Assembly (NCBI GenBank): GCA_013127575.1
Contig: CP053418.1
Location: forward strand, 992,001-1,056,000
Source: Ramlibacter terrae
GTDB lineage: Bacteria; Pseudomonadota; Gammaproteobacteria; Burkholderiales; Burkholderiaceae_C
Length of the DNA: 64,000 nucleotides
Reading direction: 5' to 3'
How positions within the stretch are numbered: the first letter of the stretch is position 1; each line of letters starts with the position of its first letter. The translations under genes and the position numbers were made by a program. The notes under the pieces are model-generated. The model made no database searches and was not told the origin of the DNA. It saw only the letters and a list, made by a program, of their open reading frames with translations. Positions 1-64,000 of this stretch are shown one piece after another.

Positions 1-55
1 GCTGGCGCGGCCCCCCGCGGGTGCCTAGGATGAAGTCCATCGAAGGAAGTACACC

Positions 56-367
56 ATGCGCGCCATCCCGCCCTTGACCAACGCCACGCAGCAGCCGCGC
101 AGCCGCCTGTTCTGGGCCGCGCTCGGCGCCCTCGCGGTGGCCCAGTTGTTCGCCTTCTGGCTGCTGTGCAGCCAGCAGGTGCGCAAGGCGGAAGCGCGCG
201 ACACGACCCTGTCCGTGCAGCAGATGGCCCCGGCCGACTGCCTGCAGTACGTCCCCGGCTCCACCGTCGCCAGCTGCAGCCAGCGCATGGACGTCATGCG
301 CGCGTCGGCGCAGCCGGACGATGCGGCGGTCGCCGGCGCCATGCCCGTCAATTTCAACTACCGCTGA
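56..367 (+). CDS. Small single-pass membrane protein, unknown function
   Basis: This 103-residue protein is not one I recognise. It has a basic N-terminus followed by one clear hydrophobic segment at about residues 21-43 (LFWAALGALAVAQLF and onward), then a hydrophilic tail with two cysteines, so a periplasmic domain on a single anchor is likely. A purine-rich GAAGGAAG lies 5-12 bases before the ATG and supports this start. The next small gene begins 7 bases after its stop, so the two are probably cotranscribed. The reading frame is intact, unlike many neighbours. Confidence 0.6.
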   Translation: MRAIPPLTNATQQPRSRLFWAALGALAVAQLFAFWLLCSQQVRKAEARDTTLSVQQMAPADCLQYVPGSTVASCSQRMDVMRASAQPDDAAVAGAMPVNFNYR

Positions 368-374
368 GGTGGCC

Positions 375-701
375 ATGAACTTCCTGCACACGCCCGCCCC
401 CGCTTCCGCTGCAACGCCGGGGGCCGACCCGTCGCTCGAGGCGTGCGACGAAGACCCGCAACTGCGCGATACGCCGCGCTACTGTCCCACCGGTTCGCTG
501 GCCAGCTTCGCGCTGCTGATGGCGGGGCATGGCCGCTGCGTCAACACGGACATGATGCTCGGCGACCGCGAGTACGCCATGTGGCAGCTGGCCTGCGCGC
601 GGGCCATGGACGACCGCGAGCTCTCGGCGCTCGCCGTGCGGCTGTTCGCCTATTTCGACGATCCGCAGCATTCGGCCATGCCGGTGCTCGGCACGGCCTG
701 A
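375..701 (+). CDS. Hypothetical protein, 108 aa
   Basis: I do not recognise this protein. I chose the ATG preceded by GAGGTGG rather than an earlier in-frame start that would overlap the upstream gene. It has no signal peptide or membrane segment, is mildly acidic, contains four cysteines (residues about 23, 37, 55 and 72) and ends in a helical-looking stretch. It follows the upstream small membrane protein closely and ends 10 bases before the convergent recJ stop. A function cannot be assigned from sequence alone. Confidence 0.55.
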   Translation: MNFLHTPAPASAATPGADPSLEACDEDPQLRDTPRYCPTGSLASFALLMAGHGRCVNTDMMLGDREYAMWQLACARAMDDRELSALAVRLFAYFDDPQHSAMPVLGTA

Positions 702-711
702 ACGGCCCGCT

Positions 712-2420
712 TCAGAACTCCGCGCCTTCGACCGGGAAGCGCACCCTCCGCGCACCCTGCCACTCGTCCGTCTCGAGGCGGAAGGCCAGCATGCAGCGCG
801 CCGGCAGCGGCTCGGTGCGGCCGAACCAGATGCCGTCGACCGGCTGGCCCCCGGTGGCGCAGCTTCAGCGCCCGGTGCTTGTCGGCCACCAGCTTCTGCG
901 AGACGACCTCCACCTCTTCGCTGAACAGCGGCGGCGCGAAACCCCGGCCCCAGACTTCGCCGTGCAGCGTGTCGACCAGGTCGGCGCGCCGGTACTCGGG
1001 CGCGAGCGGGCCGTCGGTGTGCAGCCGCCGCAGCAGCGTGGCGGCGTCCAGCCATTCCTGCGCGACCTGCGCCATCGCCTCTTCGAAGACGTCGAGGTGC
1101 TCCTCGGCCACCGTGCAGCCCGCCGCCATCGCGTGGCCGCCGAAGCGCAGCAGCACGCCGGGATGGCGCTTGGCGACCAGGTCGAGCGCGTCGCGCAGGT
1201 GGAAGCCCGGAATGGAGCGACCCGATCCCTTCAGCTCGTGCTCGCGGCCGGGCGCCTGGCTGGCGGCGAAGACGAAGGTGGGCCGGTGCAGCTTGTCCTT
1301 GATGCGCGAGGCGACGATGCCGACCACGCCTTCGTGGAAGTCGGGATCGAACACGCAGATCGCCGGCGGCGGCTCGTCGCCTTCGTCGAACAGCGATTCG
1401 GCGATCGCCATCGCCTGCTCGCGCATGTCGCCTTCGATCTCGCGGCGGTCGCGGTTGATGCCGTCGAGCGTGCGCGCGAGTTCGTCGGCGCGCGCGGGGT
1501 CGTCGGTCAGCAGGCATTCGATGCCCAGCGTCATGTCGGAGAGGCGGCCCGCCGCGTTGATGCGCGGGCCGAGGCCGAAGCCGAAGTCGAAGGTGGTGGC
1601 CGCCGGGCCTTGCGCGCCGCGATGGTGAACAGGCTCGCCAGGCCGCAGGGCAGGGCGCCCGCGCGCACGCGCTTGAGGCCCTGCGCCACCAGGCGGCGGT
1701 TGTTCGCATCGAGCTTGACCACGTCGGCGACGGTGCCCAGCGCCACCAGCGGCAGCAGGGCGTCGAGCTTGGGCTGCGTCTTTTCGTCGAAGGCGCCGCG
1801 CGCGCGCAGTTCCGCGCGCAGTGCCAGCAGCACGTAGAACATCACGCCGACGCCGGCGATCGACTTGCTCTCGAAGTCGCAGCCGGGCTGGTTCGGGTTG
1901 ACGATCAGCGCGCCCTGCGGCAGCACCGGGCCGGGCAGGTGGTGGTCGGTCACCAGCACCTGCAGGCCGAGTTCGAGCGCGGCGGCCACGCCTTCGAGGC
2001 TGGCGATGCCGTTGTCGACCGTCACCAGCACGTCGGCGCCCTGCGCCTTGACGCGCCGCGCGATCGGCGCGGTGAGGCCGTAGCCGTCGACCACGCGGTC
2101 CGGCACCAGGTACTCGACGTGGCGCGCGCCGAGCAGGCGCAGCCCGCGCACGGCCACCGCGCAGGCGGTGGCGCCGTCGCAGTCGTAGTCGGCCACGATG
2201 CACAGCTTGCGGCCGGCCGCGATGGCATCGGCCAGCAGCACGGCGGCTTCGGCCGCACCCTTCAGGCCCGAGGGCGGCAGCAGGCGGCCGAGGCCGTTGT
2301 CGAGTTCTTCCTTGCCCAGCACGCCGCGGGCGGCGTACAGGCGCGCCAGCAGCGGGTGCACGCCCGCCTGTTCGAGTGCCCAGGCGGCGCGGGGGGCACG
2401 TCACGCGTAATGATCTTCAC
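712..2420 (-). CDS. recJ: Single-stranded-DNA-specific exonuclease RecJ
   Basis: RecJ degrades single-stranded DNA 5' to 3' in RecF-pathway recombination, mismatch repair and base-excision repair. The DHH phosphoesterase signatures are visible: VADYDCDGATA near residue 75, VTDHH near residue 155, and the DHHA1 motif GGHAMAAG in the second half. Length is about 568 residues, as expected. The start is a GTG that overlaps the upstream TGA (GTGA), giving the family N-terminus MKIITRDVPP; this suggests translational coupling with the upstream gene. The frame breaks near 860, 1607 and 2393; joining the three frames gives an uninterrupted RecJ ending RFPVEGAEF, so these look like sequencing indels rather than decay. 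Confidence 0.93.
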
Positions 2421-3340
2421 AGGGCGCCGAGCATGCCACCAATATCGGGCCGCGCCACCACACGGCGCCAGAACGACGCGTTGCCCGATGACCCGGTGCG
2501 GGAATTTGCCTCGCCGCACAGTGTCAGGCGCACAGCGCGCCCGGCGTCCACGTCGGTGAGCAGGCCAGCGATCTCGTTCGCGTCGAGGCGCTGCCAGGCG
2601 GCGGCCCGGGCGGCGCCGTCGTCCACCAGCGCGGGCTCGCGCAGCGCCTGCGTCACCTGCGGCGCGCCGGCGGGCCGGAAAGCCGCGGGGAGCGAGCCGG
2701 TGCCGCTGACCCAGAACGAGTTGACCGGCAGCAGGCCGCGCGCCTGCCGCTCTTCGTTGAGCGGCAGCGTGTAGAGCAGCATCTGCATCTCCTGCTGCAG
2801 GCGCCGTACCGGCCGCCCCGCGTCGCCCGACGGCATCCAGCGCTCGATTTGCCGGCCGGTCACGCGGTCGAGCGAGGCGGTGGGCAGCGCGCGGAACAGG
2901 TCGCCGCGCGCCAGCCATTGCAGCGGCTGCCGGTATTCCAGCGTGATGCCGTCTTCCGCGAAGTAGCGCTGCATGGCAGCCAGCAGCGCACGGGAGGTGG
3001 ACTCGTCGAGTTGCAGCTCCTGTGCGTGCGCCATGGCGATGTCGTCGCGGCCGACGCGCCAGTGGCTGGGCGTGATCCAGGCGCAGCCTTCGCCCGCCGC
3101 TCCGCCCTGCAGCGCCGCGAAGGGCAGCAGCCCGTCCGCGATGGGCAGACCGATGGCGCGGGCCAGCGCCCGTTCGTGCGGCGGCGACAAACTGTCGGCC
3201 GTGCCCGCGTCGGTTTCCGGCGGGCCGAGGCGCGCCAGCAGCCGGCGCAAGTGGGGCAATTTCAGGCCGGGCAGCGCCCGGGCGCACTGCCCCGAGGCGC
3301 AACCGGCGAACGGAACGAGCAAGTGGACACCGTCTGACAC
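2417..3340 (-). CDS. Conserved protein upstream of recJ (RpfE-like / phosphoglycerate-mutase-like)
   Basis: This intact protein of 307 residues starts with GTG and opens with DGVHLLVPFAG. It resembles a Burkholderiales family often labelled RpfE-type regulator or cofactor-independent phosphoglycerate mutase-like and commonly found just before recJ. That naming is from memory of the family, and no catalytic motif of a real phosphoglycerate mutase is obvious. A WITPSHW segment in the middle and a conserved VNSFWVSGTG late in the protein are typical of the group. Its stop overlaps the recJ GTG start, so the two probably form an operon. Function is unproven; DNA metabolism is only suggested by position. 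Confidence 0.6.
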   Translation of the reverse strand: MSDGVHLLVPFAGCASGQCARALPGLKLPHLRRLLARLGPPETDAGTADSLSPPHERALARAIGLPIADGLLPFAALQGGAAGEGCAWITPSHWRVGRDDIAMAHAQELQLDESTSRALLAAMQRYFAEDGITLEYRQPLQWLARGDLFRALPTASLDRVTGRQIERWMPSGDAGRPVRRLQQEMQMLLYTLPLNEERQARGLLPVNSFWVSGTGSLPAAFRPAGAPQVTQALREPALVDDGAARAAAWQRLDANEIAGLLTDVDAGRAVRLTLCGEANSRTGSSGNASFWRRVVARPDIGGMLGAL

Positions 3341-3399
3341 AGCCGTATTGTCGGGGATGCCACAATGCCCGGCGATGAATACCTCCCACTGACCCGCCG

Positions 3400-4642
3400 A
3401 TGCGCACTCCCTATGAGCTGGTCCTCGGATGGCGCTACACGCGCGCCGGACGGGCTACCCGCCGCAACGGCTTCATCTCCTTCATCTCCGGCGTGTCGAT
3501 GCTCGGCATCTCGCTGGGCGTGGCCGCGCTGATCATCGTGCTGTCGGTCATGAACGGCTTCCAGAAGGAAGTGCGCGACCGCATGCTCAGCGTGGTGTCG
3601 CACATCGAGGTCTACGGCCCCGGCGGCGGCGTGCTGCCCGACGTGAACCGCACCATGGCCGAAGTGCGGCGCAACCCGCAGGTGATCGGCGCCGCGCCCT
3701 TCGTCGCGGCGCAGTCGTTGCTGGCGCGCGGCGAGGACATGCGCGGCACCATCGTGCGCGGCATCGACCCCAAGCTGGAGCCGCAGGTGACCGACGGCGG
3801 CGGCCGCGCCCGACACGCTGAACCGGCTGGTCTCCGGCGAGTTCGGCGTGGTGCTGGGCGGCGAACTGGCGCGTGCGCTGGGCGTGCGGCAAGGCGACGC
3901 GGTCACGATGATCGCGCCGGGCGGGCAGGTCACGCCGGCCGGCGTGGTGCCGCGCCTGAAGCAGATGACGGTGGTGGGCACTTTCGATTCGGGCCACTTC
4001 GAATACGACAGCGGGCTGGTGCTGATGCACGTGGAAGACGCGGCGCGCCTGTTCCGGCTCGAAGGCCCCACCGGCGTGCGGCTGAAGCTGAAGGACCTGC
4101 ACCAGGCGCGCGAAGTCGCGGCGCAGCTGTCGACCACGATCACGGGCGAGTTCCTGATCCGCGACTGGACGCGCCAGAACCGCACTGGTTCGCCGCGGTG
4201 CAGCTCGAAAAACGCATGATGTTCATCATCCTCACGCTGATCGTCGCGGTGGCGGCGTTCAACCTGGTGAGCACGCTGGTGATGACGGTGACCGACAAGC
4301 GCGCCGACATCGCCATCCTGCGCACGCTGGGCGCCAGCCCGGGCAGCATCATGGGCATCTTCGTCGTGCAGGGCGCCATGGTCGGAGTGATCGGCACGCT
4401 CGCGGGGCTCCTGCTGGGGCTGGCGATCGCGACCAACATCGACGTGATCGTGCCGGCGCTGGAGCGGGCGCTGAACGCCAGCTTCCTGCCGAAAGACATC
4501 TACCTGATCAGCCGCATGCCGAGCGATCCGCAATCCTCGGACATCCTGCCCATCGCGATCATCTCGCTGGTGCTGGCGTTCGTGGCCACCCTCTATCCGA
4601 GCTGGCGTGCCAGCCGCGTCAACCCGGCGGAGGCGCTGCGCT

Positions 4643-4650
<8 letters not shown>
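3400..4650 (+). CDS. lolC: Lipoprotein-releasing ABC transporter permease LolC/LolE
   Basis: This is an inner-membrane permease of the LolCDE complex, which extracts outer-membrane lipoproteins and hands them to LolA. It has the family layout: cytoplasmic start ([13 protein letters not shown]), first membrane helix at about 25-48, a large periplasmic domain, then three helices in the last 150 residues and the ending [15 protein letters not shown]. Total length of about 417 residues is typical. Frames break near 3800 and 4185; the second is repaired as [14 protein letters not shown]. The stop overlaps the lolD start, so the genes are coupled. LolC versus LolE cannot be separated here; many betaproteobacteria have one LolC/E-type permease. 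Confidence 0.92.
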
Positions 4651-5346
<696 letters not shown>

Positions 5347-5389
5347 GGCCGCTGAGGTGCGCACCTGCGGTGCACACCCTGCGAAGCCT

Positions 5390-5453
5390 GTCATTGCGGG
5401 CGTGACCCGCAATCCATGGGCGCCGATGGATCCCGGCGCGAGACCGGGATGAC
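5390..5453. repeat. Dispersed palindromic repeat, copy 1
   Basis: This intergenic element runs from GTCATTGCGGG to CCGGGATGAC. It consists of two back-to-back palindromes bounded by GTCAT and ATGAC, around a CCATGG-like centre. A second close copy lies at 33663-33715 and a diverged one at 29281-29354. It sits between the convergent lolD and VWA-gene stops, where it may also fold into an RNA hairpin. The repeat is seen directly; a role is not known. Confidence 0.75.
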
Positions 5454-5459
5454 CGGTCC

Positions 5460-6500
5460 TCAAAGAATCCGGTTGAACCAGAACATCGACAGCCCCGCCG
5501 ACAGCAGCGCGAGCGCGCCGGCCAGCATCGCGAGCATCGCCGACACCTCGGTTTCCTTCTTCTCCACGGTCAGCTTGGAGCTGAGCGTCTCGTACACCTT
5601 CTTCAGGTCGGCCGCCGTGCCGGCATAGAAGTATTCGGCCGAGGTCTTGTTGGCGATGTTCTTGAGCGTCTCTTCGTCCAGCCGCACGCGCATCGACCAG
5701 CCCTCGAAGCCGATCGTCTCGCCGTCGACCGTGCCCACGCCGACCGTGTAGACGCGCACGCCGCGGTCGGCGGCGATCTTGGCGGCTTCGAGCGGGTCGA
5801 CGCCGGTGGTGCGCTGGCCGTCGGTCAGCATGATGATCGCGGCCGAGGAGTAGGAGCCGGGAGCCACCGGGGTGAACTCCTTGGCCTCCTTCTTCTCCTG
5901 GTCGATCGCGAAGCCGCGCTGCCGGTCGCGGCCGCCCTGCATCGATTGCAGGTCGATGCCGGCGTCGGGGAACAGCGTGGCCAGCGAGATCACGATGGCG
6001 TTGCCGGTGGCCGTGGCGCGCTGGAGCTGGAAGCGGTCGATCGCCGTCACCAGGTCTTCTCGGTTGACGGTGGGCAATTGCGCGACCTGCGCCGATCCGG
6101 CGAAGGCGACGATGCCCACCTTCACGTGGCGCGGCAGCTCGGTCAGGAAAGCCTTGGCGGCGTTCTGCGCGGCGACCAGCCGGTTCGGCTGCACGTCGGT
6201 GGCGCGCATGCTGCCCGAGACGTCCATGGCCAGGATGATGGTCTGCTGGTTGGAAGGCAGCGTGATCACCGCCACCGGCCGCGCCGCGGCGACGAGCAGC
6301 GCCGCCATCGCCAGCAGGAACAGCGCCGGCGGGATGTGGCGCCGCAGCTGCGGGCCGGTGCCCATCGCCTCTTTGATGATGGACAGCGAGGCGTAGCGCA
6401 CGGCCAGCTTCTTCTTGCGCCGCAGCAGCATCACGTAAAGGCCCACCAGCACGGGCAGGGCCAGCAGCAGCCAGAGGAATTGGGGCCAGAGGAAATGCAT
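5460..6500 (-). CDS. VWA-domain membrane protein (BatA-like)
   Basis: This intact protein of 346 residues has two hydrophobic segments near the N-terminus (about 5-25 and 58-75), a von Willebrand factor A domain at about 85-290, and a C-terminal membrane helix. The MIDAS motif DVSGS is present, with the later conserved Thr and Asp (TATGNA, MLTDG). In the family, such proteins pair with a MoxR ATPase and a DUF58 protein, both of which lie directly upstream here. The set is thought to act as a chaperone-like or stress-tolerance module at the envelope; the substrate in this organism is unknown. The usual second VWA/TPR partner (BatB) is absent next to it. Confidence 0.88.
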   Translation of the reverse strand: MHFLWPQFLWLLLALPVLVGLYVMLLRRKKKLAVRYASLSIIKEAMGTGPQLRRHIPPALFLLAMAALLVAAARPVAVITLPSNQQTIILAMDVSGSMRATDVQPNRLVAAQNAAKAFLTELPRHVKVGIVAFAGSAQVAQLPTVNREDLVTAIDRFQLQRATATGNAIVISLATLFPDAGIDLQSMQGGRDRQRGFAIDQEKKEAKEFTPVAPGSYSSAAIIMLTDGQRTTGVDPLEAAKIAADRGVRVYTVGVGTVDGETIGFEGWSMRVRLDEETLKNIANKTSAEYFYAGTAADLKKVYETLSSKLTVEKKETEVSAMLAMLAGALALLSAGLSMFWFNRIL

Positions 6501-6512
6501 GGTCGGTACTCC

Positions 6513-7448
6513 TTAGGCGGCGGCCCGGCGCAGGTGCGTCGGCAGGCCCCCGCCGGCGGACAGCTGGGTGCGCCGCTTGCGCATGTCGACGAAGCGGACG
6601 ATGGCGTCCACCAGGTCGGCATCGGTGGAAAGTTCGAGCGCGTCGACGCCGGCGCGCACCAGCGCATCGCGCAGTTCGGCCTCGCGTTGCGCGGCGATGC
6701 GGGCGAAGCGCTTGCGGAAACCGCTGTCGTGCGTGTCGACCACCACGTTCTCGCCGGTCTCGGCGTCCCGCAGGGTCAGCAGGCCGAGGTCGGGCAGGTC
6801 GAGTTCGAGCGGGTCGAGCACGCGCACCGCGACGACTTCATGGCGCTGCGCGAGCTGCGCCGGGGTCTTCTCCCAGCCGGGGTCGCTGATGAAGTCGGAC
6901 ACCACGAACACCGTGGAACGCCGCTTGATCAGGCTGGCGGCGGAGGCCAGCAGGTCGTTCAGGCGCGTCTGGCCCGCGGCGACGCTGGCGGGGCGCGAAT
7001 GGATGCTGTGCAGCAGGTGCAGCACGTGGCGGCGGCCGCTGCGCGTGGGGATCACGGCGTCGACGCCGGAGCCGTACAGCATCGCGCCGACGCGGTTGCC
7101 GTGCCGCGTGAGCAGGCGGGCGAGCACGGCCACGAACTCGGCGGAGATGTTCTGCTTGCGCAGCTCGCCCGAGCCGAAGTCGATCGACGGGCTCAGGTCC
7201 AGCAGGAACCAGGCCGCCATCTCCCGGTCTTCGGTGAACACGCGCACGTGCGGCGACTGCATGCGCGCCGTGACGTTCCAGTCGATGTGCCGCACGTCGT
7301 CGTGCAGCTGGTATTCGCGCAGGTCGGCCAGGTCGAGCCCGGTGCCGCGCAGCAGCGTGCGGTAGTCGCCCCGGAGCAGGCCGTCGAGCCGCTTGATGAC
7401 CTTCCACTCGAGGCGGCGCAGCACCTGCTCGGCATGGCCGGCGGGCAC
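6513..7448 (-). CDS. DUF58 domain-containing protein
   Basis: DUF58 proteins are VWA-like partners of MoxR ATPases. The diagnostic motif is seen early (YQLHDDVRHIDWNVTAR) and is followed by a VWA-like core (LLDLSPSIDFGSGE). The protein is soluble and about 311 residues long. The GTG start used here is uncertain: upstream lies an Ala/Pro-rich stretch with a G/C homopolymer that could hide a further N-terminal extension in another frame. It lies 12 bases before the VWA gene and about 45 bases after moxR, so the three form an operon. Confidence 0.88.
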   Translation of the reverse strand: MPAGHAEQVLRRLEWKVIKRLDGLLRGDYRTLLRGTGLDLADLREYQLHDDVRHIDWNVTARMQSPHVRVFTEDREMAAWFLLDLSPSIDFGSGELRKQNISAEFVAVLARLLTRHGNRVGAMLYGSGVDAVIPTRSGRRHVLHLLHSIHSRPASVAAGQTRLNDLLASAASLIKRRSTVFVVSDFISDPGWEKTPAQLAQRHEVVAVRVLDPLELDLPDLGLLTLRDAETGENVVVDTHDSGFRKRFARIAAQREAELRDALVRAGVDALELSTDADLVDAIVRFVDMRKRRTQLSAGGGLPTHLRRAAA

Positions 7449-7493
7449 CGCCGAGGGCGCGGCTTCGGCGGCCGCGGGCGCGGCCGGGGGGAC

Positions 7494-8504
7494 TTACGCC
7501 ACCAGCTTTTCATGTTCCAGCGGCTTCGCCGGGGCCGGCACCTTGGCCATGATCTTCTGCACGACGGCATCGGAAGTGAGGCCGTCCGACAGCGCTTCGT
7601 ACGACAGCACGACGCGGTGGCGCAGCACGTCGGGCACCAGGTCGGTCATGTCCTCGGGCAGCGCATAGCCGCGGCCGCGCAGCATGGCCAGCGCGCGCGC
7701 GCCTTCCACCAGGTTGATCGTGGCGCGCGGGCTGGCGCCGTAGGTGATGTACTTGCCCATGTCCTTGAGGCCGTGCTTCTCGGGCGAGCGGGTGGCGGAC
7801 ACCAGCTTGACGGCGTACGTCACGAGCGAAGGATCGACGTAGACCTCGCGGCATTCGCGCTGCAGGGCGGCGAGCTGCTCGGTGGTGGCGACCGGGGACA
7901 CGTCGACCGAGGGGCCGGTGACGCGCTGCACGATCACGAACTCTTCCTCGTCGGTCGGGTAGTCGACCAGCACCTTCATCATGAAGCGGTCGACCTGCGC
8001 TTCCGGCAGCGGGTAGGTGCCTTCGGTCTCGATCGGGTTCTGCGTCGCCATCACGAGGAACGGGCTCGGCACCTTGTGCGTCTGGCCGGCGATGGTGACC
8101 TGGCGCTCCTGCATCACTTCGAGCAGCGCGCTCTGCACCTTGGCCGGCGCGCGGTTGATTTCGTCGGCCAGCAGCAGGTTGGCGAACACCGGGCCGAGCG
8201 ACGTCGAGAAGTCGCCGGTCTTCTGGTTGTAGACGCGCGTGCCCACCAGGTCGGCCGGCACCAGGTCGGGCGTGAACTGGATGCGCTTGAACTCGCCGCG
8301 CATGGTGTTGGCGAGCGTCTTGACCGTCAGCGTCTTGGCCAGGCCGGGCACGCCTTCCACCAGCAGGTGCCCCTGCGCCAGCATGGCCACCATCACCCGT
8401 TCGAGGAAGCGGTCCTGGCCGACGACGACCCGCTTGACCTCGTAGAGGATCTGTTCCATCAATTGCGCGGTGGCGGTGTCGGTTCGAGCTGTGGTTTCAG
8501 TCAT
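7494..8504 (-). CDS. MoxR-family AAA+ ATPase
   Basis: MoxR ATPases remodel or activate VWA-domain client proteins. The AAA+ elements are seen: Walker A variant VEGVPGLAKT, Walker B LLADEINRAPAKVQ, sensor 1 ATQNPIE and the conserved LPEAQVDRF. I chose MTETTART as start instead of an ATG eight codons earlier, because the upstream one lies inside the 3' side of a long inverted repeat. Its length of 336 residues is typical. It heads the moxR-DUF58-VWA operon. Confidence 0.92.
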   Translation of the reverse strand: MTETTARTDTATAQLMEQILYEVKRVVVGQDRFLERVMVAMLAQGHLLVEGVPGLAKTLTVKTLANTMRGEFKRIQFTPDLVPADLVGTRVYNQKTGDFSTSLGPVFANLLLADEINRAPAKVQSALLEVMQERQVTIAGQTHKVPSPFLVMATQNPIETEGTYPLPEAQVDRFMMKVLVDYPTDEEEFVIVQRVTGPSVDVSPVATTEQLAALQRECREVYVDPSLVTYAVKLVSATRSPEKHGLKDMGKYITYGASPRATINLVEGARALAMLRGRGYALPEDMTDLVPDVLRHRVVLSYEALSDGLTSDAVVQKIMAKVPAPAKPLEHEKLVA

Positions 8505-8527
8505 GCGGCTCTCGTTGGGGGGTGACA

Positions 8528-8588
8528 AATGACAGATGACGAATGACCTCTGACTTCATTTGTCATGTGTCATTCGTCATCTGTCATT
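8528..8588. repeat. Perfect 20-bp inverted repeat upstream of moxR
   Basis: The left arm AATGACAGATGACGAATGAC at 8528-8547 is matched exactly, in reverse complement, by 8569-8588, with a 21-base loop. Each arm is itself built of three ATGAC units at short spacing, and more GTCAT units lie in the loop. It lies between the protease stop and the moxR start, so it could act as a transcript hairpin that separates the two genes or as a protein-binding array. There is no T-tract for a standard terminator. The base composition (AT-rich) is unlike its surroundings. Confidence 0.8.
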
Positions 8589-8590
8589 CA

Positions 8591-9575
8591 CTAGAACGGC
8601 GGCAGCCCGGCGGCCGAGGCGGCGTTCTCGATCGGCACGGCGAAGCCGATGCCGAGGAACGTGCGCGCCGAGGTGGGGTTCAGGATGGCGGTGACGATGC
8701 CGACCACTTCGCCGTCCATGGTGACCAGCGGCCCGCCCGAATTGCCGGGGTTGGCCGCCGCGTCGAACTGGATCAGGTTCTTCATTTCCTGCTTGCCTTC
8801 GGGCGAGCGGAAGACGCGGCCCCAGGGCCGGAGACGACGCCGCCGGAAGCGGACGGGCCGATGCCGAACGGGAAGCCGACCGCCAGCACCTTGTCGCCGG
8901 GCGCGAGGTCGTTGGTCGAGCGCATCGTGGCGGCGATCATGTCGTCGGGAATCTTGCTGGCCTGCAGCACCGCGAGGTCGTTCTCGGCCTGCACGCCGGT
9001 GACGGTGGCGGTGGCCTCCGGCCGTCGTGGAAGATGACCTTGATGCGGTCGGCGCCGCTCACGACGTGCAGGTTGGTGAGGATCACGCCCTTGTCGATGA
9101 TGACGACGCCGGTGCCCACCCCGTTCTCGATCTCGTCGCCGTCGCCGGTGACGTCGGCCTGCGCCGGCCCCAGCGGCTTGGGCTTGGCGGCCTTGGACAG
9201 CAGCTTCTGCTCTTCTTCCTTGAGCCGGCTCTTCTTGATGTAGCTGACCACGCGGACCACCGAAGGCCGGATGTTGTCGTACGCCCGGGCGTACTCGGAC
9301 GGCATCACCTGCGTTTCCATCGCCTTCATGACGGCGCGGTTGATGTCCTCCTGCGTCAGCTTGCGCTGCATCGGCCGCGCCATGCTGGCCACGAGCGCGC
9401 CGCCGAGCAGCAGGATGGCGAGCCAGAGCCAGAGCGGGCTGGAAGCGGAGAAGCGGGAGCGCCAGCGGCCGGCGCGCGGCGCGGGCTGCGGTTCGGCTGC
9501 GGTGGCCGGGCCGGCCGGGTCGGAGGGCTGCGGCCGGGCGGGTCGGCTGGAGCTGTAAAGGGCGGGCCTGCGCAT
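8591..9575 (-). CDS. Membrane-anchored trypsin-like serine protease (S1C, DegP-like without visible PDZ)
   Basis: The protein has a proline-rich cytoplasmic N-terminus, one membrane anchor ([19 protein letters not shown], about residues 48-66), and a periplasmic trypsin-like domain. The catalytic triad is seen as His in ILTNLHVV, Asp in AENDLAVLQ and Ser in NPGNSGGPL. It ends about 45 residues after the serine, so no PDZ domain follows, unlike DegP or DegS. Frames break near 8822 and 9022; the second is repaired as HDGLEATATV by restoring CCTGG. Length is about 328 residues. A role in envelope protein quality control is inferred. Its promoter region is shared divergently with the tatD-like gene. 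Confidence 0.88.
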
Positions 9576-9695
9576 CCGGATTCCTCGAGCAAACTGCACG
9601 GAAGAAAGGGGCCGGAACCGCGCATCGCAGACCCGGTTTTGGCACACGGTATCACGGTTTCCGGGCGCCTGCACGGCCTGCGGCATGATCGGACC

Positions 9696-10513
9696 ATGCT
9701 CCCGTGGATCGACACCCATTGCCACCGGACGCCGCGGAATTCGACGCCGACCGCGACGCCGTGCGCGACCGCGCGACGCGTTCCGGCGTGGTGCATTGCG
9801 TGTTGCCGGCCGTGTCCGCGGCCAACTTCGACACGGTCCGCGGGCTCGCGCACCGGCACGGCGACAGCTATGCGCTGGGCATCCATCCGCTGTGCACCGG
9901 CGACGCGGCCGACGCCGACCTCGATCGGCTGGACCGCGCGCTGGCCGAGCACCGCGACGATCCGCGGCTGGTGGCGGTCGGCGAGATCGGGCTGGACTAC
10001 TTCGTGCCCGGGCTGGATCCGGGGCGACAGGCACTGTTCTACCGCGAGCAACTGGCGCTGGCGCAGCGCCACGGGCTGCCGGTGCTGCTGCACGTGCGGC
10101 GCTCGGCCGACCAGCTGCTCAAGGAATTGCGTTTGCGCCCGGTGACCGGCATCGCCCATGCCTTCAACGGCAGCGCGCAACAGGCGGACGCGTTCGTGCG
10201 GCTCGGCTTCAAGCTGGGCTTCGGCGGCACCGTCACCTACGAACGTGCGCTGCAGATCCGGCGCCTGGCCGCGCAGCTGCCGCTGTCGGCCATCGTGCTC
10301 GAGACCGACGCGCCCGACATCCCGCCGCACTGGCTGTACCGCACCGCCGAAGAACGCGCCGCCGGCCGACCGCAGGGCCGCAACGAACCAGCGGAACTGC
10401 CCGGCATCGCGGCCGAACTGGCGAAGCTGCGGGGGATCGCGGTGGAAGAACTGCGCGACGCGAGCAGCCGCAACGCGATCGAGGCTTTGCCGCGCCTCGC
10501 TGCGTTGCTCTAG
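9696..10513 (+). CDS. TatD-family metal-dependent hydrolase
   Basis: TatD enzymes are metal-dependent DNases/phosphodiesterases of the amidohydrolase fold. The metal-binding motif HCH sits at the N-terminus (WIDTHCH), EIGLDY carries the catalytic glutamate, and ETDAP is the C-terminal signature. One frame break near 9729 immediately after HCH is repaired as HCHLDAAEFD by restoring CCTGG. Length of about 272 residues matches the family. The stop (CTCTAG) overlaps the convergent stop of the next gene by four bases. Confidence 0.9.
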
Positions 10514-11320
10514 GCGGCCAGTCGCGCCTGCTGCGCCATCGTGGCGACGCGCGCGCCGAGCTCGTGGTCCCAGTCGTGCAGGCGCACGATTTCGGCGCAG
10601 CCCTGCACGATGCCCGCCTGCAGCCGCTGGCGGCGCTCCATGGCGGCCTCGATGCTGGAAAGCGGCGTCAGCCCGGGATGCTCCGCCGCGGCCAGCAGCG
10701 GGCGCAGGGCATCCTGCAGTTCGTTGGCGGGCACCACCACGCGTTCCTGCAGCGTCGCGGTCAGCGCGACCCGGCCGCCGCTGCGCTCCTGCGAGAGGCG
10801 GTAGACGCGGCGGGACTCGATGCAGAACGCCTGCAGCTTGGCCAGCTTGTCCTGCAGCTCGGAAGCCGCCGGCGGCGACTCCAGCGTGCGGGCCGTCAGC
10901 AGCGCGGCGAGCTCCACCGACTGTTCGAGTTCTGGGCCGCGGCGCGGAATTTCTTCAGCAGTTCGGGCACGCTGGCGGCGTGCCGTTCATTGCCGGCGCC
11001 GACGGCCTGCAGGCACGACCACACGTTGGCGGCTTCGCTGCGCAGCCGGCTCGCCTGCAGGCTGAACGCGGCGCCGTTGGTCTGGGCCTTGCGGATGGCG
11101 AAGCTGCCGGTGCCTTCCACCTGCAGCAGCCGGAAGTCGAGGCCGTTCGCGCTGGCGTGCAGGGCATGCAGCGCTCCTCGAGCTGCACCTCCTCGACGAT
11201 GCCGGCCTGCAGCTTCAGGCGCGCCAGCAAGGCCTCGAGCCGCGGCACTGGGTGGCGATGCCGGCGGCAAGCAGTTCGTGGACGGCGCCACGTGCAGGGG
11301 GACTTCTTGAGGGCGACCAT
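10510..11320 (-). CDS. Hypothetical protein, about 268 aa, several frame breaks
   Basis: I do not recognise this family. Joining frames across breaks near 10925, 11168, 11248 and 11300 gives a continuous helical protein that starts MVALKKSP, contains a middle segment with FRLLQVEGTGSFAIRKAQT and ends in a Gln/Arg/Leu-rich helical region (ELQDKLAKLQAFCIESRR). No signal peptide or membrane helix is seen. The pattern (small helices, conserved Trp and Cys in AANVWSCLQ) resembles uncharacterised Burkholderiales proteins. Coding on this strand is supported because the stop fits exactly against the tatD-like gene and because alternative frames are low-complexity. Confidence 0.55.
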
Positions 11321-11445
11321 ACAGCCAGCCCAATGTAGAGCATCTGGTTACAAGATCGCCCGCGCGGCCGTGCATTCCGTCACGGACATGCGAAGCGGCG
11401 CGCAAAAGGTGGCGCCGATGGCACGCCGGGGATAATCCGCCGCCG

Positions 11446-12202
11446 ATGAAGAAAGCCCAAGCCCCGCTGCCCGAAGTCAATTTCTCCGACTACGGGGACA
11501 TCCGCTACCTGCACCGGGGACCGAGTGGGTGCAGGGCTCGATGCTGCTGGACCAGCCGTTCGAGATCCAGCTCGAATACGTGCAGCGGATGATGGCCGGC
11601 TCCTGTTCGTCGCGCCGGACTCCGTCACCAAGCGCCACGCGATGCAACTCGGGCTGGGCGCGGCGGCGCTCACCAAGTTCTGCCACCGCAAGCTGCGCAT
11701 GAAGACGACGGCGATCGAGCTGAACCCGCAGGTGGTGGCCGCGTGCCGCCTCTGGTTCAAGCTGCCGAAGGACGACGCGCGGCTGTCGGTGGTGCTCGGC
11801 GACGCGGCCGAAGTGGTGGCGCACGAACACTGGCGCGGCAGCATCGATGCGCTGCAGGTGGACCTGTACGACCATGAGGCGGCGGCGCCGGTGCTGGACA
11901 GCGAGGCGTTCTACCGCGACTGCCGCAGCCTGCTGACGGAAGACGGCTGCATGACGGTCAACCTGTTCGGCCGCTCTTCCAGCTATGAGCGCAGCCTGGG
12001 CCACATCCGCGCCGCCTTCGGGCCCGATGCGGTCTGGGCCTTCAAGCCCACGCGCGAAGGCAACACCGTGGTGCTGGGGCTGCGCGACGCCGCGGCCGGA
12101 TCGCCGGCGCGCGGCGTGCTCGCGGCGCGCGCCGACGTGATCGAATCCCGCTGGGGGCTGCCGGCGCGCAAATGGCTGCGTGTCTTCAAGCCCGCCGGAT
12201 GA
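11446..12202 (+). CDS. Spermidine synthase-like / SAM-dependent aminopropyl- or methyltransferase
   Basis: This protein of about 252 residues has the spermidine-synthase fold: an N-terminal LHxGTEWVQG-like strand, a nucleotide-binding loop at LGLGAAALTKF, the acidic AIELNPQVV, and a VDLYDHEAAAP segment where true spermidine synthases have the catalytic Asp motif. It lacks clear polyamine-binding residues, so it may be one of the many SpeE-like proteins of unknown substrate. Frames break near 11517 and 11600. The gene begins a plus-strand run; the GspE-type ATPase starts 13 bases after its stop. Confidence 0.72.
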
Positions 12203-12215
12203 GTAACATGCAAGC

Positions 12216-14001
12216 ATGAGAGCCATCGCCAAGCCCCAAGTCTCCGCGCGCACGCAGCCGCGCGGCCCGCTGCACTGGCAGCAGCTGGTGGAATGGCTCA
12301 GCGAAGACGGCGTGATCTCCGCCGAGGAGGCGCGCCGCACCATCGCCCGCTGCGCCCAGGCCGAAAGCGCGCAGCATCCGCTGGTGCGCGGCGGCGGTGG
12401 CGATGGCGCGCGCCTCCGACGGCAAGCCGCTCGACATCGAGATGCTCACGCAGTAGTACGGCCGGCCGCGCGGGCATGGACTACCTGCGCATCGATCCGC
12501 TGAAGGTCGACGTGGCGAAGGTCGCCGACACCATGAGCGCCGGCTATGCCGAACGGCACAAGGTGCTGCCGGTGCAGGTGACGCCCAGCGAGGTGGTGGT
12601 CGCCACCGCGGAGCCCTTCGTCGGCGACTGGATGGACGAGGTCGAGCGGCAGGCCAAGCGCAGCGTGCGCCGCGTCGTCGCCAACCCGGTCGACATCCAC
12701 CGCTACACCGCCGAATTCTTCGCGCTGGCGAAGTCGGTGCGGGCGGCGCAGAAGGCCGGCGGCAACACCGGCGCCAGCTTCGAGCAGCTGGTGGAGCTGG
12801 GCAAGAGCAACAAGCAGCTCGACGCCAACGACCGGGGCGTGGTGCAGGTGGTCGACTGGCTGTGGCAGTACGCCTTCGACCAGCGCGCCAGCGACATCCA
12901 CCGGAGCCGCGGCGCGAGCAGGGCGTGATCCGCTTCCGCATCGACGGCGTGCTGCACCCGGTCTACCAGATGCCGATCACGGTGCACAACGCGATGACCG
13001 CGCGCATCAAGCTGCTCGGCCGCATGGACGTCGTCGAGCGCCGGCGCCCGCAGGACGGCCGCATCAAGACCCGCAACCCGCGCGGCGACGAGGTCGAGAT
13101 GCGGCTGTCGACGCTGCCCACGGCCTTCGGCGAGAAGATGGTGATGCGGATCTTCGATCCCGACACCACCGTGAAGGACCTCGACGCGCTCGGCTTCGCG
13201 CCGCACGACGCGCAGCGCTGGGAAGGGCTGGTCAAGCGGCCGCACGGCATCGTGCTGGTGACCGGGCCCACCGGCTCGGGCAAGACGACCACGCTCTATT
13301 CGACGCTCAAGCGCATCGCCACCGAGGAAGTCAACGTGACCACGGTGGAAGACCCGATCGAAATGATCGAGCCGAGCTTCAACCAGACGCAGGTGCAGAC
13401 GCAGCTGGACTTCGGCTTCGCCGAGGGCCTGCGTTCGCTGATGCGGCAGGACCCGGACATCATCATGGTCGGCGAAATCCGCGACCTCGCGACGGCCGAG
13501 ATGGCGGTGCAGGCCGCGCTCACCGGCCACCTCGTGTTCTCCACGCTGCACACCAACGACGCGCCGTCGGCCATCAGCCGCCTGATGGAGCTGGGCGTGC
13601 CCGCCTACCTGATCAACGCGACCGTGATCGGCGTGCTGGCGCAGCGCCTGGTGCGCACGCTGTGCAAGCAGTGCCGCGAGCCCGACGGCGAGACGGCGCG
13701 CAGCGCGCTCGACGACGTGGTGAAGCCCCGGAAGATCACGGGCGCCTGGAAGCCCTACCGGCCGGTGGGCTGCGTCGACTGCCGGATGACCGGCTTCCTC
13801 GGCCGCATGGGCCTGTACGAGCTGCTGACCGTCAGCGAGGCGTTCAAGGAGAAGGTGACGCAGGAGCCCGGCATCAGCCAGCTGCGCCGGCAGGGCATCG
13901 CCGACGGCATGCGGCCCCTGCGGCTCGCCGGCGCCCTGCGCGTCGCCGAAGGCCTCACGACCATCGAGGAAGTGCTCAGCGCGACCCCGCCGCTCGAGTA
14001 G
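12216..14001 (+). CDS. GspE/PulE/PilB-family secretion ATPase (orphan)
   Basis: This protein of about 594 residues is a type II secretion/type IV pilus-type hexameric ATPase. An N-terminal MshEN-like domain (about 60-180) precedes the ATPase core, with Walker A GPTGSGKTTT, Asp box TTVEDPIE, Walker B MVGEIRDLATAEMA and His box HLVFSTLHTND. A four-cysteine zinc motif (CKQCRE...CVDCR) follows. Frames break near 12391, 12458 and 12902; all three are repaired by restoring CCTGG, for example DIHLEPRREQG. No pilC, pilD or gsp genes are adjacent, so the machine it serves is encoded elsewhere. Confidence 0.88.
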
Positions 14002-14151
14002 CTCTGCCGCAGGCCCGCGGCCTCATCGTTTTCCCTTAGCGCCCCTCTGTGGGGCTGGCCATCGCGCGCCTCCGTAGGTGGAACCCACATCTTCCCCTTA
14101 GGGGTTCTCCCCCAAAATCCGCCGGTTAAGCAATCCGTTACAGGAGACGAC

Positions 14152-14638
14152 ATGAAGATAAAGAGCCAGAAGGACTTCTTCGCGGGGCTCATGTTCCCGG
14201 TGGTCGGCATCGCGTTCGCGTGGGGCGCCACCAACTACACGATCGGCGAAGGCGCCCGGATGGGCCCGGGTTACTTCCCGCTGGTGCTGGGCTGCATCCT
14301 GGCCGCCATCGGCGTGTTCGTGACCTTCGAAGCGCTGGTGGTCGAGACCGAAGACGGCGAGAAGATCGGCAACTTCGCGTGGAAGCCGCTGTTCTTCATC
14401 ATCGCGTCCAACGTGATCTTCGGCATCATGATCGGCGGCATCCCGAAGCTCGGCATCCCGGCGATGGGCCTGATCGTCGGCATCTACGCGCTGACCTTCG
14501 TCGCCGCCCGGCCGGCGAGGAATTCAAGGCCAAGGAAGTGGCGATCCTCGCCACGGCCCCGCCATCCTGAGCTACTGCGCCTTCATCCTGCTGCTGAACC
14601 TGCAGTTCCCGGTGTGGCCCTCTTTCCTGACCCGCTGA
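14152..14638 (+). CDS. tctB: Tripartite tricarboxylate transporter small membrane subunit TctB
   Basis: TctB is the small, four-helix subunit of the TctABC secondary transporter for carboxylates. The start [15 protein letters not shown] and GPGYFPL in the first loop are characteristic. It has hydrophobic helices at about 12-27, 42-62, 80-100 and the C-terminus. Frames break near 14511 and 14563, each repaired by restoring a CCTGG (FVAALAGEEF, ATALAILSYC). A good ribosome-binding site (CAGGAGAC) precedes the ATG. tctA starts 10 bases downstream. The usual binding protein gene tctC is missing from this spot. Confidence 0.9.
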
Positions 14639-14648
14639 GGGATCGAAC

Positions 14649-16161
14649 ATGGACCTGATCACCAACCTCTCCATCGGCTTCGGCGTCGCCTTCACGCCGA
14701 TCAACCTGCTGTACTGCTTCATCGGCTGCCTGCTGGGCACGCTGATCGGCGTGCTGCCCGGCATCGGTCCGGTCGCGACCATCGCGATGCTGCTGCCCGC
14801 CACCTATGCGCTGCCGCCCGTGTCGGCGCTGATCATGCTGGCCGGCATCTACTACGGCTCGCAGTACGGCGGCTCCACCACCGCCATCTGGTCAACCTGC
14901 CGGGCGAGTCGTCCTCGGTAGTGACAGTGCTCGACGGCTACCAGATGGCAAGGCAGGGCCGCGCGGGCCCCGCGCTCGCCGCCGCCGGCATCGGCTCGTT
15001 CTTCGCCGGCTGCGTCGGCACTCTGATCCTGGCCGCCTTCGCTGCGCCGCTGACCGAAGTCGCGTTCAAGTTCGGCCCCGCCGAATACTTCTCGCTGATG
15101 GTGCTGGGCCTGATCGGCGCCGTGGTGCTGGCCTCCGGCTCGCTGGTCAAGGCCGTGGGCATGATCATCCCGGGCCTGCTGCTCGGCCTGGTGGGCACCG
15201 ACGTCAACTCCGGCGTGGCGCGCTTCTCGTTCGACATTCCCGAACTGACCGACGGCATCGGCTTCATCGTCATCGCCATGGGCGTGTTCGGTTACGGCGA
15301 GATCATCAGCAACCTCGGCAAGCACGAGGACGAGCGCGAGGTGTTCACGGCCGAGGTCAAGGGCCTGTTCCCGACCAAGGCGGACTTCAAGCACATGCTG
15401 CCGGCCATGCTGCGCGGCACGGCGCTCGGTTCGGCCCCGGGCATCCTGCCCGGCGGCGGTGCGCTGCTGTCGGCCTTCGCTGCCTACACGATCGAGAAGA
15501 AGATCAAGCTGAAGCCGGGCGAAGTGATGCTGGGCAAGGGCAACATCCGCGGCGTCGCGGCGCCCGAGTCGGCCAACAACGCCGGTTCGCAGACCTCCTT
15601 CATCCCGCTGCTGACGCTGGGCATCCCGCCCAACGCGGTGATGGCGCTGATGGTGGGCGCGATGACGATCCACAACATCCAGCCGGGCCCGCAGGTGATG
15701 ACCAGCAACCCGCAGCTGTTCTGGGGCCTGATCGCCTCGATGTGGCTCGGCAACGCGATGCTCGTGATCCTGAACCTGCCGCTGATCGGCATCTGGATCA
15801 AGCTGCTGACCATCCCCTACCGCTGGCTGTTCCCCGCCATCGTGCTGTTCTGCGCCATCGGCGTCTACTCCACGAACAACAACACGTGGGACATCTGGAT
15901 GGTGGCGATCTTCGGCGTGATCGGCTACACCTTCATCAAGCTCGGCTGCGAGCCCCGCCCCTGCTGCTCGGGCTGATCCTCGGCCCGATGATGGAAGAGA
16001 ACCTGCGGCGCGCGCTGCTGCTGTCGCGCGGCGACTGGAGCGTGCTCGTCACGCGTCCGCTGTCGGCGGGCCTGCTCGCCGCGGCGCTGCTGCTGGTGAT
16101 CATCGTGATGCTGCCGGCCGTGAAGAGCAAACGCGAAGTGGCGTTCCAGGAAGAGACCTGA
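14649..16161 (+). CDS. tctA: Tripartite tricarboxylate transporter permease TctA
   Basis: TctA is the 12-helix permease of the TctABC carboxylate transporter. Family motifs are clear: [25 protein letters not shown] followed by VNLPGE, then [25 protein letters not shown] and an [15 protein letters not shown] near the end. Its length of about 504 residues is normal. Frames break near 14889 (repaired as TTAILVNLPGE with CCTGG) and 15957. A strong intrinsic terminator follows. The periplasmic Bug receptor that would deliver substrate is not adjacent; a Bug gene lies almost 40 kb away. Confidence 0.93.
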
Positions 16162-16176
16162 CGCTTCCCGTCGCAT

Positions 16177-16207
16177 GAAAAAAGGCGCCCTGCGGGGCGC
16201 CTTTTTC
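16177..16207 (+). terminator. Rho-independent terminator after tctBA
   Basis: An A-tract, a stem GGCGCCC/GGGGCGCC with a short TGC loop, and a run of five T define a standard intrinsic terminator, 16 bases past the tctA stop. Confidence 0.9.
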
Positions 16208-16230
16208 GTTCCGGCAACAATCGCGCACCG

Positions 16231-17124
16231 ATGCCATCCCGCACCCCCGACTTCCTCCCCGGCCTCGCGCTCGCCGTCGCGGGCGCCATCGCCTTCAGCG
16301 GCAAGGCGATCATCGTCAAGCTGTCCTACCGGTACACCTCGGACCCGGTGACGCTGATCATGTACCGCATGCTGTTCGCGCTGCCCTTCTTCGCCGTGAT
16401 GGCGTGGTGGGCGAGCCGCGGCAAGCCGCCGCTGTCACGGCGCGAGTGGGCCGGCGTGGCGGGCCCGGGCTTCACCGGCTACTACCTCTCCAGCTTCCTC
16501 GACTTCATCGGCCTGCAGTACATCACGGCCTCGCTCGAACGGCTGCTGGTCTACCTCAATCCCACCATGGTGATGCTGCTCGGCTGGCTGCTGTACCGCA
16601 AGCCGTTCGGCCGGCTCCACATCGCCGGCATGGCCATCAGCTATGCCGGCGTGGCGCTGGTGTTCGGCCACGAGGCGAGCCTGGCGGGCGGCAACGTGGC
16701 GCTGGGGACGGCGCTGGTGCTGGCCAGCACCGTGAGCTATGCGGCCTACCTCGTCTACAGCGGCCATCTCGTGCAGCGGCTCGGCTCGCTGCGGCTGGTG
16801 GGCCTGGCGACGTCGGTGGCGTGCATCTGCTGCATCGTGCAGTTCCTGCTGTTGCGGCCGGTGGAGAGCGCGCTTGCCGTTCCGATGGAACTGGTCTGGC
16901 TCTCTCTGCTGAACGCTTCGCTGGGCACCGCGGTGCCGGTGCTGCTGGTGATGATGGCGGTGGAGCGCGTCGGCGCCGCGACCACGGCGCAGGCAGGCAT
17001 GGTGGGCCCGCTGTCCACCATCTTCCTCGGGATCTGGCTGCTGGGTGAGCCGTTCACGGCATGGATCGCGGCGGGCACGCTGCTCGTGCTCGCCGGGATC
17101 TTCGTCTTCACGCGTCAGCGCTGA
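16231..17124 (+). CDS. EamA/DMT-family transporter
   Basis: This intact protein of 297 residues has ten hydrophobic segments arranged as two EamA repeats, as in drug/metabolite exporters. The loop YRMLFALPFF and the second-repeat GEPFTAW are typical. It was likely acquired or maintained as a stand-alone gene: it starts just after the tct terminator and overlaps the convergent M48 peptidase stop by 10 bases. Substrate is unknown; amino-acid or metabolite export is the family expectation. Confidence 0.88.
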   Translation: MPSRTPDFLPGLALAVAGAIAFSGKAIIVKLSYRYTSDPVTLIMYRMLFALPFFAVMAWWASRGKPPLSRREWAGVAGPGFTGYYLSSFLDFIGLQYITASLERLLVYLNPTMVMLLGWLLYRKPFGRLHIAGMAISYAGVALVFGHEASLAGGNVALGTALVLASTVSYAAYLVYSGHLVQRLGSLRLVGLATSVACICCIVQFLLLRPVESALAVPMELVWLSLLNASLGTAVPVLLVMMAVERVGAATTAQAGMVGPLSTIFLGIWLLGEPFTAWIAAGTLLVLAGIFVFTRQR

Positions 17125-18040
17125 CGCAGGCGCTGCGCGACGCTGACGGAGGGCTTGCCGGATAGCGCGTCGAGGCGCTGGCCCATCGCGAGTTCGAGTT
17201 GCTCCAGCCGCTGCTGCGCCGGCGGGTGCGTGGCGAGCGTCAGCGTGAAGAGCTGGTTGTCGGGCGTGGCGGTGCGCAGTTGCTGCAGCACCGCGGGCAG
17301 GCCGTAGGGATCGAAGCCGGCGCGGGCCGCCAGCGCGACCCCGGTGCGGTCGGCGTCGAACTCGTCGGACTGGTCGAGGCCGCGCGCGTACAGGTCGCGG
17401 CCCAGCGCCAGCATCTGCGCGGAGATCGCGCCGCCCACGTTGTTGCGCAACTGCGATGCGAGCAGCTGCGTCGCCAGCCCCGCGCGCGCGCGGTTGCCCA
17501 GCGCCTTGAGGTGGTGCTTCGCCGTGACGTGCGTGATCTCGTGCGCGAGGATGCCGGCGAGCTCGGCTTCGTCGACGCGGTCCACCAGGCCCTTGGTGAC
17601 GAACACGTAGCCGCCGGGCGCGGCAAAGGCGTTGAAGCCGGGATCGTCCAGCACGCCGAAGGTCCGGCCATGCCCGGCCGCGGGGACTGCAGCGCGAGCC
17701 AGCGTCCCAGCCGGTTCACGTAGCGCTGCAGGGCGGCGTCCGGGTGCAGCGGCTTGCTGCCCGGGAGCACCGCGGCGAGCTGGCGGCCGATCTCGGCCTC
17801 GCGCGCCTCGTCGATGTTGTCGACGGAGTCGGACAGCATCTGCAGCAGGTCACTGCCGCCGGGCCCTTGCGCGGGTGCGGCCGGTGCGAGTTGCGGGGCC
17901 AGCGGGTTCGGGATGGAGCCCGCCCCGGGCAGCGAGCGCAGCAGCCCGCCGAAGCCGCCTTGCGCGCTCGCGGTGGCGGCGGTGGCGAGCAGCGCGGCCG
18001 CCAGCAGGCAGCGCAAGGGGGACGCAACGGTCGTCTTCAT
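17115..18040 (-). CDS. Periplasmic M48-family metallopeptidase
   Basis: A signal peptide (about 27 residues, ending ATASAQG) targets the protein to the periplasm. The zinc motif HEITH with downstream DEFDADR identifies an M48 peptidase of the BepA/LoiP type that deals with outer-membrane proteins. A linker rich in Gly/Pro precedes the domain. One frame break near 17675 is repaired as AWTFGVLDDPGFNAFA by restoring CCTGG. Length of about 308 residues is typical. Its ATG overlaps the stop of the SH3-domain gene (ATGA), so the two are translationally coupled and probably work together. Confidence 0.87.
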
Positions 18041-18644
18041 GGCGCCTCCGGATTCGTGCGGGCCCCGCCGGTGGCGGCTGCGGGACGTGCCGGCGCCGGC
18101 AGGGGATCGACCGCCACCGGGCGCAGCGCGGCGCCGGCGGCGAACGAGCGCGCTTCCGCTTCGCTCTGGCGCAGCGCCTCCATGCGAGCGACCGCGGCCG
18201 TGTCGGGCTGCGACCGCGCGAGGTCTTCGGCGCCCAGCCCGCGAATGCCGGCGGCCGTGGTCGCAGTCGGCTGCGGCCCGCCGCCGAACAGCCCGGTGAC
18301 GCCGCGCAAGGCATTGCCGACGCCGCTGCCGCCGCTCTCGGCGCGCGCGGTGGTGGAGGCCGGCGCCACGTCGAACAGGTGCAGCCACCCGGTGGTGCCG
18401 TCGGCCGCGCGGGCGCGCACCCGGGGCCCCGGCGCTCGGCGAGCCGCGTGACCGGCGCCTGCGCCGGCAGCGCCGCCAGGCTGCGCCCGGACTCCGCCGG
18501 CGTTTCGCGCAGCTCGGTGGCGCGGCGCGTCAGCGCGGCCTCCTGCGCGATGGCGGGCAGCGCCAGCGCCAGCCCCAGTGCGAACCGGGGCAGGCGAAGG
18601 CGGCGTGAAGACAAGGCGATGCGTATCATGCGCGGGTCATTCAT
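18037..18644 (-). CDS. Exported SH3-like domain protein
   Basis: After a signal peptide (to about residue 29, LPAIAQE) comes a bacterial SH3-like domain: TELRETPAES, LPAQAPVTRL and DGTTGWLHLFDV. The rest is an Ala/Gly-rich tail with GVGNALRGVTGLFGG. The frame break near 18427 lies inside the domain and is repaired as GPWVRARAADG by restoring CCTGG. Two Met codons five residues apart could start it; I list the first. It is coupled to the M48 peptidase. Such domains are thought to bind cell-wall or protein ligands; the ligand here is unknown. Its start is only 17 bases from the divergent SDR gene. Confidence 0.75.
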
Positions 18645-18661
18645 TGGAAGGCAGGCATTGT

Positions 18662-19457
18662 ATGAATCTCGGCATTGCGGGCAAATGGGCGCTGGTGTGC
18701 GGCGCCAGCAAGGGACTGGGCTGGGCTGCGCGCAGGCGCTGGCGCGTGAAGGCGCTCACGTGGTGATGGTCGCGCGCGGCGCCGAAGCGCTCGAAGCGGC
18801 GGCGGCCGCATTGCGGGCCGAGTCCGGCCTGCCGGCCGGCACGCAGGTGCAGGCCGTCGCCGCGGACATCACCACCGTCGAAGGCCGCGAGCGCGTGTTC
18901 GCCGTGCGCCGCGACTGGGACATCGTCGTCACCAACGCGGGCGGCCCGCCGCCCGGCGACTTCCGCGAGTGGGACCGCGACGCGTGGATCAAGGCGGTCG
19001 ACGCCAACATGCTGACGCCGATCGAGCTGATCAAGGCCACCGTCGACGGCATGGCGGCGCGCGGCTTCGGGCGCATCGTCAACATCACGTCGAGCGCGGT
19101 CAAGGCGCCGATCGACATCTGGGCCTGTCCAACGGCGCGCGCAGCGGCCTGACCGGCTTCGTCGCCGGCGTGGCGCGCACCGCCAAGCTGGCGGGCAAGA
19201 ACGTCACCATCAACAACCTGCTGCCCGGCGCTTTCGACACCGACCGCCTGCGCGGCACCATGGAAGGCGCCGTCAAGAAGACGGGGCAGAGCATGGAAGT
19301 CGTGCGCGAGAACCGCATCAAGACGATCCCGTCGGCGCGCTTCGGCAATGCCGACGAATTCGGCGCGACCTGTGCCTTCCTGTGCAGCGCGCACGCCGGC
19401 TACATCACCGGCCAGAACGTGCTGATCGACGGCGGCGCCTACCCCGGCACCTACTGA
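18662..19457 (+). CDS. SDR-family protein with altered catalytic motif
   Basis: This is a Rossmann-fold short-chain dehydrogenase/reductase of about 264 residues. The cofactor loop GASKGLG is present, with an NAGGPPPG motif. The serine of the catalytic triad lies in NITSSAVKAP, but where a YxxxK normally follows the sequence reads LSNGAR, so Tyr and Lys are both missing. The C-terminus (GQNVLIDGGAYPGTY) is standard. Frames break near 18720 and 19129, each repaired to restore CCTGG (GLGLGCAQAL, DILGLSNGAR); the missing YxxxK persists after repair. Probably an SDR of a known but poorly characterised non-canonical subfamily. Confidence 0.82.
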
Positions 19458-19461
19458 CGCC

Positions 19462-20363
19462 CTACCGGCGGGACGAAACCACGATCCCGCCGGCGATCAG
19501 CAGGAAGGCGACGCCGTGGTGCCACTGCGGCATCTCGCCGAGGAAGGCCGCGGAGAAGATCGCCGCGAAGGCCGGCGTGAGGTTGGAGAAGAAGCCCGCG
19601 ATGTTGGGCCCGACCCGCTGCACGCCGAGCCCCCAGCTGCGGTAGGCCGGGATGGCCGGCCCCACCGCGATGAACACCAGCGCCGCGGCCAGCGGCCAGC
19701 CCCACACGATGTGCGCGTCCGTCGCGCCCCATTCGGCCGCGGTGAACAGCCCGGACCACAGCAGCCCGGGCACCACCTGCGCCATCAGGAAGGCGGCCCA
19801 GTCGGCGCGGATCTCCGGCGGATCCTTCGGCTGCGACAGCAGCCAGCTGTACCAGCCCGGGCGGCGGTGGCGAACAGCATGTAGATGTCGCCCGGCACGA
19901 AGCTCACCTGCGCCAGCCGCTCGAGGTGACCGTGCGACAGCACCAGCAGCACGCCCACGATCGACAGCGCCGCGCCCACCAGCTGGCGGCGCGTGATGCG
20001 CTGGCCGAAGAACAGCGCGCCCAGCGCCAGCATGAACACCGGGATGCTGGAGCCGACCAGCGTCACGTTCATCGGCGTCGAAGTCTTCAGCGCCATGTAC
20101 TGCAGGGCGTTGTAGCAGCCGACGCCCAGCAGGCCCAGCAGGGCGTAGCGGCGCACCAGCAGCGGCCAGAACGGGCTGCGGGCGCGCAGCACGCCGTACG
20201 CCAGCGGCAGCAGCAGCACGAAGGCCAGCGTCCACCGCAGGAAGTTCAGCGTGATGGGCGGCACCAGCCCCGCCATCATCCGGCCGGTGACGGCGTTGCC
20301 GGCCCAGAGCAGCGGCGGGATGGTGAGGAGCAGGGCGGTGGAAAAGGTGAGGCGCTGGTTCAT
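19462..20363 (-). CDS. EamA/DMT-family transporter
   Basis: This second drug/metabolite-type exporter has ten membrane segments over about 300 residues (start MNQRLTFSTALLL, LLWAGNAVTGR in the first helix, GFFSNLTPAFAAIFS in the ninth). The frame break near 19862 is repaired as TAAWAWYSWLL by restoring two CCTGG sites. It is unrelated in detail to the first EamA gene in the window. It is convergent with the SDR gene and divergent from the quinone reductase. Confidence 0.87.
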
Positions 20364-20445
20364 CGGACCGGCGACTGTAGCCGAGCGCGATTCGTGGCAG
20401 GATGGCGGCCGTCCCCAGCGACCCCATCCCACAGGAGAACGAGAC

Positions 20446-21427
20446 ATGAGCAAGGCCATCCGCATCCGCCAGCACGGCGGCCCCGAAGAAATGGAACTGG
20501 TGGACGTGGAGGTCGGCGCGCCGGGCCCCGGCGAAATCCGCATCCGCCACCGCGCGGTGGGCCTGAACTTCATCGACGTGTACCAGCGCACCGGCCTCTA
20601 CCAGATGCCGATGCCGCTGACCCCGGGCATGGAAGGCGCGGGCGTGGTCGAAGCCGTCGGCGCCGGCGTGACGCACCTGAAGGAAGGCGACCGCGCGGCC
20701 TACGCGAGCCAGCCGCCCGGTTCGTACAGCGAGGTGCGCGTGCTGCCCGCCAAGTGCGTGTGCAAGCTGCCGGACGCGATCAGCTTCGACACCGGCGCGG
20801 CGATGATGCTCAAGGGGCTGACCGCGCAATACCTGCTCAAGCGCACGTTGCCGCAGGGCGGCCTCAACCCCGGCGACCACGTGCTGTTCCACGCCGCCGC
20901 CGGCGGCGTGGGCCTGATCGCCTGCCAGTGGGCCGGGCGATGGGGCTGCAGTTGATCGGCACGGCCGGCAGCGACGAGAAGTGCGCGCTCGCCAAGTCGC
21001 TCGGCGCCGCCCACGTCATCAACTACAACAAGGAAGACTTCGCGGCGCGCGTCAAGGAGATCACCGGCGGCAAGGGCGTGAAGGTGGTGTACGACTCGGT
21101 CGGCAAGGACACCGGGACAAGTCGCTCGACTGCCTGCAGCCGTTCGGCCTGATGGCCAGCTTCGGCAACGCCTCGGGCCCGGTGCCCCCGTTCGCGCCGG
21201 GCATCCCGGGCGCCAAGGGCTCGATCTACGTGACGCGGCAGACGCTGTTCACGCACATCGCCACGCGCGAGTCCACGCAGCAGATGGCCGACGACCTGTT
21301 CGAGGCCGTCACCAGCGGCAAGGTCGACATCCGCATCGAGCAGCGCTATGCGCTGGCCGACGTGGCGCAGGCCCACCGCGACCTCGAAGCGCGCAAGACC
21401 ACCGGCTGCACGATCCTCACGCTGTAA
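20446..21427 (+). CDS. NADPH:quinone oxidoreductase (MDR/zeta-crystallin family)
   Basis: This zinc-free medium-chain reductase of about 326 residues moves electrons from NADPH to quinones. It has the GroES-like N-terminal domain (GLNFIDVYQRTGLY), the NADPH loop AAAGGVGLIACQWA and the typical NYNKEDFAARVKE. Frames break near 20938 (repaired as WARAMGLQLIG, restoring CCAGG) and 21115 (repaired as KDTWDKSLDCL, restoring CCTGG). The start is supported by CAGGAGAAC seven bases upstream. It stands alone and is divergent from the EamA gene. Confidence 0.9.
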
Positions 21428-21528
21428 GGCCCGCGCAAACGCTTTCCTACAAACCCATGGCTTGGCTGCTTGCAGCCGGGCTGGCGGGCGGCGGGTAGAT
21501 TGGCGGCAACCAAGCCGGAGAATCCACC

Positions 21529-21915
21529 ATGCCGTTTCGCGCCTACATCGTCGAGGACAGCTCGACGATCCGGGACAACCTGATCGAGACCCTGAAGGAG
21601 CTGGCGGAGCTGGAACCCGTCGGCACGAGCGAAACCGAGCACGACGGCAAGCGCTGGCTCGCCGCCAACGACCACTGGGACATCGCCATCGTCGACCTGT
21701 TCCTGCGCGAGGGCAGCGGCCTGAACGTGGTCGAGGCCTTGCGCAAGCGCAAGCCCGCGCAGCGCGTCGTGGTGCTGAGCAACCACGCCACCGCCGACGT
21801 GCGCTGGCGCTGCGCGCAGCTCGGCGCCGACGCGGTGTTCGACAAGTCGACCGAGATCGACGCGATGGTGGAGTACTGCCTGCAGCAGCGGGCGCGGCTG
21901 GCCGAAGCGGCCTGA
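21529..21915 (+). CDS. Single-domain response regulator
   Basis: This intact protein of 128 residues is only a receiver domain. The acidic pocket EDS is at residues 9-11, the phosphorylation site is Asp in IAIVDLFL, the switch Ser is in VVLSN and the conserved Lys in FDKS. There is no output domain, so it acts by protein contact or by phosphotransfer. No histidine kinase gene is next to it. Confidence 0.88.
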   Translation: MPFRAYIVEDSSTIRDNLIETLKELAELEPVGTSETEHDGKRWLAANDHWDIAIVDLFLREGSGLNVVEALRKRKPAQRVVVLSNHATADVRWRCAQLGADAVFDKSTEIDAMVEYCLQQRARLAEAA

Positions 21916-21972
21916 ACGGGCCTCCGCGCCACCTCGCCTGTCGTTGGTACGATAGGCGCAGGAGGCACAGCC

Positions 21973-22908
21973 GTGAGCGTCGACATCCTCGCCCCGGGCG
22001 AGCCCATGGTGGAGTTCAACCAGACCGGGGACGGGGCCGGGCGCCTTTACCTGCAGGGCTTCGGGGGCGACACCTCCAACGCGGCCATCGCCGCGGCCCG
22101 CCGTGGCGCCAGCGTCGGCTACCTCTCGGCGGTCGGCGACGACGTCTATGGCCGCATGCTGCGCGAACTCTGGACCCGCGAAGGCGTGGACCACGCCGGC
22201 GTGCGCACCGATCCCGAGGCGTTCACGGCGGTCTACTTCGTCGACCATGACGCGGAGGGCCACCACTTCAGCTTCTTCCGCAAGGGCTCCGCCGCCAGCC
22301 GGATGCGGCCGCAGGACCTGCCGCTGGAACGCATCGCCCGGGCCAAGGTGCTCCACCTGTCCGGCATTTCCGCCGCGATCTCCGACAGCGCCTGCGACAC
22401 CTGCTTCGCTGCGATCGCCGCTGCAAGGAAGGCGGGCGTGCAGGTGGCGTTCGACACCAACCTGCGCCTGAAGCTCTGGCCGCTGGGGCGCGCCCGCGCC
22501 GTGATGACGGAGCTGATCCGGCTGTCCGACATCTGCCTGCCGAGCACGGAAGACATCAGCGCGATCACCGGGCTGGAGGAGCCCGAGGCGCTGCTGGACC
22601 ACTGCCTCTCTCTGGGCCCGAAGACCGTCGCGCTGAAACTGGGCGCGCGCGGCGCCCTGCTCTCCGATGGCAGCCGCCGCTGGCGTCTGCCACCGCACCC
22701 GTGCCGGCCGGTGGATGCCACCGGCGCCGGCGACACTTTCGCCGGCGCGCTGCTGGCGCGGCTGGTGGCCGGCGACGGCCTCGAAGCCGCGGCGCGCTAT
22801 GCGACCGTCGCCGCGGCCTTGTCGACCCGGGGCTACGGCGCCGTCGAACCGATCCCGCATGCAGGGCAAGTGCGCGCTGCGCAGCAAGGAAACCATGGAC
22901 ACTCCTGA
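21973..22908 (+). CDS. kdgK: PfkB-family sugar kinase, KdgK-like
   Basis: This intact kinase of 311 residues matches 2-keto-3-deoxygluconate kinases: GEPMVEFNQT start, GGDTSNAAIAAARRG, and the PfkB signature DATGAGDTFAGALLA with the catalytic Asp. The start is GTG with AGGAGG upstream. KdgK phosphorylates KDG in hexuronate catabolism. The SDR that overlaps it by 14 bases is of the KduD/2-deoxy-gluconate dehydrogenase type, which supports this role. No KDPG aldolase or transporter is in view. Confidence 0.82.
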   Translation: MSVDILAPGEPMVEFNQTGDGAGRLYLQGFGGDTSNAAIAAARRGASVGYLSAVGDDVYGRMLRELWTREGVDHAGVRTDPEAFTAVYFVDHDAEGHHFSFFRKGSAASRMRPQDLPLERIARAKVLHLSGISAAISDSACDTCFAAIAAARKAGVQVAFDTNLRLKLWPLGRARAVMTELIRLSDICLPSTEDISAITGLEEPEALLDHCLSLGPKTVALKLGARGALLSDGSRRWRLPPHPCRPVDATGAGDTFAGALLARLVAGDGLEAAARYATVAAALSTRGYGAVEPIPHAGQVRAAQQGNHGHS

Positions 22909-23653
22909 CTCCGTCGCCGGCTTCGCGCCCGGCCTTTTCACCGGCCGGCAGGTGCTGGTGGTCGGCGGCACCTCCGGCATCGGCGCCGGCATCGCGGCGG
23001 CCTTCGGCGGCGGCCGGCGCGACCGTGCAGGTCACCGGCGCCAGCGACGCGGACCTTGCGCTGGCGGCGGAAGACGCCGCGCTGGCGGGAGCGGCCCGTG
23101 CCGTCCTCGACGTGCGTGACGGCGCCGCCGTGCAGGATTGCGTCGGGGGCTCCCGCGGCTCGACGTGCTGGTCAACTGCGCCGGCATCCTGCGGCGCGGC
23201 GAGGAGCACGACCCCGAGGTGTTCGCGCAGGTGCTGGACATCAACCTCAACGGCAGCATGCGCACGTGCGCGGCGGCGCGCGAGAAGCTGCGCGCGAGCG
23301 GCGGCTGCATCGTCAACACGGCCTCGATGCTGAGCTTCTTCGGCGGCTCGCTGGTGCCGGGCTATGCGGCCAGCAAGGGCGGCGTGGCGCAGCTCACCAA
23401 GTCGCTGGCCATCGCCTATGCCGACGACGGCATCCGCGTCAACGCGGTGGCGCCGGGGTGGATCGCCACGCGGCTGACCGGCGCGCTGCAGGCCGACCCG
23501 GCGCGCAGCGGCCCCATCCTCGCGCGCACGCCGATGAAGCGCTGGGGCACGCCCGCCGATGTCGCCGGCGCCGTGCTGTTCCTCGCTTCGCCCGCCGCCG
23601 GCTTCGTCACCGGCGTGGTGCTGCCGGTGGACGGCGGCTACCTGATCACCTGA
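22895..23653 (+). CDS. SDR-family oxidoreductase (KduD-like)
   Basis: This classical SDR of about 252 residues has the cofactor loop GGTSGIG, NCAGIL, and a complete active site with Ser in NTASM and YAASK. Frames break near 23013 and 23150; the first is repaired by restoring CCTGG. Overlap with the sugar kinase implies coupled translation and a shared catabolic role, for example oxidation of a keto-deoxy-gluconate. Substrate is inferred from context. Confidence 0.85.
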
Positions 23654-23667
23654 CACCGGAGACCCGC

Positions 23668-24159
23668 ATGATCTTCCAGCTGCCCGGCATCCAGCCCGAA
23701 CTCGCCTTCCGGGCGATCCCGGACGACGAGCGCGTGTGGGTGCCGCAGGCGCCCGACGTGTGGTTCCGTCCGCTGCTGCTCAACACCGTCACCGGCAGCT
23801 GGTGCAACCTGCTGCGCGTGCGCAAGGCCGGCGTGCTGTCGCGGCACATCCATCCTTCGTGGGTGACCGGGCTGGTGCTCAAGGGCGCGTGGCGCTACAC
23901 GGAGCACGACTGGGTGGCGCGCGAGGGCGCCTTCGTCTACGAGCCGCCGGGCGAGATCCACACGCTCGTGGTCGACCAGTCGGCGGGCGACGTGCAGGAG
24001 ATGATCACCTTCTTCAACATCCACGGCGCCATGGTGTACGTGGACGAGAAGGGCGCCGTGACCGGCTACGAAGACGTGTTCAGCAAGATCGCGATGTGCC
24101 GCAAGCACTACGCGGAATGCGGCCTCGGCGAGGCCTACGTCGACCAGTTCATCCGCTGA
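23668..24159 (+). CDS. Cupin, 2,4'-dihydroxyacetophenone dioxygenase-like (ChrR-type)
   Basis: This intact protein of 163 residues has the cupin metal motif (RHIHPSW, then GEIHTLV) and is close in layout to the 2,4'-dihydroxyacetophenone dioxygenase family, which cleaves an aromatic side chain with iron. It starts 14 bases after the SDR gene, so it is in the same transcript as the kinase and SDR. Its end nearly touches the convergent Na/Pi gene. The substrate may be unrelated to the family name. Confidence 0.75.
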   Translation: MIFQLPGIQPELAFRAIPDDERVWVPQAPDVWFRPLLLNTVTGSWCNLLRVRKAGVLSRHIHPSWVTGLVLKGAWRYTEHDWVAREGAFVYEPPGEIHTLVVDQSAGDVQEMITFFNIHGAMVYVDEKGAVTGYEDVFSKIAMCRKHYAECGLGEAYVDQFIR

Positions 24160-24162
24160 CGC

Positions 24163-25822
24163 TCACCGCAGGCCGGCGGCGTCTTCCGGCACGCGGAAGC
24201 GGCTCGGCGCCAGGGCGCCGGCGGAGTCGAGGATCGGGTAGGCGATCGAGCAGATGTGCGAGTTGATGCGCTTGAGGTCGCTGATCAGGTCGAGGTGCAG
24301 CGAGCTGGTCTCGATGCTCTGCACGGTGTTCTCGCTCAGGCGCGTGAGGTGCGTGTCGGCATAGGCGCGTTCGAGGTTGCGGAAGCGCACCTTCTCTTCG
24401 AGCAGCTTCTGCGCGTCGCGCAGCGATCCGTTGAGGAAGACGCTCATGCCGAGGCGCAGGTTGTCGATCAGGCGCTGGTGCAGCTCGCAGATCTCGGCCA
24501 TGCCGGCGTCGGAGAAGTTGCGGCCCTTGCGGATCTTCTTCTCCTCGATGTCCAGCAGGATGCGCTCGATGATGTCGCCGATCTGCTCCATGTTGATCGT
24601 GAAGCTGATGATGTCGGTCCAGCGCCGGCTTTCCTCTTCGCCCGGGGCCTCGCGCGAAATCTTGGTCAGGTAGTACTTGATCGCCGAGTAGAGCTGGTCG
24701 ACGGTGTCGTCGAGCTTGCGCAGTTCGCTCGCCAGCTTGACGTCGTTCTCCTTGATCACGCGCAGCATGCCGACCATCATGGTCTCGACCACGTCGGCCT
24801 GGTGCAGCGCCTCGCGCGCGGCGCAGGAGATCGCCAGCGAGGGCGTGCTCAGCGCGGACGGATCCAGTGGTGCGGCCGTCCGGCCACCATCGTCTTGTCG
24901 GGCTTGGGCAGCCACTTCTCGACGTTGCGGGAGACGACGTGCGTGAAGCCGATGAACAGCAGCCCGATCGCGATGTTGAAGCACAGGTGGAACAGCACCA
25001 CCACCGTGGCGGGCTCGCCGAGCAGCGGCCGCACGTGCTGCAGCCACAGCCCGACGAAGGGCGCCACCAGCAGCACGCCGACCACCTTGAACACGGGTTG
25101 CCCATGGGCACCTGCCGCACCTCGATGGCCGACTTGGCCGTGGCGAGCACCCCCAGCAGGCCGCTGCCCAGGTTGGCGCCGAGCACCAGGCCGATGGCGA
25201 CTTCCATCGGGATCGCGCCGGTGGATGCGAGCGTCGCGGTCAGCAGCACGATCGCGAGGCTGGAGTACGCGACCACCGACAACACCGCGCCGACCGTGAT
25301 CTCCAGCAGCACGTCGCTGGACAGCGAAAGAAGCAATGCCTTGACCGCGGGCGACGCGACCATGATGCCGGTGGAGTCGGCCACCAGCCGCAACGCCAGC
25401 AGCATCAGGCCGAGGCCGATCAGCACGCGGCCGAAGCGGCCCACCGGCGTCGACTGGCGCGAGATGAACAGCACCACGCCGACGAAGATGAACAGCGGCG
25501 ACAGCCGGGAGAGGTCGAACGAGAACACCACCGACATCAGGCTGGTGCCGATGTCGGCGCCCAGCATCACGGCCAGCGCCGTCGGCAGCGCGACCAGCCC
25601 CTGCCCGACGAAGGACGAGACGATCAGCGCCGTCGCCGTGCTGGACTGGACGAGCGCGGTGACGCCGATGCCGGCGAGGGCGGCGGCGGGGCGGGTGTCG
25701 ATGCTGCGCGCGAGGACGTGGCGCAGGTTGGCGCCGAAGACGCGCAGGATGCCGGTGCGAACGAGGTAGGTGCCCCACACCAGCAGCGCCACGGCCGCCA
25801 GCAGGTTCAGCAGATGCTTCAT
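24163..25822 (-). CDS. Na/Pi cotransporter family protein with PhoU-like C-terminus
   Basis: This protein of about 552 residues has a sodium-phosphate cotransporter domain of eight or nine membrane segments with the repeated QSSTATALIVSSF and a GANLGSG motif. A cytoplasmic helical PhoU-like domain follows (DTVDQLYSAIKYYLTK, TINMEQIGDIIERIL). Frames break near 24871 (repaired as HHLDPSALSTP) and 25098 (repaired as GNLVFKVVG), both at CCTGG sites. It probably mediates phosphate uptake under sodium gradient, with the PhoU-like part tuning flux. Confidence 0.9.
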
Positions 25823-25898
25823 GTTTGAAGGAATGATACGCCTGAGGCACGCGCCGCGGGGCCGGGGGTTTCCCAGCCCGCGTGGAATCCTTCGCGTC

Positions 25899-26408
25899 TC
25901 AGCGCGCTTTACGCACGCGCAGCAATTCGTCGAGCACGAGGCACGCGGCCCCGATGCTGATGCCCATGTCGGCGATGTTGAACGCCGGGAAGTACCAGCC
26001 GCGCCAGTGGAACTGCAGGAAGTCGACCACGTAGCCGTGCAGCAGCCGGTCGACCACGTTGCCGACGGCGCCGCCGAGGATGCACGCGAGCGCGAAGCAG
26101 AACAGCTTCTGGCCGGCATGCGTGCGCAGCAGGTACAGGATGAACAACGTGGCGACGATGCCGATGCCCGTGAACATCCAGCGCTGCCAGCCGGACGCCG
26201 CGGCCGGGAGGAAGGAGAAGGCCGCGCCCGTGTTGTGGGCCCGCACGATGTTGAAGAAGGGCCAGACGTAGGTCGAGTCGCCCAGGCGGTAGTAGCCCGG
26301 GATCAGCACCTTGGTGAACTGGTCGGCGATCAGGATGATCAAGGCCAGCGCCAGCCACGGCACCATGCTGGACGAGGCGGCGCTGGGGCCGAAGGTGCCG
26401 CGGGCCAT
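25899..26408 (-). CDS. lspA: Lipoprotein signal peptidase
   Basis: LspA cleaves the signal peptide of diacylated prolipoproteins in the inner membrane. This intact protein of 169 residues has four membrane helices, ADQFTK, NTGAAFS, and the catalytic aspartates in GNVVDR and FNIADMGIS. The ATG overlaps the ileS stop by one base (TGATG), the usual arrangement of the ileS-lspA pair. Confidence 0.97.
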
Positions 26409-29259
26409 CAGGCGTGCACCCGCGCTTCGCCGGCGCCGAACAGGTTGCTCACGCAACGGCCGCACAGCCCCGGGTGGGCCGGGTCGCTGCCGACCTCGGG
26501 CCGCCAGTGCCAGCAGCGCTCGCACTTGGTGTCGGCCGAAGCGTCGACCGTCACCGACAGTTCGTGCTCGGGCAGCGGCGCCGGGTCGAGCGTCGCCCCC
26601 GACGTGATGAACACGAACTTCAGGTCGTCGCCCAGCGACTGCAGCAGGGCGAGGTCCTTCGCGTTGGCGCGCAGCGTGAGGTTCGCCTGCAGCGACGAGC
26701 CGACCTTGCCCTCGGCCCGCACTTCCTCGATGAACTTGTTGGCGACGTCGCGGATCTCGCGGATGCGGTTCCACTTGGCCAGCAGCGCCTCGTCGGGCCC
26801 GCCGATCTCGGCGTACTCCTCCGGGAAGATCGACTGCGAGTTGCCGAAGATCTTTCCGGCTTCCTCCGCCGTGAAGCTGAGGAAGGGCGCCATCCAGCGC
26901 AGCATCGCGTGCGTGATGTTCCACAGCACCGTCTGCGCGCTGCGGCGGGCCAGCGACTTCGGCGCGGTGGTGTACAGGCGGTCCTTCAGCACGTCGAGGT
27001 AGAACGCGCCGAGGTCTTCGGAGCAATACACCTGCAGCTTGGCCACCACCGGGTGGAATTCGTAGACCTCGTAGTGAGCCAGCACCTCGGCACGGAACTG
27101 CGCCGCGCGGCTGAGCGCGTAGCGGTCCACTTCCAGCATCTCGGCCAGCGGCACGGCGTCCTTCGCGGGATCGAAGTCGCTGACGTTGGCGAGCAGGAAG
27201 CGCAGCGTGTTGCGGATGCGGCGGTAGGAGTCGACCACGCGGGCGAGGATCTTGTCGTCGCCGGCGATGTCGCCCGAGTAGTCGGAGGCGGCCACCCACA
27301 GGCGGATGATCTCGGCGCCGAGCTTCTTGCTGGTCTCCTGCGGATCGACGCCGTTGCCCATCGACTTGCTCATCTTGCGGCCCTGGCTGTCCACGGTGAA
27401 GCCGTGGGTGAGCAGGCCGCGGTACGGCGCGCGGCCATACATGGCGCAGGCGGTCAGCAGCGAGGAGTGGAACCAGCCGCGGTGCTGGTCGTGCCCTTCG
27501 AGGTACAGGTCGGCTTCCGGCCCGTTCTCGTGGCCGGCGCCGGCATGCGAGCCCTTGAGCACCGTCGTGTGCGTCGTGCCCGAGTCGAACCACACCTCCG
27601 GGATGTCGGTGCTCTTGGTGTACTGCGGCGCGTCGCCGGCGGCTCCCACTTTCGCGAGGATCTCCTCGGTGGACGCCTTGCTCCAGGCTTCGATGCCGCC
27701 CGCCTCCACCATCTCGGCGGCGACGTCGAGGATCTCCATCGTCTTCGGGTGCAGCTCGCCCGAATCCATGTGCAGGAACAGCGGCAGCGGCACGCCCCAC
27801 GATCGCTGCCGGCTGATGCACCAGTCGGGCCGGCCGGCGATCATGTCGCGCAGCCGCGTCTTGCCGTTCTCCGGATAGAAGCTGGTTTCCTCGATGGCGG
27901 CCAGCGCCATGTTGCGCAGCGTGTCGGGCGCCTTGTCCCCGGTGAACACGCCCACGCCTTCGTCCATGCGGATGAACCACTGGGCCGCGGCGCGGTAGAT
28001 CACGGGCGTCTTGTGGCGCCAGCAATGCGGATAGCTGTGGACGATGTTCTCGGTCGTCATCAGGCGGCCGGCTTCCTCCAGCTTGCCGATGATGTGCGGC
28101 ACCGCCTTCCAGATGTGCTCGCCGCCGAACAGCGGGAAGTCGGCCGCGTACGCGCCGTTGCCCTGCACGGGATTCAGGATGTCGTCGTAGCCGACGCCGT
28201 GCGCCACGCAGCTGTTGAAGTCTTCGATGCCGTAGGCGGGCGACGAGTGCACGATGCCGGTGCCGTCTTCGGCGGTCGCGTAGTCGGCGGTACACCGGCG
28301 ACAGGCGCCGGTAGCCGGGATCGAGGTCGTACAGCGGATGGCGGAACTCGAGCCCGCCCGGGTTCTTGCCGACGGTGGTGCCCAGCACCTTGCCTTCGAG
28401 CTGGTAGCGGGCCAGCGCCTTCTCGACCAGCACCTCGGCCGGGACCAGCTTGCCCCGCGGCGTGTCGACCAGCGCGTAGACGATCTCGGGATTCAGGTTC
28501 AGCGCACGGTTGGCCGGGATCGTCCAGGCGGTGGTGGTCCAGATGACGGCGAACACGTCGTCGCCGCCGGCGGGCAGGCCGAAGGCTTCGTAGACCTTGC
28601 CGGCGTCGTTGGCACGGAAGGCGACGTCGAGCGTCTGCGACTTCTTGTCGGCGTATTCGATCTCGAATTCGGCCAGCGAGGAGCCGCAATCGAAGCACCA
28701 GTACACGGGCTTGAGGCCGCGGTAGACGAAGCCGCGCTCGACCACGCGCTTGAACGCGCGGATCTCGTCGGCCTCGGTGCGCGGGGCCATCGTCTTGTAC
28801 GGGTTGTCCCAGTCGCCCAGCACGCCCGGGCGCTTGAAGTCCACGCGCTGGATGTCGATCTGCTCGGTGGCGAACGCCCGGCTCTTCGCCTGCATCTCGT
28901 CGCGCGGCAGGTTGCGGCCGAACTTCTTCTCGATCGCGTTCTCGATCGGCAGGCCGTGGCAGTCCCAGCCGGGGATGTATGCCGCGTCCAGGCCCTTGAG
29001 CTGGCGCGACTTGACGATCATGTCCTTGAGGATCTTGTTGACGGCGTGACCCATGTGGATCTGGCCGTTGGCATAGGGCGGGCCGTCGTGCAGCACGAAC
29101 TTCTGGCGGCCCTGGCGCGCCACGCGCAGGCGCTTGTAGAGGCCCCTGGTCCTCCCACTCCTTGACCCAGCCCGGCTCGCGCTTGGGCAGGTCGCCCCGC
29201 ATCGGGAAGGGCGTGTCGGGCAGGTTCAGGGTGGCGCGGTAATCGGTCTTGTCGGTCAT
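26408..29259 (-). CDS. ileS: Isoleucyl-tRNA synthetase
   Basis: IleS charges tRNA-Ile. The class I HIGH motif appears as [17 protein letters not shown] as GRKMSKSMG, and the C-terminal zinc cysteines as KCERCWHW and CGRC. Length is about 950 residues. Frames break near 28290 (repaired as [16 protein letters not shown] by restoring CCTGG) and 29146 (near CCAGG). Because the gene is essential, these breaks are almost certainly sequencing errors. The start [19 protein letters not shown] is standard. ileS and lspA are translationally coupled. Confidence 0.96.
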
Positions 29260-29280
29260 GGGGAAAGCCTTTGCGAACTT

Positions 29281-29354
29281 GTCATGCCGGGCTGGATCCG
29301 GCATCCATCGTGGCGAACCAGATGGCATGGATTGCGGGGCCAGCCCGCAATGAC
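29281..29354. repeat. Dispersed palindromic repeat, diverged copy
   Basis: The element begins GTCATGCCGGGC and ends GCCCGCAATGAC between ileS and ribF. It contains two imperfect palindromes (CCGGGCTGGATCCGG and GCGGGGCCAGCCCGC) and the same GTCAT/ATGAC bounds as the copies at 5390 and 33663. Confidence 0.7.
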
Positions 29355-29361
29355 AAGGTCG

Positions 29362-30371
29362 TTAAATTCGGTCGCGCGTCGTCTGCCGCCGGGTCTCGGC
29401 GTGCGTGGAAGCGAAGAAGGCGCGCGCGGCGTCGCAGTCCCGCGCGATGCCCGCCTTCAGGGCATCGAGACCGTCGTAGCGCAGCTCGTCGTGCAGTTTG
29501 TGCAGCAGTTCCACGCGGATGATCTTACCGTAGCCCCCTTCGGCCCCCAGCCCGCCGGGCCATTGCAGGCAGTGCGTCTCCAGCAGCACGCGGCCGCCGT
29601 TGACGTCCTTCGGGTCGAGCGAAGGCCGCACGCCGAGGTTGGCGACGCCTTCCAGCGGCTTGTCGCCGAGGCCGTGCACCAGCACCGCGAAGATGCCCGA
29701 CGCGGCCGGCTTCCAGTGGGAGAAGCGCAGGTTGAGCGTCCGGAAGCCGAGGTCGCGCCCGAGCTTGCGGCCATGGACGACGTGGCCGCTGATGCTGTAC
29801 GGCCGCCCCAGCAGGGCGGCGGTGCCGGCCATGTCGCCGCGCGCCAGCGCCTCGCGCACCGCCGAACTCGACACCCGCAGGCCGTGCACCTCGTAGCTGT
29901 TCATGCGCGCGACGTCGAAGCCGACGCGGCTGCCGGCCGAATCGAGCATGGCGTAGTCGCCCGCCCGCCTGGCCCCGAAGCGGAAGTCGTCGCCCACCAG
30001 CACGTACCGGCGCCGAGGCCGCGCACCAGCACGTCGTCGATGAAGGACTCGGGCGACAGGCTGGAGAAGCGCGTGTCGAACCCGGCGATCACGCACTGGT
30101 CGACGCCGCAGCCGGCGAGCTCGGTGAGCTTGTCGCGCAGCGTGGCGATGCGCGCGGGGGCCAGCTCGGGCTTGCCGTGGAGGGCGGCGAAGTGGTCGCG
30201 CGGATGCGGCTCGAAGGTGAGCACGCAGCTGGGCACGCCGCGGTGCCGCGCCTCGCTGTTGAGCAGCGCGAGCATGGCCTGGTGGCCGCGGTGCACGCCG
30301 TCGAAGTTGCCGATCGTCACGGCGCAAGCCCCGGCGATTTCCGGATGGTGGAAGCCTCGGAGGATCTGCAT
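29362..30371 (-). CDS. ribF: Bifunctional riboflavin kinase / FAD synthetase
   Basis: RibF makes FMN and FAD. The FAD-synthetase nucleotidyltransferase domain shows GNFDGVHRGHQ and LTFEPHPRDHF; the riboflavin kinase domain begins around GRPYSISGHVVHGRKLGR with GVANLGVRPS. Length is about 336 residues. The frame break near 30008 is repaired as GARYVLVGDDFRFG, restoring CCAGG. It lies upstream of ileS-lspA on the same strand, a common order in Burkholderiales. A divergent promoter region separates it from the HNH gene. Confidence 0.95.
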
Positions 30372-30549
30372 CGTCGAACCCGGTATCTTTTTGATAGCAG
30401 CGAAAGGGCGTCGGACGCGGCCGACACACGCATGGCCGCTCATGAGCAAGCCTTCAAAACAAGGTATATTGTGCTTTAGGTTCCAGGCGTCGCCGCGAGG
30501 CGTTGTCAGCCTCCCGAGGGCGCCGTTCCATGATGGATGGAGGCGTGTC

Positions 30550-31106
30550 TTGAAGGTCTTGAAGCTGTCGGCCCGGGGTCTCCCGCAGTCCGGATCTCGC
30601 TCGAGCAGGCCGTGCTGCACTATGCCGCCGACCGGGTGCGCTGGGAGGCGGGCGCCGAGGTCGCCGTCTTCCGCGGCGGCCACAACGCCGCCACGGGCCA
30701 GCAGTCGATCATCACGGTCAACAGCATCATCGGCACCAAGGGCGTGCCGAACATCAACCCTTTCGACCTCAAGCCCGGGCTCACCAACGGCAAGCTGTTC
30801 GCGCGCGACCGCAACGTCTGCGCGTACTGCGGCGACCTGTTCGAGGAAGAGGAGCTCACCCGCGAGCACATCATCCCCTTCGCCCAGAACGGGATGGACC
30901 ACTGGATGAACGTGGTCACGTCGTGCCGCGCCTGCAACCACCGCAAGGGCAGCCGCACGCCGGAACAGGCGGGCATGTCGCTGCTGTACACGCCTTACGT
31001 GCCCAGCCTGTGGGAGGACTTCATCCTGCGCAACCGCCGCATCCTGGCGGACCAGATGGAGTTCCTGATGCAGCACCTGCCGAAGAACTCGCGGCTGCAC
31101 GCCTGA
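30550..31106 (+). CDS. Solo HNH endonuclease
   Basis: The protein of about 185 residues has an HNH domain: CAYCGD at the first zinc knuckle, EHIIPFAQNG with the catalytic His, and CRACNHRK at the second knuckle. The start was chosen as TTG: GGAGG lies six bases upstream, and translation from it gives KVLKLSARGLPQS, the known N-terminus of this Burkholderiales family. The frame breaks near 30593 and is repaired as PQSWISLEQAV by restoring CCTGG. It is not in a phage or restriction cluster; its position beside ribF recurs in the family. Cellular role is unknown. Confidence 0.85.
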
Positions 31107-31115
31107 AAAGGCTCC

Positions 31116-31143
31116 GTCATTCCCGCGAAGGCGGGGACGATGA
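31116..31143. repeat. Short GTCATTCCCGC-type palindrome
   Basis: GTCATTCCCGCGAAGGCGGG followed by ACGATGA forms a hairpin between two convergent stops. Related GTCCCC/GGGGAC palindromes lie at 42879-42901 and 44721-44743. Such repeats are commonly dispersed between proteobacterial genes. Confidence 0.6.
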
Positions 31144-31146
31144 GGT

Positions 31147-32524
31147 TCAATACGTCAGTTCCAGAACCGACACATGCCCCTGTGCGGCCGGCCACGTGCG
31201 GCCGACGATGCGTTCGCCGTTGAACTCGGCCACCACCGCCCTCGGCGCGCCCTCCGGCTTGATCTTCGAGCTGGACACGCCGGCGCCCGGCAGTGCGCCC
31301 GGCGGCGGGCTCTGGCCGTCGAAGGCCATGCGGTCGCGGGCCGGATCGAAGTAGCCGCGCGGCCGCGTCAGCGTGACGATGGCCGGGGGCGCCACGGTCG
31401 GCGGCGGCGATGCGCTCGGGCCGCATGTTCAGCACGGTGCTCGAACGCGCGAACGGGCTGCGGTAGATGTGCGTGGTCGCGTAGCCCGGCGCGGACAGCA
31501 CGAACTCGTACGCCACGCCGCGCCGGGCCGTGAACGGGCCCCACTTGCCATCGGCGCCGATCGCCTGCACGTGCGCGGCGCCGCTTCGGCGCTCGCCCGT
31601 GGCCGGGTCCGTCGCGAAGATCTCCAGCCGCGCGCCGGGCAGCGGCAGGTTGTTGGCCGAATTGCCGCTGGCCGCATCGGTGGACGACACGCCGAGCCCG
31701 CCGACCTTGCCCGAAAGCTGCACGCGCTCTTCCGGAACGACGTCGAGCGTCGACGGCTCGCGGCCGGTGATGAAGCGGTACGTGGCGGCGAAAGCGGCCG
31801 GCGAGAACGACACCTCGCGGTGGTCGGCGCGCGGCAGCACCGTGTTGGCCGCGCCCTTCAGTTCGGGGCCGGCGAAGGTCACGTTGGTCTGCAGGTCGGG
31901 CGCGCCGATCCAGCGGCCGTGCGGCTGCGCGTACTTGTCGTTGTTGTCGGACCGCAGCGTCAGCCACTTCACCGGGCCGGCGACCTCGTCGCCGTTCGCG
32001 TTCTTCGGCGCGTTCAGCGCCTGCATGAAGGGACCGTTGCCGGCGAACTCGCTGCCCGGGTTGCGGCCGGGCACGTTCCAGATGCCGTGGTTGGGCGTGC
32101 CGCCCAGGATCGCGTGGCTGACCGTGCGGTCGCCGCCGCCGTTCTGGATGTAGTTGCGGATGACCAGACCGCCGCGCGAGTTGCCCACCAGCACCACCTG
32201 CCGGGCGCCCGTGGCCTGCAGCACCTTGTCGACCTCGGACTTCAGGAAGGCCATGTGGTCGGCGGTCGACGTGCGTCCCGGTTGCGCCTTGGTGTCGTCG
32301 TCGCGCGCCAGCGGGTAGGGCGCGTCGATGGCGTGCAGCCGCTCGCGCGGCCAGCCGTTGGATTCGAAGCGCCAGATGGTCGTCTGCCAGACGGAGGCGT
32401 TGTCGCCGTTGCCGTGGACGAACACGATCGGCGGCGGCGCTTCCGCGAACGGACCGGTGGCGCAACCCGCTGCCGGGGTGGCGGCTGCGAGCGAGAGGGA
32501 GAGGAAGAGGCGGCGGCTGGTCAT
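31147..32524 (-). CDS. Exported alpha/beta-hydrolase (triacylglycerol lipase-like), probable lipoprotein
   Basis: The signal sequence (SRRLFLSLSLAAATPAAGC) ends in a lipobox-like AAGC and also carries Arg-Arg, so Sec or Tat export with lipid attachment at Cys21 is likely. The hydrolase core shows the oxyanion region FVHGNGDNASVW and nucleophile elbow VGNSRGG. A C-terminal part of about 200 residues looks like beta-sandwich modules. Total length is about 459. One frame break near 31400 near the C-terminus joins a segment MAPPAIVTLTRPRGYFDPA. Lipase or PHB-type esterase activity is inferred. Confidence 0.82.
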
Positions 32525-32529
32525 GCGGA

Positions 32530-33644
32530 TCAGGCGAAGACGCCGGCGGTGTCCTGCATGCGCTCGGACACTTCGCCCGGGTGGTGGAGGGTGTCGCCCC
32601 GGGTCATCTCCATCTGCGTGAGGCGCTTGAAGTAGTGGCTGCCGATGTACTCGTCGGTCACGCCGATGCCGCCGTGCAGCTGCACCGAGTTCTGGCCGAC
32701 GAAGCGCATGGCCACGCCCAGCTGGTACTTGGCACGCGCCATCGCGCGGCGGCGCTCGTCGGCGGGGGCATTCAGCTTGAGCGACGCGTAGTAGCTCATC
32801 GAGCGCGCCAGTTCCAGCTGCATCTTCATGTCGGCCATGCGATGGCGCAGGGCCTGGAAGGTGGACAGCGTCACGCCGAACTGCTTGCGGGTGTTCATGT
32901 ACTCGGCGGTGAGCTGCATGGTCTTGTCCATCGCGCCCACGCCTTCGGCGCACAGCGCGGCGATGCCGATGTCGACCGCATGCTCCAGCGCCGGCAGGCC
33001 GTCCTGCGTCACCAGCGTGGCCGGTGCGTCGCGGAAGTTCACTTCGGCCGCGCGGCCGCCGTCCTGCGTGCCGTAGCCGCGCGCCTGCACGCCGGCGCTT
33101 TCGCGCTGCACCGGGAACAGCGCGATCTTGCCGCCGGCGCGCGCCGGCACCACATAGGCGTCGGCCTGGTCGCCCGCGGGCACCAGGCTCTTGGCGCCGG
33201 AGAGCTTCCAGCCGTCGCCCGCCTGCGTCGCCTCGGCTTCGCATACGTCGAGCCGGTAGCGCGCCTTGCGTTCTGGTGCGCCAGCACCACCGTGGCTTCG
33301 CCCGAGGCGACCTTCGGCAGCCATTCGGCGCGCACCGCATCGCTCGCGTAGGCGCCCAGCAGGCCGGACACCACCAGCGTCTGCGACAGCGGCTCCAGCA
33401 CGATGCCGCGGCCCAGTTCTTCCATCACCACCATGGCCTCGACCGGGCCCATGCCCATGCCGCCATGTTCCTCGGCCACGTAGAGGCCGGCCAGGCCGAG
33501 TTCGGCCAGCTCGCCATAGGCCGCGCGGTCGAAGCCGCCGGCCTTCACCGCGCCATGGCGGCGCTCGAACGTGTAGCTGCGGTCCACCCACTTGCGCACG
33601 GCATCGCGCAGGGCGTCTTGGTCGTCGGAGAAATTGAAATCCAT
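32530..33644 (-). CDS. Acyl-CoA dehydrogenase family protein
   Basis: This flavoprotein of about 371 residues catalyses alpha,beta-dehydrogenation of an acyl-CoA. It has the N-terminal helical domain (DFNFSDDQDALRD), the beta domain, and a C-terminal domain with LHGGIGVTDEY. One frame break near 33276 is repaired as LAHQERKARYRLD by restoring CCAGG. It lies 5 bases before the lipase-like gene and downstream of a second acyl-CoA dehydrogenase with a repeat between them. The pair resembles steroid/branched-chain or short-chain acyl-CoA dehydrogenase heteromers in which two different subunits assemble; that is inference. Confidence 0.88.
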
Positions 33645-33662
33645 TGCTTGCTCCAGTCTTTT

Positions 33663-33715
33663 GTCATTGCGGGCTCGACCCGCAACCATGGATCCCGGGT
33701 CGAGCCCGGGATGAC
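33663..33715. repeat. Dispersed palindromic repeat, copy 2
   Basis: GTCATTGCGGGCTCGACCCG opens and CGGGTCGAGCCCGGGATGAC closes this element between the two acyl-CoA dehydrogenase genes. It is nearly two perfect palindromes around CCATGGAT. It is the cleanest copy of the family also seen at 5390-5453. Confidence 0.8.
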
Positions 33716-33725
33716 AGCCTTGCAG

Positions 33726-34902
33726 TCAGCCCAGCACCGTCTGCGAAACGATGTTCCGCTGGACTTCGTTGGAGCCGCCGTAGATGGTGGTCTTGCGCAT
33801 GTTGAAGAAGTTGGCGGCCAGCGGCGCAGGGTAGGCGGCGCCCACGTACTCGCCCCGGTAGCCGGCGTCCATGGCTTCGCGGATGAAGGGCAGCGAGAAC
33901 GGCCCGCCCGCCAGCATCATCAGCTCGGCGTAGCGCTGCTGGATCTCGCTGCCCTTGATCTTGAGCAGGCCGGCGATGTCGAGCGGGTTCTTGCCCGACT
34001 TCTCGGCCGACAGCACGCGCAGCACCAGCATTTCCAGCGCCACCACGTCCACTTCCAGCTTGGCGATCTCGTCGCGGAAACGCTGGTCCTCGTACACGCC
34101 TTCGCTGCGGGCGATGCGCTTGAGGCGTTCCAGTTCGCGCTTGGCGCGGTTGACGTCGGCGATGTTGGTGCGCTCGTGCGAAAGCAGGTGCTTGGCGTAC
34201 GTCCAGCCCTTGTTCTCCTCGCCGATCAGGTTCTCGGCCGGTACTTCGACGTTGTCGAAGAAGACTTCGTTCACCTCGGGCTCGCCGTCGAGCATGACGA
34301 TCGGGCGCACCGTCACGCCGGGCGACTTCATGTCGATCAGCAGGAAGGAGATGCCGGTCTGCGGCTTGCCTTCGGTGGAGGTGCGCACCAGGCAGAAGAT
34401 CCACTCGCCGTACTGCGCCAGCGTCGTCCAGGTCTTCTGGCCGTTGACGATGTACTTGTCGCCCTTGCGCTCGGCGCGGGTCTTGAGCGAGGCGAGGTCG
34501 GAGCCCGAACCCGGTTCGCTGTAGCCCTGGCTCCACCAGACTTCGCCGCTGGCGATGCCCGGGAGGAAGCGCTTCTGCTGCTCGGGCGAGCCGAAGGCCA
34601 TGATGACCGGCGCCACCATCACCGGGCCGAAGGGCACGATGCGCGGCGCGCCGGCCGGGCCGTCTCTTCCTCGAACAGGTGCTTCTGCACGGCGGTCCAG
34701 CCCGGGCCGCCGAACTGCTGCGGCCAGCCGTAGCCCAGCCAGCCCTTCTTGCCGAGGATCTGGCCCAGCGCTGCATGTCGTCACGCGACAGCCGCAGGGC
34801 GTTGTGCACCTTGTGCGCGATGTCCTGGGGCAGGTTCTCGCGCACCCAGGCGCGGATCTCTTCCCGGAACTTCTGTTCTTCAGGGGTGAATGCCAAATCC
34901 AT
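33726..34902 (-). CDS. Acyl-CoA dehydrogenase family protein
   Basis: This protein of about 392 residues has the full-length acyl-CoA dehydrogenase fold: [35 protein letters not shown] near the flavin and [15 protein letters not shown] at the end, typical of FadE-type enzymes. Frames break near 34664 (repaired as ETALAGAPRIV) and 34770 (repaired as [13 protein letters not shown]), both at CCTGG. It precedes the first acyl-CoA dehydrogenase; together with it, it may form a two-subunit enzyme. Its N-terminus overlaps the DUF480 gene by 23 bases. Confidence 0.9.
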
Positions 34903-35608
34903 GGTCTGTCTCCGGAGGGATGTCGAGTTTAAGCACGGTCGTTCGCTTCCGGTTGTCCGGGGGCGACATGCCGAGCTGGGAGGCGAGGTCCGAGAGCATG
35001 GCGCGCAGCTGCGCCACCTCGGCTTCGAGCGCGGTGACGCGTGCCGCGAGGCCGCCGGGCGCGGCTTCCGCGACGGCAGGCGGAGCGGCGGCGAAAGCCG
35101 AGACGTCCACCGGCCCGCACAGCAGGTGCGCCCAGCGCTGCTCGCGCGCGCCCGGCGCGCGCGGCAGTTGCACCACCAGCGGTCCGCCCTTGTCCTCGTT
35201 GCGCGAGGCGAGTTCGTCGAGGAAAGCCTCCACCGACGAGATGTCGGCGAAGCGGTACCAGCGTTCGCCGTGGATGCGCAGTTCGCCCGCGGTCTGCGGG
35301 CCGCGCAGCATCAGCAGCCCCAGCAGCACGGCCGACTGCTCGGGCACCACCATCGCGCGCTGGAAGTTGTGCTCCCAGCGCGCGACGCGGCTGCCGCTGG
35401 AGGCAAAGGCGAGCGAGCGGCGCTTGAGGCCGTCCAGCGCTTCCTGCACCTCGGATTCGCTGAGGTTCGTGATCGGGTCGCGGCTGCTTTTCTGGTTGCA
35501 GCCGGCCACCACGGCGTTGAGCGACAGCGGGTAGGTGTCGGGCACGGTGCGTGCCTTTTCCATCAGCGTGCCGAGCACGCGGGCTTCTACAGGGGAGAGG
35601 GGGTTCAT
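34880..35608 (-). CDS. DUF480 family protein (YceH-like)
   Basis: This intact protein of 242 residues belongs to the YceH/DUF480 family of winged-helix-like proteins of unknown role. Typical segments are [36 protein letters not shown] and [20 protein letters not shown]-terminal coiled segment of about 30 residues ([19 protein letters not shown]) suggests oligomerisation. It overlaps the acyl-CoA dehydrogenase gene on the same strand and is divergent from purN. Confidence 0.88.
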
Positions 35609-35632
35609 GCGAAAGGGATAATCGCGCCCGAC

Positions 35633-36217
35633 ATGAAGAACATCGTGATCCTGATCTCGGGCGGCGGCTCGAACATGGCCGCCATTGTGCGCGAGGCCCA
35701 GCGCGGCCATTGGGGCGAGCGCCTCGGCGCGCGCGTGGCCGCCGTGGTGAGCAACCGCGCCGGCGCCGGCGGGCTGGTGTTCGCGCGCGAGCAGGGGATC
35801 GCGACCGCCGTGGTGGACCACAAGGCCTTCCCCAGCCGCGAGGCTTTCGATGCCGCGCTGGCGGAGACGATCGATGCGCACGCCCCGGCGCTCGTCGTGC
35901 TCGCGGGCTTCATGCGCATCCTCACGCCCGGCTTCGTCGAGCGCTACCAGCGGCGCCTGCTGAACATCCATCCTTCGCTGCTGCCGGCGTTCCCCGGCTT
36001 GCACACGCACCAGCGGGCCATCGACGCCGGCTGCCGCTTCGGCGGCGCGACCGTGCACCAGGTGACCACCGAACTCGACGTCGGCCCGATCCTCGAGCAG
36101 GCGGTCGTGCCGATCCTTCCCGGCGACACGGCCGACGCGCTCGCCGCGCGCGTGCTGACGCAGGAGCACCTGATCTATCCGCGCGCCATCGCGAGGCTGC
36201 TGCACGCGACTGGCTAA
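35633..36217 (+). CDS. purN: Phosphoribosylglycinamide formyltransferase (GAR transformylase)
   Basis: PurN transfers a formyl group from 10-formyl-THF to GAR in purine synthesis. This intact protein of 194 residues has [12 protein letters not shown] at the phosphate-binding loop, the catalytic trio Asn-His-Asp in [14 protein letters not shown] and TTELDVGPI. The ATG lies 24 bases from the divergent DUF480 start. The M48 gene follows after 15 bases. Confidence 0.96.
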
Positions 36218-36232
36218 GATGCCGCCCCGGAG

Positions 36233-38074
36233 GTGGGGTTGGACAAGGCAGATTTCGTTCATCTGGTGCGCCTGTCGGAGCAGGCGAGCGCGGAAAACAG
36301 TGGCCGTTACCGGCGCAGCGTGGCGCTGTTCGCGGCGCTCGGCTATGGCTGGGTGCTGGGCTGCTTCGTGCTGTCGCTGGCCGCCGTGGCTGGCTGGCCG
36401 CGTCCAGCGCGCGCAGCGGCTTTCGCGGGTGGTACGGGGGTCGGCATCACGGCCCCGGGCCTGTTGTGGACCAGCCTGCGGGCGCTGTGGTGCCGGCTGG
36501 AGCCGCCCGAAGGCCTGCGGCTCGCGCGCGGCGACGCGCAGGAACTTTTCGATGCGATCGAGCGCATCCGCCGCAAGGTCAAGGGGCCGCCGCTCGACGG
36601 CATCTACCTGCAATCCGACCTGAACGCCTGCATTGCACAACGGCCGCGCTGGGGCCTGTTCGGCGGCGCCCGCAACGACTTGGGCGTGGGGCTGCCGCTG
36701 TTGATGGCCGTGGACCGCCAGCGCCTGCTGGCCGTGCTGGCGCACGAGTACGGCCACCTGCGCGGCGAGCACGGCCGCTTCGCCGCCTGGATCTACCGCA
36801 CGCGCGTGAGCTGGACGCGGCTGCACCGGGAGCTGGACGACGATGGCGTGGCCGCCCGCATCACGCGCGCCTTCCTGGATTGGTATTTCCCGCGGTTCGT
36901 GGCCCGGACCTTCGCGCTGGCGCGGCAGGACGAATACGAAGCCGACCGGATCGCCGGCAGGCTGCTCGGGGCCGACGTGGCGGGCGCCGCGCTGGTCGAG
37001 ATCGCCGTCAAGTCGCAGTGGCTGGCCGCGCACTTCTGGCGGCAGCATTGGGCGCAGGCCGCGCACGAGCCGCTGCCGGTGGGGCCGTTCCGCGGCATGC
37101 GCGCGCAACTCGCGCTGGCCCCGCCCGCCGACTTCGCCGCCGCTGCCCTGCGCGATGCGCTGCGGCAGCCGAGCGGCCTCGACGACACCCATCCCGGCCT
37201 GCGCGACCGGCTCGAATCGCTCGAAGCGGCCGCAACGCTTCCCCGCCTGGTCGCGCCGCACCGCGATCGACTGGCTCGGCCCGAAGGCGGACGCGTGGAT
37301 CGCACGCGCCGATCGCCAATGGTGCGGCGAGAACGCGAGCGCACGGAAGCGCCACCACGCCTTCCTGCAGCGCCTGCGGGCCCGGGTGGACGAACTGGCC
37401 GCGCGCGGCCACAAGGACGCGGCGGAATGGACCGAGCTGGCCGACCTGCGGCGCCGCCACGGAGCCGGGGGCGGACGTGCGCGACCACTACGAGCAGGCG
37501 CTCGCGTCCTCGGCGACCCATGCATCCGCGCTTCGCGGGCTGGCCGAGGTCACGCCGGCGCAGCCCTTCGAAGGCTGGCTGGCGGTCTTCGAGCGCCTGC
37601 ACCGGGAAAGCCCGGCGCATCGCTGGTGGTCGGCGCGCCGCGTGGTGGCGCAACTGGAGGCAGACCCCGCCCACGACGCCCAGTTGCTCAAGGCCTGGCG
37701 CGAGCGAGCGCGCGCCGCCGAGGCCGCCGAAGCGCGGGCCTGGGAGGAGCTGACCACGCCGCCCCTGGCTTGCGAACGTGGGGCCGCACGACCTCGGCGC
37801 CTTCGAGCTCGACGACCTCCGGCGCGACACGGAAGCTTGCGCCCCGCTCGCCCGCGCCTGGCTGCTGCGCAAGCACCTGCGCGAGTTCCCCGGCCGGCGC
37901 GCCTACCTGCTGTTCGTGCGCTTCCGGGGACTGGACGCAGGAGACGTCGAGGGCCACGTCGCCCATTTGCAGCAGTCGCTGGAGCTGCCCGGTCCGGTGC
38001 GGGTGCTGCCGGTCGAACTGGTGCGCGAAGCCGACGTCCAGCGGCAGGCGGGCGGCGCGATCCACCCGGCCTGA
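36233..38074 (+). CDS. Membrane M48-family metallopeptidase
   Basis: This protein of about 613 residues starts with two membrane segments (about 29-52 and 60-80), then a peptidase domain with HEYGH and the downstream [14 protein letters not shown] glutamate, the HtpX/Ste24 pattern. Later repeats of helices ([27 protein letters not shown]) resemble a TPR-like region. Frames break near 37258, 37460 and 37770; the second is repaired as [13 protein letters not shown]. The GTG start is preceded by a GGAG. Role in membrane-protein turnover is inferred from family. Confidence 0.82.
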
Positions 38075-38084
38075 CAATCGGGGC

Positions 38085-39352
38085 ATGCACCCCAAACCCT
38101 TGCTGGACACCTGCGCCGAACTCGTCGCGCAGGTCCTGAAACCCGACCATCCGGCCGACGCCGTCGTCGCCCGCTTCTTCCGCGAGAACCGCGCCCTCGG
38201 CCCCCGCGAGCGCGCCACCACGGCCGAGACCGCCTACGGCGTGCTGCGCCGCAAGCTCCTGTACGAACACCTGGCGCGCTCCGGCAGCGGACCGCGCGAG
38301 CGCCGGCTGGCGATCCTCGCCTTCGCGGCGCCGCGCGAGTTCCTGATGGCGGCGCTGACACCGCAGGAACAGGCGTGGCTGGCGCAGTGCGATGCCGTGC
38401 CGCCTTCGGAACTGTTGGACCGGCATCGCCACAACCTGCCCGACTGGCTGGCGCCGCTGCTGCAGGAGCAGCTCGGCGACGAATTCTGGCCGCTGGTGGA
38501 AAAGCCGGACGCGCCGGCGCCGCTGGACCTGCGGGTGAACGCGCTGACCGACAAGCGCGACGACGTGCAGAAGGAACTGAAGGCCGCCGGCATCGCGTCA
38601 TCGCCCACGCCGTTCTCGCCCGGGGCCTGCGCGTCGAAGGCAAGCCGAACCTGGCGAAGGTGGAGGTGTTCGAGCGTGGCGCCATCGAGGTCCAGGACGA
38701 AGGATCGCAACTGCTGGCCTTGCTGACCGACGCCCGCCGCGGCCAGATGGTGGTGGATTTCTGCGCCGGCGCCGGCGGCAAGACTCTGGCGCTCGGCGCC
38801 GCCATGCGCAACACGGGGCGGCTGTACGCCTTCGACACCTCGGCCCACCGGCTCGACAACCTGAAGCCGCGGCTGGCGCGCAGCAAGCTGTCGAACGTGC
38901 ATCCGGCGGCCATCGCCCACGAGCGCGACGAGCGCGTGAAGCGGCTGGCCGGCAAGATCGACCGCGTCATCGTCGATGCACCGTGTTCCGGGCTGGGCAC
39001 GCTGCGGCGCAATCCGCAGCTGAAATGGCGGCAGTCGCCGGAAGGCGTGGCCGAGCTTGCCGCGACGCAGACTGCCATCCTGGAGAGCGCGGCGCGACTG
39101 CTGAAGACGGGCGGGCGGCTGGTTTATGCCACCTGCAGCCTGCTGCGCGCCGAAAACGAGGACATTGCCGAGGCGTTCAGCGCTGCCCACAAGGGCTTCC
39201 GCCCGCTGCCGGTGCGGGACCTGCTGGACCAGGCCAAGGTCCCGGACGCGGCCAGCCTCTGCAGTGCCGACGGCGTTTTCCTGCGCCTCTGGCCCCACCG
39301 GCACGCCACCGACGGCTTCTTTGCCGCAGCATGGGAAAAAGTCCATTCCTGA
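38085..39352 (+). CDS. rsmB: 16S rRNA m5C967 methyltransferase RsmB-like
   Basis: RsmB/NOP2 enzymes methylate cytosine-5 in rRNA using two cysteines. Seen are VDFCAGAGGKTLALGAAM (SAM loop), DAPCSGLGTLRRNPQ with the catalytic Cys, and the second Cys in VYATCSLLRAENE. The N-terminal part is helical as expected for the RNA-binding domain. Length of about 422 residues fits. One frame break near 38622 is repaired as FSPWGLRVEGK by restoring CCTGG. Assignment to rsmB is by closeness; a paralogous rRNA or tRNA MTase is possible. Confidence 0.85.
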
Positions 39353-39464
39353 AGCGCCGTCCGGCAGATAGGGCGTGTAGGACTGAACCCCTACGCCTAA
39401 AATGGGTCCTACCCCGCATGCAGCACTCCTGCCTGCACACTGAAGAGAAAGAGACTCCATCTCC

Positions 39465-40678
39465 ATGATGCTCCCCGACTGGGCCGTCCTCAACGCGGCG
39501 ATCGACTGGCTCGCCAACGGTCTCTGGAACCTGTCCTGGTGGCAGGTCGTGCTGTACACGTTGGTGACCACCCACATCACCATCGCCGCGGTCACGATCT
39601 TCCTGCACCGCAGCCGGGCCCACCGGGCGCTCGACCTGCACGCGGTCCCGTCCCACTTCTTCCGCCTCTGGCTGTGGCTGGGCACGGGCATGGTCACCAA
39701 GGAATGGGTGGCCATCCACCGCAAGCACCACGCCAAGTGCGAAACCGAAGAGGATCCGCACAGCCCGCAGACGCGCGGCATCGAAACCGTGCTGTGGCGC
39801 GGCGCCGAGCTGTACCGCGCCGAGGCCAAGGTGCCGGAGACCATGGCCAAGTTCGGCCACGGCACGCCCAACGACTGGATCGAGCGCAACCTGTACACCC
39901 GCTACAGCTGGCAGGGCGTGGGCCTCATGCTCATCATCAACCTGGCGTTGTTCGGCGCGATCGGCCGGCCGTCTGGGCCGTGCAGATGCTGTGGATCCCG
40001 ATCACCGCCGCCGGCATCATCAACGGCATCGGCCACTACTGGGGCTACCGCAACTTCGAGGCCGCGGACGCCAGCACCAACGTGTCGCCGTGGGGCATCA
40101 TCATCGGCGGCGAAGAGCTGCACAACAACCACCACACGTACCCGACGGCCGCCAAGTTCTCGGTCAAGCCGTACGAGTTCGACATCGGCTGGGTCTACAT
40201 CAGCCTGATGCGCAAGGTCGGCTGGGCCACCGTCAAGAAGGTGCCGCCGAAGCTGCGCGCCGGGCTCCGTGCGCCCGGTGGCCGACGAGAAGACGCTGGA
40301 AGCGCTGATCGCCAACCGCTACGAGGTGATGGCCGGCTACGCCCGCGAAATGCGCCGGGCCTGGCACGCCGAACTCGACGTGCTCACGACGCGCGGCCAC
40401 GACTTGGCCACGCTCAAGGCGGCCAAGCGCTGGCTGCACCGCGACGACGAGAAGGTGCCGGCGGCGGTGCGTCCGCAACTGGCCCAGTGCGGGCTTCGCA
40501 CCCGGCGCTGGACAAGATGGTGACCATGCGCGAAGAGCTGCGCCAGCTCTGGCTCAACACCAACCATTCGCGCGAGCAGCTCGCGGTCGAGCTGCAGTCC
40601 TGGTGCCGCCGCGCCGAGGAAAGCGGCGTCGAGGCGCTGCGCCAGTTCTCCTTCAAGCTGCGCTCGGCCCACGCCTGA
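39465..40678 (+). CDS. Acyl-lipid/acyl-CoA fatty acid desaturase with C-terminal extension
   Basis: This membrane di-iron desaturase has all three histidine boxes: HRSRAH, HRKHH and HNNHH. It has about four membrane helices. Length is about 404 residues, of which the last 130 or so after VPPKLRA form a helical, charged extension (ALIANRYEVMAGYAREM ... REQLAVELQSW) not needed for the fold. Frames break near 39970, 40263 and 40493; all three repairs fit CCWGG restoration. It likely introduces a double bond into membrane fatty acids. A strong terminator follows. Confidence 0.9.
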
Positions 40679-40695
40679 GCCACCGCTTCTCCTGC

Positions 40696-40723
40696 AAAAA
40701 GGCCCGCTTCGGCGGGCCTTTTT
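40696..40723 (+). terminator. Rho-independent terminator after the desaturase gene
   Basis: An AAAAA, stem GGCCCGC/GCGGGCC with TTCG loop and TTTTT form a textbook terminator 17 bases past the stop. An almost identical hairpin lies at 41245-41271. Confidence 0.92.
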
Positions 40724-40837
40724 GCTGTCGTAGCGGACGGTCACCGTCCCACACGGATTGGCTACGCGCGCTACATGACGGCGACACGCGCAGGGCGTTC
40801 AATAAGGCATGCGGGCTTCCCGCCCTAGGAGAACTCC

Positions 40838-41235
40838 ATGAACAAGATCATCCTTTCCCCGGCTGCCGCGGCGGCCCGGCCGGCGCCGGCGGCGCCTTCG
40901 CGCAATCGCGCTATTGCCCGGGCGGCCTGCCCGATGCCACCGGCGCCTGCATCCGGCAGAACGGCAATGTGCCGGCCGTGCGGCAGAGCGAAGACCAGAC
41001 GCTGATGGGCCTGACCTTCGACGGCAACCGCTACAGCTACCGCGAGCCCGATCGCGGCCCGTACGCCTACTACGGCAACGACCGCCGCTGGGACAACAAT
41101 GGCCGCTGGGACAACAACCGCCGCCGCAGCGACCGGGACCATGACGGCATCCGCGACAACCGCGACAACGACCGCGACGGCGATGGCGTGCGCAACAGCC
41201 GCGACAGCCACCCGAACAACAAGAACCGGCACTGA
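40838..41235 (+). CDS. Small exported Asp/Asn/Arg-rich protein
   Basis: The ATG with TAGGAGAAC upstream starts a signal peptide, interrupted near 40880 by a frame break that is repaired as AAAALAGAGGAFAQS by restoring CCTGG. The mature part carries RYCPGGLPDATGACIRQNG with two cysteines, a middle LMGLTFDGNRYSYREP, and a C-terminal tail of DxDxDG-type repeats (DHDGIRDNRDNDRDGDGVRN) similar to calcium-binding thrombospondin type 3 repeats. Length is about 132 residues. I do not know a name for it. It lies between two nearly identical terminators. Confidence 0.65.
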
Positions 41236-41244
41236 CGCGCCATG

Positions 41245-41271
41245 AAAAGGCCCGCTTCGGCGGGCCTTTTT
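41245..41271. terminator. Bidirectional terminator between convergent genes
   Basis: The stem GGCCCGC/GCGGGCC with TTCG loop is flanked by AAAA and TTTTT, so it can act for both the small exported gene (+) and the GDPD gene (-). It touches the GDPD stop codon. Confidence 0.85.
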
Positions 41272-42217
41272 ACTTGGGCGGCAGCTTCAGGCCGCGCTTT
41301 TCCATCTCGGCGCGCAGCAGGTCGGGTCGGTCGGTGACGATGCCGTCGACTCCCATGTCCATCAGGCGGTTCATCAGCGCCGCGTCGTTGACCGTCCACG
41401 CCAGCACCTTCAGCCCGAGCGCCTGCGCCTCCTTGACGACGTCCGCCGTCAGTGCAGCGTGGTGCGATGACCGGTGTCGCCGCCGGCCGCCTTGATCATG
41501 CGGGGCACCGATCCGCCATGGTTGCGGATGTCGAAACCTGCCGTCCGGGGGAGCCGGGCTGGACGTTGTTGGAATTGCCGGTCTGGATGGTGAGGTAGAC
41601 GGTGGGGATGCCCGGCGCCTCGCGCTGGATCACCTGCAGGGTGCGCCAGTCGAACGACAGCACCGAAGCGCGGCCTTCAGGCCGTGCTGGCGGATCGCGG
41701 CGACCACGAGCCGCGCGAACTCCTCGGGGGCGACGGTTTCCTCGGGCCGCATCGGGGTGAGCTTGGTCTCGATGGCGAAGCGCACCTGGTCGTTGCCGTG
41801 CTTCTTCACCAGGTCGGCCAGCTGCGCGAAGGTCGGGATGCGCGTGCCGTCGACCGGCTTCTGCTGCGCGAACTGCTGCGCGTAAGTGGTTCCGGGCTTG
41901 ATGCGGCCGACGTCGTAGCCGGCCACTTCCGCGGCCGTCATGGTGACGATGGCGGGACCCTTGGCGTCGAGGAACTTGCCGTCCGGCCCGCGGGTGATGT
42001 CCGGGTTCAGCACGGAGTCGTGCGACACCACCAGCACGCGGTCCTTCGTGATCGCGATGTCGAGCTCCAGCGTGGTGACGCCGGTTTCCAGCGCGAACTG
42101 GAAAGCGGGGAGCGTGTTTTCGGGCAGCACGGCCCGCGCGCCGCGGTGGCCCTGCAGGTCGAGGGCGTGGGCGGTGAAGGCGGCGGTGGCGAGGAGGAGG
42201 GCGGCGAAGGTGCGCAT
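41270..42217 (-). CDS. Periplasmic glycerophosphodiester phosphodiesterase
   Basis: GDPD enzymes release glycerol-3-phosphate from deacylated phospholipids. A signal peptide (about 19 residues, AAFTAHALD) is followed by QGHRGARAVLPENTLPAF, ELDIAITKD and VVSHD, the catalytic metal-binding pattern. The C-terminus reads VNDAALMNRLMDMGVDGI and TDRPD as expected. Length is about 315 residues. Frames break near 41457, 41548 and 41677; the middle one is repaired as SPWTAGFDIRNHGG by restoring CCTGG. Functionally close to glpQ. Confidence 0.88.
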
Positions 42218-42235
42218 GGGCGCAGATTCTGAACG

Positions 42236-42262
42236 CAAAAAAGCCCCGCGGTGCGGGGCTTC
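42236..42262 (-). terminator. Terminator after rpmB-rpmG
   Basis: On the minus strand the stem AGCCCCGC/GCGGGGCT is followed by a T-tract (AAAAAA on the plus strand). It lies about 38 bases past the rpmG stop. Confidence 0.85.
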
Positions 42263-42299
42263 TACTGGATGAAGTGACGTGGCGCCTTCGGCACCGACA

Positions 42300-42470
42300 T
42301 CACTTCAACTTGGTTTCTTTGTACTCGACGTGCTTGCGCGCCTTCGGGTCGAACTTCATGATCGACATCTTCTCGGGCATCGTCTTCTTGTTCTTGCTCG
42401 TCGTGTAGAAATGGCCGGTGCCCGCAGTGGACTCCAGCTTGATCTTTTCGCGTCCGCCTTTGCTTGCCAT
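42300..42470 (-). CDS. rpmG: 50S ribosomal protein L33
   Basis: This intact protein of 56 residues is L33: [28 protein letters not shown] and [18 protein letters not shown] without the zinc-binding cysteines, i.e. the C-minus type. AAGGAG lies at ideal distance before the ATG. It follows rpmB. Confidence 0.97.
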
Positions 42471-42481
42471 CTCGGTTCTCC

Positions 42482-42714
42482 TTAAGCCGGCCGCGGGCGC
42501 GCATGTCCGCCAGCACGGCATCGATGCCATTCTTGTCGATCAGCCGCAGCGCGGCGCTGGAAACACGCAGGCGCACCCAGCGGTTTTCGGTCTCGACCCA
42601 GAAACGGCGGTGTTGCAGGTTCGGCAGGAACCGGCGCTTGGTCTTGTTGTTGGCGTGGGAGACGTTGTTCCCCACCATCGGGCCCTTGCCCGTCACTTCG
42701 CAGACGCGTGCCAT
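42482..42714 (-). CDS. rpmB: 50S ribosomal protein L28
   Basis: This is L28: [35 protein letters not shown] and a helical C-terminus, about 77 residues. The frame breaks near 42492, a few codons before the end, so the raw frame runs on through rpmG. Restoring one base to make CCAGG gives the ending RARGQA and a TAA, 11 bases before the rpmG start. It is the first gene of the rpmB-rpmG operon. Confidence 0.95.
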
Positions 42715-42878
42715 CAGCACTACTCCGATACTTTGAAACGGCGGTCGGTGTCCCGAGCGCCTCACCTCGCCAGAAAGGGTGGCGGTAACCCATGTGGCTG
42801 GCGCACACCTTCCCGGTGCACCCAGCCGAGCCTGCGATTATATGCCGAACACGCCGGGGCCGCTTCCGCGTCCTCCAC

Positions 42879-42901
42879 GGGTCCCCGCCTGCGCGGGGAG
42901 G
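42879..42901. repeat. GTCCCCGC-type palindrome downstream of trxB
   Basis: GGGTCCCCGCCTGCGCGGGG forms a hairpin next to the trxB stop. It belongs with the copies at 31116 and 44721. The rest of the rpmB-trxB gap shows no gene. Confidence 0.55.
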
Positions 42902-42906
42902 GCGCC

Positions 42907-44685
<1,779 letters not shown>

Positions 44686-44720
44686 AGCCCCGCGGGGTTC
44701 CAAAACAACAGAATGCCCGG

Positions 44721-44743
44721 GTCCCCGGCTGCGCGGGGACGAC
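44721..44743. repeat. GTCCCCGG-type palindrome
   Basis: GTCCCCGGCTGCGCGGGGAC is a perfect hairpin between the Crp/Fnr gene and ftsK. It matches the palindromes at 42879 and, in part, 31116. Confidence 0.6.
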
Positions 44744-44776
44744 GGCTGCATGGCGCGCTAAGCTCTGCGTTGCCCC

Positions 44777-47105
44777 ATGACGTACTCCCTGAACACCCTC
44801 ACGGACCACGCACCGGCCGGTGCGTCGCCCCGTCCCGGCCTGGCCCGCTTCGCGCACGAAACCCTGCTGGTGCTCGGCGCCGTCGCCCGGGTCCTGTGGC
44901 TGCTGGCGCTCCTCAGTTATTCCGCCGCCGACGCCGCGTTTTCCACTTCCGGTGACGGCGGCGCGATCCGCAACTGGGCGGGCCGCCTCGGCGCGCTCCC
45001 GGCCGACGGCAGCTACTTCCTGCTTGGCTATTCGACCTGGTGGTGCCTGGCCGCCGGCCTGCGGGCCTGGCTCGCGTCGCTGGCCGGCTGGATGCGCGCC
45101 GGCGAGCCCGCTTCCGCGAGCGGCGCCGCCCGCTGGCTGCATGGCCGCACGGCGTTCTGGATCGGCCTCGCCGTGCTGCTCGCCGCCAGCGCCGGGCTGG
45201 AGTGGTCGCGCCTCTACCGCCTCGAAGCCACCCTGCCGGACCACGCCGGTGGCGCGCTCGGCTACCTGGTGGGGCCGCTCGCCATGAAGTGGCTCGGGTT
45301 CACCGGCTCGGGCCTGGTGTTCGTCGCGCTGCTGGTGGTGGGCGCGGCGCTGGTGTTCCGCTTTTCCGGAGCCACGTGGCGGAGCGCCTCGGCGCCGCCA
45401 TCGACGGCTTCATCGCATCGCGCCGCGAGAAGCGCGAGATCGCGCAAGACCCGGCCCCGGGGCAGCGCGCGGCCCGCGAGCGCGAGGAGATCGTGCTCGA
45501 AGAGCGCACGGAGATCGAGGAGCACCACCCGGTGCCGGTGCTGATCGAACCCGTCGCATCGCCGGCGCCGCGCAGCGAACGCGTGGCCAAGGAGCGCCAG
45601 AAGCCGCTCTTCACCGAAATGCCGGACAGCAAGCTGCCGCAGGTCGACCTGCTCGATGGCGCCGCCGGACGGCAGGAGACGGTGTCGTCCGAGACGCTGG
45701 AGATGACCTCGCGGCTGATCGAGAAGAAGCTCAAGGACTTCGGCGTCGAGGTGCGCGTGGTTGCCGCCGCGCCGGGCCCGGTGATCACGCGCTACGAGAT
45801 CGAGCCCGCCACGGGCGTGAAGGGCTCGCAGATCGTCAAACGGCGAAGGACCTCGCGCGTTCGCTCTCGCTCGTGTCGATCCGCGTCATCGAAACGATTC
45901 CCGGCAAGAACTTCATGGCGCTGGAACTCCCCAACGCCAAGCGGCAGTCGATCAAGCTGTCGGAGATCCTCGGCTCGCAGGTCTACCACGAGGCCAAGTC
46001 GCAGCTGACCATCGGCCTCGGCAAGGACATCGGCGGCGCGCCGGTGGTGGCCGACCTGTCGAAGATGCCGCACGTGCTGGTGGCCGGCACCACGGGTTCG
46101 GGCAAGTCGGTCGGCATCAACGCGATGATCCTCAGCCTGCTTTACAAGGCCGAAGCGCGCGACGTGCGCCTGCTGATGATCGACCCGAAGATGCTGGAGA
46201 TGTCGGTCTACGAAGGCATCCCGCACCTGCTGGCGCCGGTGGTCACCGACATGAAGCAGGCCGCCAACGGGCTGAACTGGTGCGTGGCCGAGATGGAGCG
46301 GCGCTACAAGCTGATGTCGAAGCTGGGCGTGCGCAACCCGGCCGGCTACAACCACAAGATCGACGAAGCCAACGCCGGGGAACAGTTCATCTACAACCCC
46401 TTCAGCCTGACGCCGGACAGCCCGGAACCGCTGGAGCGCCTGCCCTACATCGTGGTGGTGATCGACGAACTCGCCGACCTGATGATGGTGGTCGGCAAGA
46501 AGATCGAGGAGCTGATCGCGCGGCTGGCGCAGAAGGCGCGCGCGGCCGGCATCCACCGGGTGCTTGCCACGCAGCGTCCGAGCGTCGACGTGATCACCGG
46601 CCTGATCAAGGCCAACATCCCGACGCGCATCGCGTTCCGGGTTTCCAGCAAGATCGACAGCCGCACCATCCTCGACCAGATGGGCGCCGAGGCGCTGCTC
46701 GGCATGGGCGACATGCTGTACATGGCCAGCGGCAGCGGCCTGCCGGTGCGCGTGCACGGCGCCTTCGTCAGCGACGAGGAAGTGCACCGCGTGGTGGCCT
46801 ACCTGAAGCAGCAGGGCGAGCCGAACTACATCGAGGGCGTGCTGGAAGGCGGCACGGTCGACGGTGAGGACGGCGTCGGCGGCGTGGCCGGCGAAGGCGG
46901 TGGCGAGGGCGACCCGATGTACGACCGCGCGGTCGAAGTGGTGCTCAAGAACCAGAAGGCGAGCATCTCGCTGGTGCAGCGGCACCTCTCCATCGGCTAC
47001 AACAAGGCGGCCAACCTGCTGGAAGCGATGGAGAAGGCCGGCCTGGTCAGCGCGATGAATGCGCGGGGCCAGCGCGAGATCACGGTGCCCGGCCGCGGCG
47101 AATAA
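44777..47105 (+). CDS. ftsK: DNA translocase FtsK
   Basis: FtsK anchors at the septum and pumps chromosome ends. Four N-terminal membrane helices (about residues 28-48, 73-95, 125-145, 155-180) are followed by a short linker, then the motor with Walker [10 protein letters not shown] and Walker [15 protein letters not shown], and the gamma DNA-reading domain ([16 protein letters not shown]). Length is about 776 residues. Frames break near 45368 (repaired as [11 protein letters not shown]) and 45842 (repaired as [11 protein letters not shown]), both restoring CCTGG. The trxB-ftsK-lolA-rarA order is normal for this group. Confidence 0.96.
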
Positions 47106-47171
47106 CACGAACGGTTACGAACTTCAGCGGCCGAACGCCACCCAACGGACAATGACCGTTGGGAGAACCTC

Positions 47172-47806
47172 ATGAAGAAAACCATTGCCGCCGCCGTCCT
47201 GTCCCCGGTGGGGCTCGCGGCGTACGCAGGCCCGCTCGAGAGCACGGAGAATTTCATCCGCACCGCCAAGAGCGGCCGCGCCGACTTCACGCAGGTGGTG
47301 ACGGCGCCGTCGCGCAACGGAGAGGCCCCGCGCACCAAGACGTCCTCCGGCACCTTCGAGTTCGAGCGCCCGAACAAATTCCGCTTCGTCTACGCCAAGC
47401 CGTTCCAGCAGACCATCGTGGCCGACGGCCAGACGCTGTGGATGCACGACGTCGACCTGAACCAGGTCACCTCGCGCAAGCAGGCCAAGGTGCTGGCCCA
47501 GACGCCGGCGGCATTGGTCGCGGCTTCGCCCGACCTGCAGACGCTGCAGCGCGACTTCACGCTGCAGGCCCTTCCCGACAGCAATGGGCTGCAGTGGGTC
47601 CAGGCGACCCCCAAGGCCAAGGAAGGCCAGTTGACCGGAATGAAGGTGGGCTTCCGCGGCGACCAACTGGCCGCGCTGGAAGTGCAGGACAGCTTCGGCC
47701 AGCGTTCGCTGCTCACGTTCTCGGGCATGCAGGTCAATGCCGGCGTGAGCGCCGACGCGTTCCGCTTCACGCCGCCGAAGGGCACGGACGTCGTCCGGCG
47801 CCCTGA
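47172..47806 (+). CDS. lolA: Outer-membrane lipoprotein carrier protein LolA
   Basis: LolA carries lipoproteins through the periplasm from LolCDE to the outer membrane. A signal peptide (to about residue 19, AAYAGP) is followed by the LolA fold: TKTSSGTFEFERPNKFRFVY, WMHDVDLNQV and FRFTPPKGTDVV. The raw frame runs into the next gene; a one-base repair near 47797 puts the stop at 47804-47806, three bases before the convergent stop. I prefer that end. Length is about 211 residues. Confidence 0.92.
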
Positions 47807-47809
47807 CGC

Positions 47810-48178
47810 TCAGGGCGCGGCGGCGCGCTCCTGCTCCTTGCGCTCGATGAATTCGTCCATCCGCGACAGCAGCCGCCACCATTCCGATCCATCGGCGCGG
47901 TAGGTGCGGATCGCGCCGGCCCGCACCAGGATCTTGCGCAGTTCGTCGTCGGTGAAGCCGCCGAGCGCATTGCGCAGCGCTTCGAACGAGCGGTCGGTGA
48001 AGCTCTTGTGCTCGAGGAAGTGGCGGGCCGTTTCCTCGGCCATGAATTCGACCTTGTGCTGCTCCCGCAGCAAGCGCAGCTGGTTGCGGAACTGCTGCCG
48101 ATGGAGCAGGAAGCTGATGCCGCCGCCAACGATGGCGCCGAGCAGGGCGGAGAAGGTGGACCACAAGGCCGCATCCAT
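47810..48178 (-). CDS. Small membrane-anchored protein, unknown
   Basis: This intact protein of 122 residues has one N-terminal membrane segment (FSALLGAIVGGGISFLLH) and then a charged helical region (RNQLRLLREQHKVEFMAEE) ending with GGFTDDELRKILVRAGAIRT and a WWRLLSRMDEFIE. The C-terminal part looks like a small winged helix. A start nine codons upstream is also possible. It is squeezed between lolA and rarA, on the opposite strand to both, and is common in that place in the family. Role unknown. Confidence 0.7.
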   Translation of the reverse strand: MDAALWSTFSALLGAIVGGGISFLLHRQQFRNQLRLLREQHKVEFMAEETARHFLEHKSFTDRSFEALRNALGGFTDDELRKILVRAGAIRTYRADGSEWWRLLSRMDEFIERKEQERAAAP

Positions 48179-48203
48179 GGTGGCCGGACTATAAACTCGT
48201 TGC

Positions 48204-49491
48204 ATGAGCACAGCACCTCCCGCCCACGCCCCCCCGGCGGAGCGCCTGCGGCCGCGCACGCTCGGCGAGGTGATCGGGCAGCAGCACCTGCTCGGCGAGG
48301 GCATGGCCCTGCGCATCGCCTTCGAATCCGGGCAGCCGCATAGCTGCATCCTCTGGGGGCCGCCCGGCACGGGCAAGACCACCATCGCGCGGCTGATGGC
48401 CGACGCCTTCGACGCGCAGTTCATCACCATCAGCGCGGTCTGGGCGGCGTGAAGGACATCCGCGAGGCCGTGGAGCAGGCGCAGATCGCGCAGGCGCACG
48501 GGCGCCGCACGATCGTCTTCGTCGACGAGGTGCACCGCTTCAACAAGAGCCAGCAGGACGCCTTCCTGCCGCACGTGGAGTCGGGTCTCTTCACCTTCAT
48601 CGGCGCCACCACCGAGAACCCGTCGTTCGAGGTGAACTCGGCGCTGTTGTCGCGCGCCGCGGTCTACGTGCTGCAGCCGCTCGGCGAGGCCGACCTGCAG
48701 CAGATCGTGCAGCGCGCGCAGGCCATCGATGCCGTGCCCGCCATCGAACCCGCGGCGCTCGACCGGCTGGTCTCCTATGCCGACGGCGACGCCCGCCGCC
48801 TGCTCAACACGCTGGAGACGTTGGCCGTCGCCGCCACGCGCGAGAAGCGCGAGCAAGTCACCGACGAATGGCTGCTCAAGGTGCTCGGCGAGCGCATGCG
48901 CCGCTACGACAAGGGCGGCGAGCAGTTCTACGACACCATCAGCGCGCTGCACAAGTCGATGCGCGGCTCAGACCCCGACGCCACGCTGTACTGGCTGGTG
49001 CGCATGCTCGATGGCGGCGTCGATCCGCGCTACATCGCCCGCCGCATGGTCCGGATGGCCATCGAGGACGTCGGCCTGGCCGACCCGCGCGCCATCCGCA
49101 TGGCGCTGGATGCGTCCGAGGTGTACGAACGGCTCGGAAGCCCCGAGGGCGAACTCGCCCGGCGCAGTGCCTCGTGTATCTGGCAATAGCGCCCAAGTCG
49201 AACGCGGTGTACAAGGCCTACAACGAGGCCCGCGCGCTGGTGCGCAAGGACGGCACCCGCCCGGTGCCGCTGCACCTGCGCAACGCGCCCACCCGCCTGA
49301 TGAAGGACCTCGGCTACGGCAAGGACTATCGGTATGCGCACGACGAGGAGGGCGGCTTCGCGGCCGGGGAGACCTACTTCCCCGAAGGCATGGCGCCGAA
49401 GGAGTTCTACCGGCCGGTCGAACGCGGCACGGAAATCCGCATCGCCGACAAGCTGCGCGAGCTGCGGGCGCTCAATCGCAAGACGGGTTGA
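48204..49491 (+). CDS. rarA: Replication-associated recombination AAA+ ATPase RarA (MgsA)
   Basis: RarA acts at stalled replication forks. Seen are Walker [17 protein letters not shown], Walker [21 protein letters not shown], sensor 1 [19 protein letters not shown] and the C-terminal MgsA domain ([20 protein letters not shown]). Length is about 430 residues. Frames break near 48441 (repaired as [11 protein letters not shown]) and 49161 (repaired as ELALAQCLVYL), both restoring CCTGG. An intrinsic terminator lies about 80 bases downstream. Confidence 0.95.
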
Positions 49492-49570
49492 GCACCTTGG
49501 CGACACGGTGAAAGCCCTAGGCGGGGGCGGCCGTTCGCGCCCGATGGCGCCGTTTACAATCCCGCCCGAC

Positions 49571-49604
49571 AACCCGCCCGGGGCCCTGCCTGGCGGGTTT
49601 TTTG
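49571..49604 (+). terminator. Rho-independent terminator after rarA
   Basis: Stem AACCCGCC/GGCGGGTT with a 12-base loop and six T follow about 80 bases past the rarA stop and 100 bases before livH. It ends the rarA transcript before the liv operon. Confidence 0.85.
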
Positions 49605-49703
49605 CTAGATGACGCCAGCGCCTCACGAAGGCGGGACGCGTCTGGGAGAAGCGGGCCGGGCAACCATGCCGCTGGCCGAGCCAAAGAAACGGAGAGAACC
49701 TCT

Positions 49704-50631
49704 ATGGAAATCCTGCTGCAGCAGATCATCAACGGTCTGGTCCTCGGCAGCATGTACGCGCTGGTGGCCCTGGGCTACACCATGGTGTACGGCATCATCA
49801 ACCTGATCAACTTCGCCCACGGCGAGGTGCTGATGGTGGGCGCGCTCACCAGCTGGGCGATCATCACGACGGTGCAGGAAGCGATGCCGGGCATCCCCGG
49901 CTGGCTGCTGCTGCTGTTCGCGCTGGTCATCTCGAGCATCGTCGCGGCGGCGCTCAACTTCACGATCGAGAAGGTCGCCTACCGGCCGCTGCGCAACAGC
50001 CCCAAGCTGGCGCCGCTGATCACCGCCATCGGGATGTCGATCCTGCTGCAGACGCTGGCGATGATCATCTTCAAGCCGAACTACAAGCCGTATCCCACGC
50101 TGTTGCCGCCCAAGCCCTTCGAGATCGGCGGCGCGGTGATCACCAGCACGCAGATCATGATCTGGGCGTCACCGCGGTGTCGCTCGCGGTGCTGATGTAC
50201 CGGTGAACTACACGCGGCTCGGGCGCGCCATGCGCGCCACTTCGGAGAATCCGCGCGTGGCCGCCCTGATGGGGGTCAAGCCCGACATGGTGATCTCGGC
50301 CACCTTCATCATCGGCGCGGTGCTCGCCACCATCGCCGGCATCATGTACGCGTCGAACTACGGCACGGTGCAGCACACCATGGGCTTCCTGCCCGGGCTC
50401 AAGGCCTTCACGGCGGCGGTGTTCGGCGGCATCGGCAACCTGGGCGGCGCGGTGCTCGGCGGCATCCTGCTCGGGTTGATCGAGGCGATCGGCTCCGGCT
50501 ACATCGGCATCGCCACCGGCGGCGTGCTGGGCAGCCACTACTCCGATATCTTCGCCTTCATCGTGCTGATCATCATCCTGACCCTGCGGCCCTCCGGCCT
50601 GCTCGGCGAGCGCGTCGCCGACCGCGCATAA
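49704..50631 (+). CDS. livH: Branched-chain amino acid ABC transporter permease LivH
   Basis: LivH is an inner-membrane permease of the LIV-type transporter. Family features include QQIINGLVLGSMYALVALG, NFAHGEVLMVGAL, the EAA-like loop RAMRATSENPRVAALMG and FGGIGNLGGAVLGG. Length is about 310 residues, eight helices. Frames break near 50163 and 50202, repaired as MILGVTAVS and MYLVNYTRLG by restoring CCTGG. The ATG has GGAGAGA upstream. First gene of livHMGF. Confidence 0.94.
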
Positions 50632-50641
50632 GGAGCCGACC

Positions 50642-51762
50642 ATGATCATCAACAAGCAGAACAAGACCGTCGTCTGGGTGCGGCGCGCTGGCGCTGTGCA
50701 TCCTGCCGCTGCTGCTGCAGTCGGCCGGCAACTTCTGGGTGCGCATCGCCGACACCGCGCTGCTGTACGTGCTGCTGGCGCTGGGCCTGAACATCGTGGT
50801 GGGCTATGCCGGCCTGCTCGACTGGGCTTCGTCGCCTTCTTCGCCATCGGCGCCTACCTGTACGGGCTGATGGCGTCGCCGCACCTGTCGGAAGCCTTCC
50901 CGTGGTTCGCCGCGATGTTCCCCAACGGCCTGCACACGTCCATCTGGCTCGTGATTCCACTCGGGGCCGCCGTGGCGGGCGTGTTCGGCATCCTGCTGGG
51001 CGCGCCGACGCTGAAGCTGCGCGGCGACTACCTCGCGATCGTCACGCTCGGATTCGGCGAAATCATCCGCGTGTTCCTGAACAACCTCGACCACCCGATC
51101 AACATCACGAACGGTCCCAAGGGATTGAGCCAGATCGACTCGATCACGCTGTTCAAGTTCGAGTCGCTGGGCATCCCCGGCCTGAACCTCGGGCGGCCGC
51201 TGGACATCACCGAGACGTACACCATCAACTCGGTGACGCTCTACTACTACCTGTTCCTCGCGCTGGTCGTGCTGAGCGTGATCATCTGCCACCGCCTCGA
51301 AGTCTCGCGCACCGGCCGCGCACGGATGGCCATCCGCGAGGACGAGATCGCCGCCAAGGCGATGGGCATCAACACCCGCAACATGAAGCTGCTGGCCTTC
51401 GGCATGGGCGCCACTTTCGGCGGCGTGTCGGGCACGATGTTCGCGGCCTTCCGGGCTTCGTCTCGCCGGAGTCGTTCAGCCTGATGGAGTCGGTGATGAT
51501 CGTCGCCATGGTGGTACTGGGCGGCATCGGCCACCTGCCGGGCGTGATCCTGGGCGCGGTGCTGCTGTCGGCGCTGCCCGAGGTGCTGCGCTGGGTGTCC
51601 GGCGTGATGGACCTGCAGGCGCTCACCGGCGGGCGCCTCGACGCCTCCATCCTGCGCCAGCTGCTGATCGCGCTGGCCATGATCATCATCATGCTGCTGC
51701 GCCCGCGCGGCCTGTGGCCGACGCGCGAGCACGGCAAGGCCCTGCAGCCGGCTGCCAAGTAA
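50642..51762 (+). CDS. livM: Branched-chain amino acid ABC transporter permease LivM
   Basis: LivM is the partner permease. Recognisable segments are LLYVLLALGLNIVVGYAGLL, GAPTLKLRGDYLAIVTLGFG, GRARMAIREDEIAAKAMGIN and GGIGHLPGVILGA. Length is about 374 residues, with the substrate-pathway helices of the family. Frames break near 50681, 50822 (repaired as LLDLGFVAFF) and 51453 (repaired as AAFQGFVSPES). It starts 10 bases after livH and ends 10 bases before livG. Confidence 0.93.
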
Positions 51763-51772
51763 GGAGAACAAG

Positions 51773-52588
51773 TTGACCGACATCGTTCTCCGCGTCGCCG
51801 GAATCTCCAAGCGCTTCGGCGGGCTGCAGGCCCTCTCGGACGTGGGCCTCACCATCGAGCGCGGGCAGGTCTATGGCCTGATCGGCCCCAACGGCGCCGG
51901 CAAGACCACCTTCTTCAACGTGATCACCGGGCTGTACACGCCCGACAGCGGCACCTTCGAGCTGGCGGGGCAGCCTTACAAGCCCACGGCGGTGCACGAA
52001 GTCGCGAAAGCGGGCATCGCCCGCACGTTCCAGAACATCCGGCTGTTCGCCGACATGACCGCGCTCGAGAACGTGATGGTGGGCCGGCACGTGCGCACCC
52101 AGTCCGGCTTGCTCGGCGCCATGTTCCGCACCGGGAAGTTCGTCACCGAAGAAGCGGCGATCACGAAGCGCGCACGGGAACTGCTCGATTACGTCGGCAT
52201 CGGCCGGCTCGCCGAATACAAGGCGCGCACGCTCTCGTACGGCGACCAGCGCCGGCTCGAGATCGCCCGCGCACTCGCCACCGACCCGCAGCTGATCGCG
52301 CTGGACGAACCCGCGGCCGGCATGAACTCCACCGAGAAGGTGGTGCTGCGCGAGCTGATCGACCAGATCCGCAAGGACGGCCGCACCATCCTGCTGATCG
52401 AGCACGACGTGAAGCTGGTGATGGGCCTGTGCGACCGCGTGACCGTGCTCGATTACGGCAAGCAGATCGCCGAGGGCTCGCCCTATGACGTGCAGAGAGA
52501 CGAAAAAGTGATCGAAGCCTACGGGCCACAGCCACAAACCCACCGCGGGGCTGCCGACCGGCGCGCCGCTGGTCGCGGGGGAGACGCC

Positions 52589-52592
<4 letters not shown>
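51773..52592 (+). CDS. livG: Branched-chain amino acid ABC transporter ATPase LivG
   Basis: LivG is one of two ATPases. Walker A GPNGAGKTT, a signature LSYGDQRRLEIARAL and Walker B IALDEPAAGMN are all present, together with GIARTFQNIRLF. The start is TTG with AAGGAG before it. The raw frame runs on into livF; restoring a CCTGG near 52527 gives EAYLGHSHKPTAG and a TGA that overlaps the livF ATG (ATGA). Length is about 273 residues. Confidence 0.94.
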
Positions 52593-53301
<709 letters not shown>

Positions 53302-53311
53302 CGCTCCGCGC

Positions 53312-53689
53312 TCAGTAGCGCCACTGCAGCCCGAGGCTGGTGGCGCGCAGCTCCCGCTCGCCCGTGAGGGTGCGGAAGTCGTAGCTGTCCCAGCCGAGCG
53401 TGGCGGAGGCGCGCGGAGAAAAGTCCCAGCTCACGCCCAGCCCGTAGCTGAGGCCGGTGCCTTCCGCGGTGCCGAAGCGCGCGGGCGAGGCCGCGCGGGA
53501 TGCCGTGCCGAAGCGGCCGTAGATCCCGACGTCCTCGGCCAGCGGCGCGCGCAGCGTGGCGTTGCCCGCCTGCAAGCCCGTCGCACTGGAGCTGCCCGGC
53601 CATCGGATGCCGCCTTGCGATTGCGCGGCTGCAGCGCCCGCGAGCCCGAGTCCGAGAACCAGTGCCGTAAGGGGGCGATACGCTGACAT
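53312..53689 (-). CDS. Small outer-membrane beta-barrel-like protein
   Basis: This intact protein of 125 residues has a signal peptide (LTALVLGLGLAGAAAAQ, cleavage around residue 24) and then alternating strands ending in a C-terminal aromatic (SLGLQWRY), as in outer-membrane barrel proteins. Segments such as GLSYGLGVSWDFSPRAS look like a barrel hairpin. It is short for a full barrel, so it may be one half or a dimer. The start has GAGGAG upstream. No relation to the liv operon is evident; they are convergent. Confidence 0.65.
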   Translation of the reverse strand: MSAYRPLTALVLGLGLAGAAAAQSQGGIRWPGSSSATGLQAGNATLRAPLAEDVGIYGRFGTASRAASPARFGTAEGTGLSYGLGVSWDFSPRASATLGWDSYDFRTLTGERELRATSLGLQWRY

Positions 53690-53789
53690 GGCGGGCTCCT
53701 CGCGATGGCGGAAGAGCCACTTTCGGGTCCGGTCGAGCCAGCGCGTGTCGGACGTTTCGCACCCGCGCTGTAGGCGCACCCGCTCAGGC

Positions 53790-54759
53790 TCAATCGACCT
53801 TTGCGCCCGACGCCTTCACGACTTTTTCGTATTTGGCGAGCTCCGCCTTCATGAACGCGCCGAAGTCCTCCGGCGAGTTCGGCACCGGCTCCGCCATCAG
53901 CCCGGCGAAGCGGGTCTTCGCTTCCAGCGTCTGCAGCGCCGTCACGAAGGCTGGTTCAGCTTCTGCACGACGTCGCGCGGCGTGCCCGCGGGTGCGACGA
54001 GGCCCCACCACGTGTCGATGGCGAAGCCCTTGAGCGTGTCCGCCACCGGCGGCACCTCGGGCAGGCTGGGCGAGCGGGCGAGCGTGGTGACGGCCGGGGC
54101 CTTCAGCTTGCCCGAGCGGATGTTCGGCGCCGCGGTGGCAAGGTTGTCGAAGTTGAAGTCGACTGGCCCGACAGCAGCGCCAGCTGCGCCGGGTTGCCGC
54201 CGTTGTAGGGGATGTGCACGGCGAAGATGCCGGCGTCGCGCTTGAACATCTCGCCCGCGAGGTGGCCGGCGCTGCCGTTGCCGCCGCTGCCGTAATTGAG
54301 CTTGGCCGGGTTGGCCTTCGCATACGCGATGAGGTCGCGCAGCGTCTCGATCTTCAGGCGCGCGGCGGTCTCGGCGTTCATCACCAGCACGTTGGGCACG
54401 CGCAGCATCTGCGTGATGGGCGCGAAGTCTTTCGCCGCGTCGTACGGCATCTTCGAGAAGAGCCACGGGTTGATGGCATGCGTGGCGACCGCGGCGATGC
54501 CGATGGTGGTGCCGTCGGGCGCGGCTTTGGCCACGGCGTCGGCGCCGATGTTGCCGCCGCCGCCGGGGCGGTTCTCGATGATGACGGTTCCCAGCGAATC
54601 CTTGACCCGTTCCGCCAGCAGGCGCGCGGTCACGTCGATGGGGCCGCCGGGCGCGTACGGCACGATGATGCGCAGCGGCCTGGCCCGGGCGATGGCGAAG
54701 GGAGCGGCCAGCGTGGCCGCGGCGGCGGCGGAAGAGAGGAGGAGGGTGCGGCGTTTCAT
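53790..54759 (-). CDS. Bug-family tripartite tricarboxylate transporter substrate-binding protein
   Basis: Bug receptors bind carboxylates and similar compounds in the periplasm. A twin-arginine-type signal (MKRRTLLLSSAAAAATLAAP) leads to RPLRIIVPYAPGGPIDVTAR, the family start, and ENRPGGGGNIGADAVAKA. The later GSGGNGSAGHLAGE and VPPVADTLKGFAIDTW are also standard. Length is about 322 residues. Frames break near 53953 and 54163, repaired as LNQAFVTAL and SGQVDFNFD by restoring CCAGG. No TctAB is adjacent; it may serve the TctBA at 14-16 kb or another permease. Confidence 0.9.
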
Positions 54760-54791
54760 GGCCGCCATTTTCCGCGAAGGCGCGGCGGGCG

Positions 54792-55583
54792 CTAGCGGCG
54801 AGACCCGAACAGGCCGCGCAACCACCCGGTGCGCGGCGCGTCGCGCAGGGGCGGGCGGGGCACCGTGGAAGGCACCGCGTTGTCCGGGATCATCCGCGGG
54901 CGCCCGCGCACGAGCAGTTCGGCCTCCTCCCGCCCGAGCAGCCGCTCGGCGACTTCGCGCGCCTTGGACATGACCGGCGAGCGCCGGCCGGCCGAGTGCG
55001 CGTCGGTGGCGAGGATGTGCGTCATGCCGTCGCCGAGGAATTTCTCGGCCCAGTACTTCGCGCGCGTGCCGAACACGCCGGTGACCGCGCCCGCCGTGAC
55101 CTGCATCCAGCACCCCTGCCTGACCGGGTTGCCGAACACCGCGTAGTTGTCCTCGACCCGGGTGAGCCGCTCCGGGTGCGTGATGACGGGCACGTAGCCT
55201 TCGGCGACGAGCTGGAAGACCGATTCCTCGAAGCGGGGCGGCGCGACATGGTGCGACGGTTCGAGCAGCAGGTAGCGGGTCTGGTGCAGGCACGGCACGG
55301 TGCCGGCGCGCAGGCCTTCCAGCAGGCCCGGCACCAGGTGCACGTCGGCGCCGATGGTGAGCTGCAGCGGGATCCCCGCTTCCTCCGGGGATTGCTGGAG
55401 CGCGTCGCGCGCAGCGGTGATGCCGGCCGTGGCGTTCATGTACAGGCCGGGGTAGATGTGGGGCGTGCATGCCATGACCTCGATGCCGTCGGCCACCGCG
55501 ATGCGGGCCATGTCGAGCGACATCGCCAGGCTGCGGGAGCCGTCGTCGATGCCGGGCAGGATATGGCTGTGGAGGTCAATCAT
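54792..55583 (-). CDS. PHP-family tyrosine-protein phosphatase (CpsB/YwqE-like)
   Basis: This intact protein of 263 residues has the PHP metal pattern: MIDLHSHILPGIDDGSR, CTPHIYPG, VITHPERL and ATDAHSAGRRSP. Family members dephosphorylate bacterial tyrosine kinases in capsule and EPS synthesis; the Wzc-like kinase lies 5 kb upstream in the same locus. Its start overlaps the Wzy-like gene stop by eight bases, so translation is coupled. The last 25 residues are basic and rich in Pro/Arg. Confidence 0.88.
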   Translation of the reverse strand: MIDLHSHILPGIDDGSRSLAMSLDMARIAVADGIEVMACTPHIYPGLYMNATAGITAARDALQQSPEEAGIPLQLTIGADVHLVPGLLEGLRAGTVPCLHQTRYLLLEPSHHVAPPRFEESVFQLVAEGYVPVITHPERLTRVEDNYAVFGNPVRQGCWMQVTAGAVTGVFGTRAKYWAEKFLGDGMTHILATDAHSAGRRSPVMSKAREVAERLLGREEAELLVRGRPRMIPDNAVPSTVPRPPLRDAPRTGWLRGLFGSRR

Positions 55584-56973
55584 CGGCAGCCTCCTTGCGC
55601 CCGGTGACGGACAGGGGCCGCAGGTACACGCCCGCCAGCAGGGCGGCCGCGATGGCGTTGGCCGGGATGTGCATGTTGAATTCCGCCGGGCAGTGCACCG
55701 GGAAGCCCAGCAGGCCGATGCCGCAGATGGCGGCGGCCATGGCTTCGCGGGAGAGGCGCCTATCCTTGAAGGCCATGCGGACCAGCAGCGCCGCCCGCTG
55801 CAGGGCGAGCCAGCCGAAGGCGGCGATGAGCAATGCGCCGAACACGCCGCCTTCGAACAGCATCTGGGCGTAGTCCTGGTGCGCGTAGTGGGCGGTGCCG
55901 ATCAGCGTTCCCGGCTGGTACCGAGGGTACACCTCGAAGTAGGTCCCCCAGCCGGAGCCGAACGGCAACAGTTCGGCCGCCCCCGCCCGTGGTGCTGGTG
56001 GCCTGGATGAGGCGGAACGGGACATCCCCCGCAACCCGCGCCAGGTCGAACCGCGCCACCAGCGCATCGAACCCGATCAGGGCGAGCGCGGCGGCAAGGA
56101 CGCCGCCGATGATCCAGAACGGCCGCCGGGAATCGGAATAGGCGCACGGACGCCGGCTGGCGGCGAGGGCGACCCCGAACGCGAGCATCGCTGCCGGAAG
56201 CCCGGACAGGGCGGCCGCGCGTGACCGCGAAATCAGGATGCCGACGAGCAGCAGCACGGCGCCGGCGGCCAGCAAGGCGACGGAACGCATGACGCCGGCC
56301 TCGTCGCGCGCGGCGAAGCCGCCGCGCCGGCGGCGGTCGGTCAGGTGCAGCCAGGCCAGCCAGATGTAGGCGGCCAGCGCCATGCCCACGTAGTTCGCGA
56401 AGTGGTTCGAGTTGGCGAAGGTGCCGAAGGGCCGCGTGCCGGTCCGGGGGCTGCCGAAGTAAAGGGTCGAACCCGCCCCGCCCGCAAGCTGGAGCATCCC
56501 CATGAGGACCTGCGCGAAGGCGACGCCGACCAGGACGCGCAGGATCCATTGCAGCTGGCGCAGGTCGGCGGGTAGGCCGCCGCGAAGCCCGCCACGATGG
56601 GAATGCCCGCCAGCAGCGAAACGCTCGTGGCATTCGGTACGAGCGACAGGGGCCGCCACTGGCCCGGGGCGATGCCGATGCCGGCCAAGAGGCCGACGTA
56701 GTCCGCGCGGCCCGGCACGGCCTCCCACAGGCCCGGAGGCAGCGGCAGCAGGTAGATGACGGCGAGCCACGCCGGGCTGCTCAGGAGGAAGGCGAGGAGC
56801 CAGCCGGTGACGGACAGCCGGGCCGCCGGCCGTGGCATCCGTGCCAGCAGGGCGACCGGGAACACCGGGGCCACGCCCTCGAGCACGATGAGGGCGACGT
56901 TGCGGTTGCCGCCGCGCATCAGCGGCGCCGCGACCAGCAGCGAGAGCAGCGCATAAAACGCGGCGGGGCCCAT
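55576..56973 (-). CDS. O-antigen ligase/polymerase (Wzy-like) membrane protein
   Basis: This protein of about 465 residues has at least ten membrane segments and the O-antigen ligase family core: GTFANSNHFANYVGMALA followed by LISRSRAAALSG. A periplasmic loop near the C-terminus holds GSGWGTYFEVYPRYQPG and a His-rich HYAHQDYAQML, typical of the ligase/polymerase loop. Frames break near 55985 and 56577, the latter repaired as AAYLADLRQLQWI by restoring CCTGG. It likely polymerises the EPS repeat. Confidence 0.87.
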
Positions 56974-57011
56974 GGGCCCCGCAATTGCCGGTGTCTGGCC
57001 GGCGCCGGACG

Positions 57012-57488
57012 TCACCGAGCGCTGAGCGGCTGGTCGTCGTCGATGATCTGGCGGAACGCGGCCCCCGCGATGCCTGCCGCACCGGCCAGCCCGATGGCCT
57101 GCACCAGCAAGGGAGAGGGCGGGAACTGGGGCGCGACCCCCACCGGCGCGATGGGTTGCACGGCGGCGGCGAGTTGCTGGCAATTCATGCTCTGGAGCAC
57201 CGTCACGCCATGGGCGGACGGGACTTCGACCGTGCAGCCGCTGTTGAAATTGAGGGTGGCCGAGCCGCCGGTGGTCGTCACGATCCGCATTCCGTTCTGG
57301 ATCACGGTGCCGGGAGTCACGACCATGCCGGTGGCGCCCTGCGTCGCCGTGACGACGCCGTTTACGTTCGACACGGTCCCGAGGGGCGTTTGCGCGAAAG
57401 CGGAAACACCAATGAAAGCTGCTGCGGCAACGAGAAGCAGTTTTCCGGGACCATGGTGTGCTTTCGAATGACTGTGACGACGAGTCAC
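57012..57488 (-). CDS. Exported FecR-like domain protein in EPS locus
   Basis: This intact protein of 158 residues has a signal peptide (LLLVAAAAFIGVSAFAQ). The mature part starts GTVSNVNGVVTATQG and continues with GTVIQNGMRIVTTTGGSATL and GCTVEVPSAHGVT, matching the beta-rich FecR-type domain that is often found alone in polysaccharide loci. A later hydrophobic GLAGAAGIAGAAF may be a membrane anchor. It has a lone Cys pair (GCTVEV, MNCQQL). Function is unknown; a structural or scaffold role for the exporter is a guess. Confidence 0.65.
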   Translation of the reverse strand: MTRRHSHSKAHHGPGKLLLVAAAAFIGVSAFAQTPLGTVSNVNGVVTATQGATGMVVTPGTVIQNGMRIVTTTGGSATLNFNSGCTVEVPSAHGVTVLQSMNCQQLAAAVQPIAPVGVAPQFPPSPLLVQAIGLAGAAGIAGAAFRQIIDDDQPLSAR

Positions 57489-57527
57489 TATAGCACGCGC
57501 GTTTCCAAACGTACGTGAAAATCCCCC

Positions 57528-58717
57528 TCACTGCGTGGTTCGCGCGAGGCTGAATGCGTCGAGTGAAACCTGGCCCCGCAAACCCGCGGCGGCCTCGAAA
57601 GCCGCCGCCGGAGCCAATTGAAGCGTCACGACCGGGCCGCATTGCGCAGGCACCGTGAACTCCATCTGGAATTTCCTCCAGGGAGCCGCCGGTTTCCAGC
57701 AGCGGCGGCGAGCTGCCGACGAGATTCTTGTCGCCGGTGCCGCACCCGATGCTCCATACCAGCCCGGCTTCGGAACGGAGCTTGGACGCGTATTCGCCCG
57801 CGAGCCGGTACGTGCCGGGCGGCGCGAACACGTGCTGGCGCAGGATCGACGGCGTGAACCGCCGGCCGGTGAATTCCAGCTCCAGCACCAAACCCCGCCG
57901 CGCCACCATGGACTGGCTCACCGTCACCCCCGCGCGGCTGCGCGCCACCGGGGTGAACTCCCAGTCGAAGCCGTCCGCCTCCAGCGGCTGGTCGAAACCC
58001 GCGTTGTACAGCAGCGGCACCACTTCCTTCTGGTACACGAGCCACAGGCCATAGGCGTCCAGCCACTGCCCGCTGCCCTTGAGGAAGCGCATGTAGCTCC
58101 GGCGCGCATCGTCGGGCAGGCTGCCCGCCTCGAGCGCGGCGGCCACGAGAGGCAGCGCCGCACCGGCGGGCAGGCTGAGGCTGGGAAACTGGGCGAGCAC
58201 CGCCGGCAGCCAGCGCTCGGCATCGGGCAGGTGGGGGCGCAGCAGCGTGATCCCCTCCCGGTCGGTCGCGATGCGCGCGAGCAGGCGCGCCGCGTCCACC
58301 GACTCGCGCTTGTCGACCATCTGCACCAGGACCTCGATGCCCTTGGCATGCTCTCCGGCCTGGAGGGCCCGCAGCGCGCGCCAGCGCAGCACGTTCGGGT
58401 GGTTGGGCGCCACGGTCGACGCCGCCGTGGTGACACTCTCCGAAGGATCGCCGTTGGCGACGAGCAGCCTGGTCAGGCCGGGCATCGCCGGGATTCACGG
58501 CGATCCGATCCCGCAATGCCTCCTGCACCGCCGCCGGGTCGGACGGAGCATCGCCGCACAGCGGAAGGTACGGGGTGTCCATCAACGTGCAGGCGCGCTC
58601 GAGGTTGGCGACGACGGCCACGGCAAAGACGCCCGGGGCGACGAGCGCGCAGGCCGTCGCGAACTTCCAGTTCGGGGCCGGCGCCAGTTCGGGCTCCGCC
58701 GTGTCAGTCGGATGCAC
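57528..58717 (-). CDS. Membrane-anchored protein with C-terminal jelly-roll (CBM-like) domain
   Basis: This protein of about 395 residues starts (GTG) with a short cytoplasmic part and one membrane helix (ALVAPGVFAVAVVAN). A helical, TPR-like region follows (about 70-220), then a beta-rich domain with FTPVARSRAGVTVSQS, LVLELEFTGRRF, GTYRLAGEYASKLRSE and, after a frame repair near 57686, WRKFQMEFTVPAQCGPVV and GQVSLDAFSLART, the pattern of a CBM4/9-like sandwich. Breaks near 57686 and 58488. A sugar-binding role on the EPS chain is inferred from fold and neighbours. It overlaps the J-domain gene by 14 bases. Confidence 0.62.
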
Positions 58718-60312
58718 CGCTCAGCCCTTTCAGCAGCACCTTGCCGCCGCCGGACGTGAATTCCGCGCGCACCAGCAACCTTTCGCCGTGCGAACCGATG
58801 GTGGGTTCGCCCACGTGCAGCCGGATCCTTCCCGTCACCAGCAGGGTGCCATCCTGCGGTTCACCCCGGAACTCGACCTGCGTGAGGCGAACCGGCCGCA
58901 CGCCTTGCACCATCTGGTCGTAGCTGCGGGCGAAAGCCAGCGCGGAGGGCGCCCGGCGGCTGTCGGCATCGAGCAGGCGAAGCAGCTGTTCACCGCTGCC
59001 CGATTCGAGCATCTGCAGCAACTGGGTGAGCAAGGGCTGCGCATCGGCCAGCGTCGGTCCGGCGGGGGCGGCGCTGGACGCGCTGCGCACGGGCAGGGGC
59101 AGGGGCAGGGGCAGGGGTGCAGGGCGCGGCGGCGGCGCGACAGCAGCTGGGGGGCGACGGCCGGAGGCGGCTCCGGCGGCTCGCTGGCCCGCTGCGGCAA
59201 GGCCGGGACGGTCGGCTGCGCGATTGCGACCGCGACCGGTGGCGGCTCCGCGGGCCGCACCGTCACGGACTGCGCGGCGGGAGGCGCCGGATTGGCGGCC
59301 ACGGGGCGCGGGGTGAACGACGGCGCCACCGAAGGCGCCACCGAAGGCGCCGCCGCCGTCGCGGCGGGCTGGTAGCGGAAGGCGGCCGGCGGAGCGGGAG
59401 GCTGCGGCTGGGCAGCGGGAGGGGGACGGCGCGCGGGGCTTCCGCGCGCGGCGGTGGCGGGGGCACCGGCGCGGGCTGCACTTGCGCGACGCGAAGGGGC
59501 GCCGCGACCGTTTCCGCAACGGGGGCCGCGGCGACGGTGGCTGGCTGCGCGGTGGCGACGCTCGCGGGCGAGAGGTTGCCGGCCGCCAGCAAGGCGGCAG
59601 CGGGCTCGGGCGGCGGGGGCTCCGCGTGGCGCGTGGGGGCGACTGCGTTCGGATCGGAGGCCGGCTTCTGCACCAGCGCTTCCTGCTCCACGCGGGGCAT
59701 CAGGAGGATGCCCGTCACGACCGCGACGCCGGCCGCCACCAGCGCCCAAGCGAGCTTGCGCTTGGTCACGGGGTCTTCATCGGCATCCGTCGCGGATTCG
59801 GGCCCCGGCCGGCGGGGGTCCATGCCGCGCGCCGCGGCCGGACGCTCGGACGCGAGCGCGGCCAGCTGCCCGTCGTACTCCGCCCGCAGGACGGGCGAGG
59901 ACAGGACTTCGTACGCCAGGTTGACCCGGACGGCGGCATCGGCGGGCCGGGGCGCGGAACCCGAGCCGGCGAAGTCGGGGTGGATCAGCCGCATCAGCAG
60001 CCGGTAGCGTTCCTTCACGTCGACCGGCTCGGTGCGCGGTGCGAAGCCCAGGACGGCGTAGTGGTCGGCGCCCGGATAGAGCAGGGCGGCGCGCAGGAAG
60101 AAGGCAGCGGCCTCGCGCAGGCCGGGCTTGCCGGCGGCGTCGGGGCTCAACCCGCGGCCGGCTGCGATCTGGAGCACTTCCCGGATGGACCCGAACAGCA
60201 GGACCGGTTGCCTCAGCGCCAGCTGGTGCCGCCCGGGGAAGGCGAAGTAGTCCAGCAGGGCGGCGTGGAGGGCAGGAGAAATGGCGGTGGTCGGCTCTGC
60301 TGCGTCTTTCAT
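58704..60312 (-). CDS. J-domain protein with membrane anchor and Pro-rich linker in EPS locus
   Basis: This protein of about 536 residues has an N-terminal helical region, then a J domain at about residues 82-150 (YAVLGFAPRTE, LIHPDF with the HPD tripeptide, VNLAYEVLS), a membrane helix at about 190 (AWALVAAGVAVVTGILLM), a very long Pro/Ala-rich linker and a C-terminal beta-rich domain (LTQVEFRGEPQDGTLLVTG). The linker carries PLPLPLPLP from a hexanucleotide repeat. Frames break near 59162 and 59435, both at C-runs. Putting an Hsp70-recruiting domain in an EPS membrane complex is unusual. Confidence 0.7.
59091..59117. repeat. Hexanucleotide tandem repeat (GGGGCA)n in J-domain gene
   Basis: About four and a half copies of GGGGCA encode (Pro-Leu)n on the minus strand. 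Tandem six-base units do not shift frame, but copy number may vary between strains. Confidence 0.75.
59321..59352. repeat. 12-base tandem repeat in J-domain gene linker
   Basis: Two and a half copies of GGCGCCACCGAA encode the tandem SVAPSVAPS on the minus strand. It lies in the proline-rich linker. Confidence 0.7.
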
Positions 60313-60326
60313 TGGCCCGTCCGCGC

Positions 60327-62660
60327 TCAGCGGGCTGCGCCGGGGCCGGCGTCGAGCCGTCGCTGGGCCCGTAGCCATAGTACGACTCGTAGTCTTGCGG
60401 CATCGCGTGGTTGAGCGCACGGGAGAGCACGACGCCTCGCGGCACCAGCCCGCCCTGCCGCAGCCGGCGCAACGCCTGCTTGATCTGCGACTTGCGCGTG
60501 GTGCTGGCCTGCACGACGAACAGCACGTTCTGCAGCTGGTTGCCCAGTACGACGGAATCCGCCAGGCCGAGCATCGGAGGCGCGTCGACGATGACGTAGT
60601 CGACGCCCAGCGCGGCCGTCAGGTCGAGCAGCAGCAGGAGCTTCGGGCCGGTCAGCAGGTCGACCGGGTTGGGCGGCAACGGACCGGCGGGAAGCACCGA
60701 CAGGTTGGGCACCACCGTCTGCGTGAGCAGCCGGTCGACGCGGCTCTCGCTCGAGAGCAGGTTGGACAAGCCGAAATCGTTGGCGATGCCCAGCATCTTG
60801 TGGATGGTCGGATTGCGCATGTCGGCGTCGATCAGCAGCACCCGCTGTCCCATCTGGGCGAAGTTGATGGCGAGCGCCAGCGACGTCGTGCTCTTGCCTT
60901 CGTTGCGGGTGGTGCTGGTGATCACGAGGCGCTTCGGCGCACCGTTGGCGGTGGAGAACTGCAGCGCCGTGCGGACCGACCGGTACGCTTCCGCGATCGC
61001 GGACTGGGATCCTCGTGGACCTCCATGGCGACGATCCGCCGCTTGCCCTTCAGCTTGGGGATGATGCCCAGCAGCGGGAGGCCGAGCAGGCGCTCGACTT
61101 CGTCCGGGTACTTGATGGAGTCGTCCATGACCTCGAGCACGGCGACGATGGCGGCGCCGAGCAGCAGGCCGGCCAGCAGGCCGACCAGCACGTTGCGCAG
61201 CAGGTTCGGCTTGTACGGGAACAGCGAGGGCTCCGCCGCGTCCACCACCGAGATGTTGTTGCTCGCGACCTCGCCGGAGACGCCCAGTTCCTTGAACCGC
61301 TGCAGCAGGCTGTCGTACAGCTGGCGGTTGGTGTCGACTTCGCGCCGCAGCAGGTTCAGGTCGATGCTGTGGTCTGGGTGGTCAGCACCTGCTTGCGCGC
61401 GGCGCCGAGCTTTTCGCGCAGCAGCGCTTCCTGCCGGACGGCGGAGTCGTACTGCGCACGGAGCATGGCGGCGATGTTCTGCACTTCGCTCTTGATCTGG
61501 GCGTCGGTTTCCGTGATCTGCGCCTTGATCTGCTGCATCTTCGGGAACTCGGGCTTGTAGATGCGCAGGTTCTGCTGGTATTCGATCTCGAGCTCCGCCT
61601 TGCGCTGCTTGAAGGCCAGGACGCTCTTGCTTTCGGTCACCGCCGCGGTCGCTTCGGGGTTGCGCCGCACCTCGGCCGCCACGGATTCGGCCTTGATGCG
61701 GTCCTGCTCCGCCTTCGCCGGGGCGGCGGCGTAGTCGGTGTACGTCTGGTTGATCGGGTTGGTGTTCTCGCCGAGCGTCAGGATCTGGTTCGCCTGCGCG
61801 AACGTATTGAGCTTCCGCTCGGATTCCTCGAGCTTGGCCTTCATCTGCTTGATCTGCTCGTCGAGGAAACGCTTCGCATAGGAAGACGCTTCGAGGCGGC
61901 GTTCCATGCCCATCGCGATGAACGACTGCACCATGGTGTTGGCGATGCGCGAGGCGAGCGCCGGATTGGTGTTGTCGACATGCAGGGTCAGCAGCCGGGA
62001 GCCGGGAATCGGTTCCACCGAGATGGAGCCGAGGAACTGCCGGATCACTCCTTCGCGGCCGAGGACCTCGGGGCTGCGGGTGCTGGGATGCGTGAGCTTC
62101 TGGTAGCCCGAAATGATGCGGTCGAGGTAATCGGGGTTGGAAGGCGCGTCGGCGGCACCGCCGGTGTCCTGTCCCCCGAGCTGGCGGGCGGGAGACAGGT
62201 TGAGGGCGGCCTGCCCGTTCGAGGTGGAAGTGTCCAGCCGTAGCTCGTCGATCACGCGCTCGGCCAGCGACCGGCTCTTGAGGAGCTCCTGCTGCGTGCG
62301 GATCGAGGCGGCGTCGTCGCCGCGGCGATTCTGGTCGGGGTCGTTCTGGAACTGCACCACGCGCGGCGTCACCTGTTCGATCTGCAGGATGACGCTGGAG
62401 CGGTACACGGGCGTGCTGAGGAAGGTGCGGACCGCCGCCACCGTGGCGCCGAGCGCGATGACCGGGAGCAGCGTCCACTTGTGCTTGTAGACGATCCGGC
62501 CGATGTCGGTCAGGGTCAGGGAATCGTCGCCGACCGGGTCCTCGTCGGGGCGCACCGCTCCGCCCAGCTGCAGTTGGTGCGGCTGGCGCAGGGCCAGTTC
62601 GTTGGCGACGGTCGGGGCGAATCCCGATGCGTCGTCCCGCGAGAGTTCGGAGGCTGACAT
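60327..62660 (-). CDS. Polysaccharide co-polymerase / tyrosine autokinase (Wzc-like)
   Basis: This protein of about 777 residues fuses a chain-length domain and a BY-kinase. The first membrane helix is at about 58-76 and the second after FPYKPNLLRNVLVG. The periplasmic part is coiled-coil (LDEQIKQMKAKLEESERKL). The kinase has Walker A STTRNEGKSTTS, Walker A' LIDADMRNP, Walker B DYVIVDAPP and a tyrosine-rich tail YESYYGYG for autophosphorylation. Frames break near 61375 (repaired as TQDHSIDLNL) and 61007 (DPRSAIAEAYRS), both CCAGG. The end is uncertain because of another likely indel near 60350; a stop at 60327 leaves 14 bases before the J-domain ATG. Confidence 0.9.
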
Positions 62661-62708
62661 GGCGTTTTTCTTGTGGGTGGTGCCGTCCGGGTGAACGCCC
62701 GGCTGAGC

Positions 62709-63520
62709 TTAAGGCACGAGCGCCGAGAAGGGGTTGATCGAGTTGATGACGTCGCGGAACACGGAGTCCGTCAGCAGGACGCGGGTCGGGTCGCGCAGGA
62801 TGACCACCAGGTCGTCGCCGCGCAGCTGGGGATCGTCGGCCTCGCCGGCGCGGATCCGCTCGACGTCGAACGTCGCGACCGGCGGGCGCCGTCCTGCCCT
62901 TGCCGGTACACCTTCACTTCGGTGGCCTTCGCGATGCGGCCCGGGCCGCCGGCCATCGCCAGCGCCCGAAGGAGCGTCATCTCGCCGACGATGGGATAGA
63001 TCCCCGGCTTGCCCACGGCGCCGTCGAGGGTGATCTGCTGCGTGGTGAATTCCTTGATGAAGACCGAGACCTGCGGGTCTTGCAGGTACTTCTGCGCATA
63101 CATGCTGGCGATGTGCTCCTCGGCCTGGTGCTGGGTCAGGCCGGCGAGGGTGACCGAGCCGATCAGCGGGAGCGAGACGTAGCCGGCCGCATTCACGCGG
63201 ACGCTGCGCTTGCCGTTCTCGACGTTCAGAACCTCGATGTCGAGGAGGTTGTTGGCGCCGATGCGGTATTCCGCGCCAAGGCCGGTTCCCATCGCCGGCA
63301 CGGGCCCGGAGGGTTGGGCGCCCCCGCCCGCATCCGCCGGTGCGGCCTGTGCGCCGGCGGCGACGCCGCCCGCCTTGGGGACGGGCGGAAGGTTGCGGAA
63401 CTGTCCATCCGGCGCGGAGGGCGACAGGATGTAGTTTTCGATCGAGCGCTGCGCGAAGCTCCCGGTAGCCACCAGTGCCAATGCCCCCGCGAGCGCAAAC
63501 CGAACCAGAGTCGGAGACAT
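62709..63520 (-). CDS. Outer-membrane polysaccharide export protein (Wza/EpsE-like)
   Basis: This protein of about 270 residues has a signal peptide (ALAGALALVATGSFAQ), an N-terminal linker, the poly_export domain (EYRIGANNLLDIEVLNVENG) and an SLBB-like domain (GAVGKPGIYPIVGEMTLLRA). It lacks a lipobox Cys, so is a short Wza type. One frame break near 62886 is repaired as GARLVATFDVERI by restoring CCTGG; the end is NPFSALVP. First gene of the EPS run; Wzc follows after 48 bases. Confidence 0.9.
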
Positions 63521-63547
63521 ACAGAACCCCTAAAAATCGAAGTGTAA

Positions 63548-63567
63548 GGAAGTATCACCGTACTTCC
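63548..63567. promoter_or_regulatory. Perfect 20-bp palindrome upstream of wza-like gene
   Basis: GGAAGTA, spacer TCACCG and TACTTCC form a perfect 7+7 inverted repeat, 28 bases before the wza start and 20 bases after the reductase stop. There is no T-tract, so an operator is more likely than a terminator. The regulator is not known. Confidence 0.45.
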
Positions 63568-63586
63568 AACAAAGCCTCTACAGGGC

Positions 63587-64000
63587 TCAGTGCTTATCGG
63601 CCTCCGAAGTGAAGGAATCAGCGAAAAATTCCTCTGCCGGCAGCTTGCACCGTGCCGAATATTCGGCACGCGCCGAATCGACCACGATGGGCGCGCCGCA
63701 CGCATACACTGGTGCGCCGACAGGTCGGGAAAGTCCTCGATCACGGCACGGTGGACGAAGCCGGTGCGCCCCGTCCAGTTGTCCTCGGGCAGCGCGTTGG
63801 ACACCACGGGAACATAGTCCGGGTTCGGCATCTCCGCAAGCCGCTCCTTCACCCACGCGTCCATGTAAAGATCCGCCGGCCGGCGGCCGCCCCAGTAAAG
63901 CGTGGCCTTCCGAGAAATGCCCTTGAACTGCATCTGCTCGATCAGCGCCTTGATCGGCGCGAAGCCGGTCCCCGAGGCGAGCAGCACCATCGGCTTGTCC
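63587..64000 (-). CDS. Ferredoxin-reductase-type protein, C-terminal part (CDP-6-deoxy-glucoseen reductase-like)
   Basis: Only the C-terminal NAD-binding part of about 137 residues lies in the window; the N-terminus is beyond the right edge. It has LLASGTGFAPIKALIEQM, TLYWGGRRPADLYMD, and after a frame repair near 63720 (CCAGG) VYACGAPIVVDSAR, the FNR-family C-terminus. The closest family in Burkholderiales is labelled CDP-6-deoxy-delta-3,4-glucoseen reductase, a 2Fe-2S flavoprotein; a general phenol-hydroxylase-type reductase is an alternative. It may not belong to the EPS operon. Confidence 0.75.
   Translation of the reverse strand, partial: GQADGAARLGDRLRADQGADRADAVQGHFSEGHALLGRPPAGGSLHGRVGEGAACGDAEPGLCSRGVQRAARGQLDGAHRLRPPCRDRGLSRPVGAPVYACGAPIVVDSARAEYSARCKLPAEEFFADSFTSEADKH

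Follow-up and report, generated by a model that had tools for sequence, protein, structure and literature searches.

A J-domain/NTF2-like membrane protein encoded behind a Wzc-type kinase in exopolysaccharide loci of Ramlibacter and its relatives: a putative co-chaperone of the export machine

Effects of Hsp70 or J proteins on polysaccharide are on record for E. coli, cyanobacteria and Myxococcus, and in the excerpts of these reports none of the proteins is described as encoded inside an export operon. The membrane J protein DjlA loosens IgaA-RcsD and activates Rcs, for which its J domain, DnaK and GrpE are required, and its overproduction raises capsule synthesis via Rcs with the same three requirements (PMC11709261, in excerpt). 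Cyanobacterial DnaK1/DnaJ3 is needed for a polysaccharide (PMC9239167, in excerpt), and StkA of Myxococcus xanthus is an Hsp70 homologue that affects the exopolysaccharide (EPS) level as a negative regulator (PMC4319316, in excerpt). As for the export machine itself, Wzc has been proposed to cycle between an octamer and phosphorylated monomers during export (PMC8285477, in excerpt).

The window analysed here, a stretch of 64,000 nucleotides, corresponds to positions 992001–1056000 of the single 5.28 Mb contig (CP053418.1) of the Ramlibacter terrae genome, the completeness of which is 63.7%. It contains an EPS locus with all genes on the minus strand. Reading along this strand, a Wza-type outer-membrane export protein (62771–63520; the ORF as assembled, its last stretch being out of frame by eye), the L021 relative of which matches Poly_export (PF02563, E = 1.3e-20) plus SLBB, is followed by a Wzc-type kinase in split frames. 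The kinase consists of a Wzz/Wzc chain-length part (61356–62660; Wzz, PF02706, E = 1.5e-11 in the L021 relative) and a C-terminal, cytoplasmic tyrosine autokinase (BY-kinase) domain (60313–61488; AAA_31) with a YESYYGYG tail, and the two form one ORF in L022, L023, L024 and L029. The whole L022 Wzc scores 163.4 bits for the tyrosine autokinase family TIGR01007 (cut-off 108.05). Assignment to an XrtA/PEP-CTERM or EpsG-type kinase was considered and rejected, the same protein reaching 124.1 versus a cut-off of 230.65 for pepcterm_TyrKin, and 109 versus 313.8 for EpsG. The XrtA-type Wza profile gave 74 against a cut-off of 180 with a partial protein as the query, a score that we disregard.

The J-protein gene comes next, between the kinase gene and that of a membrane-anchored protein spread over several frames (57540–58717), which is found beside the J gene in relatives. 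This neighbour had been read from the sequence alone as a probable sugar-binding protein, a label for which no family support was obtained: its L021 relative has no NCBIfam match, and a TPR_20 match (E = 0.026) lies below the Pfam cut-off. The locus continues, in conserved order, with a small protein with a signal-peptide-like start (57012–57488), FecR/LapA-like by a weak match (NF033682 in the L021 relative, 26.3 bits, below the cut-off of 50). It is followed by a Wzy/O-antigen-ligase-like polymerase in split frames (55615–56979; Wzy_C, PF04932, E = 1.3e-12 in the L021 relative) and a CpsB/CapC family protein (54792–55583; PF19567, E = 9.5e-53 in the L021 relative). Since it contains genes for Wza, a Wzc kinase and Wzy, the locus qualifies as a Wzc BY-kinase EPS locus. 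In relatives, the kinase stop and the J-gene ATG are separated by 12 bases (L021) or 11 bases (L022), and the J-gene stop and the next ATG by 7 bases in both. The window genome carries a dnaK-like gene; a dedicated Hsp70 in the EPS locus was searched for, with no match.

The J gene (58704–60312, minus strand) spans 1609 bases, which is not a multiple of three. Its J part, middle linker and C-terminal domain are held in three frames (ORFs 59263–60420, 58835–59749 and 58704–59519), so that the frame shifts twice within the linker, somewhere between about 58835 and 59749. The sequence-only reading had placed a J domain with HPD, a membrane helix, a linker and a C-terminal domain in this span; each of these parts was recovered, although the span as given is not one frame. 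The same reading had raised the possibility that the J domain and the C-terminal part are two separate genes. This was rejected, as one uninterrupted reading frame covers all the parts in relatives, with stop-to-stop lengths of 506 (G011), 475 (G042), 536 (G002), 515 (G054), 542 (G012) and 499 (G112) amino acids.

When the loci were searched with the L021 proteins, the matches to Wzc, to J, to the membrane protein after it and to Wzy were spread over several frames in the window but lay in one frame each in L022, L023, L024 and L029; in L025, J, the membrane protein and Wzy are broken. The dnaK-like gene of the window genome was matched in three frames. Because relatives carry one ORF, and the neighbours and the dnaK-like gene are broken alike, the frame changes in the window are probably indel errors of the assembly. 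Compared with relatives, the window J gene shows an excess of third-codon-position differences in both the N- and C-terminal segments (differences at positions 1/2/3 of 50/42/102 versus G022 and 29/22/63 versus G028), as in coding DNA under constraint. A pseudogene in the window genome is unlikely, since this excess persists and the dnaK-like gene is disrupted by frame changes too.

The predicted protein begins with a conserved helical region (residues 1–82; 60067–60312), defined by alignment and by a model of the L036 relative, followed by the J domain (residues 83–147; 59872–60066) with its HPD motif at residues 111–113 (59974–59982). A Pfam scan of the J region (residues 1–210) matched PF00226 at residues 83–147 with 43.2 bits against a cut-off of 27.8 (E = 4.3e-11), and DnaJ alone passed the Pfam cut-off both here and in the whole L021 protein. 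Across the alignment of the 15 closest sequences, Y-R-x-x-M-R-L-x-H-P-D is invariant. J domains recruit DnaK-type chaperones. After a basic stretch, with TKRK immediately before it, comes the membrane helix LAWALVAAGVAVVTGILLM (residues 187–205; 59698–59754; mean hydropathy 2.37), then a Pro/Ala-rich linker (59058–59697) and a conserved C-terminal domain (58707–59057). Membership of the DjlA family was considered and rejected, as the J domain precedes the helix and only DnaJ passes the Pfam cut-off.

In 36 family members, the most hydrophobic 19-residue segment downstream of the J domain has a mean hydropathy of 1.68–2.85. Lysines and arginines number five before the helix and two after it in the window protein, and they are more frequent in the 20 residues before the helix than after it in 33 of the 36 (equal numbers in G020 and G909, the opposite in G662). 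By this positive-inside pattern, the J domain is predicted to be cytoplasmic and the C-terminal domain to lie beyond the inner membrane, the topology that the sequence-only reading had proposed.

The C-terminal domain, of about 117 residues, had been called beta-rich; modelling instead gave an alpha+beta fold, three helices followed by a sheet, resembling NTF2/SnoaL-like domains. For the intact L036 protein, AlphaFold2 (alignment of 7 sequences) gave a model with a mean pLDDT of 56.7. Its N-terminal, J and C-terminal domains are fair to good (most blocks at pLDDT 70–87), while residues 155–380, which include the linker and a membrane helix that is not resolved, fall under 50. In VIA comparisons of this model, the J domain matched 4wb7_A (Z 9.8, rmsd 1.7, 71 residues aligned) and the C-terminal domain matched the NTF2 structure 1ask_B (Z 10.0, rmsd 3.5, 109 residues aligned). 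A single-sequence model of the window domain has the same fold (mean pLDDT 65.5), weaker than the C-terminal part of the aligned L036 model; Foldseek gave it a probability of 1.00 to NTF2-like entries with a best E of only 2.6e-3. The Pfam scan of the window domain returned no SnoaL match. Two of ten scanned distant relatives pass a SnoaL cut-off (L119, SnoaL_2, 28.2 against 27; L129, SnoaL_4, 24.2 against 24), six have SnoaL or DUF4440 matches below cut-off, and L130 and L121 have neither among the matches listed (for L121, the best 25 families). Since Z values in the middle range are usual for folds of this kind, the NTF2-like assignment draws on the fold together with sequence matches in relatives and not on Z alone.

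An EPS-type J protein was found in 16 of the 59 genomes of the genus, including that of the window. The order Wza–Wzc/kinase–J is present in 14 of the 16 genus-level loci, the contigs of L032 and L033 ending too early, and the next membrane protein follows J in all 11 loci whose contig extends to that gene. The closest named relatives with the same protein are mostly Ramlibacter, plus Caenimonas and Comamonadaceae. Plasmid-borne copies were also looked for, and none matched the L021 protein.

Across the 299 genomes of the family, nine gave J-region matches at E < 1e-30. The same nine gave matches to the kinase subtype at E ≤ 2.2e-80, the next best being 2.7e-38, and any kinase match at E ≤ 1e-25 was found in 135. 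When 30 kinase loci were compared, a J gene lay about 90–440 bases downstream in all nine top loci and was undetected in all 21 next-best loci (J profiles, E ≤ 0.1). The rows of the kinase profile came from kinases next to a J gene, and six of the nine J-bearing genomes supplied some of them (three of the nine for the J profile); the pairing itself therefore enters in part into the definition of the subtype. The kinases of G000, G209 and G335 are outside the profile yet score like the rest, so the gap in scores does not arise solely from the profile rows. The co-occurrence with Wza/Wzc/Wzy genes that the sequence-only reading had anticipated is thus borne out, J and the kinase subtype sharing the same nine of 299 genomes. 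The window protein combines its architecture and intact HPD with a conserved gene order and pairing with one kinase subtype.

A search with the C-terminal domain hit seven of the 299 genomes, namely six of the nine J-bearing ones and G188, whose contig carries just the C-terminal end of a J gene. The three J-bearing genomes without a hit are G264 and G335, where the ORFs are short, and G281, whose C-terminal stretch is too divergent for the profile. ORFs without the domain were found in G335 (239 amino acids), G264 (272 amino acids), G1091, L169 (a second copy in G1213) and a paralog in the window's own genome. Those of G335 and G264 sit beside the kinase, so the NTF2-like domain is not essential to the pairing.

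The position of the J gene right behind the export kinase in many related bacteria suggests that an Hsp70 helps to run the export machine. We hypothesize that the protein is an inner-membrane co-chaperone dedicated to EPS export that would bring DnaK to the Wzc kinase ring, a tentative reading to which we give a probability of about 0.45. The N-terminal helical region and J domain would face the cytoplasm, where the J domain would recruit the housekeeping DnaK to the adjoining ring of Wzc tyrosine kinases; the long, flexible linker would place the NTF2-like domain in the periplasm, in contact with the Wzc/Wza assembly or its glycan. Binding of DnaK and use of ATP could then help to dismantle or rebuild the Wzc oligomer across its phosphorylated/dephosphorylated cycle, and export would thereby be tied to whatever the periplasmic domain senses. 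Here the recruitment of DnaK, the kinase ring as its client and the sensing role are what we infer, and DnaK acting on the kinase ring is our leading mechanism because the pairing puts the J protein directly at the kinase, with DjlA, the Wzc cycle and DnaK1/DnaJ3 as precedents. The adjacency of the genes does not by itself make the kinase the client.

J proteins commonly help protein folding, and DnaK might instead aid the insertion or folding of EPS membrane proteins such as Wzy and Wzc, without regulating the working machine. The operon-like spacing of the kinase, J and next genes would suit such a biogenesis factor. It would have no need, however, for an NTF2-like domain extended into the periplasm by a long linker, and the J gene was undetected in the 21 next-best kinase loci; we regard it as improbable.

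Relatives with the layout of the window protein also occur in other families and orders. Further members were found in 2 of 399 genomes of the order, 10 of 274 of the class (which we take from GTDB usage to be Gammaproteobacteria), 2 of 200 of the phylum and 11 of 40 of the order of G808, counts that exclude the window's own genome, include G808 in two of the four sets and may miss members because the profile search scored only part of the preliminary candidates in many genomes. G1091 lies outside the class of the window genome. Weaker, mostly partial-length J matches, taken for ordinary DnaJ/CbpA-type proteins, were dropped before counting (E of 1.7e-10, 3.8e-14, 1.1e-17 and 8e-17 and weaker, by search), as were G888, whose ORF reads as a CbpA-like protein, and L152, a duplicate of G808. 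The resulting 49 loci include the G000 gene and its paralog, two from G1213 and two contig-edge cases that were counted apart (G051 and L160).

A kinase lies immediately upstream of J in 39 of these 49 loci, or 39 of the 47 testable ones; two are untestable, and eight have no kinase match at E ≤ 1e-3 within 18–20 kb around each. A polysaccharide gene is found near six of the eight: Poly_export/YjbH at L123, a bacterial sugar transferase at L126 and a WecG-type transferase at L128 and, judged by eye, what we take to be Poly_export/YjbH at L124, a sugar transferase at L127 and a CpsB-like ORF at L122. The short J paralog of the window genome has no kinase match at E ≤ 1e-3 in 20 kb and no recognised EPS gene nearby, the ORF beside it being by eye presumably lysC. 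In G792 the J protein is fused to an AAA ATPase with SpoVR beside it, and no EPS gene was recognised in the neighbourhood. The paralog and G792 count against an exclusive link to EPS loci.

The adjacency in 39 of 47 loci would also suit a mechanism in which DnaK, recruited by the J domain, serves the BY-kinase as a substrate or regulator, stress being coupled to EPS via tyrosine phosphorylation of DnaK. In Bacillus subtilis, the BY-kinase PtkA phosphorylates DnaK at Y601, and a DnaK Y601F mutant interacts more weakly with DnaJ and GrpE (PMC4835898, in excerpt). This mechanism leaves the periplasmic domain unexplained, however, and its precedent is from Bacillus and not from a Gram-negative Wzc kinase, and we give it little credence.

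The HPD motif is kept in 41 of the 49 loci, in 38 of the 39 kinase-adjacent members and in one of the eight kinase-less ones (Fisher p 1e-6, which overstates the correlation because on a rough tree the losses amount to about two independent events). This midpoint-rooted FastTree phylogeny of the short J region places the losses in a clade of seven (support 0.66; 0.90 for six) and in G935. The degenerate motifs are QPD (two), CLD (two), TIG (two), YQD and WRE. One member of the clade of seven, G841, is kinase-adjacent and has lost HPD, with a response-regulator domain inserted. The eight HPD-less loci weigh against all members of the family acting simply through Hsp70, and, with the kinase-adjacent G841 among them and the NTF2-like domain absent from the short forms, they also count against the co-chaperone reading.

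Its main rival is an Hsp70-independent scaffold: a J or J-like domain that serves mainly for protein binding, docking on the kinase or another EPS part, in a protein that bridges the cytoplasm and periplasm either structurally or in signalling. The loss of HPD in a branch of the family keeps this explanation alive. The DnaJ domain still passes the Pfam cut-off in all six scanned of the eight HPD-less members, polysaccharide genes remain near six of the eight kinase-less loci, and the response-regulator insertion in one member and the AAA ATPase fusion in another would fit a binding platform. Retention of HPD in all but one of the kinase-adjacent members over large divergence would, however, be hard to explain if Hsp70 were never used, and we consider the scaffold possible but doubtful.

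Turning back to the co-chaperone reading, it might extend to a widespread, undescribed class of EPS machines, although we think so broad a generalization rather unlikely. In such a class, a transmembrane co-chaperone would let DnaK pull apart or reset the Wzc ring while the periplasmic NTF2-like domain reports on the glycan or envelope, and, in a side branch, J domains that no longer contact Hsp70 would have been turned into a signalling scaffold by the response-regulator insertion and AAA fusion. With a J protein stationed after a single kinase subtype, there is a concrete, testable point at which Hsp70 could work directly on the export machine, and the hosts are environmental bacteria, some already cultured.

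There is precedent for each component: membrane-bound J proteins, NTF2-like domains and Wzc loci. In the open-licence literature, no description of this protein, or of a J protein with a Wzc/BY-kinase, was found among the matches listed (the best 10–20 of each search), consistent with the sequence-only reading, which was aware of no characterised member; DnaJ is not mentioned in PMC1569441, PMC9850573 or the Ramlibacter tataouinensis genome paper (PMC3164672). What appears to be new, judged from those literature matches, is the joining of J and NTF2-like domains in one protein and the constant position of its gene after one kinase subtype.

Compared with the Wzc BY-kinase EPS machinery, the window locus likewise has Wza, Wzc, Wzy and CpsB-like neighbours and differs by its built-in J protein, none being mentioned in the excerpts of PMC8285477. 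NTF2/SnoaL-like domains share the fold modelled for the C-terminal domain, but unlike the others the window domain is predicted to be attached to a J domain across the membrane. StkA is itself an Hsp70, and its neighbours stkB (SCP2-like) and stkC (PhaE-like) are not J proteins (PMC4319316, in excerpt). Like the role proposed here, DnaK1/DnaJ3 ties a DnaK–J system to polysaccharide production; unlike it, that system is linked to type IV pilus motors, and the polysaccharide effect is what its authors call the major gap in their model (PMC9239167, in excerpt). E. coli DjlA likewise has a membrane-anchored J domain facing the cytoplasm, as predicted for the window protein; it has an N-terminal helix, a TerB-like domain, a C-terminal J domain and a short periplasmic end, and acts through Rcs (PMC11709261, in excerpt). 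In the window protein, by contrast, the J domain is N-terminal of the helix, the NTF2-like domain is predicted to be periplasmic, and the gene resides in the EPS operon beside Wzc.

The genome to which the window belongs (G000) contains a short paralog of the J-domain protein (251 aa, locus L019:9863-10615, around G000:C1:2016917-2017477), in which the J domain with its HPD motif and the membrane helix are present, and the NTF2-like domain is absent from the reading frame. No kinase match was found in the 20 kb of this locus (E ≤ 1e-3). The short paralog is adjoined by an ORF that appears lysC-like by eye. Of two neighbouring ORFs at the same locus (L019:1307-4378), one resembles an L,D-transpeptidase and the other a TPR protein; judged by eye, the C-terminal part of each seems NTF2-like.

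The two strongest Hsp70-family genes of G000 (G000:C1:3415450-3417232 and G000:C1:3033517-3035186) each have their matches spread over at least two frames. This supports the view that indel errors are widespread in this assembly.

Some relatives have, in place of the Pro/Ala linker, a long run of charged residues that is coiled-coil-like in appearance (L120:9120-10967), and the linker of one J-like protein (L128:6898-9045) carries a weak TPR signal below the profile's own cut-off. Another J-like protein (L125:9078-11597) has a response-regulator receiver domain between the J domain and the membrane helix, with a separate small SnoaL-like gene (L125:13061-13624, match below cut-off) at the same locus. 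An AAA ATPase domain (AAA_22) is fused N-terminally to a J-NTF2-type protein at L121:7744-10413.
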